Shown one piece after another: positions 1 through 36,048 of a stretch of DNA of 36,048 bases. A model generated the notes under the pieces. That model made no database searches, was not told the DNA's origin, and saw only the letters and a list, made by a program, of their open reading frames with translations. Both the position numbers and the translations under genes were made by a program. Position 1 is the stretch's first letter; the number at the start of each line of letters is the position of its first letter. The stretch comes from a virus: the IMG/VR virus record IMGVR_UViG_3300010885_018955, positions 1 through 36,048 of that record. One strand, written 5' to 3'.

Positions 1-387
1 ATAATCGTCCACGCTGTTCTTGTCCCGATACCCGCTGTTAGGCTTGGCCTTGTCGATCTTCAACATGACCTTACCCACGCCGCCGTCGAAATCCTGCGCC
101 TCAAGCGTCCCTTCCTCGAACCGATCCAGAATGCCAATCGCCTCGCACGCATGACGCAACTTGTGCATCATGGAAGCGAGCAGGTAGTCGTGGATCGTCT
201 GGCTCCCGCCTTCCGGGTGAAACACCTTCAATTCCAGGTGGATCATGTCAGCGCCGGACTTCTTCGAGACCGTATCCTCGTAGTTGACGACCTCGAAGTC
301 GTATGCCCCCTTCGGCCAGAGCGTGTTGCGTTCCTCGGCCTCCTTGACCAGCGCGGCTTCGGATTTCGGCGTGAATGTCATTGCCAT
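1..387 (-). CDS. DUF669-like phage ssDNA-binding protein, cut by the window edge
   Basis: The frame runs open from an ATG at 387 to the first base of the window, giving 129 codons with the C-terminus missing. The protein starts MAMTFTPKSEAALV. It then reads PKGAYDFEVVNYEDTVSKKSG, MIHLELKVF, IHDYLLASMMHKLRHACEAIG and, near the edge, NSVDDY. This is the pattern of DUF669-type proteins, which are OB-fold-like single-strand binders of phage recombination modules: an opening strand, a SKKSG turn, a DYLL segment and a K-rich strand. AAGGAG lies 8 nt before the ATG, and the gene follows the Sak4-like ATPase by 3 nt, so the two are co-transcribed. Known pairing: Sak4-type annealases are commonly encoded beside SSB-like genes. 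The family call rests on motif reading only. Confidence 0.72.
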   Translation of the reverse strand, partial: MAMTFTPKSEAALVKEAEERNTLWPKGAYDFEVVNYEDTVSKKSGADMIHLELKVFHPEGGSQTIHDYLLASMMHKLRHACEAIGILDRFEEGTLEAQDFDGGVGKVMLKIDKAKPNSGYRDKNSVDDY

Positions 388-390
388 GGG

Positions 391-1287
391 TCAGGCTCCT
401 TGGATCAGCGTTTTGAGGTGGGTTATGGCCTTGGCGACGCGCTCCGCTGGCATTTCGGACCATGCCGACACGTCCGCCGCTGCCAACCACTTATCGACCG
501 TGCCATCGGGCAGTCGCACCAGTTCCAGTAGCTTCGTGACCTCGGCCAGTTGTTCATCGGTGGCGAGATCGAGCGGCACGCTGTCGGCTTCGATCACGTC
601 CGCGCCGTATTTGTCGGCGAACCCGCGATAACCCCACTCGAAACGTGAATTGAATGGGAAGGCGGCGAGGCGGGACTTGCGCACCCGTGCCACGCGAGAC
701 GCCCCCTCACGGCTTACGTTGAACGCCGCGTCAAGCTCATATTCCAGGCGCGGCCAGCAATCGAACGTGGTGCCGATCTGGACGCGCTGGCCGTTTTCCT
801 TGCCCCATTCAGCGACCTCGCCAGCGATCAGAATCACGTTCATATCCAGCTTCATGAGCCACGAAACCATGGATCGCATGTAGTTGACGGCTGGCTTGCG
901 ATCAGCGCCAAACTCGTTCTTCGTGCCGGCGTCCGATAGCCGCTCCGCTTCCCGCGCGATTTCGTTCGCGAACAACTTGGTAATGCTGTCGATCACGAGC
1001 GTCTTGCGGTCATGCCGCTCAGACGATAGCGCCCTGATCTGCCCCATGACCTCATCAAACGAAGCCGCCCCATCGTCAGGCCCCAGGTAGAGACCGCCCG
1101 ATGCGGCCAGCTTGGCGCGGTATTCCGGCTGCGTCGCGCCGCCCTCCACGTCGATCATGTAAACATCCGGGAAGTCCAGCGCCGCCCATGTCTTGCCGAC
1201 GCCGGAGGCGCCGTAGACCAGGATTTTCGGTTTTCGGGGTTTGATAAGCTCGGGCGCGTGGCCCTTCAATCTTGGCTTGGCAGCCAT
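391..1287 (-). CDS. Sak4-like RecA-fold ATPase (phage recombination)
   Basis: 298 aa. A Walker A loop GASGVGKT sits at residues 26-33 and a hydrophobic Walker B, TLVIDS, at 96-101. A segment MVSWLMKLDMNVILIAGE (about 140-157) fits the sensor strand of RecA-like cores. The size and single core domain match the Sak4 group of phage single-strand annealing proteins, also annotated as AAA phage nucleotide-binding proteins. These act with a phage SSB in strand annealing and recombination. The start has a GGAAGGA ribosome site 7 nt upstream. The next gene downstream is the SSB-like gene, which supports the role. A distant RadA-like or other P-loop function cannot be excluded. Confidence 0.8.
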   Translation of the reverse strand: MAAKPRLKGHAPELIKPRKPKILVYGASGVGKTWAALDFPDVYMIDVEGGATQPEYRAKLAASGGLYLGPDDGAASFDEVMGQIRALSSERHDRKTLVIDSITKLFANEIAREAERLSDAGTKNEFGADRKPAVNYMRSMVSWLMKLDMNVILIAGEVAEWGKENGQRVQIGTTFDCWPRLEYELDAAFNVSREGASRVARVRKSRLAAFPFNSRFEWGYRGFADKYGADVIEADSVPLDLATDEQLAEVTKLLELVRLPDGTVDKWLAAADVSAWSEMPAERVAKAITHLKTLIQGA

Positions 1288-1329
1288 ATCGGATTTCCTT
1301 CCGTGAGGTTAACCGTCTCTAAACGGCGA

Positions 1330-1378
1330 TTGCATTTGCGCACGGCACCGCTATACTGTCAATAGTTATTCGACAGGA
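1330..1378 (+). promoter_or_regulatory. Promoter with overlapping palindromic operator
   Basis: A sigma70-like promoter TTGCAT, 16 nt, TATACT spans 1330-1357 and points at the HTH gene that starts at 1384. CTGTC (1356-1360) and GACAG (1372-1376) form an inverted repeat that overlaps the -10 and the start region, a natural place for autorepression. On the minus strand the same bases read TTGACA (1362 to 1357), a perfect -35 hexamer facing the Sak4-like gene, but only a poor -10 follows. The element may therefore control both directions; that part is inference. Confidence 0.5.
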
Positions 1379-1383
1379 CGAAC

Positions 1384-1632
1384 ATGGAAAAGTCAGGCGT
1401 GCAACGGATGATCCTGATCGCGGTGCGGGATGCTGGATCGCAATCCCAGGCGGCGCGCGTGCTTGGCGTATCGCGGCAGGCAATCAGCGACGCACTCGGC
1501 CCTAAGCAGTTCATTTCGCCGTGTTTGGTGACGGCGCTCGGGTTGGAGCGGATTTGGACATACCGCGTGTTGGCCAGCATCCCCAACACCACGCCCGCAT
1601 CGGACGCGGCCAAGTGCGAGGCTCGACGATAA
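1384..1632 (+). CDS. Small helix-turn-helix regulator (Cro/YdaS-like)
   Basis: 82 aa. The core QSQAARVLGVSRQAISDAL (residues 19-37) is a textbook helix-turn-helix: an alanine-rich first helix, a GVS turn and a recognition helix RQAISDAL. The tail from ALGLERIWTYRVL onward does not match a repressor dimerisation domain. AGGA stands 6 nt before the ATG, and a good promoter with an operator-like palindrome lies just upstream. It is the only plus-strand gene inside an otherwise minus-strand recombination module, so it probably represses the divergent genes or itself. Its last 122 bp overlap, on the opposite strand, the zinc-ribbon gene at 1511-1690. Confidence 0.72.
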   Translation: MEKSGVQRMILIAVRDAGSQSQAARVLGVSRQAISDALGPKQFISPCLVTALGLERIWTYRVLASIPNTTPASDAAKCEARR

Positions 1633-1690
1633 CCGCCGGATTTCCGCAGCGGCAGAGGATTGGGGATTCGGGACGGTCGGGGTGGTTCAT
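1511..1690 (-). CDS. Zinc-ribbon-like microprotein
   Basis: 59 aa starting MNHPDRPESP. CRCG and, about 23 residues later, CWGC give two CxC/CxxC knuckles able to hold one zinc ion. The C-terminal tail is basic and Ser/Thr/Pro-rich. The ATG overlaps the stop of the VRR-NUC gene (TGATG), so translation is coupled to it. The C-terminal two thirds run antisense to the HTH gene, and only one of the two may be strongly expressed. The function is unknown; small zinc ribbons of this sort are common in phage early operons. The tail after the second knuckle looks little like a folded protein. Confidence 0.5.
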   Translation of the reverse strand: MNHPDRPESPILCRCGNPAVIVEPRTWPRPMRAWCWGCWPTRGMSKSAPTRAPSPNTAK

Positions 1691-2238
1691 CACGGCAATA
1701 TCAACGCCATCCGCGCCGCCCGCTTGCCGGTCGCGACGTATCGCGGCTTGGCCTTTGGTGGCGTTTTGTAGGACTTCGGCGCGTCTCCGCGCTTGGCCTC
1801 GGCCTTGGCGATGAGGGATGCGACGGCGCCGTCATGGTGCAACGCCAGAAACGCGGCGTTATCCCGAAGCGGGATACCCTCGGCCAGCATCAACAGTCGA
1901 TACCCCTCGCAGGAGTTGACCCACCCCCACGCATCTCCCAGTCCAATCAGCTTGGCGCCCATAAGCTGCTGATCGCCGCCTTCCTCAATCTTTTTGCCCG
2001 GCGCCTTCCACTCGCACCACAGACGTCGGCAATCAGCCGCAATCAGCAATGTATCGGGCGTGCCGCGCCTAACCCCACGGCCAGCCTGTCGCGAGTGTGT
2101 GAACTGGCCGGTGGCGGCTTGCCGGTCGAAGGACAGGAACAGGTGCGGCACCGCCACGGCGTCACGGGCAAACAGCATCCCATGGCGCTGGTTGATGTGT
2201 TCGCGGTCAATCGGCTTTGCGCGCGCCTGCCCCGTCAT
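1690..2238 (-). CDS. VRR-NUC family nuclease
   Basis: 182 aa from the ATG that overlaps the preceding stop (ATGA). The nuclease core reads RRGTPD (57-62), a 13-residue spacer, E76-W-K78, and Q90 in GGDQQLMGAKLIGLGDAWG. That is the G-x-PD, E-x-K, Q order of VRR-NUC proteins, a PD-(D/E)xK group that cuts branched or other structured DNA and resolves recombination intermediates. The C-terminal 40 residues are Lys/Arg-rich and may bind DNA. Its place between the methyltransferase/helicase pair and the Sak4/SSB pair supports a recombination or replication-repair role. The substrate is not determined by sequence. Confidence 0.82.
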   Translation of the reverse strand: MTGQARAKPIDREHINQRHGMLFARDAVAVPHLFLSFDRQAATGQFTHSRQAGRGVRRGTPDTLLIAADCRRLWCEWKAPGKKIEEGGDQQLMGAKLIGLGDAWGWVNSCEGYRLLMLAEGIPLRDNAAFLALHHDGAVASLIAKAEAKRGDAPKSYKTPPKAKPRYVATGKRAARMALILP

Positions 2239-2423
2239 CGCGTTGCCGGCCCGACGTGACGCCGGATCAGGTCGGTGATGGCGTCGTGATCCCGTTGCGT
2301 CGGTCGGTAGGCGTGGTATTCGCCATGGCCGCCGACGCTCCCGCGTTCCAGGTTGCGCGCCAGGTCTCGGAGCATCGTGTCGCCGGGCTGGGGCAGGTGG
2401 TGCAGGGCGGTGATGGTGATCAT
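2235..2423 (-). CDS. Small unknown protein between methyltransferase and VRR-NUC
   Basis: 62 aa, beginning MITITALHHLPQPGDTMLRDL and ending in TDLIRRHVGPATR. Both ends are locked by 4-bp overlaps: its ATG overlaps the methyltransferase stop and its stop overlaps the VRR-NUC start. This is the main argument that it is a real gene. It is charged, rich in His and Arg, and has no membrane segment or metal-binding cysteines. No family was recognised. Confidence 0.6.
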   Translation of the reverse strand: MITITALHHLPQPGDTMLRDLARNLERGSVGGHGEYHAYRPTQRDHDAITDLIRRHVGPATR

Positions 2424-3322
2424 GCTGATTCCTCCAGTTCGTCGAACATATCAACGGCGCCAGCCTCGGCCGCCAGCAGATTGCGCGTCGCGACCCGGAA
2501 ATAGGCTTCTTTCAACTCCACCCCGACAAACCGCCGCCGCAACTTCATCGAGACGAAGCCCTCCGACCCGATGCCCATAAACGGCGAAAGCACCACGTCG
2601 CCAGGATTGGACCACAGCATCATGGCCCGCTCGATCAGGCCGAGTTGCAGCGGGCAGATGTGCTTTTCGTCCTTGTTCTCCTTGGCCTGCCGCACGTTGA
2701 GCGTATCCGTCTGGCGGATGTCCATCCACACCGGAGATGCCCATTGCTGCCACTGTTCCACTGGGAACTTGCGGCTGTCCTGCCCGACTGGCTCCGTGTT
2801 TTCGCCTGGCGCGCGGAACACGCACACGTAATCCGGCATCCCGACGCGAGACCGCGTGCTGTCCTTTTGGAGTTGCTTGTAGAGCAGCCCGAGCGCCTTG
2901 GTGCGCGTCATCTCGACCACGGGATCTTTCCAGACCGTGATACGCGAATGCAGAACGAAGCCGGCTTCCTCGTGCGCCCGGATAATCATGCCGCTCAGGT
3001 CCTTGATCCCGATCACGCCGTCCTTCCATTTGGTGGTCGGGATGTCAGAACAGTGAACCGCGCAAAGCCGCCCCGGCATCATGACGCGCGCCATTTCCTT
3101 GAGCAGATAGCCGTAGTGCGTCAGGAACTCCGCATCGTCCGCGCTGTTGCCCATGTCGGCGGCGCTGTCGCTGTAGGTGAACAGGTTGCTGAATGGCGGC
3201 GAGTAGACCGAAAAGCCAACGCTTCGATCCGGCATCTGCCGCACCACGTCCACGCAATCCCCATTGTAAGCGGCGAAGCTGTCGCCGTGCTTTTCATTCA
3301 GGCAGCGAACGATTGAAGCCAT
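2420..3322 (-). CDS. Orphan DNA methyltransferase (beta-type, SPPF motif)
   Basis: 300 aa. Catalytic motif IV appears first as YSPPF (40-44). The AdoMet-binding motif I comes late as SPFMGIGSEG (246-255), preceded by the HICPLQLGLIERAMMLW helix. The IV-before-I order is that of beta-class N4-cytosine/N6-adenine methyltransferases; S-P-P is more typical of N4-cytosine enzymes and of a phage subgroup, so the modified base is uncertain. GDCVDVVRQMPD (21-32) is the usual lead-in. No cognate restriction enzyme is seen. The start overlaps the end of the SNF2 helicase gene by 25 bp. Likely roles are protection of phage DNA from host restriction, or marking DNA for replication or packaging. Confidence 0.88.
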   Translation of the reverse strand: MASIVRCLNEKHGDSFAAYNGDCVDVVRQMPDRSVGFSVYSPPFSNLFTYSDSAADMGNSADDAEFLTHYGYLLKEMARVMMPGRLCAVHCSDIPTTKWKDGVIGIKDLSGMIIRAHEEAGFVLHSRITVWKDPVVEMTRTKALGLLYKQLQKDSTRSRVGMPDYVCVFRAPGENTEPVGQDSRKFPVEQWQQWASPVWMDIRQTDTLNVRQAKENKDEKHICPLQLGLIERAMMLWSNPGDVVLSPFMGIGSEGFVSMKLRRRFVGVELKEAYFRVATRNLLAAEAGAVDMFDELEESA

Positions 3323-4677
3323 GACGGCAACCTCCCTTTGTGTGTCGGATTGTAAGGCACTTTAACCTCTGACGACTGCCCGATGTTCCGCCGCATCGCC
3401 GCAGCCATTGCGGCTTGCATATCAGCATGGCCGGCGGCTTTCTGGTCGATAACGCGCCCGATTTGATCCTCGCCCTCGGCCACGGCTAGATGCACATTGA
3501 CCGGCTGCGTTTGCCCGAAGCGCCAGGAACGGCGGACGGCCTGATACCATGCCTCATAGGAGAATGACCGCCCCACGAACGCCTGACGGTCCGCGTGCTG
3601 CCAGTTCAGGCCATAGCCGCAGATAGACGACTTCGTGATCAGACGCTTGACCTGGCCGGACGCGAACGCGGACAGTGCGTCCTCTTTCCGGTCAATGGAG
3701 TGCGATCCGCGGACCTCGACGGCCCCCGGCACCACGCGCGCCAATGCCTCGCTCTCGTAGTCCGTGTCGCACCAGATAACCCATGCGTGGTCCGGTTCGG
3801 CCGTCACCAGACCGGCAACCGTCTCTGCCCGCGCATCGGACGTTTGGCGCTTGATGGCGTGCATGTTGGTTGCCGACACATCACCAGCAAACAGCGCCCC
3901 GATCGGCGCCCTGATATCTCCCTCGACGCGGTGCCGGATGACATTCAGCGGCGGCAAAACGAACCGCGCGCCATCATATCCAAGATCAGCTGGCGACCGT
4001 GCCATGCGCGCCCATGACGCCATCCAGTCCCAGAAGCTCTCCACGGCATGGCCTTTGAGCCGCCAGGTTCCGGTGTCGTTGGTATCGTTCAGGAACCACC
4101 GGATAAGCATGTCGCCATGGCTCATGATCCCCAGGAACTCCGAATGGTTGCCTAGCTCGGTGTGATCATTTGGAGCTGGCGTGGCAGTCGCGGCGAGGCG
4201 GAACCGGGAGTGCTGAAATGCTGAGATCAGGGCGCGCGTCGTCTTTCCTGAGAAAGATTTGAGGATGGAGCTTTCATCCAGCACGACGGCACCGAATGCC
4301 TCCGGATCGAGCTTATCGAGCCGATCATAGTTGCAGATATTAATCCCCTCGCGTGCCTCGGATTGCTCGCGGATGACACGCGCATCGAACCCGAACCGAG
4401 CGGCCTCAGCTTCCATCTGCCGCGCCACGGCGAGAGGCGTCAGGATGAGCGCACGCCCATTGGTGGCCTCGGCGCCTTGCGTGGCGAACTCCAGTTCGCA
4501 GATAGATTTGCCCAGGCCGGTATCCAGAAACAGGGCCGCGCGGCCTTGTTCGATGCAGAAAGCAGTCGCGGCGGCTTGGAAATCGAATAGGTTTTCATTC
4601 ATCGGGCGCGGCTTGATGCCGCTTGCCATTACGGTTGGCGCTTTGTTCGCCAAAAACCGTGCATATTCATCGACCAT
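3298..4677 (-). CDS. SNF2-type DEAD/DEAH helicase
   Basis: 459 aa with a full superfamily-2 set. Walker A is LDTGLGKS (51-58). Motif II is VVLDESSILKS, with D134-E135. Motif III is ATATPAPND (163-171). Motif V is KSSICGYGLNWQ (349-360) and motif VI is QAVRRSWRFGQTQPVNVH (379-396). The spacing between motifs III and V, and the R-R-x-x-R-x-G-Q form of motif VI, are those of SNF2-like double-stranded DNA translocases common in phages beside methyltransferases. It lacks accessory chromatin or nuclease domains. A ribosome site (GAGAGG) precedes the ATG, and a terminator hairpin sits just upstream at 4705-4740, so this may open a transcription unit. Confidence 0.88.
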   Translation of the reverse strand: MVDEYARFLANKAPTVMASGIKPRPMNENLFDFQAAATAFCIEQGRAALFLDTGLGKSICELEFATQGAEATNGRALILTPLAVARQMEAEAARFGFDARVIREQSEAREGINICNYDRLDKLDPEAFGAVVLDESSILKSFSGKTTRALISAFQHSRFRLAATATPAPNDHTELGNHSEFLGIMSHGDMLIRWFLNDTNDTGTWRLKGHAVESFWDWMASWARMARSPADLGYDGARFVLPPLNVIRHRVEGDIRAPIGALFAGDVSATNMHAIKRQTSDARAETVAGLVTAEPDHAWVIWCDTDYESEALARVVPGAVEVRGSHSIDRKEDALSAFASGQVKRLITKSSICGYGLNWQHADRQAFVGRSFSYEAWYQAVRRSWRFGQTQPVNVHLAVAEGEDQIGRVIDQKAAGHADMQAAMAAAMRRNIGQSSEVKVPYNPTHKGRLPSWLQSFAA

Positions 4678-4704
4678 TGATCCCTCTCTATTATTTATTC
4701 TCCC

Positions 4705-4740
4705 CGAAAAATGCGGCCGGTGAGCCGAAACCCACCGGCC
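4705..4740 (-). terminator. Rho-independent terminator, minus strand
   Basis: GGCCGGTG (4715-4722) and CACCGGCC (4733-4740) form a perfect 8-bp GC-rich stem with a 10-nt loop. Read on the minus strand the stem is followed by GCATTTTTC. It would end transcription coming from the regulator cluster (5991 leftwards) before the helicase gene. It is also the strongest terminator-like signal seen in the window. Confidence 0.72.
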
Positions 4741-4772
4741 AGTTTAGAGGGAGGAAACGTCCAAGTCCGTGC

Positions 4773-5276
4773 CTATAACCCCCGGCACGCAAGGGGACCG
4801 CCCGCCGTCCGTGTGGCAGCGGGGATACAAATAGGTGCCGGGCATTTCACCCGGCCGTCGCATAGCGGGTTGCAGCCGCCTGCGATCCCGGACATCTGGC
4901 GACAACACCGCCGGGACAATGTCGGAACCGGCTCTGACAAACCGGTGCCGCCAGGATAGGTGCCGTGGACCAGCGGCGGACCCTCCCCGGCAAGGGAACA
5001 CTGAGGCAATGACGCCCCCGCCGCCAGACAGAAGGCCGGCCATGACGTGCACCCGAAGGCAACCCCGCCACGACCGACCACGCGCCTCGCAGGTTTCCCA
5101 TGTGGCCGTCGCACGATGAGCACCAGACGCGATAGGGTGGCGATGCGCCGTTCCGCCAGGACGAACCCGACTGCCGATCCGACGCATCGCCGCGCGGTCA
5201 TCCCGTCCGCGCATGTGCGCATGCCCGTGCGTGTCGTCTCGCCACGCCTGATAGGGGATGCTCCCGCACAATTCAT
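4773..5276 (-). CDS. Doubtful ORF in a stretch with no convincing gene
   Basis: The only argument for this 167-codon frame is that its ATG overlaps the stop of the gene at 5273-5494 (ATGA), like its neighbours. Against it, GC at codon positions 1, 2 and 3 looks almost equal over the first 60 codons, whereas real genes here have a GC-poor second position. The product is also an implausible Arg/Cys/Gly-rich chain. A second frame (TTG at 5271 to TAA at 4744) is open along the whole stretch and ends 4 nt before the terminator stem, and it is equally unconvincing. The 10-mer ATAGGTGCCG occurs at 4831 and 4956. The stretch may be a decayed gene, a structured RNA or a leader region. Confidence 0.2.
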   Translation of the reverse strand: MNCAGASPIRRGETTRTGMRTCADGMTARRCVGSAVGFVLAERRIATLSRLVLIVRRPHGKPARRVVGRGGVAFGCTSWPAFCLAAGASLPQCSLAGEGPPLVHGTYPGGTGLSEPVPTLSRRCCRQMSGIAGGCNPLCDGRVKCPAPICIPAATRTAGGPLACRGL

Positions 5277-5494
5277 TGAACAGGCCACCAATCGCGACAG
5301 ATCAGCGTCCAATTGCTTTCTGGCAGTTCAACAGGCTCGACTTGCCGCGCCAAAATTAGGTCGATCCCGATGGCGGTTATCTGAATGGTCACTGAGCCGT
5401 TGTAATCGACTCCTGTCAGCCACGTTCCGACCATCCAGCCGTTTGCACGGCATGTGTCGGCGTCGGAGGGTGCGCATATGTTGTTGACAATCAT
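5273..5494 (-). CDS. Small unknown protein of the regulator operon
   Basis: 73 aa, starting MIVNNICAPSDADTCRANGW, chosen because this ATG overlaps the stop of the zinc-ribbon gene upstream (ATGA). The rest alternates short strands (GSVTIQITAIGIDLILARQV) with a Trp-rich end, CRDWWPVQ, and looks like a small beta-rich domain. Three cysteines are present but not in a clear zinc motif. It is the third gene after the Cro/CI-like regulator and is probably co-expressed with it. No family was recognised. Confidence 0.6.
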   Translation of the reverse strand: MIVNNICAPSDADTCRANGWMVGTWLTGVDYNGSVTIQITAIGIDLILARQVEPVELPESNWTLICRDWWPVQ

Positions 5495-5655
5495 TGCAAC
5501 GCCACAACGCCAGCATCCCGAACCGCGCCAACGTCCTCGGCAAGCTGGATCGTCTCCCGCCAGTGCGGCGCCGCGACAAGCAGCGGATGCTTGGCACACT
5601 CCGGGCACATGGGCGCATCGGGTGGCGGTTGGTCGGAACAGAGGCGGCAGGTCAT
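5491..5655 (-). CDS. Zinc-knuckle microprotein
   Basis: 54 aa, starting MTCRLCSDQPPPDAPMCPEC. Two C-x-x-C pairs (residues 3-6 and 17-20) are 10 residues apart, enough to hold one zinc ion. The remainder (HWRETIQLAEDVGAVRDAGVVAL) is probably helical. The start lies 1 nt beyond the stop of the 40-aa membrane gene and the stop overlaps the next start. Small zinc proteins in phage lysogeny operons often bind nucleic acid or host proteins; here that is only inference. Confidence 0.62.
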   Translation of the reverse strand: MTCRLCSDQPPPDAPMCPECAKHPLLVAAPHWRETIQLAEDVGAVRDAGVVALQ

Positions 5656-5656
5656 G

Positions 5657-5779
5657 TCAGTGCCCCGCCAGCGCCAGGACCACAGAAACGGCCAGAGACC
5701 CACCCATCGCGAGCAATCCCAGGACCGTCAACACGACGGCGCCGAGGTTCGGGCGGTAGTGGTCATCGGGGTCGGTCAT
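5657..5779 (-). CDS. 40-aa single-pass membrane protein
   Basis: The product begins MTDPDDHYRPN and continues with one long hydrophobic stretch, LGAVVLTVLGLLAMGGSLAV, ending SVVLALAGH. It has an acidic N-terminus and one transmembrane helix. Its ATG overlaps the stop of the Cro/CI-like gene (ATGA). Membrane microproteins expressed with a phage repressor can act in superinfection exclusion or in sensing host state; nothing in the sequence decides this. Confidence 0.6.
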   Translation of the reverse strand: MTDPDDHYRPNLGAVVLTVLGLLAMGGSLAVSVVLALAGH

Positions 5780-5991
5780 GCCGTCACCTTCTGCACCAAA
5801 TCCTGCGGCTGCACCGCACCGCCCGTGATTTTCGTAATTGCCACGGCGGTCGCCAGTTCCGGAGACCGAACTTTGCGGCGCCAGTTCCAAACGGTCTGCA
5901 CCGCGACCCGATCGCCGGTTTCCGCCGCCAACTGTTCGGCGAACGCCGCCAAAGTCAGTTCCGATTTCGTGAGGTATGCGTCTAAATCCAT
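5776..5991 (-). CDS. Cro/CI-like helix-turn-helix regulator
   Basis: 71 aa, starting MDLDAYLTKSELTLAAFAEQ. The helix-turn-helix runs from TLAAFAEQLAAETG through VAVQTVWNWRRKVRSPE to LATAVAITKITGGAV. The W-N-W-R-R-K recognition end and the SPELATAVAITKITGG helix are typical of short Cro-like or CI-family DNA-binding proteins. It lacks a C-terminal peptidase domain, so it would not be cleaved in a LexA-like way. It is transcribed away from the plus-strand gene block across a 121-bp control region and probably sets the early/lysogenic switch. No strong ribosome site precedes the ATG. Longer in-frame extension to 6210 is rejected because it would cover the operators. Confidence 0.72.
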   Translation of the reverse strand: MDLDAYLTKSELTLAAFAEQLAAETGDRVAVQTVWNWRRKVRSPELATAVAITKITGGAVQPQDLVQKVTA

Positions 5992-6112
5992 GCCGTGACA
6001 TTGCCGCTGACCCCGATCCCCGTCAAGAGGATTTTTATTCGCCATGGGTAAATTCATGGTTGACGTATCCCCATCACGGGGACAGTATGACGCCACCAAC
6101 AAGGAGACGCAG
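5992..6112 (+). promoter_or_regulatory. Divergent control region with repeated operator element
   Basis: It lies between the Cro/CI-like gene (minus) and the plus-strand block. The 10-mer ATCCCC(G/A)TCA occurs at 6016-6025 and 6067-6076. The second copy is part of a 15-bp palindrome TCCCC-ATCAC-GGGGA at 6068-6082. TTGACG at 6060-6065 could be a plus-strand -35, placing the palindrome in the spacer where a repressor would block the promoter, but no good -10 is found at 17 nt (TATGAC at 6086 is 20 nt away). AAGGAG at 6101-6106 serves the 19-aa leader. The regulatory role is inferred. Confidence 0.5.
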
Positions 6113-6172
6113 ATGCCACGCAACATGAAAGTCGAAGCCATGATCGACGCTGAACGCAACACGCCCGCGTAA
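6113..6172 (+). CDS. 19-aa leader-type ORF
   Basis: It encodes MPRNMKVEAMIDAERNTPA. It has the best ribosome site of the region, AAGGAG 6 nt before the ATG, and is the first reading frame after the divergent control region. It ends in TAA 9 nt before the next start. It could be a leader peptide coupling translation to the genes behind it, a tiny functional protein, or the stub of a longer ancestor. The coding evidence is mainly the strong ribosome site. Confidence 0.42.
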   Translation: MPRNMKVEAMIDAERNTPA

Positions 6173-6181
6173 GCCGCGCCC

Positions 6182-6427
6182 GTGCCATCGGCGCGCTTTG
6201 CCATCCGCAATCTTTCGGTGCTGGCCTATGCCAACGGCTTCACGCTCTGGCACTACAGGGCCGGCAAGCTGCGCTGCGATGACGTGGCGGCGGATGGGTT
6301 TTTTAATGACGCCCGCGACATGGTGGCGGCCGGCGACATGATCATGGTGTCTACGACTGATAGCGGCCGGGTACTGGTGGTGTCTCGGTCGGACGTGGAT
6401 ATGGTGACGACGGCGGGGGCGGTGTGA
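6182..6427 (+). CDS. Conserved-type small phage protein
   Basis: 81 aa from a GTG. It reads FAIRNLSVLAYANGFTLWHY and continues with FFNDARDMVAAGDMIMVST and RVLVVSRSDVDMVTT. The pattern, a short beta-rich domain with one helix, resembles small hypothetical proteins of alphaproteobacterial phages that carry the words YANGFTLWHY and AADGFF..A.D....GD.I. These are often found near fibre or capsid genes; the resemblance is from memory only. Its stop overlaps the next start (GTGA). The start is uncertain because no ribosome site precedes the GTG. Confidence 0.65.
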   Translation: MPSARFAIRNLSVLAYANGFTLWHYRAGKLRCDDVAADGFFNDARDMVAAGDMIMVSTTDSGRVLVVSRSDVDMVTTAGAV

Positions 6428-7071
6428 TAGCCGACAACCCCAAACTCACCGCCGCTGCTATCGACGTTATGGTGGATGCGCCGGACATTGCGGCGATGAG
6501 CGATGAGCAACTCGCCATCGCCCTGATAGCGAAGCGATTCGACGCGCCGGCCGGGCATGTCGAACGGGAGTGGCGCGCTTACGGGTCCGACCTGCACAGC
6601 AGCGCCCTACGCATGGCCCGCTACGTCCGCACGCTGATCCCGCCCGCGCCGATGCCGGTGGCGCGGGTGCCGGTGGCGATGGCAAGCCACGACGGATTTC
6701 TCTCAATTGCTTGCAATGATGGGACTGTATGGTGGCTAGACGATCCGGGGGGAGTCTGGGTGGCAGACGCGCCCATCCCCCAGCCCATCGCCGCGACGCT
6801 AACACAATTCGGGACGGGCGGTTCCGGCATTCATATTTCCGATCGCCCTCATCCAGAGGCGCAGGATCGTGACCGCGTCGAACGGCAAATGGCCGATAAC
6901 CAGGCCGCCGCCGAACGCGCGCTGCACGACCACGACCCGGTGCGCGAGGCGGCGCCGGAGTTGCTGGCGGCGTTGAAAAACGCGCTTGGAGTGATGGACC
7001 GATACAACGGACATCACGAGGTTAAGAACCGTGTTGCTGATGTAATCGCCAAGGCGGAAAATCGCACATGA
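6424..7071 (+). CDS. Unknown accessory protein, three-part
   Basis: 215 aa from a GTG overlapping the previous stop. Three parts can be told apart. The helical N-terminus (to about residue 72) includes SDEQLAIALIAKRFDAPAGH. The middle (about 85-125) is FLSIACNDGTVWWLDDPGGVW, which looks like one blade of a beta-propeller or a small WW-like sheet. The C-terminus carries REAAPELLAALKNALGVMDRY, a helix seen in many phage accessory proteins. No catalytic motif is visible. It may bind another protein; the function is unknown. Confidence 0.65.
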   Translation: MIADNPKLTAAAIDVMVDAPDIAAMSDEQLAIALIAKRFDAPAGHVEREWRAYGSDLHSSALRMARYVRTLIPPAPMPVARVPVAMASHDGFLSIACNDGTVWWLDDPGGVWVADAPIPQPIAATLTQFGTGGSGIHISDRPHPEAQDRDRVERQMADNQAAAERALHDHDPVREAAPELLAALKNALGVMDRYNGHHEVKNRVADVIAKAENRT

Positions 7072-7334
7072 CCCACCCCTACGCGTTCGAGGCCGACCCG
7101 CCATCCACCGATGGCGAGCGCGCGCAACACCTGCACGACGAGCGCCGCGACTTGGCGCCGGCTGGGCTGCATCTCGTGCCGCCGCTGGCAACGTGGGACA
7201 TTCATGCGAAGCTGATGGCGGAGATTACAAAGACCACTGACCGTTGCAATCGCATCGGACGATTCTTTGACGACGGACGTTTGGACGGCCTGCGCGCCGC
7301 CTATTGCATCGTATTCGGAGAGGACGCACCATGA
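7068..7334 (+). CDS. Unknown 88-aa accessory protein
   Basis: It starts MTHPYAFEADPPSTDGERAQ on an ATG that overlaps the previous stop. It is rich in His, Asp and Arg, with a probable helical pair in its second half (WDIHAKLMAEITKTTDRCNRIGRFF). It ends in YCIVFGEDAP. No motif was recognised; it is believed real because of the coupled start and stop and because the frame is kept between two better genes. Confidence 0.6.
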   Translation: MTHPYAFEADPPSTDGERAQHLHDERRDLAPAGLHLVPPLATWDIHAKLMAEITKTTDRCNRIGRFFDDGRLDGLRAAYCIVFGEDAP

Positions 7335-7501
7335 CCCCGGACAAAGAAACCTACCTCGGCGACGGGCTTTATGCGTCGTTCGACGGGTGGCAATTCACAC
7401 TCCGTGCGCCAAGGGCGGATGGCGACCATTGGGTTGCACTAGAGCCAAGCACATTTGCGTCGCTACTTGCGTTCCGCAACAAAATCATCAAGGGAGAGTA
7501 G
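7331..7501 (+). CDS. Small phage protein with YLGDGLYASFDG motif
   Basis: 56 aa, starting MTPDKETYLGDGLYASFDGW. The start was chosen at 7331 because ATGA overlaps the previous stop. The opening YLGDG.YASFDG followed by a strand (QFTLRAP) and a helix (STFASLLAFRNKIIKG) matches a small hypothetical protein that recurs across proteobacterial phages. Its function is not known. It probably folds as a compact two-layer domain. Confidence 0.7.
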   Translation: MTPDKETYLGDGLYASFDGWQFTLRAPRADGDHWVALEPSTFASLLAFRNKIIKGE

Positions 7502-7502
7502 A

Positions 7503-7796
7503 ATGGCGAAGAAAATGGTTTGCTTGATTGGATACCAGGAATGGGTGATAGCGCCACAGGATGCGCTGATCCTACTGGACATCGCCGACCGCGCAATCCC
7601 GGTGACGCACTCGCGAGACTACAAAAGCAAGGTCATAGAGACCGGCCGCGATCCGTTCGTCACTGCGTTTTCTTTGCACGAAATCGTGGACCCCGAGCCG
7701 CCTGCGCCACCGGAACCGGAAGTCGAGGCGCAACCGCCCGCGCCGCTGCAAATCACTGAGCAGCGCAAGATAACACATGACGATACGCCGTTTTAG
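7503..7796 (+). CDS. Unknown 97-aa protein with Pro-rich linker
   Basis: It starts MAKKMVCLIGYQEWVIAPQD, with GGGAG about 6 nt before the ATG. The first 65 residues look like a small alpha/beta domain (ALILLDIADRAIPVTHSRDY). A linker DPEPPAPPEPEVEAQPPAPL follows, and then a short charged tail. The architecture, a folded head on a proline-rich stalk, suggests a protein-binding role, but no family was recognised. Confidence 0.6.
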   Translation: MAKKMVCLIGYQEWVIAPQDALILLDIADRAIPVTHSRDYKSKVIETGRDPFVTAFSLHEIVDPEPPAPPEPEVEAQPPAPLQITEQRKITHDDTPF

Positions 7797-7808
7797 GGAG
7801 TGCACTCC

Positions 7809-8024
7809 ATGACCACCGCCGCCATGCACCGCGCCCGGTCGATCCTGACCGCCGCCCGGGCCGAGGTCGCCAAGATCGTGAATCAGGACGATGCGATCCC
7901 GTGGACGTTGCTCGACGTGGATCGCGTCATCACCGACCTGGACAACCTGATCGAGGCCGAGGAAGCGCACCCGGACGCGCCCGTGTTTGTGGATTTCCCG
8001 ATGCAGGAGATGATCCGTGCATAA
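7809..8024 (+). CDS. Unknown 71-aa helical acidic protein
   Basis: It starts MTTAAMHRARSILTAARAEV; AGGGAG lies about 10 nt before this ATG, which is preferred over a GTG at 7800. It is almost wholly helical and turns acidic towards the end (VITDLDNLIEAEEAHPDAPV). Small acidic helical proteins are common among phage inhibitors and DNA mimics, but charge alone does not prove this. Its end overlaps the next gene by 8 bp. Confidence 0.55.
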   Translation: MTTAAMHRARSILTAARAEVAKIVNQDDAIPWTLLDVDRVITDLDNLIEAEEAHPDAPVFVDFPMQEMIRA

Positions 8025-8217
8025 AACCGCCGAGGAACTGGCCGCGCTCTACACCAGCTCCCGCACACCGCTGGACCTGTCCCGCGCGTGGTATGACACG
8101 CTCAGGGACCGCGCGCCGATGATGCGCACACCGGATTGGCAGGTGTGCGCCGATGCGTTTATGACGCGGCGAGCGTGGTTCGATGAGTTGACCGGCGACG
8201 GGGAGCGCGGCGCATGA
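8017..8217 (+). CDS. Unknown 66-aa accessory protein
   Basis: It reads MHKTAEELAALYTSSRTPLD from a GTG at 8017 and continues LSRAWYDTLRDRAPMMRT and WQVCADAFMTRRAWFDEL. It has three short amphipathic helices rich in Trp and Arg, and no metal or nucleotide motif. It overlaps the gene before it by 8 bp and the gene after it by 4 bp (ATGA). The function is unknown. Confidence 0.58.
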   Translation: MHKTAEELAALYTSSRTPLDLSRAWYDTLRDRAPMMRTPDWQVCADAFMTRRAWFDELTGDGERGA

Positions 8218-8672
8218 TCGACCTCCCCCGCCTGGCCGCGCTGGCCGAGGCGGCAACTCCTGGGCCGTGGAAGACTGCTATAACGGACGATACATTCGTG
8301 ACGTCCTACCATACTGATATCGCGGAAATGTATGGAGATTACGATACCGATTCTGAAATCATGGAGGCCAACGCCGCCTACATCGCCGCCGCCGACCCCA
8401 CCACAATCCTGGCTATGATCCGCCGGTTGCAGGCGGCGGAGGCGGAGGTGCTGGCCGCCCGCAAGGTGGTGGAGGCGGCGCGGATGCAAGTCAAGATTGC
8501 CCAGGAAACGCACATGGAATGGGACCGCGACAACGAAAGCCGCGTCGGCAAGTTGCTGCTCGCCATGGCTGGCCACATTCCAGGGTATCGCCCTGAGACC
8601 GACGCAATCCATGCCGCCCTAGCCGCCCACGACGCGGCCGAGGTCGCGCGGAAGGAGGGGGATGCAACATGA
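8214..8672 (+). CDS. Ead/Ea22-like phage protein
   Basis: 152 aa. The first part has the hallmark LAALAEAATPGPWKTAI followed, after a short strand-rich insert, by ANAAYIAAADPTTILAMIRRL. This pair, EAATPGPW and A.YIAAA.P...L.LI, defines the Ead/Ea22-like family of phage early-region accessory proteins. A long helix follows (AAEAEVLAARKVVEAARMQV), then an extra C-terminal helical segment. The molecular role of the family is not established. Its presence supports reading 6113-10235 as an early accessory block. Confidence 0.75.
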   Translation: MIDLPRLAALAEAATPGPWKTAITDDTFVTSYHTDIAEMYGDYDTDSEIMEANAAYIAAADPTTILAMIRRLQAAEAEVLAARKVVEAARMQVKIAQETHMEWDRDNESRVGKLLLAMAGHIPGYRPETDAIHAALAAHDAAEVARKEGDAT

Positions 8673-9181
8673 GCGATTGCGCTAACTTCATTGCGTTTTG
8701 CAACGCGGTTGGAAATGACGCCGCTAGCAAACTGATCGACAGGATATGCGACGCACAGGCAGGTGACAAAAGCGACGGCATACGCATCTCTACCGCCCAT
8801 CGGCATGACGCCATCAACTATACGCTCGAAGGTGAGGCCGAATACGAAGGTAAAACCTACGCCTTCCTGATCGACAATGGAAACTGGAACGGAACCGTTG
8901 TGCGTGAATGGGGCAATCCCGAGAATGCCCCGAGTTATGAACCGCCACCACCGCCACGCTATGAGGCTATCCCGCAAAACGAGGGGTTGAAGCAAACCCA
9001 TCCCGGATTGTGGGCGGTTTATCTTCAATGGCGGCAGCAGGATTGGTTTAAGGACCTAGTGCGCGGCTACAACTATGACAACCATTTTGCGCCGGGAAAT
9101 AAGACCGAGAGATATTACCGTGAGATGGCTGCGAAGCGCGGCTTAAAAATAGTGCTGGTCGATCAGGATTGGACGCCATGA
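8669..9181 (+). CDS. Unknown 170-aa accessory protein
   Basis: It begins MSDCANFIAFCNAVGNDAAS on an ATG overlapping the previous stop. It has an N-terminal helical segment, a strand-rich middle (INYTLEGEAEYEGKTYAFLI), a short PPPPPR linker near residue 91-96 and an aromatic-rich C-terminal half (LWAVYLQWRQQDWFKDLVRG). No family was recognised. Its codon use appears slightly less GC-biased than its neighbours, compatible with a separate origin. The product is well formed and probably soluble. Confidence 0.62.
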   Translation: MSDCANFIAFCNAVGNDAASKLIDRICDAQAGDKSDGIRISTAHRHDAINYTLEGEAEYEGKTYAFLIDNGNWNGTVVREWGNPENAPSYEPPPPPRYEAIPQNEGLKQTHPGLWAVYLQWRQQDWFKDLVRGYNYDNHFAPGNKTERYYREMAAKRGLKIVLVDQDWTP

Positions 9182-9570
9182 CCCCCGACCAGATCAAAGC
9201 CGCAGCGATCGAGGCAGCGGCGGAGGCGATGTATCTCCGCCAACAGCTTATCTTTTCTCCCGGCGCTCGACGATCATGGGATGACGCGATTACGGAAACG
9301 AAAACCGAGTTTCTAAAATACGCCACCGCCGCCATCGAAGCCTACGAGCGCACGATGGTGCGGCCGTTGGCGGATGCGCCGGCATACGATCCATCAGGGC
9401 ACCGGACGCGCGTGCTTTTGTGGGTGCCTGGGTGGGCAGTGTGGTGCCAAGGGGCCGTGCACCGCACGAAAGACAACGCCCCGCGCGCGTTCGTCGCAGG
9501 ATGTCCATGGGATGATGATGATTTCCCACTGTTCCGCTTATTCCCCGACGCACCGGAGGCGAAGCCATGA
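9178..9570 (+). CDS. Accessory protein with a DUF551-like end
   Basis: 130 aa, starting MTPDQIKAAAIEAAAEAMYL at the ATGA overlap (9178). The N-terminal half is helical. The second half reads VRPLADAPAYDP then RVLLWVPGWAVWCQGAVH, echoing DUF551-type domains (a W..i..aP.dg..VLlW pattern) often appended to phage accessory proteins. DUF551 has no known activity. The DUF551 likeness is a motif impression, not a search result. Confidence 0.6.
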   Translation: MTPDQIKAAAIEAAAEAMYLRQQLIFSPGARRSWDDAITETKTEFLKYATAAIEAYERTMVRPLADAPAYDPSGHRTRVLLWVPGWAVWCQGAVHRTKDNAPRAFVAGCPWDDDDFPLFRLFPDAPEAKP

Positions 9571-9719
9571 CGCACACCGAGCATCAAGCCGTCCTACAAG
9601 CCCTTCACGACGCCATGTTGCAGATCGAATACATTTACGAAAAGTTTCAGAAAACCGGAACTGGTGAGCAAGTTCTGGCGAGATTGCGGTCGGCAATCAC
9701 AATCATGGAGATGAACTGA
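9567..9719 (+). CDS. 50-aa helical protein
   Basis: The product begins MTHTEHQAVLQALHDAMLQI and ends in RLRSAITIMEMN. It is coupled on both sides: ATGA with the gene before and TGATG with the gene after. It is almost certainly two helices, EHQAVLQALHDAMLQIEYIY and EQVLARLRSAITIM, possibly a small coiled-coil dimer. The perfect junctions on both sides make it a good gene despite its size. The function is unknown. Confidence 0.62.
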   Translation: MTHTEHQAVLQALHDAMLQIEYIYEKFQKTGTGEQVLARLRSAITIMEMN

Positions 9720-9985
9720 TGACCGACGCTGCCACCCCAGCCGCCATCGCGCGGCGCCTGACCGCCCGGCAGCGGGAGGCGTTGCTTTGGCTGCCGGCGG
9801 ATGGGGCTTCCATTGGTTGCCTGACGTTCCCGCCCGGCGCCGATCCAGCCATGCTGCAATGGATCGTGGTCACAGACTGGATGCGGGTTAACCTAGCAGA
9901 CAACCGTGACGAGATATTGCGCTACCGCCTCACCCCCCTCGGCCGCGGCGTGCGGGAAGCGGTGGAGGCCGGGAATGCCACCTGA
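9719..9985 (+). CDS. Winged-helix-like small phage protein
   Basis: 88 aa. It has LTARQREALLWLPADGASIG (residues 14-33) and a closing RYRLTPLGRGVREAVEAG. The words REALLWLP.DG and RLTPLGR.VR recur in small phage proteins that look like winged-helix domains, with a first helix, a wing and a terminal LTP.G helix. It may bind DNA and regulate the block, but key residues cannot be named. It overlaps the next gene by 11 bp. Confidence 0.58.
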   Translation: MTDAATPAAIARRLTARQREALLWLPADGASIGCLTFPPGADPAMLQWIVVTDWMRVNLADNRDEILRYRLTPLGRGVREAVEAGNAT

Positions 9986-10235
9986 CACCCGCCACCCCTG
10001 CGCCGGCCGCACCCTCGCCATGGCACGGTGCTTCGACGCCATCGCCACCACCGGCCGACCCGTTGGCGCGGGGAAAACGCTGGCGGCGCTGTTGGTGCAT
10101 AAACTGGTGCGGCGCTGCGGTTTTGTGCACATTCAAGAGGGAGGAAGGTTGGTTGCCGACGCGGCATACGAGCCGACCGACGAAGCGCGGCGGCAGTGGG
10201 ATGCGTGGAAGGCTACCCTTTCACCGCCTCTATAA
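9975..10235 (+). CDS. Last gene of the plus-strand block, winged-helix-like
   Basis: 86 aa, starting MPPDTRHPCAGRTLAMARCF. It continues ATTGRPVGAGKTLAALLVH, where GAGKT only superficially recalls a P-loop: it is too short and lacks a preceding strand with GxxxxGK. Later comes a wing-like VHIQEGGRLVADAAYEPTDE and a closing helix. It probably has the same small DNA-binding fold as its upstream neighbour. Its final 23 bp overlap, tail to tail, the end of the late operon. Confidence 0.5.
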   Translation: MPPDTRHPCAGRTLAMARCFDAIATTGRPVGAGKTLAALLVHKLVRRCGFVHIQEGGRLVADAAYEPTDEARRQWDAWKATLSPPL

Positions 10236-10356
10236 GCGCCCGCTCCAGCGCGATCTGGGCGGCATTGGTGGCGCTCATTGCGCTTTGAGTGACCACCATC
10301 ACCCCCAAAACAACCCCACCACAAACCCCACCATAGCCGTCGTGCACGCCACGCAC
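10213..10356 (-). CDS. Possible small membrane protein at the end of the late operon
   Basis: 47 codons from a GTG at 10356. The product has a Gly/Val-rich hydrophobic stretch, GGVCGGVVLGVMVVTQSAM, followed by a helix, SATNAAQIALERALIEAVKG. One membrane pass with a charged cytoplasmic tail is the shape of small holin or spanin-type phage proteins. Two other frames also run through here: a 22-aa TTG-started peptide from 10367 with its own hydrophobic end, joined by TGATG to an internal ATG at 10299. The exact start is therefore uncertain. Confidence 0.35.
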   Translation of the reverse strand: MRGVHDGYGGVCGGVVLGVMVVTQSAMSATNAAQIALERALIEAVKG

Positions 10357-10363
10357 CGCACTC

Positions 10364-10519
10364 TCAAGGCCCGTCGCGCCAAAGCATCCACCGAGCCAAG
10401 GCACCCGACATGACGCCACCAACCGTCCCGCTCAGGGCTTGAATGATCCACTTCCCGATCTCTGCTCCGACCGTCGATCCAAGCCCCTCGGTTGCCTTGC
10501 GTGTCGCCCATCCTGCCAT
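10364..10519 (-). CDS. Possible holin-like protein
   Basis: 51 aa from ATG 10519; an in-frame ATG at 10618 would give 84 aa. The sequence carries TEGLGSTVGAEIGKWIIQAL followed by SGTVGGVMSGALARWMLW, a long hydrophobic helix ending in Trp/Arg that could sit in the membrane. AAAGGAG lies directly before this ATG and 8 nt before an out-of-frame ATG at 10504, so another 70-aa frame competes. Its place after the tail genes and at the end of the late operon is where lysis genes are expected. Between 10520 and 10746 only tiny frames exist. Confidence 0.35.
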   Translation of the reverse strand: MAGWATRKATEGLGSTVGAEIGKWIIQALSGTVGGVMSGALARWMLWRDGP

Positions 10520-10746
10520 CTCCTTTGCCCGCGCTTTGATACGCCAGGGTTTTCGCTGTATCTGCACAGACAATCTCCACGGTAGCCCCCATAAAGACAA
10601 TACCCCGGACAGCACCATATGCCGCCATTTTCACGGGCGGTTCACGATGCGCTAACGATACACCGAGCGGCGCCAGGTTTGCCCCAACTGCCTCACGGTG
10701 GACTCACAATCCAGCGGCGCCCCAACCCGTCGCGTGATCGCATAGT

Positions 10747-11277
10747 TTAGAAGCGAGTGCCGCTCGCCATCCAACTTGCTCCAGTTGATGTGCCGGATGT
10801 GTTGCTTTTCAGGGTGAACCCCTTGGTTGTTTCGGAGCTATAGGACACGCTGGCCCCTGGGCCGCCAGACCATCCAAAAGTGATGTTGATGGATGTCAGT
10901 ATTGCGAACTCAAACGGGAATACAACCGCGTCCGATCCGGTCAAAGGTGAGACTGACCCAGTTTGGATCATGTTGCCGTCCGGAAACACCTGAGCCAGAC
11001 TGCCGCCCGTGACGGTTGGTTTTACGCGCTCGAACTGGCTGTTGTTGACCACCTGATCTCCGACCACACCATCGGCCGCAGTTACGGTGCTGCTGAATGC
11101 CGCCGTGGTGCCGACCAGCTTTCCCGTCATGGGCGTCTGACCATCGGCCGCGACCGATCCCGTCAGGGCGGTGGCGATGTCGGAGAAATCGTTGTTGACC
11201 GGCGCGGCGCTGATCGTCGTGCCGTCGATGAATGGGCTTTCGGGTAGGGAGTAGGTTCCTGAGCCGTTGCGCGGCAT
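10747..11277 (-). CDS. Short tail fibre with gp53-like C-terminus
   Basis: 176 aa. The opening, MPRNGSGTYSLPESPFIDGT then TTISAAPVNNDFSDIATALT, is the standard N-terminal attachment module of many podovirus and siphovirus tail fibres. A linker, DGQTPMTGKLVGTTAAFSST, follows. The C-terminal 80 residues, from VFPDGNMIQTGSVSPLTG through FPFEFAILTSINITFGW to GASWMASGTRF, match the gp53-like receptor-side fold in which a pseudo-repeat of beta strands ends in an aromatic-rich tip. It probably forms a trimer at the tail tip and contacts the host surface. It is the last clear structural gene of the operon. Confidence 0.8.
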   Translation of the reverse strand: MPRNGSGTYSLPESPFIDGTTISAAPVNNDFSDIATALTGSVAADGQTPMTGKLVGTTAAFSSTVTAADGVVGDQVVNNSQFERVKPTVTGGSLAQVFPDGNMIQTGSVSPLTGSDAVVFPFEFAILTSINITFGWSGGPGASVSYSSETTKGFTLKSNTSGTSTGASWMASGTRF

Positions 11278-11288
11278 GGCTGGTGTCC

Positions 11289-13100
11289 TTATGGTTTCAC
11301 GGAATTGGCGCGCTGCTCGTTGATGAGCGCGTCTGCAATCCCTCGGTTCGGTATTGCGGGATTGCCTTGGTATTTTGACAAATCGGGGTTGTGGTGTTGC
11401 AGCAACCGACTGAGTGACGCCTTCGTGTCAAAGTGCTTCGACGCGGCATTGACCAACAGGTTCCCAACGCCAAACGGGATTGTCGTGCCCGCCACGACAT
11501 GCGCCAAGGGCATCCCGATGCGCTTGGCTACGTCATATGCGTTCTGCACAGTGTCTGACCCTGGCGCCCTTGCCAGTTGTTCTGCCGCCGCCGATCGCTG
11601 CAAGCTCTTGTGCATCGCAACCAGCTTTTCCCACACGTCATCCGGGATGGATTTTGCCTGATTGATGCCGGGGGCCGCTCGGTCCGATGCGATGTCTTTC
11701 ATGAAGCGGTCAAACCGGTGGAAGGCAACCGTTCGGCTTGGACCTTGAAACAGTTTCGGGACCGCTTCTTGAAGAAGTTCCATCACGTCAATGGGCTTCG
11801 ACGCATTGGCAAAGTTGGCAAGGTATTGCTTGAAACCTGGGGCGGCGGCTTCGATCGAAAGATCAAGCGCATCTTTAACCGCCATGAGCGCGGCTTCCGC
11901 CCGTTTGTTGAGCGGCTTTTCCCTTTGAGCCTCTTTGCTTAAAAGATCGTCAATGTGCTTTCGAACGCCATAGAGCATTTCGGGATCTGTGATGTGCTTG
12001 CCGTCGGCGTTGGTCAATTCGCCCGTCACGCTGTCCAACGTGCTGCGAACCAAAGGCCGCCGCCCATCCGGTCCGGACTTTATGCCGGCGGCAACATCGA
12101 AAACCGGCTGAATGTCCGCTTCACCCTTGTTGGCCCACGTCGCCTTTAGGTCTTTCGTGGCTTGCTCGGCCCGAGCTTCGATTGCTCGATTGGCGATAGT
12201 CGGGGTCCCGGCAACGTCCGAAAAATAGTCGTAATATCGCTCTGCGTTATGCAATTCCCGGTCCGCGATGGCCTGGGGATGGTCAAGCCTCAAAGACTTG
12301 GCTTCCCGCGACACGGCGGCATTCTGCTCAATCTCCGCTTTGGTCGGTAGGACGCCCGGCACGTATTCCGTGGTATCGCCTGGGATGGGCGTGTCCATCA
12401 TCTGCGACCGCTCGCCAGTGGCCCGTGAGGCGGCTGCTTCGCGTGGCGCCATCTCGACCATGGCCGATGGCGTTCCTGCCGCGCTGAGCGATTGAGGCTC
12501 TGACGTGATCCGCATTTCTGGGATGGGAGCGCCAGCGGGCGGCAGTGACGGAGGAAGCACCGAAGACGGTGCAGATGGAGGCAGTGACGGAGGTGTGTAT
12601 CGGTTCCTGGCATACAGATCGGACAAAAGCGAGCCATGCTCCGCCATCTGCGCGACAGCGCGGCCAGTTCCAGCGGCAGGTGATATGCCGGCACCAAGCC
12701 CGAGAGCATCCAGCGATGGGTCAGTAAGCCGTATCGACAACGGGTTTCCGGACTCGTTCATTTTTACTCGGCCTTGGCCGATGTCCATGACGCCAAGCAA
12801 TGTGCTTTTCAGCATACCGGAAAGCGATAGTCCCTCCGGGGTTGACCACTTTTCAACGGAGGCCCGCGCCTGATCCGTCGTTGGCAGCGTGCCAGGGTTG
12901 ATCGTGCCGGTATGCCGCGCAAAGCGGTTCGGCATGACGATGGATGCCGCCTCGGCGTTTACAACAGGATCGGGGGTTTCTGGCGGCTTTCTTGTTGTAG
13001 CCGATGACAGGTATTCCCCCACCGCTCGGTCAATGACGGCATCGTCCGTCCCGTCCGGGAATTGAAGAGATGTGCCATCCTGCATCCGGGCTTCTATCAT
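11289..13100 (-). CDS. Large internal virion / DNA-ejection-type protein
   Basis: 603 aa. The N-terminus, MIEARMQDGTSLQFPDGTDD and AVIDRAVGEYLSS, is the small strand-turn-helix module (x-L-x-FPDGT...VID..V..YL) that opens many podovirus ejection proteins. A disordered Pro/Ser-rich stretch (about 168-250) follows, then a long alpha-helical body with few aromatic residues. A weakly hydrophobic segment, IGMPLAHVVAGTTIPFGVGN, lies near residue 535-560. Like P22 gp7/gp16/gp20 analogues it is probably packed in the capsid and released through the tail. No enzymatic motif was found. Its ATG overlaps the stop of the SleB-domain gene. Confidence 0.65.
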   Translation of the reverse strand: MIEARMQDGTSLQFPDGTDDAVIDRAVGEYLSSATTRKPPETPDPVVNAEAASIVMPNRFARHTGTINPGTLPTTDQARASVEKWSTPEGLSLSGMLKSTLLGVMDIGQGRVKMNESGNPLSIRLTDPSLDALGLGAGISPAAGTGRAVAQMAEHGSLLSDLYARNRYTPPSLPPSAPSSVLPPSLPPAGAPIPEMRITSEPQSLSAAGTPSAMVEMAPREAAASRATGERSQMMDTPIPGDTTEYVPGVLPTKAEIEQNAAVSREAKSLRLDHPQAIADRELHNAERYYDYFSDVAGTPTIANRAIEARAEQATKDLKATWANKGEADIQPVFDVAAGIKSGPDGRRPLVRSTLDSVTGELTNADGKHITDPEMLYGVRKHIDDLLSKEAQREKPLNKRAEAALMAVKDALDLSIEAAAPGFKQYLANFANASKPIDVMELLQEAVPKLFQGPSRTVAFHRFDRFMKDIASDRAAPGINQAKSIPDDVWEKLVAMHKSLQRSAAAEQLARAPGSDTVQNAYDVAKRIGMPLAHVVAGTTIPFGVGNLLVNAASKHFDTKASLSRLLQHHNPDLSKYQGNPAIPNRGIADALINEQRANSVKP

Positions 13101-14791
13101 TGCGCCACCCTCTTGCCGTTTGCGTCGTATTGGATGACGCGTGGCGCGGAAGCTGGGGTTGAATTTGGCGCCGGGCCTCGCTCACGTGCTGGGCCAAGCT
13201 CTGGAACGCGAGATTGGGCTGGCCCAGACGATGCCCGCATTTCCATAACAGCCGTGCGCCTGTTCTGTTCCTTTTGTGCAAGCACCAAGGCGGAGTCGCC
13301 TATTTTGGGGAAGTATTGCTTATCTGCATTTTCAAATTCAGATGGTTGAATGTTCGCGCCTGACTCCCTTCGCAGAGTTGCGTTGATAAAATTGCGTTTT
13401 GCCTGTTCCAACGACTGATACTCGGCCGAGGATGTAATGTTCCCGATGATCGGGATTTTCCCCCTGGCCGCTTCAATGGAACTTGTGCCCACGTGCTCTA
13501 ATTTCGATATAATCCCCTCGGCCTCAGTCATGCGATGACTATATAAAGCGGCTTTCGATTGATCTTCCGTCGGGAGTTTCCCCTCCTTTTCCGGGACAGA
13601 CCCAATGCGGTTGCCCAAAGTCCCATTCGGCTTGAGAACAAACAGCGCCGGCTTGCCATTTTCGTCCTCTACGGTGACGTAAGATGGCACTTTGTTGGCA
13701 AAGTTATCAGCCCTGTTCTGAGCGCGCTCGGTTTGCGCGTCGGCACGGTTCTGTTCCGAGATCTTCCGGTTCTCCAATCGCACCCGCTCTTGCTCTGCTA
13801 GGCGATCCAGCCGATCCGCTTCATGCAGATACCCTTGCGCGCGGCTTCGGATAACCGAGTCCGGGTCTCCCAATCCGGCGTTCCCCCTCGCCCGCATTTG
13901 CGCCGCCCTGCCTTGCAGCGCCTCGATATCAACCCCCGGCGTAACGGTGGACGTGGCGCCGATCATGGTTTGCGGTCCCGTTGCCGATGGGGGCGCCCCT
14001 GGAGCTCTACTGCCGGGCTGATAGCCAATGTTGTAGAAGCGATGCCGCCCGATGTCTTGCGCTTGTCCAGTGGCCCAGGATGGCGTCTCACGGCCCAATG
14101 CTGCATGTGCAGTCGGGCTATAGAAGTGCGTGGCTCCATTCGTTGGGTCAGGCGCGACGCCACCAAGAACTGGCGCGATATTCGCCAAAATACGCTGATA
14201 TTCAGGAGAATTTGGGTCTAGCTTTTCCAGTTTGGCGCGCGTGGTCGGATTGTTCCATGGCTCAAACTGGTTTGGTTTGAAAATAACAGATGCGGCATCC
14301 TCCCCCGACTGTTTCATCCGGTTCTGAATAACCGATGCAACCGCCCTTTGTCCTTCCGGCGGCTCGCCCGCCGCTTCGCCATGCACCGTCCGAACGATCT
14401 GATCGGTCGCTGGGTCTATGCCATTCGGAAGGTTGGCCGCGACAAACGGCCGCAAATTGGCAACAGGTGCCGGTGGCGCGATAGGCTGCCCCGCCACCAT
14501 CGCCGGCATCCCAGACAACGGCGGTTGCGTAGGCTCAGACATGCCGCCCATATATTCTTGCCGGCGCTTTTCCTGATCCTTGCCGATCTCGTCCATCTTG
14601 CTATCGGCAAACCGCGCCTCATACCCGCCCATCAGCGCCTGCGCCAACCGGCTGAGACCCTGCAACGGATGCTGGATCGGAGATGCGTCCACCCCCGATT
14701 GCATCAACTGTTCAGCGAACCGCCGCTGCCGCAGGATGGAGGCAAGCTGCGGATTGGCAAGCTCCAACATGCCGATGTCTTGGTATGCCAT
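13097..14791 (-). CDS. Virion protein with SleB-type cell-wall hydrolase domain
   Basis: 564 aa from the ATG at 14791, 1 nt after the previous stop; a longer in-frame start at 14926 is rejected. Residues about 130-253 are a SleB/Hydrolase_2-like lytic domain. It runs IVRTVHGEAAGEPPEGQRAV with catalytic-type E139, then ASVIQNRMKQSG, NQFEPWNNP, ATHFYSPTAHAALGRETPSW and IGRHRFYNIG. The first 125 residues are helical with a Pro-rich linker; the rest is a long charged helical region (about 310-390) and a globular end. It likely sits inside the virion and opens a hole in peptidoglycan during DNA entry. No separate endolysin was seen in the window, so it might also help lysis. Confidence 0.78.
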   Translation of the reverse strand: MAYQDIGMLELANPQLASILRQRRFAEQLMQSGVDASPIQHPLQGLSRLAQALMGGYEARFADSKMDEIGKDQEKRRQEYMGGMSEPTQPPLSGMPAMVAGQPIAPPAPVANLRPFVAANLPNGIDPATDQIVRTVHGEAAGEPPEGQRAVASVIQNRMKQSGEDAASVIFKPNQFEPWNNPTTRAKLEKLDPNSPEYQRILANIAPVLGGVAPDPTNGATHFYSPTAHAALGRETPSWATGQAQDIGRHRFYNIGYQPGSRAPGAPPSATGPQTMIGATSTVTPGVDIEALQGRAAQMRARGNAGLGDPDSVIRSRAQGYLHEADRLDRLAEQERVRLENRKISEQNRADAQTERAQNRADNFANKVPSYVTVEDENGKPALFVLKPNGTLGNRIGSVPEKEGKLPTEDQSKAALYSHRMTEAEGIISKLEHVGTSSIEAARGKIPIIGNITSSAEYQSLEQAKRNFINATLRRESGANIQPSEFENADKQYFPKIGDSALVLAQKEQNRRTAVMEMRASSGPAQSRVPELGPARERGPAPNSTPASAPRVIQYDANGKRVAQ

Positions 14792-14792
14792 C

Positions 14793-16202
14793 TCATGCGA
14801 CCTTCCGGTAATCGACACCAAGGAAACCGCCGCCAATGTCGCCAACAGCGTCAGGGCGAACCTTGGCGACGTCCTGCGCCATGACGCCGATCTGATGCGG
14901 ACCGCCCGCCTTGTATCGGTAGGCATAGAGCGGCAACCCTCCGTCCGTCTTGCCGACGCGGCGGATGTCGGTCTTTAGGCGGCGGTCGGATGCAAGCAGT
15001 GGTGCCATCGTTGCATAGGCGGCGGGGCCGTATTTGATAGCCGCGCTTCCGAGCGTTCCCGCCAGACTGGCAAGCCCACCCATAGCCGCCCCAGACCGCT
15101 GTTGCGCCGAATTGTAGGCGTTCAACTGACCCGCATAGTTGCTGTTCACAGCCCCGATATAATCGGTCGGCGCCACCTGCGTTTGAGGCGTCTGCTGCAA
15201 TTGCGGCACCCCGACCTGTTGCCCGGTCAGCAACGCCGCCGCCTCGTTGGTCGGTTGCGCCCGCAGCGCCAAGGCCGTCTGCATGGCCTGCGTTGCCTGA
15301 TTGCCCTGCCCGCCAGCAAGCGATGCAATCTTGGCCTGCTCGTCGAGCGGGATCGCGCGCAACTGCCCGGCCTGGCCGATGGCCTGCCCGGTCAACTGCT
15401 CAGCGTTCAAGATCGTCTGCTGCCGGCTATCGTTCTGAGCTTGGTTCATCTGCGTGTAGGCGCGGTTCCATTGCTCCGAACCCTCGGGAACGCCGCTGTT
15501 CAGCAACCTTGTGCGAAGCTCATCCTCTTGCTGCTTGAACTGCGGTTGCAACCGGCTGTTCGCCGCGTCGATGGCCTGCTGACGCACCGAACCGAAGTCT
15601 GTGTTGAACGGCTGCGAGGCGATCTGTCCGGCGCGTTGCGTGGCGCCCATCGACGTGCCAAGCGCCACATCTCCGGCGCCCTGATAGTCGCGGCCATCGA
15701 ACGGCGTGGCAAGCATCCCAGACACCGTGCCAAGCTGGCGGTTCGCCGCCTCGCCATAGGTGGTTTGCGCTTCCTTTGACAGATCATAAAGCCGTTGATT
15801 TTCCGGTGACAACGAAGTCGTCATCGTGTAGCTATCAATATCGGCAGGCTTTTGACTTTCGTAATACTTACGAGCGCCAACGTCAGACCATTCAGTGTCG
15901 CCGCGTTCCGCCGCTGCCGCCCGCGCGCTCTCGACCTGGGAATTGACCCAGTTCACACCGCCAGGATCGGCCGAGTTGTTGCTATAGGTGATGGACCCGT
16001 CCGGTCCCACCTGATTGACGCGGTTCAGCGCCGCCTGGGTCCGGGCCGTCTTTTCGTTCATGACGCCTTGGGCTTGCGCCGTCGCCACCGGATCGGGCGG
16101 GGGAGGTGCAGAACCTCCGCCACCGAGAAACCGCTTGCGGTGCAGGCCCAGAACCGGCCGGTCTACCCCGGCGACACGATGTGTCCGGCGTTCGGTGTTC
16201 AT
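14793..16202 (-). CDS. Internal virion protein with a C-terminal mini S74 chaperone domain
   Basis: 469 aa. After a Pro-rich start (GGGGSAPPPPDPVATAQAQG) the body is Gln/Ala-rich and helical, as in ejection proteins, with a weak hydrophobic patch near 375-400. The last 65 residues are a short intramolecular-chaperone (Peptidase_S74) domain: SDRRLKTDIRRVG with S405 and K410 as the probable Ser-Lys autocleavage pair, then LPLYAYRYKAGG, HQIGVMAQDVAKVRPDAV and GFLGVDYRKV. Such domains normally end tail fibres and spikes and help trimer assembly. Here the domain is short and joined to a helical rather than beta-rich protein. Start and stop are coupled to the neighbours. Confidence 0.75.
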   Translation of the reverse strand: MNTERRTHRVAGVDRPVLGLHRKRFLGGGGSAPPPPDPVATAQAQGVMNEKTARTQAALNRVNQVGPDGSITYSNNSADPGGVNWVNSQVESARAAAAERGDTEWSDVGARKYYESQKPADIDSYTMTTSLSPENQRLYDLSKEAQTTYGEAANRQLGTVSGMLATPFDGRDYQGAGDVALGTSMGATQRAGQIASQPFNTDFGSVRQQAIDAANSRLQPQFKQQEDELRTRLLNSGVPEGSEQWNRAYTQMNQAQNDSRQQTILNAEQLTGQAIGQAGQLRAIPLDEQAKIASLAGGQGNQATQAMQTALALRAQPTNEAAALLTGQQVGVPQLQQTPQTQVAPTDYIGAVNSNYAGQLNAYNSAQQRSGAAMGGLASLAGTLGSAAIKYGPAAYATMAPLLASDRRLKTDIRRVGKTDGGLPLYAYRYKAGGPHQIGVMAQDVAKVRPDAVGDIGGGFLGVDYRKVA

Positions 16203-16678
16203 GCCGCCTCCTGCGTTTCACGTGGGCTGGCCCACCGGCTGCGATCGTATTCGCCGCGCATCATCGACCACACGCCTGCGTGAGCTTTCTGTGCAAAGTG
16301 GTGACGCAACACCGCCTCTTTCGTGAGGCCAGCGTGAGCCGCGAACTTCTCGGCCGGCCCGTTCCCGATCTGGATATGGCACACCATCTTGCGCGCCTCG
16401 ACCTGGCAGAACGGGTAATGCAGCAGCCCCGCGATGATATCCGGCCGGCACCACCGGATCGGGTGCGCCACCGACACGGCGGTAAGCTCGATCTGCCCGT
16501 ATTCGCGCAGGTAATCGTGAAAGATCGCCACCGCGAGCAACCGCCGGCCGGTCCCATCCACGATCCCAATCGGCATAGACATTTCCGGCGTAAGGCGACC
16601 GGCGCGCGGCAAGTGGCGAACCGCCCATCCAATCAGCGCGGCCTTTTGGGTCTCGGCAGGAAAGAACAGTTGCGGCAT
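16199..16678 (-). CDS. GNAT-like protein inside the structural operon
   Basis: 159 aa from the ATG overlapping the previous stop. A strand MPIGIVDGTGRRLLAVAIFH, then IELTAVSVAH, a segment YPFCQVEARKMVCHIQIGN, and a helix EKFAAHAGLTKEAVLRHHF. This order, ending in N..A..F..H.GL..EAV.R, is the second half of acetyltransferase folds of the GNAT type as found in phage structural clusters. The usual acetyl-CoA loop (Q/R-x-x-G-x-G/A) is not clear; Q-V-E-A-R-K stands in its place. It may modify a virion protein or be a non-catalytic relative. Confidence 0.68.
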   Translation of the reverse strand: MPQLFFPAETQKAALIGWAVRHLPRAGRLTPEMSMPIGIVDGTGRRLLAVAIFHDYLREYGQIELTAVSVAHPIRWCRPDIIAGLLHYPFCQVEARKMVCHIQIGNGPAEKFAAHAGLTKEAVLRHHFAQKAHAGVWSMMRGEYDRSRWASPRETQEAA

Positions 16679-18204
16679 TAGATGGCCCACCCACGTTCAT
16701 ACATCAGATCAAAGCTGTTCATCCTCACACTGATGGTCTGCGTCGAAACCAGCATGTGAATGCCAACACTGTAGCCGATACCGGACACCCCCGACCACAC
16801 CCGCTGCAAGGTAAACGCTTCGCCGCCCCACGTAGAGGTCCCCCACACACCCGACCCCCACACACCCGACGCTGGCGAGTTGCTATTGACGGTGGGCAGC
16901 GGTGACGTGTTGGCAAAATCCACATCAACCCCAAGCGAATAAGTCAATCGCCCATTGGTTTGCAGGACCGGCCGGCACATCGTGAACCGCTTGTTGGCGC
17001 CTCGGCCGCCGACATATTGGAAGCTGCCGATATATTTGGCCACCACGTCCGATCCGCTATCCCCCACGCCCGTGAGCGCCTGATAGATCATGCCATCGGC
17101 GCCGCCAAAATAGAGGCTCTGATCCAGCAACCCCCAGCAATAGGCGTTCATCCCCTTGAACCGGCACCAAGCGCCCGTGGTCGTATTCGCCACGAACTGC
17201 CAGAACACGGTGGCCGATTGCGGGACATTGACGATCATCATGGACTGATCGGTGAACAGCATCCCTTGCCATCCGGGCAAGGTGCCATATTGCGCCACGG
17301 CGGTTTGAGCCGCGTTCGCGATCTTGGCGCCCAGAGTGGTCGAACTCGCTCGGGTCGATCCATACAGCAGGTATTCGGTCAGCGGCTGAATGCCATCGGC
17401 GCAGATCAGCACCATGTCGGGCCCGGTTTTCATGAGGCACCGAGGCCCCGCCACCGGGATACCGACATTGAACACGCCGGTCAGCACCCAATTTGCCGCC
17501 GGATCGTCGCCGGAATACAGCAGGACCTCGCCCTTGGTTGTGACCGCCACGAACAGATCATCCGCCGCTCCGGCGCCGCTATCCCGCGTCCAAGCGCCGA
17601 TGGCGGCGATCTGTCCGCCTTTGCGGCAAAACGGTCCGAAATCAAACTCCGTCACCGCGCCCTGATAAGCGCCGGCCGTGGTGTACCAGACCGACAGCGT
17701 GCCCTCCTCGACGAAGAACACGCGAGCGGCATAGAGCATCACTTGAGATACAGCGGCCTCGGCCACGCCAACCAGAACGAGCGGCGTGATGGTGGCACCG
17801 TCGTATGCCCAGCAGTCATCCAGGCCCGACGCATTCGCCGCCAGTAGGCGCGGGACGCCCGCGCTGGCATGGTTTGTCCATGACCACACATCGGAGTTGT
17901 AGCCGGTCGCCAACGCCGCCCCGACCGTGCCCGTGGTCACATCGTAGATGGAGCCGCCGGCCGCCGCGAGCATTTCTGACGTGGAGCCGCCGGAGTAGCT
18001 GAACAAAGTCTGCACCGGGTCGGTTTCGGTCGTGTCGGCGAACGCAATCGACCCTTCCCGCATCCGCGCATACCCGGTTTCAGGAAACCAGTTGTCCAGC
18101 TGGCGCGCATCCTCTGGCGGCATTCCGTCCAGAGGGTCCCGCGTATTCCAGCCGCCGGTGGGCGCCGGAATGGAGACGGTATCGCCCGGCCCTTTCGGCG
18201 GCAT
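16678..18204 (-). CDS. P22 gp10-like tail nozzle / DNA stabilisation protein
   Basis: 508 aa, close to the 472 aa of P22 gp10. The opening SIPAPTGGWNTRDPLDGMPP then EDARQLDNWFPETGYARMRE is the conserved signature of this family (P..GGWN.RD....M...DA..LDN.FP). The remainder is a run of short beta strands with many Trp, Gly and Asp, as in a beta-propeller-like body. It would close the channel below the adaptor and retain packaged DNA. The ATG overlaps the stop of the adaptor gene (TGATG), so the two are made together as expected for sequential head-completion factors. Confidence 0.75.
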   Translation of the reverse strand: MPPKGPGDTVSIPAPTGGWNTRDPLDGMPPEDARQLDNWFPETGYARMREGSIAFADTTETDPVQTLFSYSGGSTSEMLAAAGGSIYDVTTGTVGAALATGYNSDVWSWTNHASAGVPRLLAANASGLDDCWAYDGATITPLVLVGVAEAAVSQVMLYAARVFFVEEGTLSVWYTTAGAYQGAVTEFDFGPFCRKGGQIAAIGAWTRDSGAGAADDLFVAVTTKGEVLLYSGDDPAANWVLTGVFNVGIPVAGPRCLMKTGPDMVLICADGIQPLTEYLLYGSTRASSTTLGAKIANAAQTAVAQYGTLPGWQGMLFTDQSMMIVNVPQSATVFWQFVANTTTGAWCRFKGMNAYCWGLLDQSLYFGGADGMIYQALTGVGDSGSDVVAKYIGSFQYVGGRGANKRFTMCRPVLQTNGRLTYSLGVDVDFANTSPLPTVNSNSPASGVWGSGVWGTSTWGGEAFTLQRVWSGVSGIGYSVGIHMLVSTQTISVRMNSFDLMYERGWAI

Positions 18205-19145
18205 CAGCGCGGCCCATACCCGTTGTCAGGGATGTTCCAATAATTCAGCAGGAAGTGCGCATTCCGCCGGCCCGACAGGCTGAGTTTCCCGTTGCCTCCG
18301 TCTTGCGCCATGGCGATGGAAAGCGACTGCTGAAACCGCTGCGTGAGCTTGCTTGTGTCCATCCCCTTTGCGTCGAAGAATTTGACCTTCAACCCGTTGA
18401 TCATCACCCGATCAGGGAAGATGTTGGTGTCAAGGTCGTGCTCCATCTGCGCCACGGGCGTGCCGATATAGTCGGTGGCCCAGTAGATGGAGTTGTATTC
18501 GTAGACCATTGTAAGCGACGGGTCGTTCGACCCAGGAGGAGGCCAAATGCGCCAAGCGCCAGGAAGCCGCCCGATCTGCCGCCAGTTGCGCCTTGGCGAC
18601 GTGGTGACGATCCCAGACCGCAGGAATTGATCCATCTGCGGCGATGTCGGCCCAAGCAACTCCCATCGGTTCGACCTGTCCCACCAGGTCGTGGCGACAT
18701 AGCTCTGAAAATCGACCGGGATAGGATAGGTGTCCTTGGCGAACGTCAGCGTTACCGTGGTCGCGGTGTCCGTCGCCTCTTCGGAAATCGTGATCTGCGT
18801 GGCGCTGTCCACACTCAGCACGCGCGCTGATGGCACAAGGCCAACGCCCGTCACAACCCACGTTGTCGCCTCAATCGCGGACGTGTCCGGGATGTTGGTG
18901 ATAACGCCGCTGCCTGCGGTCAGATCGCCCGTGGACGATATCGCCACCTCGGTCGTGACGATGTTTTCGGTCTGCTGCGCGGTCCACGAATGTTGCTCTT
19001 GAAGCTCGTCCCCCAATTGGTTGATGAGCGCCATCATCTGTTGGTCAATGGCATCGCTGGACGATGCGATGCTGGCCGAAGTCGGGAATAGCCCCAACTC
19101 CGACCGCGCCGCATTGACCAGTTGCAGGAGCGTCCGCGTTCCCAC
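18204..19145 (-). CDS. Head-tail adaptor (gp4 / tail-tubular-A-like)
   Basis: 313 aa from a GTG. The N-terminal helix bundle reads LLQLVNAARSELGLFPTSAS, then QQMMALINQLGDELQEQHSW, the typical start of podovirus adaptor or tail-tubular-A proteins that ring the portal. An insert of about 80 residues rich in T, V and S (about 60-140, ending TVTLTF) looks like an Ig-like or other beta domain, making it longer than P22 gp4. The second half (IPVDFQSYVATTWWDRSNRW to DLDTNIFPDRVMINGLKVKF) continues the adaptor pattern. It sits between the repeat protein and the gp10-like protein, the right order for head completion. Confidence 0.68.
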   Translation of the reverse strand: MGTRTLLQLVNAARSELGLFPTSASIASSSDAIDQQMMALINQLGDELQEQHSWTAQQTENIVTTEVAISSTGDLTAGSGVITNIPDTSAIEATTWVVTGVGLVPSARVLSVDSATQITISEEATDTATTVTLTFAKDTYPIPVDFQSYVATTWWDRSNRWELLGPTSPQMDQFLRSGIVTTSPRRNWRQIGRLPGAWRIWPPPGSNDPSLTMVYEYNSIYWATDYIGTPVAQMEHDLDTNIFPDRVMINGLKVKFFDAKGMDTSKLTQRFQQSLSIAMAQDGGNGKLSLSGRRNAHFLLNYWNIPDNGYGPR

Positions 19146-19148
19146 GGA

Positions 19149-20687
19149 TCACGCGATACGATAGAGCGTGTAGTTGTTCGACGATGTTCGCCGCGCACGG
19201 AATATTCCGCTGCTTTGGTCCGTCGCCGCCGCGTTCGATGCCACCACCATGTTGCCAACAAGCGTCCAGTTGGTGTTGGTCGTGATGGTGATGTCCTCGG
19301 CCGCTACCGTCGAGATGTTGATGACGACGAAATCAAAGGCATAATCATCGGCGCTCGCGACCGGAAGTATCGCCTGCCAGGATGTCGCAGTCGGAAGCTG
19401 ATAGTTCGCCGCCGCGCCGCCGCCCTGGTTGGCAGTGATGATCCCGGTTGCCAGTTCCGCCGCCGTCAGGGTGACGGCCACGGTTTTCGCGGTTGGCGTC
19501 GGCTGCAACACCATCCGCATACGGCTGTTCTGGATGATGCCGGCTAGTCGGCCGGAAGCCGCGTTGATGGCGGTCATCACGACAGAGCCGCCGTCTCCGG
19601 TGCCGGTTGAAGTGCCGATTGTCAGGTTGATCGCCCCAGCGTTGCCATCGGTAGACGTGGCCGCACCAGACGTGAGGGTGATAGCCCCACCGTTGCCGGT
19701 AGCACCTGCCCCCGACGCCCCGCCGGTGACTGCAACGGCACCGCCAGTGTTTGTGCCTGCACCGGCGCCACCGATAAGGCTCGCGGAGCCGCCCGTGCCA
19801 TTGGTAGACCCAGCGGCTCCACCACGGACCGTTGCTGCGCCGCCAGTGCCCGTTGCGCCAGCCCCGGAGGCGCCGCCCGTGACGGTGACAGCCGCGCCAT
19901 TGCCAGTGCCCGCGCCTGCGCCGCCGGTAAGCGAAGCAACACCACCCGCGCCGTTCGTCGCCGCCGAAGCCCCGCCGGCCATTGTAAGCGCCCCGCCCGT
20001 GCCAGTCGCACCTGCACCCGATGCGCCACCCGTGACAGTGACAGCCGCACCCGCACCGGTCCCGGTCGATGTGCCGCCAGCGATGGCGACAACGCCGCCG
20101 ACACCGTTGGTCGCACCCGACGTGCCGCCCGCGATTTGGACATACCCCGCCGATCCAGCCGACGAACCATCGCCGCCGAGGATCGTGATGATGCCGCCAG
20201 TGCCGGTGCCCGACGACGTTCCGCCGACCATGTTGACAGCGCCGCCGTTGCCGTTGGTCGACAGCGCCGCCCCAGAGGCGATGGTGACAGCCCCACCGTT
20301 ACCAGTGGCGCCGGTGCCAGACGCACCGCCCGTGAGAAGCGCCTGGCCGCCAGACGAAGCACCAACACCAGCGCCGCCTTGAACGCGAGCGATACCACCC
20401 AAGCCAGACGTGGTGCCGCCGTTGCCGCCCAAAACCTGCCCGGTGCCACCATTGCCAGTCGCGGTAGGCGTGCCACCGATAAGCGTCAGTGTGCCGCCCT
20501 GCACCGCACCGGAGCCGGTTGCGGTCTTGCCGCTGATCACGAATGGCGATGGTGATGCTTCTGGCACACCGGTCAAACCACCGAGGGTAATGAACAACCC
20601 CTCTGGATTGCCGTTGACCCAAAGGTTTGCCATTTGCGCCGGAAACCCAAAGGTCATCAGCGCCGTGATGGATGTGGCTTGCGTCAT
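19149..20687 (-). CDS. Gly-rich repeat virion protein (probable fibre)
   Basis: 512 aa. The first 70 residues form a non-repetitive head (ITALMTFGFPAQMANLWVNG). Residues 71-372 are near-perfect repeats of GG-x-S/T...GxGG-hydrophobic strand, with unit lengths cycling 18, 17, 16. Residues 373-512 are a beta-rich cap with a Gly/Ala loop (ITANQGGGAAANYQLP) and an aromatic end (NNYTLYRIA). The repeat should fold as a regular beta-solenoid or Gly-II-type rod, and the cap as a trimeric tip. It lies among head genes rather than with the tail fibre at 10747, so a capsid-surface fibre is a fair guess. Receptor binding, capsid decoration or glycan binding are all possible. Confidence 0.7.
   Translation of the reverse strand: MTQATSITALMTFGFPAQMANLWVNGNPEGLFITLGGLTGVPEASPSPFVISGKTATGSGAVQGGTLTLIGGTPTATGNGGTGQVLGGNGGTTSGLGGIARVQGGAGVGASSGGQALLTGGASGTGATGNGGAVTIASGAALSTNGNGGAVNMVGGTSSGTGTGGIITILGGDGSSAGSAGYVQIAGGTSGATNGVGGVVAIAGGTSTGTGAGAAVTVTGGASGAGATGTGGALTMAGGASAATNGAGGVASLTGGAGAGTGNGAAVTVTGGASGAGATGTGGAATVRGGAAGSTNGTGGSASLIGGAGAGTNTGGAVAVTGGASGAGATGNGGAITLTSGAATSTDGNAGAINLTIGTSTGTGDGGSVVMTAINAASGRLAGIIQNSRMRMVLQPTPTAKTVAVTLTAAELATGIITANQGGGAAANYQLPTATSWQAILPVASADDYAFDFVVINISTVAAEDITITTNTNWTLVGNMVVASNAAATDQSSGIFRARRTSSNNYTLYRIA
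19572..20477 (-). repeat. Coding tandem repeat with 51-residue (153-nt) super-period
   Basis: Residues 71-372 of the Gly-rich protein divide into 18 units. From residue 220 on the lengths are exactly 18-17-16 three times over; residues 120-170 are also 18-17-16. The remaining triplets are 16-17-16. Type members are GGASGAGATGTGGALTMA, GGASAATNGAGGVASLT and GGAGAGTGNGAAVTVT. The three classes keep their own sequence character (ATGTGG, ATNGAGG, GTGNG), which shows that the 51-residue block duplicated as a whole. Confidence 0.8.
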
Positions 20688-21268
20688 GCCGCCGCCCCTT
20701 CCTTGGCCATGAGTTGCGCGACCTGCGCCTGCAACTCAGCGATCACGCGGTCCTGTTGCTCTTTCATTGCGATCAGGGCGGCGGAACGGGCGTTGTCGCC
20801 GGCCGTCTCCATGAACCGCTGAGCCTTCAGCACCATCTCCCGCGCCCCCATCCCCAACTTGGCGATGCCGGTCTCTTGCAGCTCCGCGAGCTGTTCGACG
20901 GTGTGGATGGACACCATCCGCATCCGGTCAACCATGTCCGGCTCGTTGGGATAAAGCGTCGCGATCGGGATACCATCGGGCACCTGCTTGCGCCCATCCT
21001 GGTAGGCCGCCCACTGCGACGGAAACCGCATCTTGTCGATTTCCGTCACTTCGTGGGTTGGCGCCCAGAGATTGCGCTCGCCGGACTGCCAGATGCGAAC
21101 CATGTCCACACCGATGAACGGCGCTTCGCCATTGGCGATGGCGGCATTCCCGTTGCGAACCGACGCGCGGTAGAACTCGGCATTGGAGCGGTTGCCGTAG
21201 CTGACCACCCCGACTTGCCCGCCAGGACCACCCCACTGGATGTCCTGGCTTGGAAGGAACTCGCTCAT
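20684..21268 (-). CDS. Conserved-type virion protein with C-terminal coiled coil
   Basis: 194 aa. It starts MSEFLPSQDIQWGGPGGQVG. A middle signature is QVPDGIPIATLYPNEPDMVD followed by IHTVEQLAELQETGIAKLGM, and the end is a long helix with AALIAMKEQQDRVIAELQAQ likely to form a coiled coil. The words VPDG.PI..L.P..P..VD.....IHTVEQLA recur in small structural proteins next to capsid genes of podoviruses and some siphoviruses; the function is unsettled. It follows the decoration-type gene (1-bp overlap) and is coupled to the Gly-rich protein by a 4-bp overlap, which suggests it may anchor that fibre. Confidence 0.6.
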   Translation of the reverse strand: MSEFLPSQDIQWGGPGGQVGVVSYGNRSNAEFYRASVRNGNAAIANGEAPFIGVDMVRIWQSGERNLWAPTHEVTEIDKMRFPSQWAAYQDGRKQVPDGIPIATLYPNEPDMVDRMRMVSIHTVEQLAELQETGIAKLGMGAREMVLKAQRFMETAGDNARSAALIAMKEQQDRVIAELQAQVAQLMAKEGAAA

Positions 21269-21789
21269 CAGTCGTTGGCTCCCACCGAAAGGCCCGTTAG
21301 GATCGCAATCCCGACGTTGGCAGCCGCAGTGGCGTTAATGACCCCGCCACTGACCGCAACGCTGGTGCCGCCAGCGGCAGTTGTCGTAAGCCGCCCCGCC
21401 GTGGCGCCAGTATGCAGCGCGGTGAAGGCCGTCGAGCCGGTGGCGCAGTTGATGGAGGCGTTGTAGCCCGCGACCTGCATCCACAGGTATTGCCCGGCTG
21501 TCCCGGTCGCACCCGCAATGCCCAATCGCTGCCCGAGCTTGGACAGTGCCAGCGTGTTGGTGACGGCCTTGACCTCCCACGTGCTGTTCGTGGTGACGAT
21601 CAACGCATCACCGACCGTGCAGGTCGATGCGGCTTCGAGCATCACGAAAATCCAGGTGCTGCCGTCGCTGCCTTGCACATGCGTGCCTGGAGTGAAGCCA
21701 CGACCGGGATATTCCGGCGTGGTTGCACTGAGCGTGTAAGCCTGCGCGAAGTTGATGCCGCCAAGCGGCGTATTGACGTATGCGGTCAT
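21268..21789 (-). CDS. Capsid decoration / cement-type protein
   Basis: 173 aa, nearly all short beta strands rich in Thr, Ala and Gly, e.g. FTPGTHVQGSDGSTWIFVML, CTVGDALIVTTNSTWEVKAV and QYLWMQVAGYNASINCATGS. Lying right behind the major coat gene (4-nt gap), with small size and beta structure, it is the usual position and form of a capsid cement or head-stabilising protein (DUF2190-like). There is no signal peptide or enzymatic motif. The alternative is a minor head protein. Confidence 0.58.
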   Translation of the reverse strand: MTAYVNTPLGGINFAQAYTLSATTPEYPGRGFTPGTHVQGSDGSTWIFVMLEAASTCTVGDALIVTTNSTWEVKAVTNTLALSKLGQRLGIAGATGTAGQYLWMQVAGYNASINCATGSTAFTALHTGATAGRLTTTAAGGTSVAVSGGVINATAAANVGIAILTGLSVGAND

Positions 21790-21793
21790 TGGA

Positions 21794-22828
21794 TCAGTCC
21801 TTCAACACGCCCTGGAGGGAGCAGTTGCTGATAGTCATGTTTCCGGCCCACCCGATTATCTGAACCATGGCATCCTGATTGATGCTCATGCGATCATCGC
21901 CAATGGGAACGCAGTTGCGGCGCGAATGCGGGCGGTAATGCAGATACTTGCTGTTCAGCATCCACAGCCGATTGGCCGGCGAACCGCCGACCGCACCAGC
22001 GCCCGCCGCGCCGAACGTGTTGCCGTCCGTGGTCGTGCCCTGGAACCCGCCGTCCAGAACAACCTTCATGCGGCGCCCGGCGCCCATGTAGTCGATGTTG
22101 GGGAACTCGGCCTTGGTCAACGGGCTGTTGGTGTCTTCGATGCGCTGGATCGCTTCGAGCGACTGCACGAAGTAATTGAACCAAGTGTTGCCCGTGATCG
22201 CGATATCCGGCCCATCTGGGCCGCGCATCAACTGCATTCCCAGGGCGTTCATGTAGTTTCGGATGTTCGCGCTGCTGACCGCGGCGCCGCCATCGGCCAC
22301 GCCCGCGTAGACCTTGTTCTGCCAGAACGGGAACAGCGCCCGGTCAATGCCGCCAACGGTGCCAGAGGTCGGCGTTGCCGATACCAGCGTCGCCAGCCCG
22401 CCCATCTGCCCCGTGATCGTGCCATCCGAATACATATCGTAGGCGAGGCCGTTGGACATGGTGTCATAGGCGTTGCTGATCCGAGACCGCAGCAACGGAA
22501 TGATCTGTTCGGCGCCCGCGTTCTGCAACTGCTCCAAGCCGGAGATGCTGATCGCCACGGCTGCCTGACGGATCGCGAACTCGGCCGCGCTGATCGTGTC
22601 GGACGGTTGGACGTTCAGCAGTTCATAGCCGGCATAGCGGGTGAACGTGGTGTTGTTCGCATAGTTCAATTCCTGCACGATGGTGCGACCACCATCGAAA
22701 GTGTCCTTGAACTTGCGCTGGCTCAGTTGAACCAGGATAGCGTTGTTGCGTGTTACGTTGTCAGCAAGCTCGCCCGTGCGATTGCGCAGGGTGGTCGTGA
22801 CAATCTCGCTCAGGTTTGGCGAGGCCAT
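21794..22828 (-). CDS. Major capsid protein
   Basis: 344 aa. It starts MASPNLSEIVTTTLRNRTGE, the N-terminal arm of a podovirus coat family, then FKDTFDGGRTIVQELNYANN and TFTRYAGYELLNVQPSDTIS, which form the E-loop and spine region of an HK97 fold. The helix SISGLEQLQNAGAEQIIPLL and the loop MSNGLAYDMYSDGT follow, and a strand-rich C-terminal half contains NSKYLHYRPHS. GGAG stands 9 nt before the ATG, suiting high expression. It follows the scaffold gene. The N-terminal arm is echoed in the small protein at 31929-32195. Confidence 0.85.
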   Translation of the reverse strand: MASPNLSEIVTTTLRNRTGELADNVTRNNAILVQLSQRKFKDTFDGGRTIVQELNYANNTTFTRYAGYELLNVQPSDTISAAEFAIRQAAVAISISGLEQLQNAGAEQIIPLLRSRISNAYDTMSNGLAYDMYSDGTITGQMGGLATLVSATPTSGTVGGIDRALFPFWQNKVYAGVADGGAAVSSANIRNYMNALGMQLMRGPDGPDIAITGNTWFNYFVQSLEAIQRIEDTNSPLTKAEFPNIDYMGAGRRMKVVLDGGFQGTTTDGNTFGAAGAGAVGGSPANRLWMLNSKYLHYRPHSRRNCVPIGDDRMSINQDAMVQIIGWAGNMTISNCSLQGVLKD

Positions 22829-22852
22829 AATCGGTTGCTCCGGTTGTCAGGT

Positions 22853-23884
22853 TCATGCCACCTGACCCCCGATCACTGCCCGTAGCTCGTCATCCAGCGA
22901 CCTATCCTTCCACGATCCGTGCCCGTTCATCGAGCCGCCCGGCGCGCTGTCCCTGACAGACGCGGAGGCGGCACGCGCGGCACGTGCCCTGGAAGTATCG
23001 GCTTTTCGGATTTCGTCTTGCGCGGCCTTGCGCTCTGCTGCAAACCGTTCCTCACGCAACTTGGGATGGGCTAAAACAGCCGCATCGTATGCCTCTTTCA
23101 TTGTCCGTTCCGGGTTGGCCGTCATCAGATGCCCCATATCCTTGCGGACGACATCGAAATGCGGATAATCAGAATTGGCACGAAAGGCGGCAATGTCTGC
23201 CATGAGTTTCGCAGTTTCGGCGCGATCGCGCTCAGCTTTGGCACGATCGCTTTCCTCAAGCATCCGATCGACGCGCGGATCGCGCATCTCGACCGGACGA
23301 CTGGGGGCCGCTGGGGTAGCAGGGGGATCAGTCAATAGGTCTCTGAGGTCGTATCCCACCGCTGCGGCCATCTGCACCAAGGCATCGCGCGGATTGACAC
23401 GAACGGCTTGTTCCCATCCCAACAGGCGCTCAAGCGCCTCGGCCGGGTGGGTTATACCTGCATCGCGCATCCGCTGCTCATGCGGGGCGTAGGCTTGTCG
23501 GTAACGGTCGATCTCTTGCGTTTCGGTTGCCCGTTCTACCAAAGCCGCGTGCATGTCGCGCTCTCGGCGGGCCACAGTTTCCTGCGCCTCGAGAGAAAGA
23601 GCATTCCACGCGGTTTCCGACCAAGCGTCCGGCCGGTCTGTGCCGGCGTCCGCCTTGGGCTGGTCGGTGTTGGTGTCGTCCTTGGCCTCGGCCGGCGCGT
23701 CGGCGCTCTCTGCCTTGGCAAATCGTCCGGTTTCGTCGCGCTTGGCGTCGGTGCCAGCGGCGGTTTCGTTGTCCGGGTCCCGTGCGACCTGTTCATCCCA
23801 CGCAGCGCGCAGGACGCTTTCCAGGTCTTCGCCGGGGGATGCGGCTTCGGTGGGTTCAGCGGGGGCGGATGTGGTTTCGCTCAC
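22853..23884 (-). CDS. Scaffolding protein
   Basis: 343 aa from a GTG overlapping the previous stop (GTGA). The N-terminal third is acidic and low-complexity (PAEPTEAASPGEDLESVLRA). The middle contains TAWNALSLEAQETVARRERD, YRQAYAPHEQRMRDAGITHP and LGWEQAVRVNPRDALVQMAA. A charged helical region, EESDRAKAERDRAETAKLMA, follows, and the C-terminus is basic and Ala/Arg-rich. This pattern, with the W..L....Q....RR..D and NP.dAl..lA words, and its position between portal and coat genes, fits the internal scaffold of P22-like and related phages. It would direct coat assembly and leave the procapsid. Confidence 0.72.
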   Translation of the reverse strand: MSETTSAPAEPTEAASPGEDLESVLRAAWDEQVARDPDNETAAGTDAKRDETGRFAKAESADAPAEAKDDTNTDQPKADAGTDRPDAWSETAWNALSLEAQETVARRERDMHAALVERATETQEIDRYRQAYAPHEQRMRDAGITHPAEALERLLGWEQAVRVNPRDALVQMAAAVGYDLRDLLTDPPATPAAPSRPVEMRDPRVDRMLEESDRAKAERDRAETAKLMADIAAFRANSDYPHFDVVRKDMGHLMTANPERTMKEAYDAAVLAHPKLREERFAAERKAAQDEIRKADTSRARAARAASASVRDSAPGGSMNGHGSWKDRSLDDELRAVIGGQVA

Positions 23885-24228
23885 GGATACACCGATGTCT
23901 GTGCACCGGCGAAATCACCCTCAAACAACCCCGGCACCGGGTCAGGCCGATAGCCTTGCTCCACCATCTGATAAGCCTCGGCAACGTCCGCGTCCGTGAT
24001 CGGCGACACCGACTGCGGCGCGCGGCGCGTTGGCACGTCGTTGCCAAGCTCCTGATACCCGGTTTCCTTGTTCATCCGGCGCCACGTTGACTTGCTCTCG
24101 GTGGCCTTGCCCGTGCCTGGATGCCAGCCGACGCTCATCGTGTCGCGGTGGATCGCAGGCGCGACAGATACGCGCGGCGCCCTCACCGCTTCAACCCACT
24201 GATCATTGTGCCAGATGAATTTCGCCAT
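23881..24228 (-). CDS. Conserved-type small phage protein between portal and scaffold
   Basis: 115 aa, starting MAKFIWHNDQWVEAVRAPRV; a GTG 9 nt upstream is an alternative start. A core HRDTMSVGWHPGTGKATESK, then STWRRMNKETGYQELGN, recalls a small conserved protein found beside podovirus portal genes (R..m....HP.tGk..dSKS.fR......G..E.GN). It is hydrophilic, with no membrane or metal motif. It may be a minor capsid or assembly protein; its role is unknown. Confidence 0.6.
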   Translation of the reverse strand: MAKFIWHNDQWVEAVRAPRVSVAPAIHRDTMSVGWHPGTGKATESKSTWRRMNKETGYQELGNDVPTRRAPQSVSPITDADVAEAYQMVEQGYRPDPVPGLFEGDFAGAQTSVYP

Positions 24229-24267
24229 GTGTGCCACGTTATGTTAAATCAGGGGGAAGTGCAACCA

Positions 24268-26592
24268 TCACGCGCGGGCCGGCTTGTCGGCGACCTTCTC
24301 CTTGATGTCCAACTCCCGCGCCCGCAACGCCAGATCAGCCGCGTCGAGCATCTCTTGGTGCGTCTGCGCCCGATACCGCAGATCAGCGTCACCCGCTTCG
24401 ATCTCGGCCGATTGCGCGGCCAAAACGTGTTCCGTCATGTCCTGCGCATTTTGCGCCTCGGATTGCGCCGCTTCGTGCTGCAACTGAACGCCGGCAATCT
24501 GCGCTTCGATCTGCTTTATCTGCAACTGGACCTGGGCAATTTGCAGATCGGCCTGCGATTTCATCTGCATCGACTGCATCCGCATCTGTTCGACCTGCAT
24601 CGACGCTTGGCTTTCAGCCTGCTTGATCTGGATATCCGATTGCGACTTCGCGGCGGCGGCCTGCGCCTTGATAACCTCGGGATCGGGCGGCGGCGGTTGC
24701 TGCGCCATCATCTCCATGTGCTTCGTCAGGCGCGTGATGGTGTCTTCCAACACGGTCTCCAGTTCCAGGCCGATCGGAAACCCACGCACGCCAAACATCA
24801 GCATCTTGCCCAGCGCCGGGATCAGGATCGGCGCCAAGGTCGGCGGGATCAATAGCGCTTTTTCGATGAACGCGCTCACCGCCGCCAGGAACTCAACGCG
24901 CGCCTGCTTTTGCTCCAGTTCATCGGCCTGGATCGTGGACTTATCCTCGATCTCAATGCGGAAATCACGCAGCCGGTTGTTCCGCAGAAGCGAGACGGCT
25001 TGGTCGAACATCGGAACCGGTGGTGGCATGGCGGGCATGGGGGATGGCGCACCCATACCCGCCACTCCGGCCAGTGGGAGCCTTTCCGGGGCCGCACTGC
25101 CCGGCGGTGTTCCCATCTGCATCGGGGGCGGCCCACCCATCGGCGGCCCGCCATTGTGCCCCATCATGCTATCTCGCTCGTCCTGCGCAAGCTCGCTCTG
25201 ATCCCAGCAGGACATCTCCCGCAACGTCTCAGGCCCAAAATGCTCCGCGATGATCTCGCCCGTCATGCGCAGGCAGTCGGTCACATATTCGGCCATTTGC
25301 GCCTGCCGATCACTTAGGCGCAACGTGGCATACTTGCCCTTGGTCCGTATCTCGGTGGCCGTCTTGTCGCCGCTGGTGGTCTCCGCGCCCCGGATCACGT
25401 CACTGATGCCCGTGATCTCGTAAAGGTCGCTTTTGACCTGCGCGCGGGCGTTCAGCAGGCTTTCGAGCGTTTGCACCATGTCCAGAGTAGGCAGGAAATC
25501 GATGGAGCCTTTCAGCCCCTGCTTCTCAGCAAATTCCAGCCAGTCCGTGACGGCTACCAACTGATTTTCGCCGGTATCGTTCAGCAGGTTGGCGATCTCG
25601 GCGAACTGCGAGTTGTAGACGCCGGCCACCTTGATCGCCTTCGTGACGTTCCGAATGCGCTCGGTCAACTCATTCAGTTGCTCAGCCTGCGGCCCGTATT
25701 CCTGATAGTCCGGCACAGGGACCAAAGAGCTATCCGTCAAAGTGGCAAACAGCGGGCGCGGTGTCGGGAAAAAATCGCGTAACCCTAGCGGATCGTCGCG
25801 GCTGTCCAGTATCTTGTCGTAGTCCTGCGCCAGCCAATGCACCTTGCGCGTGGCGATATCCCAAACCTCATACACCCGCGCCCGGTCGAAAATGCTATGT
25901 GCCTCCTCGGGCCGATGGGCGTTCTTCTGCCGGTCAGGCATCCACACCAATGGCACATCGCGGAACTGTTCTCCGAACCGCTCCACGCCATCTTCCATCG
26001 TCATCCGCACTTCGCGCGCCACCCACGTAACGCTTTCCCAGTTGGGAGATGACGAATGCAGAAAATCCCGGCGCCGGACGAAATCCCAGCAAACCTCCTC
26101 CTCCTCGACGCGCTCGCCTTGCTCCTCGCTGTCTTCCGTGATCTGCCCGACCTCGACGGTATCGGCTTCATACCGCGCCCACAGCACGCCGCGCCCATAC
26201 ATCAGGTAGTCATCGCGAACCTGCTTCAACTTGCGATCCAGTTTGCCCGCCTCGGCCGTGCTTTCGATGCACCGCCGCAGGATCATCGACGCCGCACGCC
26301 CCACCGGGTCGCGGTCGGCATACTTGCGCGCCACTACCGCGACCGGCGGCCTGGCATAGATCGCCGGCTTCAACGTCTCGACGTTGGACCACAGGATGCT
26401 GAACGCCACTTCGCGGTTTTGGAACGCCTGCTTCCCGCCCCGGTAGATGCGTTCGATCATGTCGCACACACGCCACCAATCGTAGCAGTCAAGGCGAGCC
26501 TGATCGAACTCGGCAAACCAGCGCGCGGCCGGCGTGGCAAAGTCAGCCGGGCTTTCGACCTGTTGCGCCATGTTGCCGGGGCGGTCGCTCAT
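24268..26592 (-). CDS. Portal protein (P22-like)
   Basis: 774 aa, similar to the 725 aa of P22 gp1. Typical stretches are FDQARLDCYDWWRVCDMIER, NREVAFSILWSNVETLKPAI, RKYADRDPVGRAASMILRRC and DYLMYGRGVLWARYEADTVE in the wing, and later QLNELTERIRNVTKAIKVAG and TEIRTKGKYATLRLSDRQAQ in the crown/stem. The C-terminus holds a long Gln/Ala/Met-rich helix (about residues 645-725, e.g. QADLQIAQVQLQIKQIEAQI), the barrel that projects into the capsid in this group. It forms the dodecameric DNA channel and docks the terminase. The GNMA start overlaps the small gene before it. Confidence 0.86.
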   Translation of the reverse strand: MSDRPGNMAQQVESPADFATPAARWFAEFDQARLDCYDWWRVCDMIERIYRGGKQAFQNREVAFSILWSNVETLKPAIYARPPVAVVARKYADRDPVGRAASMILRRCIESTAEAGKLDRKLKQVRDDYLMYGRGVLWARYEADTVEVGQITEDSEEQGERVEEEEVCWDFVRRRDFLHSSSPNWESVTWVAREVRMTMEDGVERFGEQFRDVPLVWMPDRQKNAHRPEEAHSIFDRARVYEVWDIATRKVHWLAQDYDKILDSRDDPLGLRDFFPTPRPLFATLTDSSLVPVPDYQEYGPQAEQLNELTERIRNVTKAIKVAGVYNSQFAEIANLLNDTGENQLVAVTDWLEFAEKQGLKGSIDFLPTLDMVQTLESLLNARAQVKSDLYEITGISDVIRGAETTSGDKTATEIRTKGKYATLRLSDRQAQMAEYVTDCLRMTGEIIAEHFGPETLREMSCWDQSELAQDERDSMMGHNGGPPMGGPPPMQMGTPPGSAAPERLPLAGVAGMGAPSPMPAMPPPVPMFDQAVSLLRNNRLRDFRIEIEDKSTIQADELEQKQARVEFLAAVSAFIEKALLIPPTLAPILIPALGKMLMFGVRGFPIGLELETVLEDTITRLTKHMEMMAQQPPPPDPEVIKAQAAAAKSQSDIQIKQAESQASMQVEQMRMQSMQMKSQADLQIAQVQLQIKQIEAQIAGVQLQHEAAQSEAQNAQDMTEHVLAAQSAEIEAGDADLRYRAQTHQEMLDAADLALRARELDIKEKVADKPARA

Positions 26593-26789
26593 TCAGCGGC
26601 GGCTTGGGAAGAAAGCGGGAAATTATGAAGCCCTTTTTCTTGTGCCGGCGCATCCTGTTGCGCCACCTGCCCCCGGATCGCATCCATGATCGGCGCCGCC
26701 CATTCCCACGGCGCCTTGGACACGGCAGCGCAAATCCCCTGCACCATGCCCGCCGACAACGTCAGCGTGTAGGTTTTCTGTTCCGTCAT
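26589..26789 (-). CDS. Small unknown protein before portal
   Basis: 66 aa, starting MTEQKTYTLTLSAGMVQGIC at the ATG overlapping the previous stop. A short beta lead (YTLTLSAGMVQGI) is followed by a helix with SKAPWEWAAPIMDAIRGQ and a disordered Ala/Gln tail. T-Y-T-L-T-L-S...V..I...L..AP.....P....I..Q recurs in tiny phage proteins that probably fold like small dimerising domains; the role is unknown. Its stop overlaps the portal start. Confidence 0.58.
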   Translation of the reverse strand: MTEQKTYTLTLSAGMVQGICAAVSKAPWEWAAPIMDAIRGQVAQQDAPAQEKGLHNFPLSSQAAAE

Positions 26790-29338
26790 ACCAATGCCAC
26801 GGCGTTCCACACGCCGCCCCCTTGTGAAACGTAAAGCGTCGTCCCGATGCCGCCGCCCGTCCGCAGATACAGCGAACCCCTCGGCGTGGTCGTGCCCGGA
26901 ACACCCGCGCCCGTCGTAATCGTCGGCCCCGACGCGCCCATGATGATCGAACTGCTGAACTGCGTCGGGCCGGTTATGCTGATTGTAGTCGCATCGGACG
27001 AAATCTTCGTGTTGGCCGAGGTATCGAGCGCGATGTCATGCCCCGTTGCCAACCACATCCCGTGGGCGCCAGCGTCTAGTGTGCTTTCTCGGGTATCGAA
27101 CACCGACTGCGTGTGCTTCGCACTCGCCTTGTAGGACGTTTTGATCTTGGCAGACGTGCCAGTGAAGGATTGGAACGCATAGGACGCCTCCATGCTGACT
27201 GCCGCGTCCGTCTTGCTGACGACGACAACCACGCCGCGCCGGCCGGCGTTAGAACTGTAATCGTCGAGACCCGCCGCCTCGATATCGACTTCCAGCCCGA
27301 GCAACACCGCGCCCGTCGATGACGGCTGGGTGCTATCATCTCGCGCTTCCATGATAGCGCCCCATACCACGCGAGTTTCGCCCGGAGCGGCGCCGGATGC
27401 CAGGTTCTGCCCCTGGAAATAGCCCGGCACCACCCGGCCAAGCGTCGATCCCGCTTTGATGACGCCTTGATGCAACGTCGTGTAATGCTCGGTCGGGCCG
27501 CTGTTTGTCTGAATAGAACTCCGAAACCGGGTAGCGAATGTGATAGCATCCGTTGTGTCAGTGACGAAGGCGGGCACATCCAGTGTTGCCGCAGAACCCG
27601 CGATTATCGCCCTGCCGCCGCTTACAACTGTCCCGCCAAGCTCTGTTGTGCCGCCGCTGCCCTGGATCAGCAGATTGGTCCGGGGCGTCCACGTCGAAAG
27701 CGTCACCGTCGCGCCCGTGCCGTAGGCGGTGCCATTACGATTGACCGGCGTGATCGCCACCGGCGTGCCAACGGTCGATGTGCGCCACCCGGCCCGGATC
27801 AGCGAAATTGCCGTGATGACGCCCGCCGTTTGAGCGGTCACCTTATACAAGTTGCCGTAAACATCCTCGGCCATGTCGTTGACCGACCACAGCGTGCCGC
27901 CGTTGCTGATCGTGATCGCCGTGACCTGATGGTAGTTCAGGTCAAGATCGGCGCCCGTTGACGTGCCGCGTAGCGACGCCGCGCCAACCTGGATTTCGCC
28001 GCCGTAGGTGTCGCTCGGGTTGATGCGAACGCCCGCGCCTCGCAGCAGATACCCCCCACCACCCGGCGCGGTGCCCGTGAAATTGCCTTGAAGCCCGTCA
28101 ATGAACCCCGCGCAATCGTTGGGGTAGGTTGTGAGCGCCCCCGATCCCGACCGGATCGCAGCCAGCACGCCCGTGCTTTTAACCGGCCACGCGCCGCCAG
28201 AAACGCCGCCAAACGATAGGACAACATCCCAGCCCTTGTCAGCATATGACCCGCCCGCCGTCAGATGTTGGCTTGACCACCCGCCGCCGATATTCGCCCC
28301 CCACCGAGGCGCACCGGTCGCATGGTCGCTTTCATGCGCCACCTGCCAGCCGATAACGCTCGCAACGGTCGCGGTGTCGGCAACGGTGGTGTTTGCCTCC
28401 CACCCGACCACTGACCGGTAGCCAACGGCGGTGCCAGACAGCCGCGCCTTAAACAGCCCGCCGTAGTGGTTCCCAAGGCCGAACTGGGTCAGGCTAAGGC
28501 CGCTGGAACTGCCGCCGGCCGTGACGGTCGATGTCGCATGGCCGGACACCCCGACCGATCCATCGCCGCCGTCAACCAGCGTCGTGGCCTCGTTCCGGAG
28601 CACCAGGCCAAAGACACCGACGCGCCCGCCGGTCTGCCCGGCTTTCAACTGGCCCTGACCCGACAAGTAACAGACACCGCCGTTATTGACCGCGAGCTTG
28701 TCGCTGTTGGTGCCGAACTCGGTCAGTTCATACGAGCCAGTGTAGCTGGATGTGCCGGCCAACGATTGCTTGATGTTCATTAGCGGCGCGAGTGTCGTAG
28801 ATCCACTCAACGTCTGCGCGGTGGTGTAGGACGTATAAGACCGCCCCTTGATGTTGCCGCTCACGTCGAATGCCACGGTTGCCGTTGTCGCGTCCGGCCC
28901 GACGTTGAACTGATGCGGATCGGCCGTCGTGCCGGCCTGATACCGCGTGTCCCAGATGGTGTAAGGCGAACTGCCGGATGTATTATACATCCGCAGCCGC
29001 ATACGCTCCAGGTCGCTCAAAGACAGCAACGCCCGCCGGTTTGCGGCGGTGTAGTATTCCGTGCCGCGCTCGCCCGTGCCGTCGCCGATCATCCGCAAGA
29101 TCGCTTGGGGCGTCGTGGCTGTGCCGATGGTGGCGATCCAGTCCAGATCGGCCATGATCGGGTGCAACCACTGATCGCCGTCCCAGAACTCGTAAAGCTG
29201 GGTATCCTCGGCAAACCCAAACAGGCCGGGCCACACCGTCGCCGGCCGATAGGTCGATTGCCAGGGTGCGCCTTCGGACGGCGGTATGACCTGCGACACG
29301 CTCTGGGGATAGGTGACGCTATCGGGGGAGGTTGTCAT
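26786..29338 (-). CDS. Large fibre-like virion protein
   Basis: 850 aa. The N-terminal 130 residues are an ordered head: WPGLFGFAEDTQLYEFWDGD, DLDWIATIGTATTPQAILRM and LLSLSDLERMRLRMYNTSGS. Beyond it come hundreds of residues of short beta strands rich in Gly, Thr, Ser and Val, as in trimeric phage fibres. The last 30 residues, GSLYLRTGGGIGTTLYVSQG and GVWNAVAL, resemble fibre tips. No catalytic pocket is visible, so tailspike hydrolase activity is not claimed. Its place between terminase and portal is unusual for a tail fibre; a head fibre is possible. It is coupled to both neighbours by 4-bp overlaps. Confidence 0.68.
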   Translation of the reverse strand: MTTSPDSVTYPQSVSQVIPPSEGAPWQSTYRPATVWPGLFGFAEDTQLYEFWDGDQWLHPIMADLDWIATIGTATTPQAILRMIGDGTGERGTEYYTAANRRALLSLSDLERMRLRMYNTSGSSPYTIWDTRYQAGTTADPHQFNVGPDATTATVAFDVSGNIKGRSYTSYTTAQTLSGSTTLAPLMNIKQSLAGTSSYTGSYELTEFGTNSDKLAVNNGGVCYLSGQGQLKAGQTGGRVGVFGLVLRNEATTLVDGGDGSVGVSGHATSTVTAGGSSSGLSLTQFGLGNHYGGLFKARLSGTAVGYRSVVGWEANTTVADTATVASVIGWQVAHESDHATGAPRWGANIGGGWSSQHLTAGGSYADKGWDVVLSFGGVSGGAWPVKSTGVLAAIRSGSGALTTYPNDCAGFIDGLQGNFTGTAPGGGGYLLRGAGVRINPSDTYGGEIQVGAASLRGTSTGADLDLNYHQVTAITISNGGTLWSVNDMAEDVYGNLYKVTAQTAGVITAISLIRAGWRTSTVGTPVAITPVNRNGTAYGTGATVTLSTWTPRTNLLIQGSGGTTELGGTVVSGGRAIIAGSAATLDVPAFVTDTTDAITFATRFRSSIQTNSGPTEHYTTLHQGVIKAGSTLGRVVPGYFQGQNLASGAAPGETRVVWGAIMEARDDSTQPSSTGAVLLGLEVDIEAAGLDDYSSNAGRRGVVVVVSKTDAAVSMEASYAFQSFTGTSAKIKTSYKASAKHTQSVFDTRESTLDAGAHGMWLATGHDIALDTSANTKISSDATTISITGPTQFSSSIIMGASGPTITTGAGVPGTTTPRGSLYLRTGGGIGTTLYVSQGGGVWNAVALV

Positions 29339-29535
29339 CGCCGCCGCATCCTCGGCCCCAGCACGCCATGCCGCTGCCTCGGATACAGGTCCGGGTCCGG
29401 CTGCATCGACACCACCGGCGGCGGGTCATACAGCACCGGCGGCAAAGGCATCACGCGAGATGCGGTTTCGTCCGCGATCTCCGGCGCTCCGATCTCGACG
29501 TTGAACGGCTGCGGTTGCGAAAAGTCGATCATCAC
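29335..29535 (-). CDS. Small Pro-rich protein before the fibre gene
   Basis: 66 aa, MMIDFSQPQPFNVEIGAPEI then SRVMPLPPVLYDPPPVVSMQ and a basic end RQRHGVLGPRMRRR. Very rich in proline and probably unfolded. It could tether the adjacent fibre-like protein or act as a short linker or assembly factor. Support is only its two 4-bp overlaps with neighbouring genes. Confidence 0.5.
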   Translation of the reverse strand: MMIDFSQPQPFNVEIGAPEIADETASRVMPLPPVLYDPPPVVSMQPDPDLYPRQRHGVLGPRMRRR

Positions 29536-29837
29536 ACCACCGATTGCCCTCGGGTGAAGTAGACCGCCGCCGTCCCGGAATTGGTAATACCGGCAGCGTA
29601 GAGCGTGCCCTCGCCCGGCACGTTGATGAACTCGACCGTCAACGGCAGGACCGGCATGGACGTGGTGCCAACCGCCGTGATCGTGCTTGTCGGGCTGACC
29701 GCCACGAACGCCAGGACGGACCCGGTGTTGACGATCCGCAGCACGTCACCACTGCCCGTGATCGTGGCTTGTAGCGTGCCGGTGTTGTCGAAGGTGCGGT
29801 TCTTCGTGCCGGCGGTGAGGGGGGCGAACGGCGTCAT
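29532..29837 (-). CDS. Small beta-rich virion-type protein
   Basis: 101 aa. It has TFDNTGTLQATITGSGDVLR, IVNTGSVLAFVAVSPTSTIT and VEFINVPGEGTLYAAGITNS with GTAAVYFTRGQSVV at the end. The all-beta, Ser/Thr/Gly-rich make-up is like a compact jelly-roll of head-decoration or fibre-base proteins seen in phages (N-TG-sxxafV pattern). It lies just ahead of the fibre gene and may bind it. No other function is indicated. Confidence 0.58.
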   Translation of the reverse strand: MTPFAPLTAGTKNRTFDNTGTLQATITGSGDVLRIVNTGSVLAFVAVSPTSTITAVGTTSMPVLPLTVEFINVPGEGTLYAAGITNSGTAAVYFTRGQSVV

Positions 29838-30148
29838 TTCATCACCTTGAAATGCCGCGCCACCTTGTCGTCACCCAACACAGCCTTCGCAATGTGCATG
29901 GGAAGCTCGATATGCACGCGGAGGATTTGCGCCAGCTCCCACGCTGTCATGGATTTCTGTGCCGTCGAAGCGTCAAACAGAACCCACCCTTCGGCGCGCT
30001 CCTCGGTGGTGCCGAAACACGTCTCCGTGGTCACATAGTCGCGCTCCGCCAGGTCGGGCGGAATGACCATGTTGACCTCGGGCGCGACCTTTACCGGCGC
30101 GGCCTCGGCCGGCTCAGCCACAGCAACATCACCCACCACATCGCTCAT
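29834..30148 (-). CDS. Unknown 104-aa protein
   Basis: It starts MSDVVGDVAVAEPAEAAPVK, an acidic Ala/Pro leader, and continues with RDYVTTETCFGTTEERAEGW, VLFDASTAQKSMTAWELAQI and a basic end, LGDDKVARHFKVMK. The second half looks like a small helical domain. It is coupled to the genes on both sides. No family was recognised; it is a late-operon protein by position. Confidence 0.55.
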   Translation of the reverse strand: MSDVVGDVAVAEPAEAAPVKVAPEVNMVIPPDLAERDYVTTETCFGTTEERAEGWVLFDASTAQKSMTAWELAQILRVHIELPMHIAKAVLGDDKVARHFKVMK

Positions 30149-30468
30149 GCCTCATACCTCCAAACGGCGGGATCGTCGTCCGATCGCGCGCCAATCTTCC
30201 ATTCCAGCCAGACGAAAGCATCATTTACGCGGCGACCATCCGATCCACTTATTTCGTTCACGCCAATCGGCGGCCCAGCATTCCTTTCATGCCGAACAGC
30301 GATAGGGTGATCATTTTTCTCATCCTTGATTTCGAATACCAACGCCGCGCCGTCGATGATATGCCCCGGCAGCGTGTCGAACACGCTCACCAGTCTGGGA
30401 TTACCCTTGATCCCAAGACGCTCCACCAAATCGGCATAGGATAGCGTGACGACGGCTTTTCGGATCAT
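30145..30468 (-). CDS. Unknown 107-aa protein after the large terminase
   Basis: It starts MIRKAVVTLSYADLVERLGI with its ATG overlapping the terminase stop. A beta-rich domain follows (SVFDTLPGHIIDGAALVFEI and HPIAVRHERNAGP), and the C-terminus is Trp/Asp-rich (AFVWLEWKIGARSDDDPAVW). It does not look like a membrane protein. Its role is unknown, possibly linked to packaging because of its place. Confidence 0.55.
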   Translation of the reverse strand: MIRKAVVTLSYADLVERLGIKGNPRLVSVFDTLPGHIIDGAALVFEIKDEKNDHPIAVRHERNAGPPIGVNEISGSDGRRVNDAFVWLEWKIGARSDDDPAVWRYEA

Positions 30469-31865
30469 TGCCTACGCCTCCAATTGTCGCCGCTCATCTT
30501 GTCAAGGTCCCGCATTGTCGCCTGATTAGCGCGCCCTACGGACAATATCCGATCCGCCGGCTTTTCCGGCGCTTTGACCTGCTCCCGCCAGCCAATGGCG
30601 AGGTAGCGGAAAGCATCCGCTCCATGGCTTGCCCAATTGTGCAAAGGTGTGTCCGAGAAGCGGCTCATCTTCTCGTTCCACTCTTTCTGGTAAGCCTTCA
30701 AAGCCTCCAAGCCCTGTTGCACCGCCGGAGAGGAGTTGAACTCGCAAAGAGGGATTAGGAGACGCGCCGAGTTGATGCCATCCATCAGCTTGTGATCCGG
30801 CACCAGTCGCGGGTTCAGCCCCAGCCTCGTGATCGTCTCGACGCGCGTTCGGTTGGCTGTCCATTCCGTCACCTTCGCATCATGCGGGAGCCACGTTATG
30901 CCCCGCTTGTAGCCGCGATCCTGCACGAACTTAACATAATGTGCCGCATCCTTGCCATGGTTCTCGTAATAGTCAACCACGCGAACCCGGAACCCGTCCG
31001 TCTGGAAGAACCAGATCGCCGTGCTGTCCCGCATCCCGATGTCCCAGGCGTCGTGCACCGGCATGGTGGGGTCGATGGCGAGCGGTCGCACCCGGCCGTC
31101 GCGCTCCGCCGCTGCAAGCTCCGCGCCCCAGTAGGCGCCGAGGATCGCGGCGTCAAACGAACACATATATTCCTGCTCGAACAGCGCATGGCCCATGTCC
31201 TCGCCATACTGTCCGATCAACTCCCGCCGCTCAGCCGCCAGAGCCTCGGGCGTGAACACCGTGGTCTGATCAGCCCGCGTCACCTCCGCGAACGCCTCGG
31301 GATCGTCGGCGAACGTGTCAAGCGTCCGCTTGGCGTGGTTCTTCCCTCGGCTTGTCGTGATAAACAGCACCCATCCGCCGTTTTCCCGCAGGATCGGCGA
31401 CAGGTAAGCCCACGCCGCCGGGTTGTTGATGGCCCATTCCGAAATCACGATGCCGATCGGTGGTGAGCCGACCAAGGCATTGAAGTTGTCGCTCCCCACC
31501 ACCTGCCACGACGAGCCGTTCTTGAATCGAATGAACATCTCGTTTTCGCGGGTGACGGCTCGCAGCGCCTCCGGGAACGCCTCGTCGATGCGCCTCATGC
31601 CGGTGCGGGGGTTCACCGCGTCCCAGATGGCTTTCCGGGCTTGGTTCGCCTGGGGTAGCATGTGCCAGTAGGTGCCGACGCGCATGTGAGCTTTGATGGC
31701 GGTCATGTGCAGGCCGACATCGTCTTTGCCCCAGCGGCGATGCGCAATTTCACACGCCCGGGTGCCGCCGTTCATGAGGTAACGCCACAACCGCATCTGA
31801 TCGCGGCGCGGCTCCCAACCGTTCGCCGGTAGGGTTAGGTCATGAGTGGTGACGTCAAGTGGCAT
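30465..31865 (-). CDS. terL: Terminase large subunit
   Basis: 466 aa from the ATG at 31865; a TTG 24 nt upstream is less likely. The ATPase motor shows the arginine-rich Walker A AHRRWGKDD (41-49), Walker B IGIVISEW (137-144) with catalytic E143, and coupling motif LFITTSRGKNH (167-177). The nuclease half has D275 in WDIGMRDSTAIWF, D329 in LPHDA and D417 in GADAFRYLA, the usual acidic triad of the RNase H-like domain. It would cut concatemers and pump DNA into the procapsid through the portal. The HRRWGKDD form is shared by many podoviruses. The 25-aa peptide gene overlaps its start by 11 bp. Confidence 0.92.
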   Translation of the reverse strand: MPLDVTTHDLTLPANGWEPRRDQMRLWRYLMNGGTRACEIAHRRWGKDDVGLHMTAIKAHMRVGTYWHMLPQANQARKAIWDAVNPRTGMRRIDEAFPEALRAVTRENEMFIRFKNGSSWQVVGSDNFNALVGSPPIGIVISEWAINNPAAWAYLSPILRENGGWVLFITTSRGKNHAKRTLDTFADDPEAFAEVTRADQTTVFTPEALAAERRELIGQYGEDMGHALFEQEYMCSFDAAILGAYWGAELAAAERDGRVRPLAIDPTMPVHDAWDIGMRDSTAIWFFQTDGFRVRVVDYYENHGKDAAHYVKFVQDRGYKRGITWLPHDAKVTEWTANRTRVETITRLGLNPRLVPDHKLMDGINSARLLIPLCEFNSSPAVQQGLEALKAYQKEWNEKMSRFSDTPLHNWASHGADAFRYLAIGWREQVKAPEKPADRILSVGRANQATMRDLDKMSGDNWRRRQ

Positions 31866-31932
31866 TGGCCAGCAAATACAGAGCGGCAAACACGCCGGAC
31901 GCCAGGATGATGGTGACGGCGGCGTTCGTCAT
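31855..31932 (-). CDS. 25-aa membrane micropeptide in the terminase junction
   Basis: The frame encodes MTNAAVTIILASGVFAALYL and ends LANAT. It has one clear transmembrane helix and almost no other sequence. The ATG overlaps the stop of the previous gene (ATGA) and its TGA falls 8 nt inside the large terminase gene, so it exactly fills the gap between the two. The terminase gene has no ribosome site of its own, so reading of this peptide may deliver ribosomes to it. It could be a real micropeptide or only a coupling device. Confidence 0.45.
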   Translation of the reverse strand: MTNAAVTIILASGVFAALYLLANAT

Positions 31933-32195
31933 GGCCGTCTCGACAAGCTCGCCAGCACCGCATTTTGTTCCAACATCATCCTGCCAATCTCCCCCGACCT
32001 GTTCCGCAACGTCGTCTCTACGATCTCAGAAAGCGTCGGCGTGTCAGCATCCAGCAGCATCCGCAGCGCGTGGATATGCTCCTGAATGTCCGCCTTCGTG
32101 GATCGGCGCGGGTTGAACCCACGCGCCAGCCGCCGCGCTGCGGTCTCGGCCAGTTTCTGGCGTTCGGCGATCAGTTCACGCTTGGTTTTTCTCAT
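31929..32195 (-). CDS. Small protein with a copy of the coat-protein N-arm
   Basis: 88 aa from the ATG overlapping the previous stop. The first 50 residues are basic and helical (MRKTKRELIAERQKLAETAA, HIHALRMLLDA). Residues 55-88 read LSEIVETTLRNRSGEIGRMM and LEQNAVLASLSRRP. The start of the major coat protein (residues 6-39) is LSEIVTTTLRNRTGELADNV and TRNNAILVQLSQRK. By eye 19 of 34 positions are identical with no gap. The DNA is clearly diverged, so the copy is old or selected at protein level. It may bind the scaffold or portal like the coat arm, or regulate packaging. The family is otherwise unknown. Confidence 0.65.
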   Translation of the reverse strand: MRKTKRELIAERQKLAETAARRLARGFNPRRSTKADIQEHIHALRMLLDADTPTLSEIVETTLRNRSGEIGRMMLEQNAVLASLSRRP

Positions 32196-32449
32196 GCCAC
32201 CACCATCGGCTTCACCATATCCCGAAACCACCTCGGCCGAAGCTCCAAATACGGATCAACCGCACTGATCCAGCACTCACGCCCATCGCCCGCGTGCGTG
32301 CCCCACAGGCCGAGGATCACATCCGGATTGCCGGCCTCCATCATGCGGTAGACCCGGTCGCGCGGGCACTGCTTGATGTCCGTCCAGTCCGGTGCGAGCG
32401 GGCGCCAGGCGCCGTCATCTCCGAAGTAGCCGGCGTAGAGGTCAGGCAT
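32192..32449 (-). CDS. Unknown 85-aa protein upstream of terminase
   Basis: It starts MPDLYAGYFGDDGAWRPLAP and continues with RVYRMMEAGNPDVILGLWGT, then ECWISAVDPYLELRPRWFRD. It is rich in Trp, Asp and Pro, with a compact mixed fold likely. It overlaps the gene before by 8 bp and the gene after by 4 bp. No family was recognised. Its place between the terminase subunits suggests a link to packaging or to regulation at the start of the late operon, but that is inference. Confidence 0.55.
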   Translation of the reverse strand: MPDLYAGYFGDDGAWRPLAPDWTDIKQCPRDRVYRMMEAGNPDVILGLWGTHAGDGRECWISAVDPYLELRPRWFRDMVKPMVVA

Positions 32450-32939
32450 TGTAGTCCCTCACCACCCGCTGATGCGCTGCATCGTGCGTAGCACGCTCGG
32501 AGAGGCGGGCTTCCGCCACTGACTGCCACTCCGCCTTATCCTCCGGCGCAAGCTGATCCCATGGCGTCCGTCCGGGCAACCGCGCATGAACCGCCTTCCC
32601 CTCGGGAAACATCTCCTCGGCCGGCGCGACTGGATCGGCGTCGCCAGGATCGGGGTCTACATGCGCCACCTCATTGGGTAAGCGGACCGCTTCCGCGATC
32701 TCCTCCATTTTCTTGACTGCCTTGACCCACAACTCAGACCTCGCCACCAGCCACCCCACCGCATACACCACGTCATCGGCCGCCGGGTTTATGGTGGTAA
32801 GCGCCGCCGTGAACGCCTCCAGGTCGCCACCAAGGCTGCCGTCACCGTGCAGCGTTACCGCCGCGTCGCCGAAGCGGAGTTCCACGGTTTTGTAGGCGGG
32901 TTGGGGCAGCACATCATCATCATCCATTGGTGTCATCAT
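32442..32939 (-). CDS. Unknown 165-aa protein next to small terminase
   Basis: It starts MMTPMDDDDVLPQPAYKTVE; the ATGs at 32936 and 32927 are also possible. A strand region, VELRFGDAAVTLHGDGSLGG, is followed by helices, AFTAALTTINPAADDVVYAV and VARSELWVKAVKKMEEIAEA. A Pro/Asp linker leads to a C-terminal PWDQLAPEDKAEWQSVAEAR, a short helix motif seen at the end of various phage proteins. It overlaps the small terminase gene by 20 bp. The function is unknown. Confidence 0.6.
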   Translation of the reverse strand: MMTPMDDDDVLPQPAYKTVELRFGDAAVTLHGDGSLGGDLEAFTAALTTINPAADDVVYAVGWLVARSELWVKAVKKMEEIAEAVRLPNEVAHVDPDPGDADPVAPAEEMFPEGKAVHARLPGRTPWDQLAPEDKAEWQSVAEARLSERATHDAAHQRVVRDYNA

Positions 32940-33372
32940 CCTTCCCGGTGAAATTCTTAATCGTCACGTTGATCGGCTGCGTCTTGGTTTCTTCGTCCGG
33001 CTGGCGATCGCGCCACTCTTGCGGCCTGCGGTTCTTTAACCAGAAGATGCCAGCGGTCGTATCCGGCGCCATGTGCTCTCGGTAGGGAACCACCAACGGA
33101 GAACCATCGGAGTTGAATATCTTGACGGTATCGTAAGTGTAGCCCGTGGCTTTTGCATACAGGCTTCGCTCAACCCTGTCGTCTGCTACGTCTTTTCCGG
33201 CTTTTAGGGCCTCGCAAAAACTTTGATGGCTGATCTTCCACCGATACAAGGTGGCAATGTGAACATCGAAGAAATCGGCGAGTTCAACATCCGTTGCGCC
33301 CAACAGGCACAATTTGCGCGCCTGCTCATCATACTTGGGGCGATACAGCGTCGGGCGACCGGCCTCAGCCAA
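32920..33372 (-). CDS. terS: Terminase small subunit
   Basis: 150 aa from a TTG with GAGG 8 nt upstream. The N-terminal DNA-binding part is GRPTLYRPKYDEQARKLCLL then GATDVELADFFDVHIATLYR with WKISHQSFCEALKAGK, the classic helix-turn-helix of small terminases. The oligomerisation part RVERSLYAKATGYTYDTVKI and DTTAGIFWLKNRRPQEWRDR follows, ending in an acidic/Lys tail. GRPT.Y.P.....A..LC.LGATD.ELA.FF.V and FWLKNRRP..WRD are highly typical. It recognises the packaging site and loads the large subunit. The two subunits are separated by four small genes, more than usual. Confidence 0.9.
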   Translation of the reverse strand: MAEAGRPTLYRPKYDEQARKLCLLGATDVELADFFDVHIATLYRWKISHQSFCEALKAGKDVADDRVERSLYAKATGYTYDTVKIFNSDGSPLVVPYREHMAPDTTAGIFWLKNRRPQEWRDRQPDEETKTQPINVTIKNFTGKDDDTNG

Positions 33373-33536
33373 GGTGCAACCTCATAGTTTTCGGTTCATC
33401 GTAACATGGTTGGTGACAGGATACCACAATCCCGATACCTTCCGCCAACCCCCACGCTATCCCGTCTCCCGCGCCCGCTGGCGGCGTCTGGCGATTGGGC
33501 CGCTAGGGTGTGGGTGCGGGTGTGGCGTTTAAAGCG
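33373..33536 (-). promoter_or_regulatory. Probable late promoter / leader region
   Basis: This is the only gap of more than 100 bp between 22.8 and 35.4 kb on the minus strand, just before the small terminase, so a promoter for the late operon is expected here. Near the gene the minus strand carries TGTTACGAT, an extended -10-like word, but no matching -35 at 17 nt. A GC-rich half near 33470-33530 shows no clear hairpin. The call rests on position more than on motif. Confidence 0.3.
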
Positions 33537-33755
33537 TCATGCCGCCAATCCCACCAATCTCAGCGCCTCACGCCCCGCCGGGCTGGTCGAGACCATGAAT
33601 TTGCCTTTCGTCCACGCGACCTCGGAGATCGTGAGCAGCCCCCGCCGTTCCAGGTCCAGATAGACCGTCCAATCGCGCCGCGTCGGGCGGCGAAACTCGT
33701 AGCGGATATGGTTTTCCAGGATTTTGCGCTCCTGGCTGTTCAGTTGGTGGGTCAT
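33537..33755 (-). CDS. Small winged-helix-like protein
   Basis: 72 aa, MTHQLNSQERKILENHIRYE then RRDWTVYLDLERRGLLTISE and SPAGREALRLVGLAA. Start chosen at the ATGA overlap with the previous gene; in-frame extension upstream is a Gly/Arg-rich shadow. The LN.QER..L, D....LDLERRGLL and S.AGREAL words give a likely winged helix with its wing at ISEVAWTKGKFMVST. It could be a DNA-binding regulator ahead of the late operon. Confidence 0.62.
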   Translation of the reverse strand: MTHQLNSQERKILENHIRYEFRRPTRRDWTVYLDLERRGLLTISEVAWTKGKFMVSTSPAGREALRLVGLAA

Positions 33756-34450
33756 GCCCGATCCCCCTCTCCCAACACCCGCGCATGAAACACCTCCCAC
33801 GGCTCGCACACAGCGCCCCACGACACCGGATGCAATGCGGGCATGGGCGACAGGTCGGTGCGGGTTGATCCATCCTCCCGCACGCTCCGGACGCTCCGGA
33901 CGCTCTCCGGCGCACCCCACATGGCATGCCCCCTATCCCGCAGGACCAGAGCGCGGTTGTAGACGGTAGATTGAGCAACACCAAACGCGCTGCCGATCGT
34001 ATCCCAGCTTGATTGCGCGTTCCGCATTCCGATCAGCTTCGCGTCGATGGCGGCGGTCCAGATGATGTTGCCTTTGCGTGCGTCCATGTCCGGTTCCTTG
34101 GCTGGGGTTGCTATCGGGTTGGCGTGGTCTCGTTCCATGACGAGCAACCAGCGGCGTGCGGTATATTCCGATATTCCTATTTGAGCGCCAGTTGCGTCGG
34201 TGGATTTCCCTTGCGCGATCATGTCGCGCAGTTTGGCCATCGCTTCCGGCGTCTTTTTCGTCGCGGTGTTGCCTACCCACACCTCGATGCCTTGTTTCCG
34301 AAGCTGATAGCTTCTCTCTTCGGCTGCCCTGACCGAGCATCCAATTTTAGCGGCGATGGCGGCGAACGGGGCTTTCTCGGCGCGCATCCGGATCAGGGTG
34401 GCGTCGGCTTCCTTGGTCCATGGGAACTCGATGCGGGCGGGTTTGGTCAT
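33752..34450 (-). CDS. Multi-Myb/SANT-like DNA-binding protein
   Basis: 232 aa. Three helix-turn-helix units can be seen. Residues 8-53 have FPWTKEADATLIRMRAEKAP then GCSVRAAEERSYQLR. Residues 65-105 have TPEAMAKLRDMIAQGKSTDA then ISEYTARRWL. Residues 129-172 have IIWTAAIDAKLIGMRNAQSS then GVAQSTVYNRALVLR. The WT...D..LI.MR....W..I....G....V..R pattern recalls Myb/SANT-like and GcrA-like domains. An RSVRSV linker leads to a tail LHPVSWGAVCEPW (206-218); similar HP.SWGA words occur in phage-type regulators of alphaproteobacteria. It probably regulates the late genes. It is coupled to both neighbours. Confidence 0.68.
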   Translation of the reverse strand: MTKPARIEFPWTKEADATLIRMRAEKAPFAAIAAKIGCSVRAAEERSYQLRKQGIEVWVGNTATKKTPEAMAKLRDMIAQGKSTDATGAQIGISEYTARRWLLVMERDHANPIATPAKEPDMDARKGNIIWTAAIDAKLIGMRNAQSSWDTIGSAFGVAQSTVYNRALVLRDRGHAMWGAPESVRSVRSVREDGSTRTDLSPMPALHPVSWGAVCEPWEVFHARVLGEGDRA

Positions 34451-35265
34451 TGAACATACGCCCTCGCGTTAGGGATTTCAGCCTCAATGTCACGCACGCT
34501 AATCATGACGATACCGCTGGCCGCGAACATCTGCCGAACCAAAGGTTCAGGAACGGCGCGTCCGGTGTATTCCCCGATCAGAAGGACCGAGCATCCGAGC
34601 CTTTGGGCCTGGCGCATAACGGTTGGATAGTCGTCCCCCATAGTTGGCTTGATTTCCACCTTAAAGGTTCGACTATAGTACATAATATTTTCAAATGATA
34701 TTATTGCATCTATGCCTTTTTGCTCAAAAACAACCTTTGATAATACTCCGGTTGCTTTCTCTGTATTCTCAGCTTCTATTCTGGCTTTCTCGCCATTTAT
34801 TTTATCAGATGCTTTTTCCGCATCTTTTATGGATTGTTCGGCTGCAATCGCCTCAGCCATAGTTGCAAATTTTGTGTTGCTTACCCTCCATCCTTCAACG
34901 CGATACCACCCATTTCCCTTCCACACAGATTTGAAAGCTTCTTCCCCTGCCCATTTCACACGTTCATTTTTTTCATCGGCGATCAGTCCAGGATAAGCGG
35001 CAGATACACACGCGACACGGAACACCGGATCGAGAAACCGCGCCTGAATGACATTGTGTTCCGGGCTATCATCGGTCCCGGCACCACGGGACAAGATAGC
35101 GGCGTGAAGCTCCGCAAAACGTTCAGCCACCCATCCCTGGGCAGTGATCCATTCCGCGTAGGCTGGGTCCTTTTCCAGCAGTTCCGCGACGGTTGCGCCT
35201 TTGTGTTTTCCGAACGGGATGACGATGGCGCTCGGAACAATCGAAGATTGCGGCGGGATTTTCAC
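34447..35265 (-). CDS. DUF3820-like plus putative PD-(D/E)xK nuclease protein
   Basis: 272 aa from a GTG overlapping the previous stop. Residues 15-52, VIPFGKHKGATVAELLEKDP and AYAEWITAQGWVAERFA, form the small GKHKG..v.el...d..Y..W domain (DUF3820/exonuclease X C-terminal type). A charged helical linker (135-170) follows. The C-terminal part shows D186 in GIDAIISF, 17 residues, then E204-I-K206 in FKVEIKPTMGDDY and a helix YPTVMRQAQRLGCSVLLIGE. This fits a PD-(D/E)xK nuclease core, though this is inferred from spacing. Bases 34640-34960 are clearly more AT-rich than the rest, hinting at an inserted segment. A replication or recombination role is likely. Confidence 0.6.
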   Translation of the reverse strand: MKIPPQSSIVPSAIVIPFGKHKGATVAELLEKDPAYAEWITAQGWVAERFAELHAAILSRGAGTDDSPEHNVIQARFLDPVFRVACVSAAYPGLIADEKNERVKWAGEEAFKSVWKGNGWYRVEGWRVSNTKFATMAEAIAAEQSIKDAEKASDKINGEKARIEAENTEKATGVLSKVVFEQKGIDAIISFENIMYYSRTFKVEIKPTMGDDYPTVMRQAQRLGCSVLLIGEYTGRAVPEPLVRQMFAASGIVMISVRDIEAEIPNARAYVQ

Positions 35266-35414
35266 GATTGACGTTCCTCAGGTTGGGTTTCAGCCCATGC
35301 GTCTAAGACGCGCCGAATGACCTCTGCAGTAGTCACTTGAAGCCGGGATGCCTCTTTTTTGAGAAGGCTTGATTGACGCTCAGACAGGACAATGGATGTT
35401 TTTGCGCGTTTCAT
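35262..35414 (-). CDS. Ribbon-helix-helix (CopG-like) regulator
   Basis: 50 aa from ATG 35414 (MKRAKTSIVLSERQSSLLKK); a TTG 30 nt upstream could add ten residues. The strand KTSIVLS is followed by helix ERQSSLLKKEASRLQV and helix TTAEVIRRVLDAWAET, the ribbon-helix-helix order. It probably dimerises and inserts the strands in DNA. It stands directly beside the nested inverted repeats at 35457-35599, an obvious candidate target. The ribosome site is weak for both starts. Confidence 0.72.
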   Translation of the reverse strand: MKRAKTSIVLSERQSSLLKKEASRLQVTTAEVIRRVLDAWAETQPEERQS

Positions 35415-35506
35415 GGGTGGATTATAGAACCTAATAAGCGCCAATCAACCTATAAGTTTCCGTTTCCTCCGTTTCCTCCGTTTTTTCCAACCCTTCGTAA
35501 GTGAAA

Positions 35507-35527
35507 GGTATGTTAATATAACATACC
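35507..35527. repeat. AT-rich perfect palindrome, 9-bp arms
   Basis: GGTATGTTA and TAACATACC separated by ATA. It is the left of two short palindromes in the centre of the nested element. Size and symmetry suit binding by a small dimeric protein such as the ribbon-helix-helix product encoded 90 bp away. Confidence 0.65.
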
Positions 35528-35530
35528 ATA

Positions 35531-35547
35531 TATGTGTATAACACATA
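35531..35547. repeat. AT-rich perfect palindrome, 7-bp arms
   Basis: TATGTGT and ACACATA separated by ATA. The 3-base centre is the same as in the neighbouring palindrome, whose arms it partly resembles (TATGT against TATGT). The two may be paired sites for one protein. Confidence 0.6.
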
Positions 35548-35615
35548 GATACATATAGAAAAGAGTGGCCAAAAACGGAGGAAACGGAGGAAACGGAAAT
35601 GTTCACTATTCATTT

Positions 35616-36048
35616 TCATGCCTGCCTTACAGACCAGGCCACCTTCCCGCCGTTCCCCGGAACCTTTGCAATCAGCTTCAAATTCCCAACGCGCAAATTT
35701 CGGTTGCGAGTAAGCCACTTGCCGAGCCGTCGAGGGGAAATCTGACCATTTTTGTCGGTGGCTATTTCCAAACATGCTGCTTTGAAATCAGCATGAATAA
35801 ACTTCATTCCAGACGTTTCCTCGGCCAGTTCGATCAGCCTTGCCACGGTGTAAAATTCTGATTTCGGATTGCCGTCCTCATCCGGCAAAACAGGCCAAGA
35901 TACAAAAATAGCCTCGCGTTCCTCGCGTATCGGGTCCTCAGCTCGCGCCATGTCCATCGACGCGCATGGATCGCCACACCCCAGCCACGCTAACGCGCTC
36001 CGAACCAGATCGGACCACCGCTCGAAGCTGGGCAGCGAGGGAAGCTGA
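35616..36048 (-). CDS. C-terminal part of a phage primase/helicase-type protein, cut by the window edge
   Basis: The frame is open from its stop at 35616 to the last bases of the window (about 143 codons), so the start lies outside. An ATG at 35957 is internal. The visible part begins QLPSLPSFERWSDLVRSALA then WLGCGDPCASMDMARAEDPI. LPSF..W..LVR.AL.WLG..DP...M..AR.EDP is a C-terminal signature I associate with large AAA/Toprim-type primase-helicase proteins of proteobacterial prophages. The last 80 residues (LAEETSGMKFIHADFKAACL and RRLGKWLTRNRNLRVGNLKL) look like a small winged helix ending such proteins. It ends 17 bp before the iteron element, supporting a replication role. The catalytic domains are not visible here. 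Confidence 0.7.
   Translation of the reverse strand, partial: QLPSLPSFERWSDLVRSALAWLGCGDPCASMDMARAEDPIREEREAIFVSWPVLPDEDGNPKSEFYTVARLIELAEETSGMKFIHADFKAACLEIATDKNGQISPRRLGKWLTRNRNLRVGNLKLIAKVPGNGGKVAWSVRQA

Follow-up and report, generated by a model that had tools for sequence, protein, structure and literature searches.

The window analysed here is the whole 36,048-nucleotide stretch of the IMG/VR virus record IMGVR_UViG_3300010885_018955. Its minus strand carries, in order, the terminase small subunit (TerS), a 165-residue protein, an 85-residue protein, the small gene under study, the terminase large subunit (TerL), further small genes, an 850-residue protein, the portal, a 118-residue protein, a scaffold-like gene, and the major coat protein (Table 1). 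The small gene encodes 88 residues on the minus strand from an ATG at 32195 to a stop at 31929, the positions given for it in an earlier note on this DNA, and its ATG overlaps the stop of the 85-residue gene within the tetranucleotide ATGA at 32192 to 32195. The same note placed it between the terminase subunits. This holds for its general location, but the gene does not adjoin TerS, since the 165- and 85-residue genes intervene.

TerL is about 50% identical to one open reading frame (ORF) in each of the contigs L009, L016, and L242, and its match to Terminase_6N is weak, with an E value of 0.009 that lies below the cut-off. Family profile searches gave no clear family for the 850-residue protein between the small genes on the TerL side and the portal. 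Near the end of the window, positions 35457 to 35599 are approximately 73% identical to their own reverse complement over about 147 columns, forming an imperfect long palindrome that was seen through contig L003.

The small protein modelled alone by AF2 from its single sequence is all-helical, with a pLDDT of 62, which is low confidence. No relatives of its N-terminal part (residues 1 to 51) were found in viral contigs, phages, plasmids, Pfam, NCBIfam, PADLOC, or the PDB, and the idea that this half represents a widespread family was rejected, as it lacks relatives in all sets searched.

Table 1. Features of the terminase and head region of the window
Feature	Position	Strand	Basis or remark
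TerS	32920..33372	-	phrog_309, E 1.1e-49
165-aa gene upstream of the small gene	32442..32939	-	without family match
85-aa gene directly upstream of the small gene	32192..32449	-	4-base overlap with the small gene
Small gene, 88 aa (basic N-terminal part and coat-arm module)	31929..32195	-	start overlaps preceding stop (ATGA)
Orphan basic N-terminal part, residues 1-51	32043..32195	-	predicted helices 5-26 and 34-47; single-sequence AF2 model, low confidence
Coat-arm module, residues 52-87	31935..32042	-	phrog_9953 match; tblastn 1.1e-7; shuffles p ~3e-10
TerL, downstream neighbour	30465..31889	-	phrog_2472, E 2.5e-34; likely start ATG at 31865
Portal protein	24268..26592	-	phrog_12082, E 4e-172
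Scaffold-like gene directly before the coat gene	22853..23884	-	position and C-terminal motif; without Pfam or PHROGs match
Major coat protein, 344 aa, HK97 fold	21794..22828	-	phrog_9953, E 1.5e-90; AF2 and Foldseek against the PDB
Coat N-terminal arm, source-type segment of the copy	22715..22825	-	model helices 6-27 and 30-37

The coat-arm copy and its counterpart in the coat protein

A tblastn search of the record with the small protein retrieved only the protein itself and the N terminus of the coat, the latter matching residues 52 to 87 with 56% identity (E of 1.1e-7). The Smith-Waterman score between the small protein and the coat is 99, compared with a mean of 27.7 (SD 4.4, maximum 57) over 2000 shuffles, which corresponds to a Gumbel p of ~3e-10, and 44 is the highest score of any other window ORF. 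A profile comparison could have exposed the resemblance as chance; instead, phrog_9953, the coat family (major head protein), matches residues 52 to 87 at profile positions 6 to 41 (E of 0.02), and the similarity stands far above the shuffles. Chance is thus ruled out by shuffles, background ORFs, and profile matches, and the arm segment is homologous to the phrog_9953/NF033394 (podovirus major coat protein) family. The small protein is not a full-length HK97-fold coat, as only the first 41 positions of the phrog_9953 profile are matched.

The correspondence first described, between residues 55 to 88 of the small protein and residues 6 to 39 of the coat, is ungapped, with 19 of 34 residues identical, and the DNA has diverged as had been reported: nucleotide identity is 46%, and 16 of the 19 identical residues are encoded by a different synonymous codon (pS of 0.88, which is saturated, and pN of 0.42). 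This pattern indicates that, by its sequence, the small gene carries an old copy of the N-terminal arm of its own coat, preserved at the protein level. Recent duplication and assembly artefact are ruled out by the 46% DNA identity together with an identical gene in a second record. The earlier description of a coat-arm copy fused to a basic domain, predicted to be helical, is thereby borne out, as a genuine fusion within the terminase/head operon.

The AF2 model of the coat (pLDDT of 76.5) presents arm helices at residues 6 to 27 and 30 to 37, and its best Foldseek matches are the capsid proteins of the cyanophages Mic1 and A-1(L) (6j3q and 7f38). The arm is among the best-conserved 36-residue stretches of the coat (3.43 bits versus a mean of 3.14) in loci that were mostly found via the arm. 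The arm copies retain LSEIVxTTLRNR, and N5 and D23, both invariant in a 42-row coat alignment, are changed in the window copy. The coat genes of L008, L054, L066, L073, and L083 are interrupted by group I introns (RF00028), which in L008 (9721 to 9951) lies inside the conserved arm codons.

In most of 44 loci the presumed scaffold gene keeps its place before the coat gene and its product ends in a conserved C-terminal motif, S-[ILV]-[RE]-[DE]-x-[LI]-x-x-A, and in the window the C terminus of the scaffold-like gene (approximately 22856 to 22903) is likely the coat-binding element. The scaffold of SPP1 interacts with the coat N terminus and the end of the spine helix (PMC6813328), and the scaffolds of P22 and 80alpha contact the coat N-arm (PMC12005531 and PMC5644958); the motif resembles the sort of element that binds the arm in the latter two phages.

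Coat fragments on small proteins of other phages

The small gene recurs identically in L003, within a 14-kb identical stretch. The sole independent relative of the full-length arm module is found in L004, a different phage whose contig does not include the coat gene. There, an 81-residue gene (2493 to 2738) between TerL and the portal ends in the same module, at 70% identity, on an N terminus unrelated to that of the window protein; this copy matches phrog_9953 with an E value of 1.7e-4 and NF033394 weakly. The modules of the window and L004 both read PTLSEIVETTLRNRSG, and PTLSEIVETT is a variant of the arm common to the two small proteins and atypical of coats. Among 71 distinct coat arms, none departs from N at position 5 and none has E at position 11, where 70 have T and one has A. 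A Burkholderia coat arm found later, outside these 71, has T at position 5, which weakens the idea of a signature wholly exclusive to small-protein arms and makes E11 the more specific mark.

Second arm copies were absent from bacterial prophages, where 27 loci gave coat N termini only, and the match in a Burkholderia plasmid record, which is the coat with T at position 5 mentioned above, is likewise a coat protein. L065 (5347 to 5460) and L068 (5982 to 6095) each carry an arm-like frame of 38 residues that lacks a usual start codon and is flanked by a small gene and the scaffold-like gene; it is probably a remnant, or else uses a non-standard start.

About 11 groups of soil-phage contigs that share this coat family encode, close to the head genes, small basic proteins that begin with a shortened arm, MxxPxLxEIxTTTLRNR (L046, L047, L050, L054, L056, L059, L063, L064, L073, L157/L160, and L164). 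A reversed-sequence control for this search gave nothing better than an E value of 2.4. The tagged bodies are not all homologous, comprising a PSKS type with phrog_16759, DUF6496, and others; L064 and L164 bear the same tag on different bodies, and untagged homologues of tagged proteins occur in L045, L051, L062, and L083. The tagged genes of L167 and L126 are located upstream of TerL. Behind most of the short tags (L046, L047, L050, L054, L056, L059, L063, L064, and L073), AGGAG-like bases are followed by an in-frame ATG, an arrangement suggesting that each tag was joined in frame ahead of a ribosome-binding site already present and that products with and without the tag may be made. Of the distinct genomes whose sequence extends at least 8 kb upstream of the coat, about 58 in all, 9 have an extra arm copy; this rate is rough, as duplicates were merged by hand and the genomes were sampled by arm pattern.

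The N terminus of the L004 protein belongs to a family (L168 to L182 and L209 to L232) with a near-invariant, twin-arginine-like leader, RRxFL...APAIVRAESLM, followed by a C terminus that differs in nearly every phage. The C termini that could be identified are coat N-arms, a coat spine segment, a coat C terminus, and tail pieces. In L209 the C terminus matches the N-arm of the phage's own, unrelated coat (G007), and in L221 it matches the phage's own gpT-like coat (G019; phrog_371 and PF10124) in two segments, one in the N-arm and the other at the presumed spine helix. The gpT-like coat family is also matched by L230 (both segments), L225 (N-arm), and L220 (spine segment), whose contigs gave no coat gene, and L227 copies the C terminus of a coat of this type. 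For L217 the better match is an Mx8-type arm, and that to its own coat (G005) is weaker. The leader protein of L229 has tail-fibre repeats as its C terminus, and that of L231 probably ends in a tail collar domain. Several of the coat-fragment leader genes adjoin genes for DNA polymerase, helicase, or primase, a location that suggests that they are probably early.

When the C termini of the small proteins were scored against four coats, the matrix was block-diagonal, with z values of 9 to 18 within families and, for the most part, close to 0 between them. This pattern is broken by L217 (earlier numbered L172), with a z of 7.2 for the window coat and 2.8 for its own, and by a stray 3.2 for L004 against G019. 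Against a background of 167 ORF C termini drawn from ten contigs, these leader proteins occupy exactly the first five ranks, and the next z is 4.4. The check proposed in the earlier note, whether relatives keep the small gene and the coat as a matched pair, thus turned out favourably in a broader form, with small proteins carrying pieces of the corresponding coat family. Copies of coat segments recur in unrelated coat families, as judged by sequence similarity, and the window gene is not unique.

Possible roles of the coat-arm module

The reading that we tentatively favour, plausible while falling just short of probable, is that the module is a mimic of the coat arm that targets the procapsid or modulates assembly. 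As the procapsid assembles, the C-terminal arm module would bind whatever the coat arm binds, with the scaffold's short C-terminal element or an adjacent coat subunit as the likeliest partner, and binding would carry the basic N-terminal domain to the growing procapsid or inside it, or else tune assembly. It is favoured by the scaffold contacts of the N-arm in SPP1, P22, and 80alpha and by the targeting-tag principle of T4, in which a conserved capsid targeting sequence (CTS) on diverse internal proteins brings them into the scaffolding core (PMC3012670). The comparisons show a coat-derived tag on changing small bodies, recognized by sequence, that recurs in related and unrelated phages; the full arm of the window and L004 proteins and the tags of the soil phages are each shared, like the CTS, by small proteins that are not homologous. 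The copies of L221 and L230, moreover, pair the N-arm with the segment at the presumed spine helix, and those copied in L221 correspond to the coat segments that contact the scaffold in SPP1 (PMC6813328).

The earlier note had proposed several roles, of which competition for scaffold contacts is plausible by analogy with SPP1, P22, and 80alpha and with the conserved C-terminal motif of the scaffolds. Nothing specific supports its suggestions of contacts with the portal or of a tie between packaging and capsid assembly. Inhibition of rival phages found no support either, and no resemblance of the small protein to satellite proteins that redirect capsid size or to capsid inhibitors emerged from PADLOC, NCBIfam, Pfam, or PDB sequences.

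A purely scaffold-binding role leaves unexplained the leader genes of the replication region, the tail pieces, the coat C terminus, and the coat segment outside the arm. The change of N5 and D23 in the window copy also speaks against the favoured reading, as do the low confidence of the small-protein model and the single independent relative of the full-length module. An alternative that we consider unlikely for the module as a whole is a counter-defence decoy, a coat fragment that would occupy a host sensor of newly made coat without triggering it and so protect the infection. Bacterial sensors exist for a coat protein (CapRel; PMC9712102) and for a tail protein (DSR2; PMC11087589), and the probably early location of the APAIVRAESLM genes beside replication genes, the copying of several coat regions, and the tail pieces of relatives keep this reading open. 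However, the window gene lies in the terminase/head operon and is probably expressed late, with the coat itself, the window module and the short N-terminal tags use the arm only, and no sensor is known for these hosts. The decoy is thus a serious rival for the genes of the replication region and less so for the late-operon gene of the window.

It is similarly improbable that the free arm acts as a brake or a poison, competing with the coat for the scaffold and delaying the phage's own capsids or spoiling those of a relative in the same cell. Competition by a detached contact surface is feasible, as illustrated by CpmB of SaPI1, which copies the coat-binding end of the scaffold and redirects assembly (PMC5644958), and the window copy, having lost N5 and D23, may retain scaffold contacts and not shell contacts. 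Yet nothing links the gene to competition between phages, and from within the phage's own packaging operon it would inhibit its own phage unless binding were weak or timed.

Gene birth by fragment capture, with duplicated pieces of virion genes fused to an existing start region and the arm now devoid of arm-like function, is doubtful as well. It would fit the many different virion-gene pieces carried by leader-type genes and the start-less arm sequence of L065 and L068, but the codon changes of the window copy (16 of 19), with pS saturated and pN at 0.42, need selection for the protein, and matching to the corresponding coat family recurs; on the codon pattern, an inert fragment is disfavoured. 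It is hardly credible that the segment acts at the DNA or RNA level (as a translation-start region, or a site for recombination or intron homing) and not as a protein module. Group I introns do insert in relatives' coat genes, inside the arm codons in L008, and short tags at gene starts contain ribosome-binding-site-like bases, but the window copy has 46% nucleotide identity with different codons at 16 of 19 identical residues and sits at a C terminus, not at a translation start.

The working principle of the mimic, as an analogy, resembles that of the T4 targeting sequences and of CpmB, in which the opposite side of the coat-scaffold interface is copied. As in T4, a conserved short tag is carried by otherwise diverse small phage proteins, the N-terminal tags of the soil phages being the most similar; unlike the CTS, the present tag copies the coat N-arm and is C-terminal in the window, and the likeness is one of analogy. 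CpmB, taken together with the 80alpha scaffold (PMC5644958), is likewise a small protein that copies one side of the coat-scaffold interface, but it copies the scaffold side and is encoded by a satellite, whereas the window protein copies the coat side in the phage's own genome; genes for TerS, TerL, portal, and coat are all present in the record, which is so not that of a satellite. SaPIbov5 Ccm (PMC8569155) is also a second protein homologous to the coat that acts in assembly, but it is described as a satellite-encoded capsid-protein homologue, whereas the phage of the window copies the arm alone and encodes the copy itself. The model for the copied segment is most likely the role of the scaffold-binding N-arm in HK97-fold coats such as those of SPP1, P22, and 80alpha, where the arm is part of the coat itself and a detached copy is not described in the available portions of these reports (PMC6813328, PMC12005531, and PMC5644958). 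Literature searches, of incomplete coverage, turned up no account of a small protein that bears a separate copy of the coat arm of its own phage.

With more reserve, we consider it possible that several unrelated coat lineages of tailed phages maintain dedicated small coat mimics, in which a segment of the phage's own coat, usually the N-arm, is carried on changing bodies to target cargo to procapsids, to regulate assembly, or to mislead host sensors of the coat. If the module binds the scaffold or the coat, it would be a natural, transferable head-targeting tag derived from the coat arm itself, and would offer a way to tell the arm residues needed for scaffold contact from those needed for shell contact, as LSEIVxTTLRNR is kept and N5 and D23 are lost in the window copy. 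Were such mimics to recur across unrelated coat lineages, coat mimicry would count as a strategy of phages in general and not of satellites alone.
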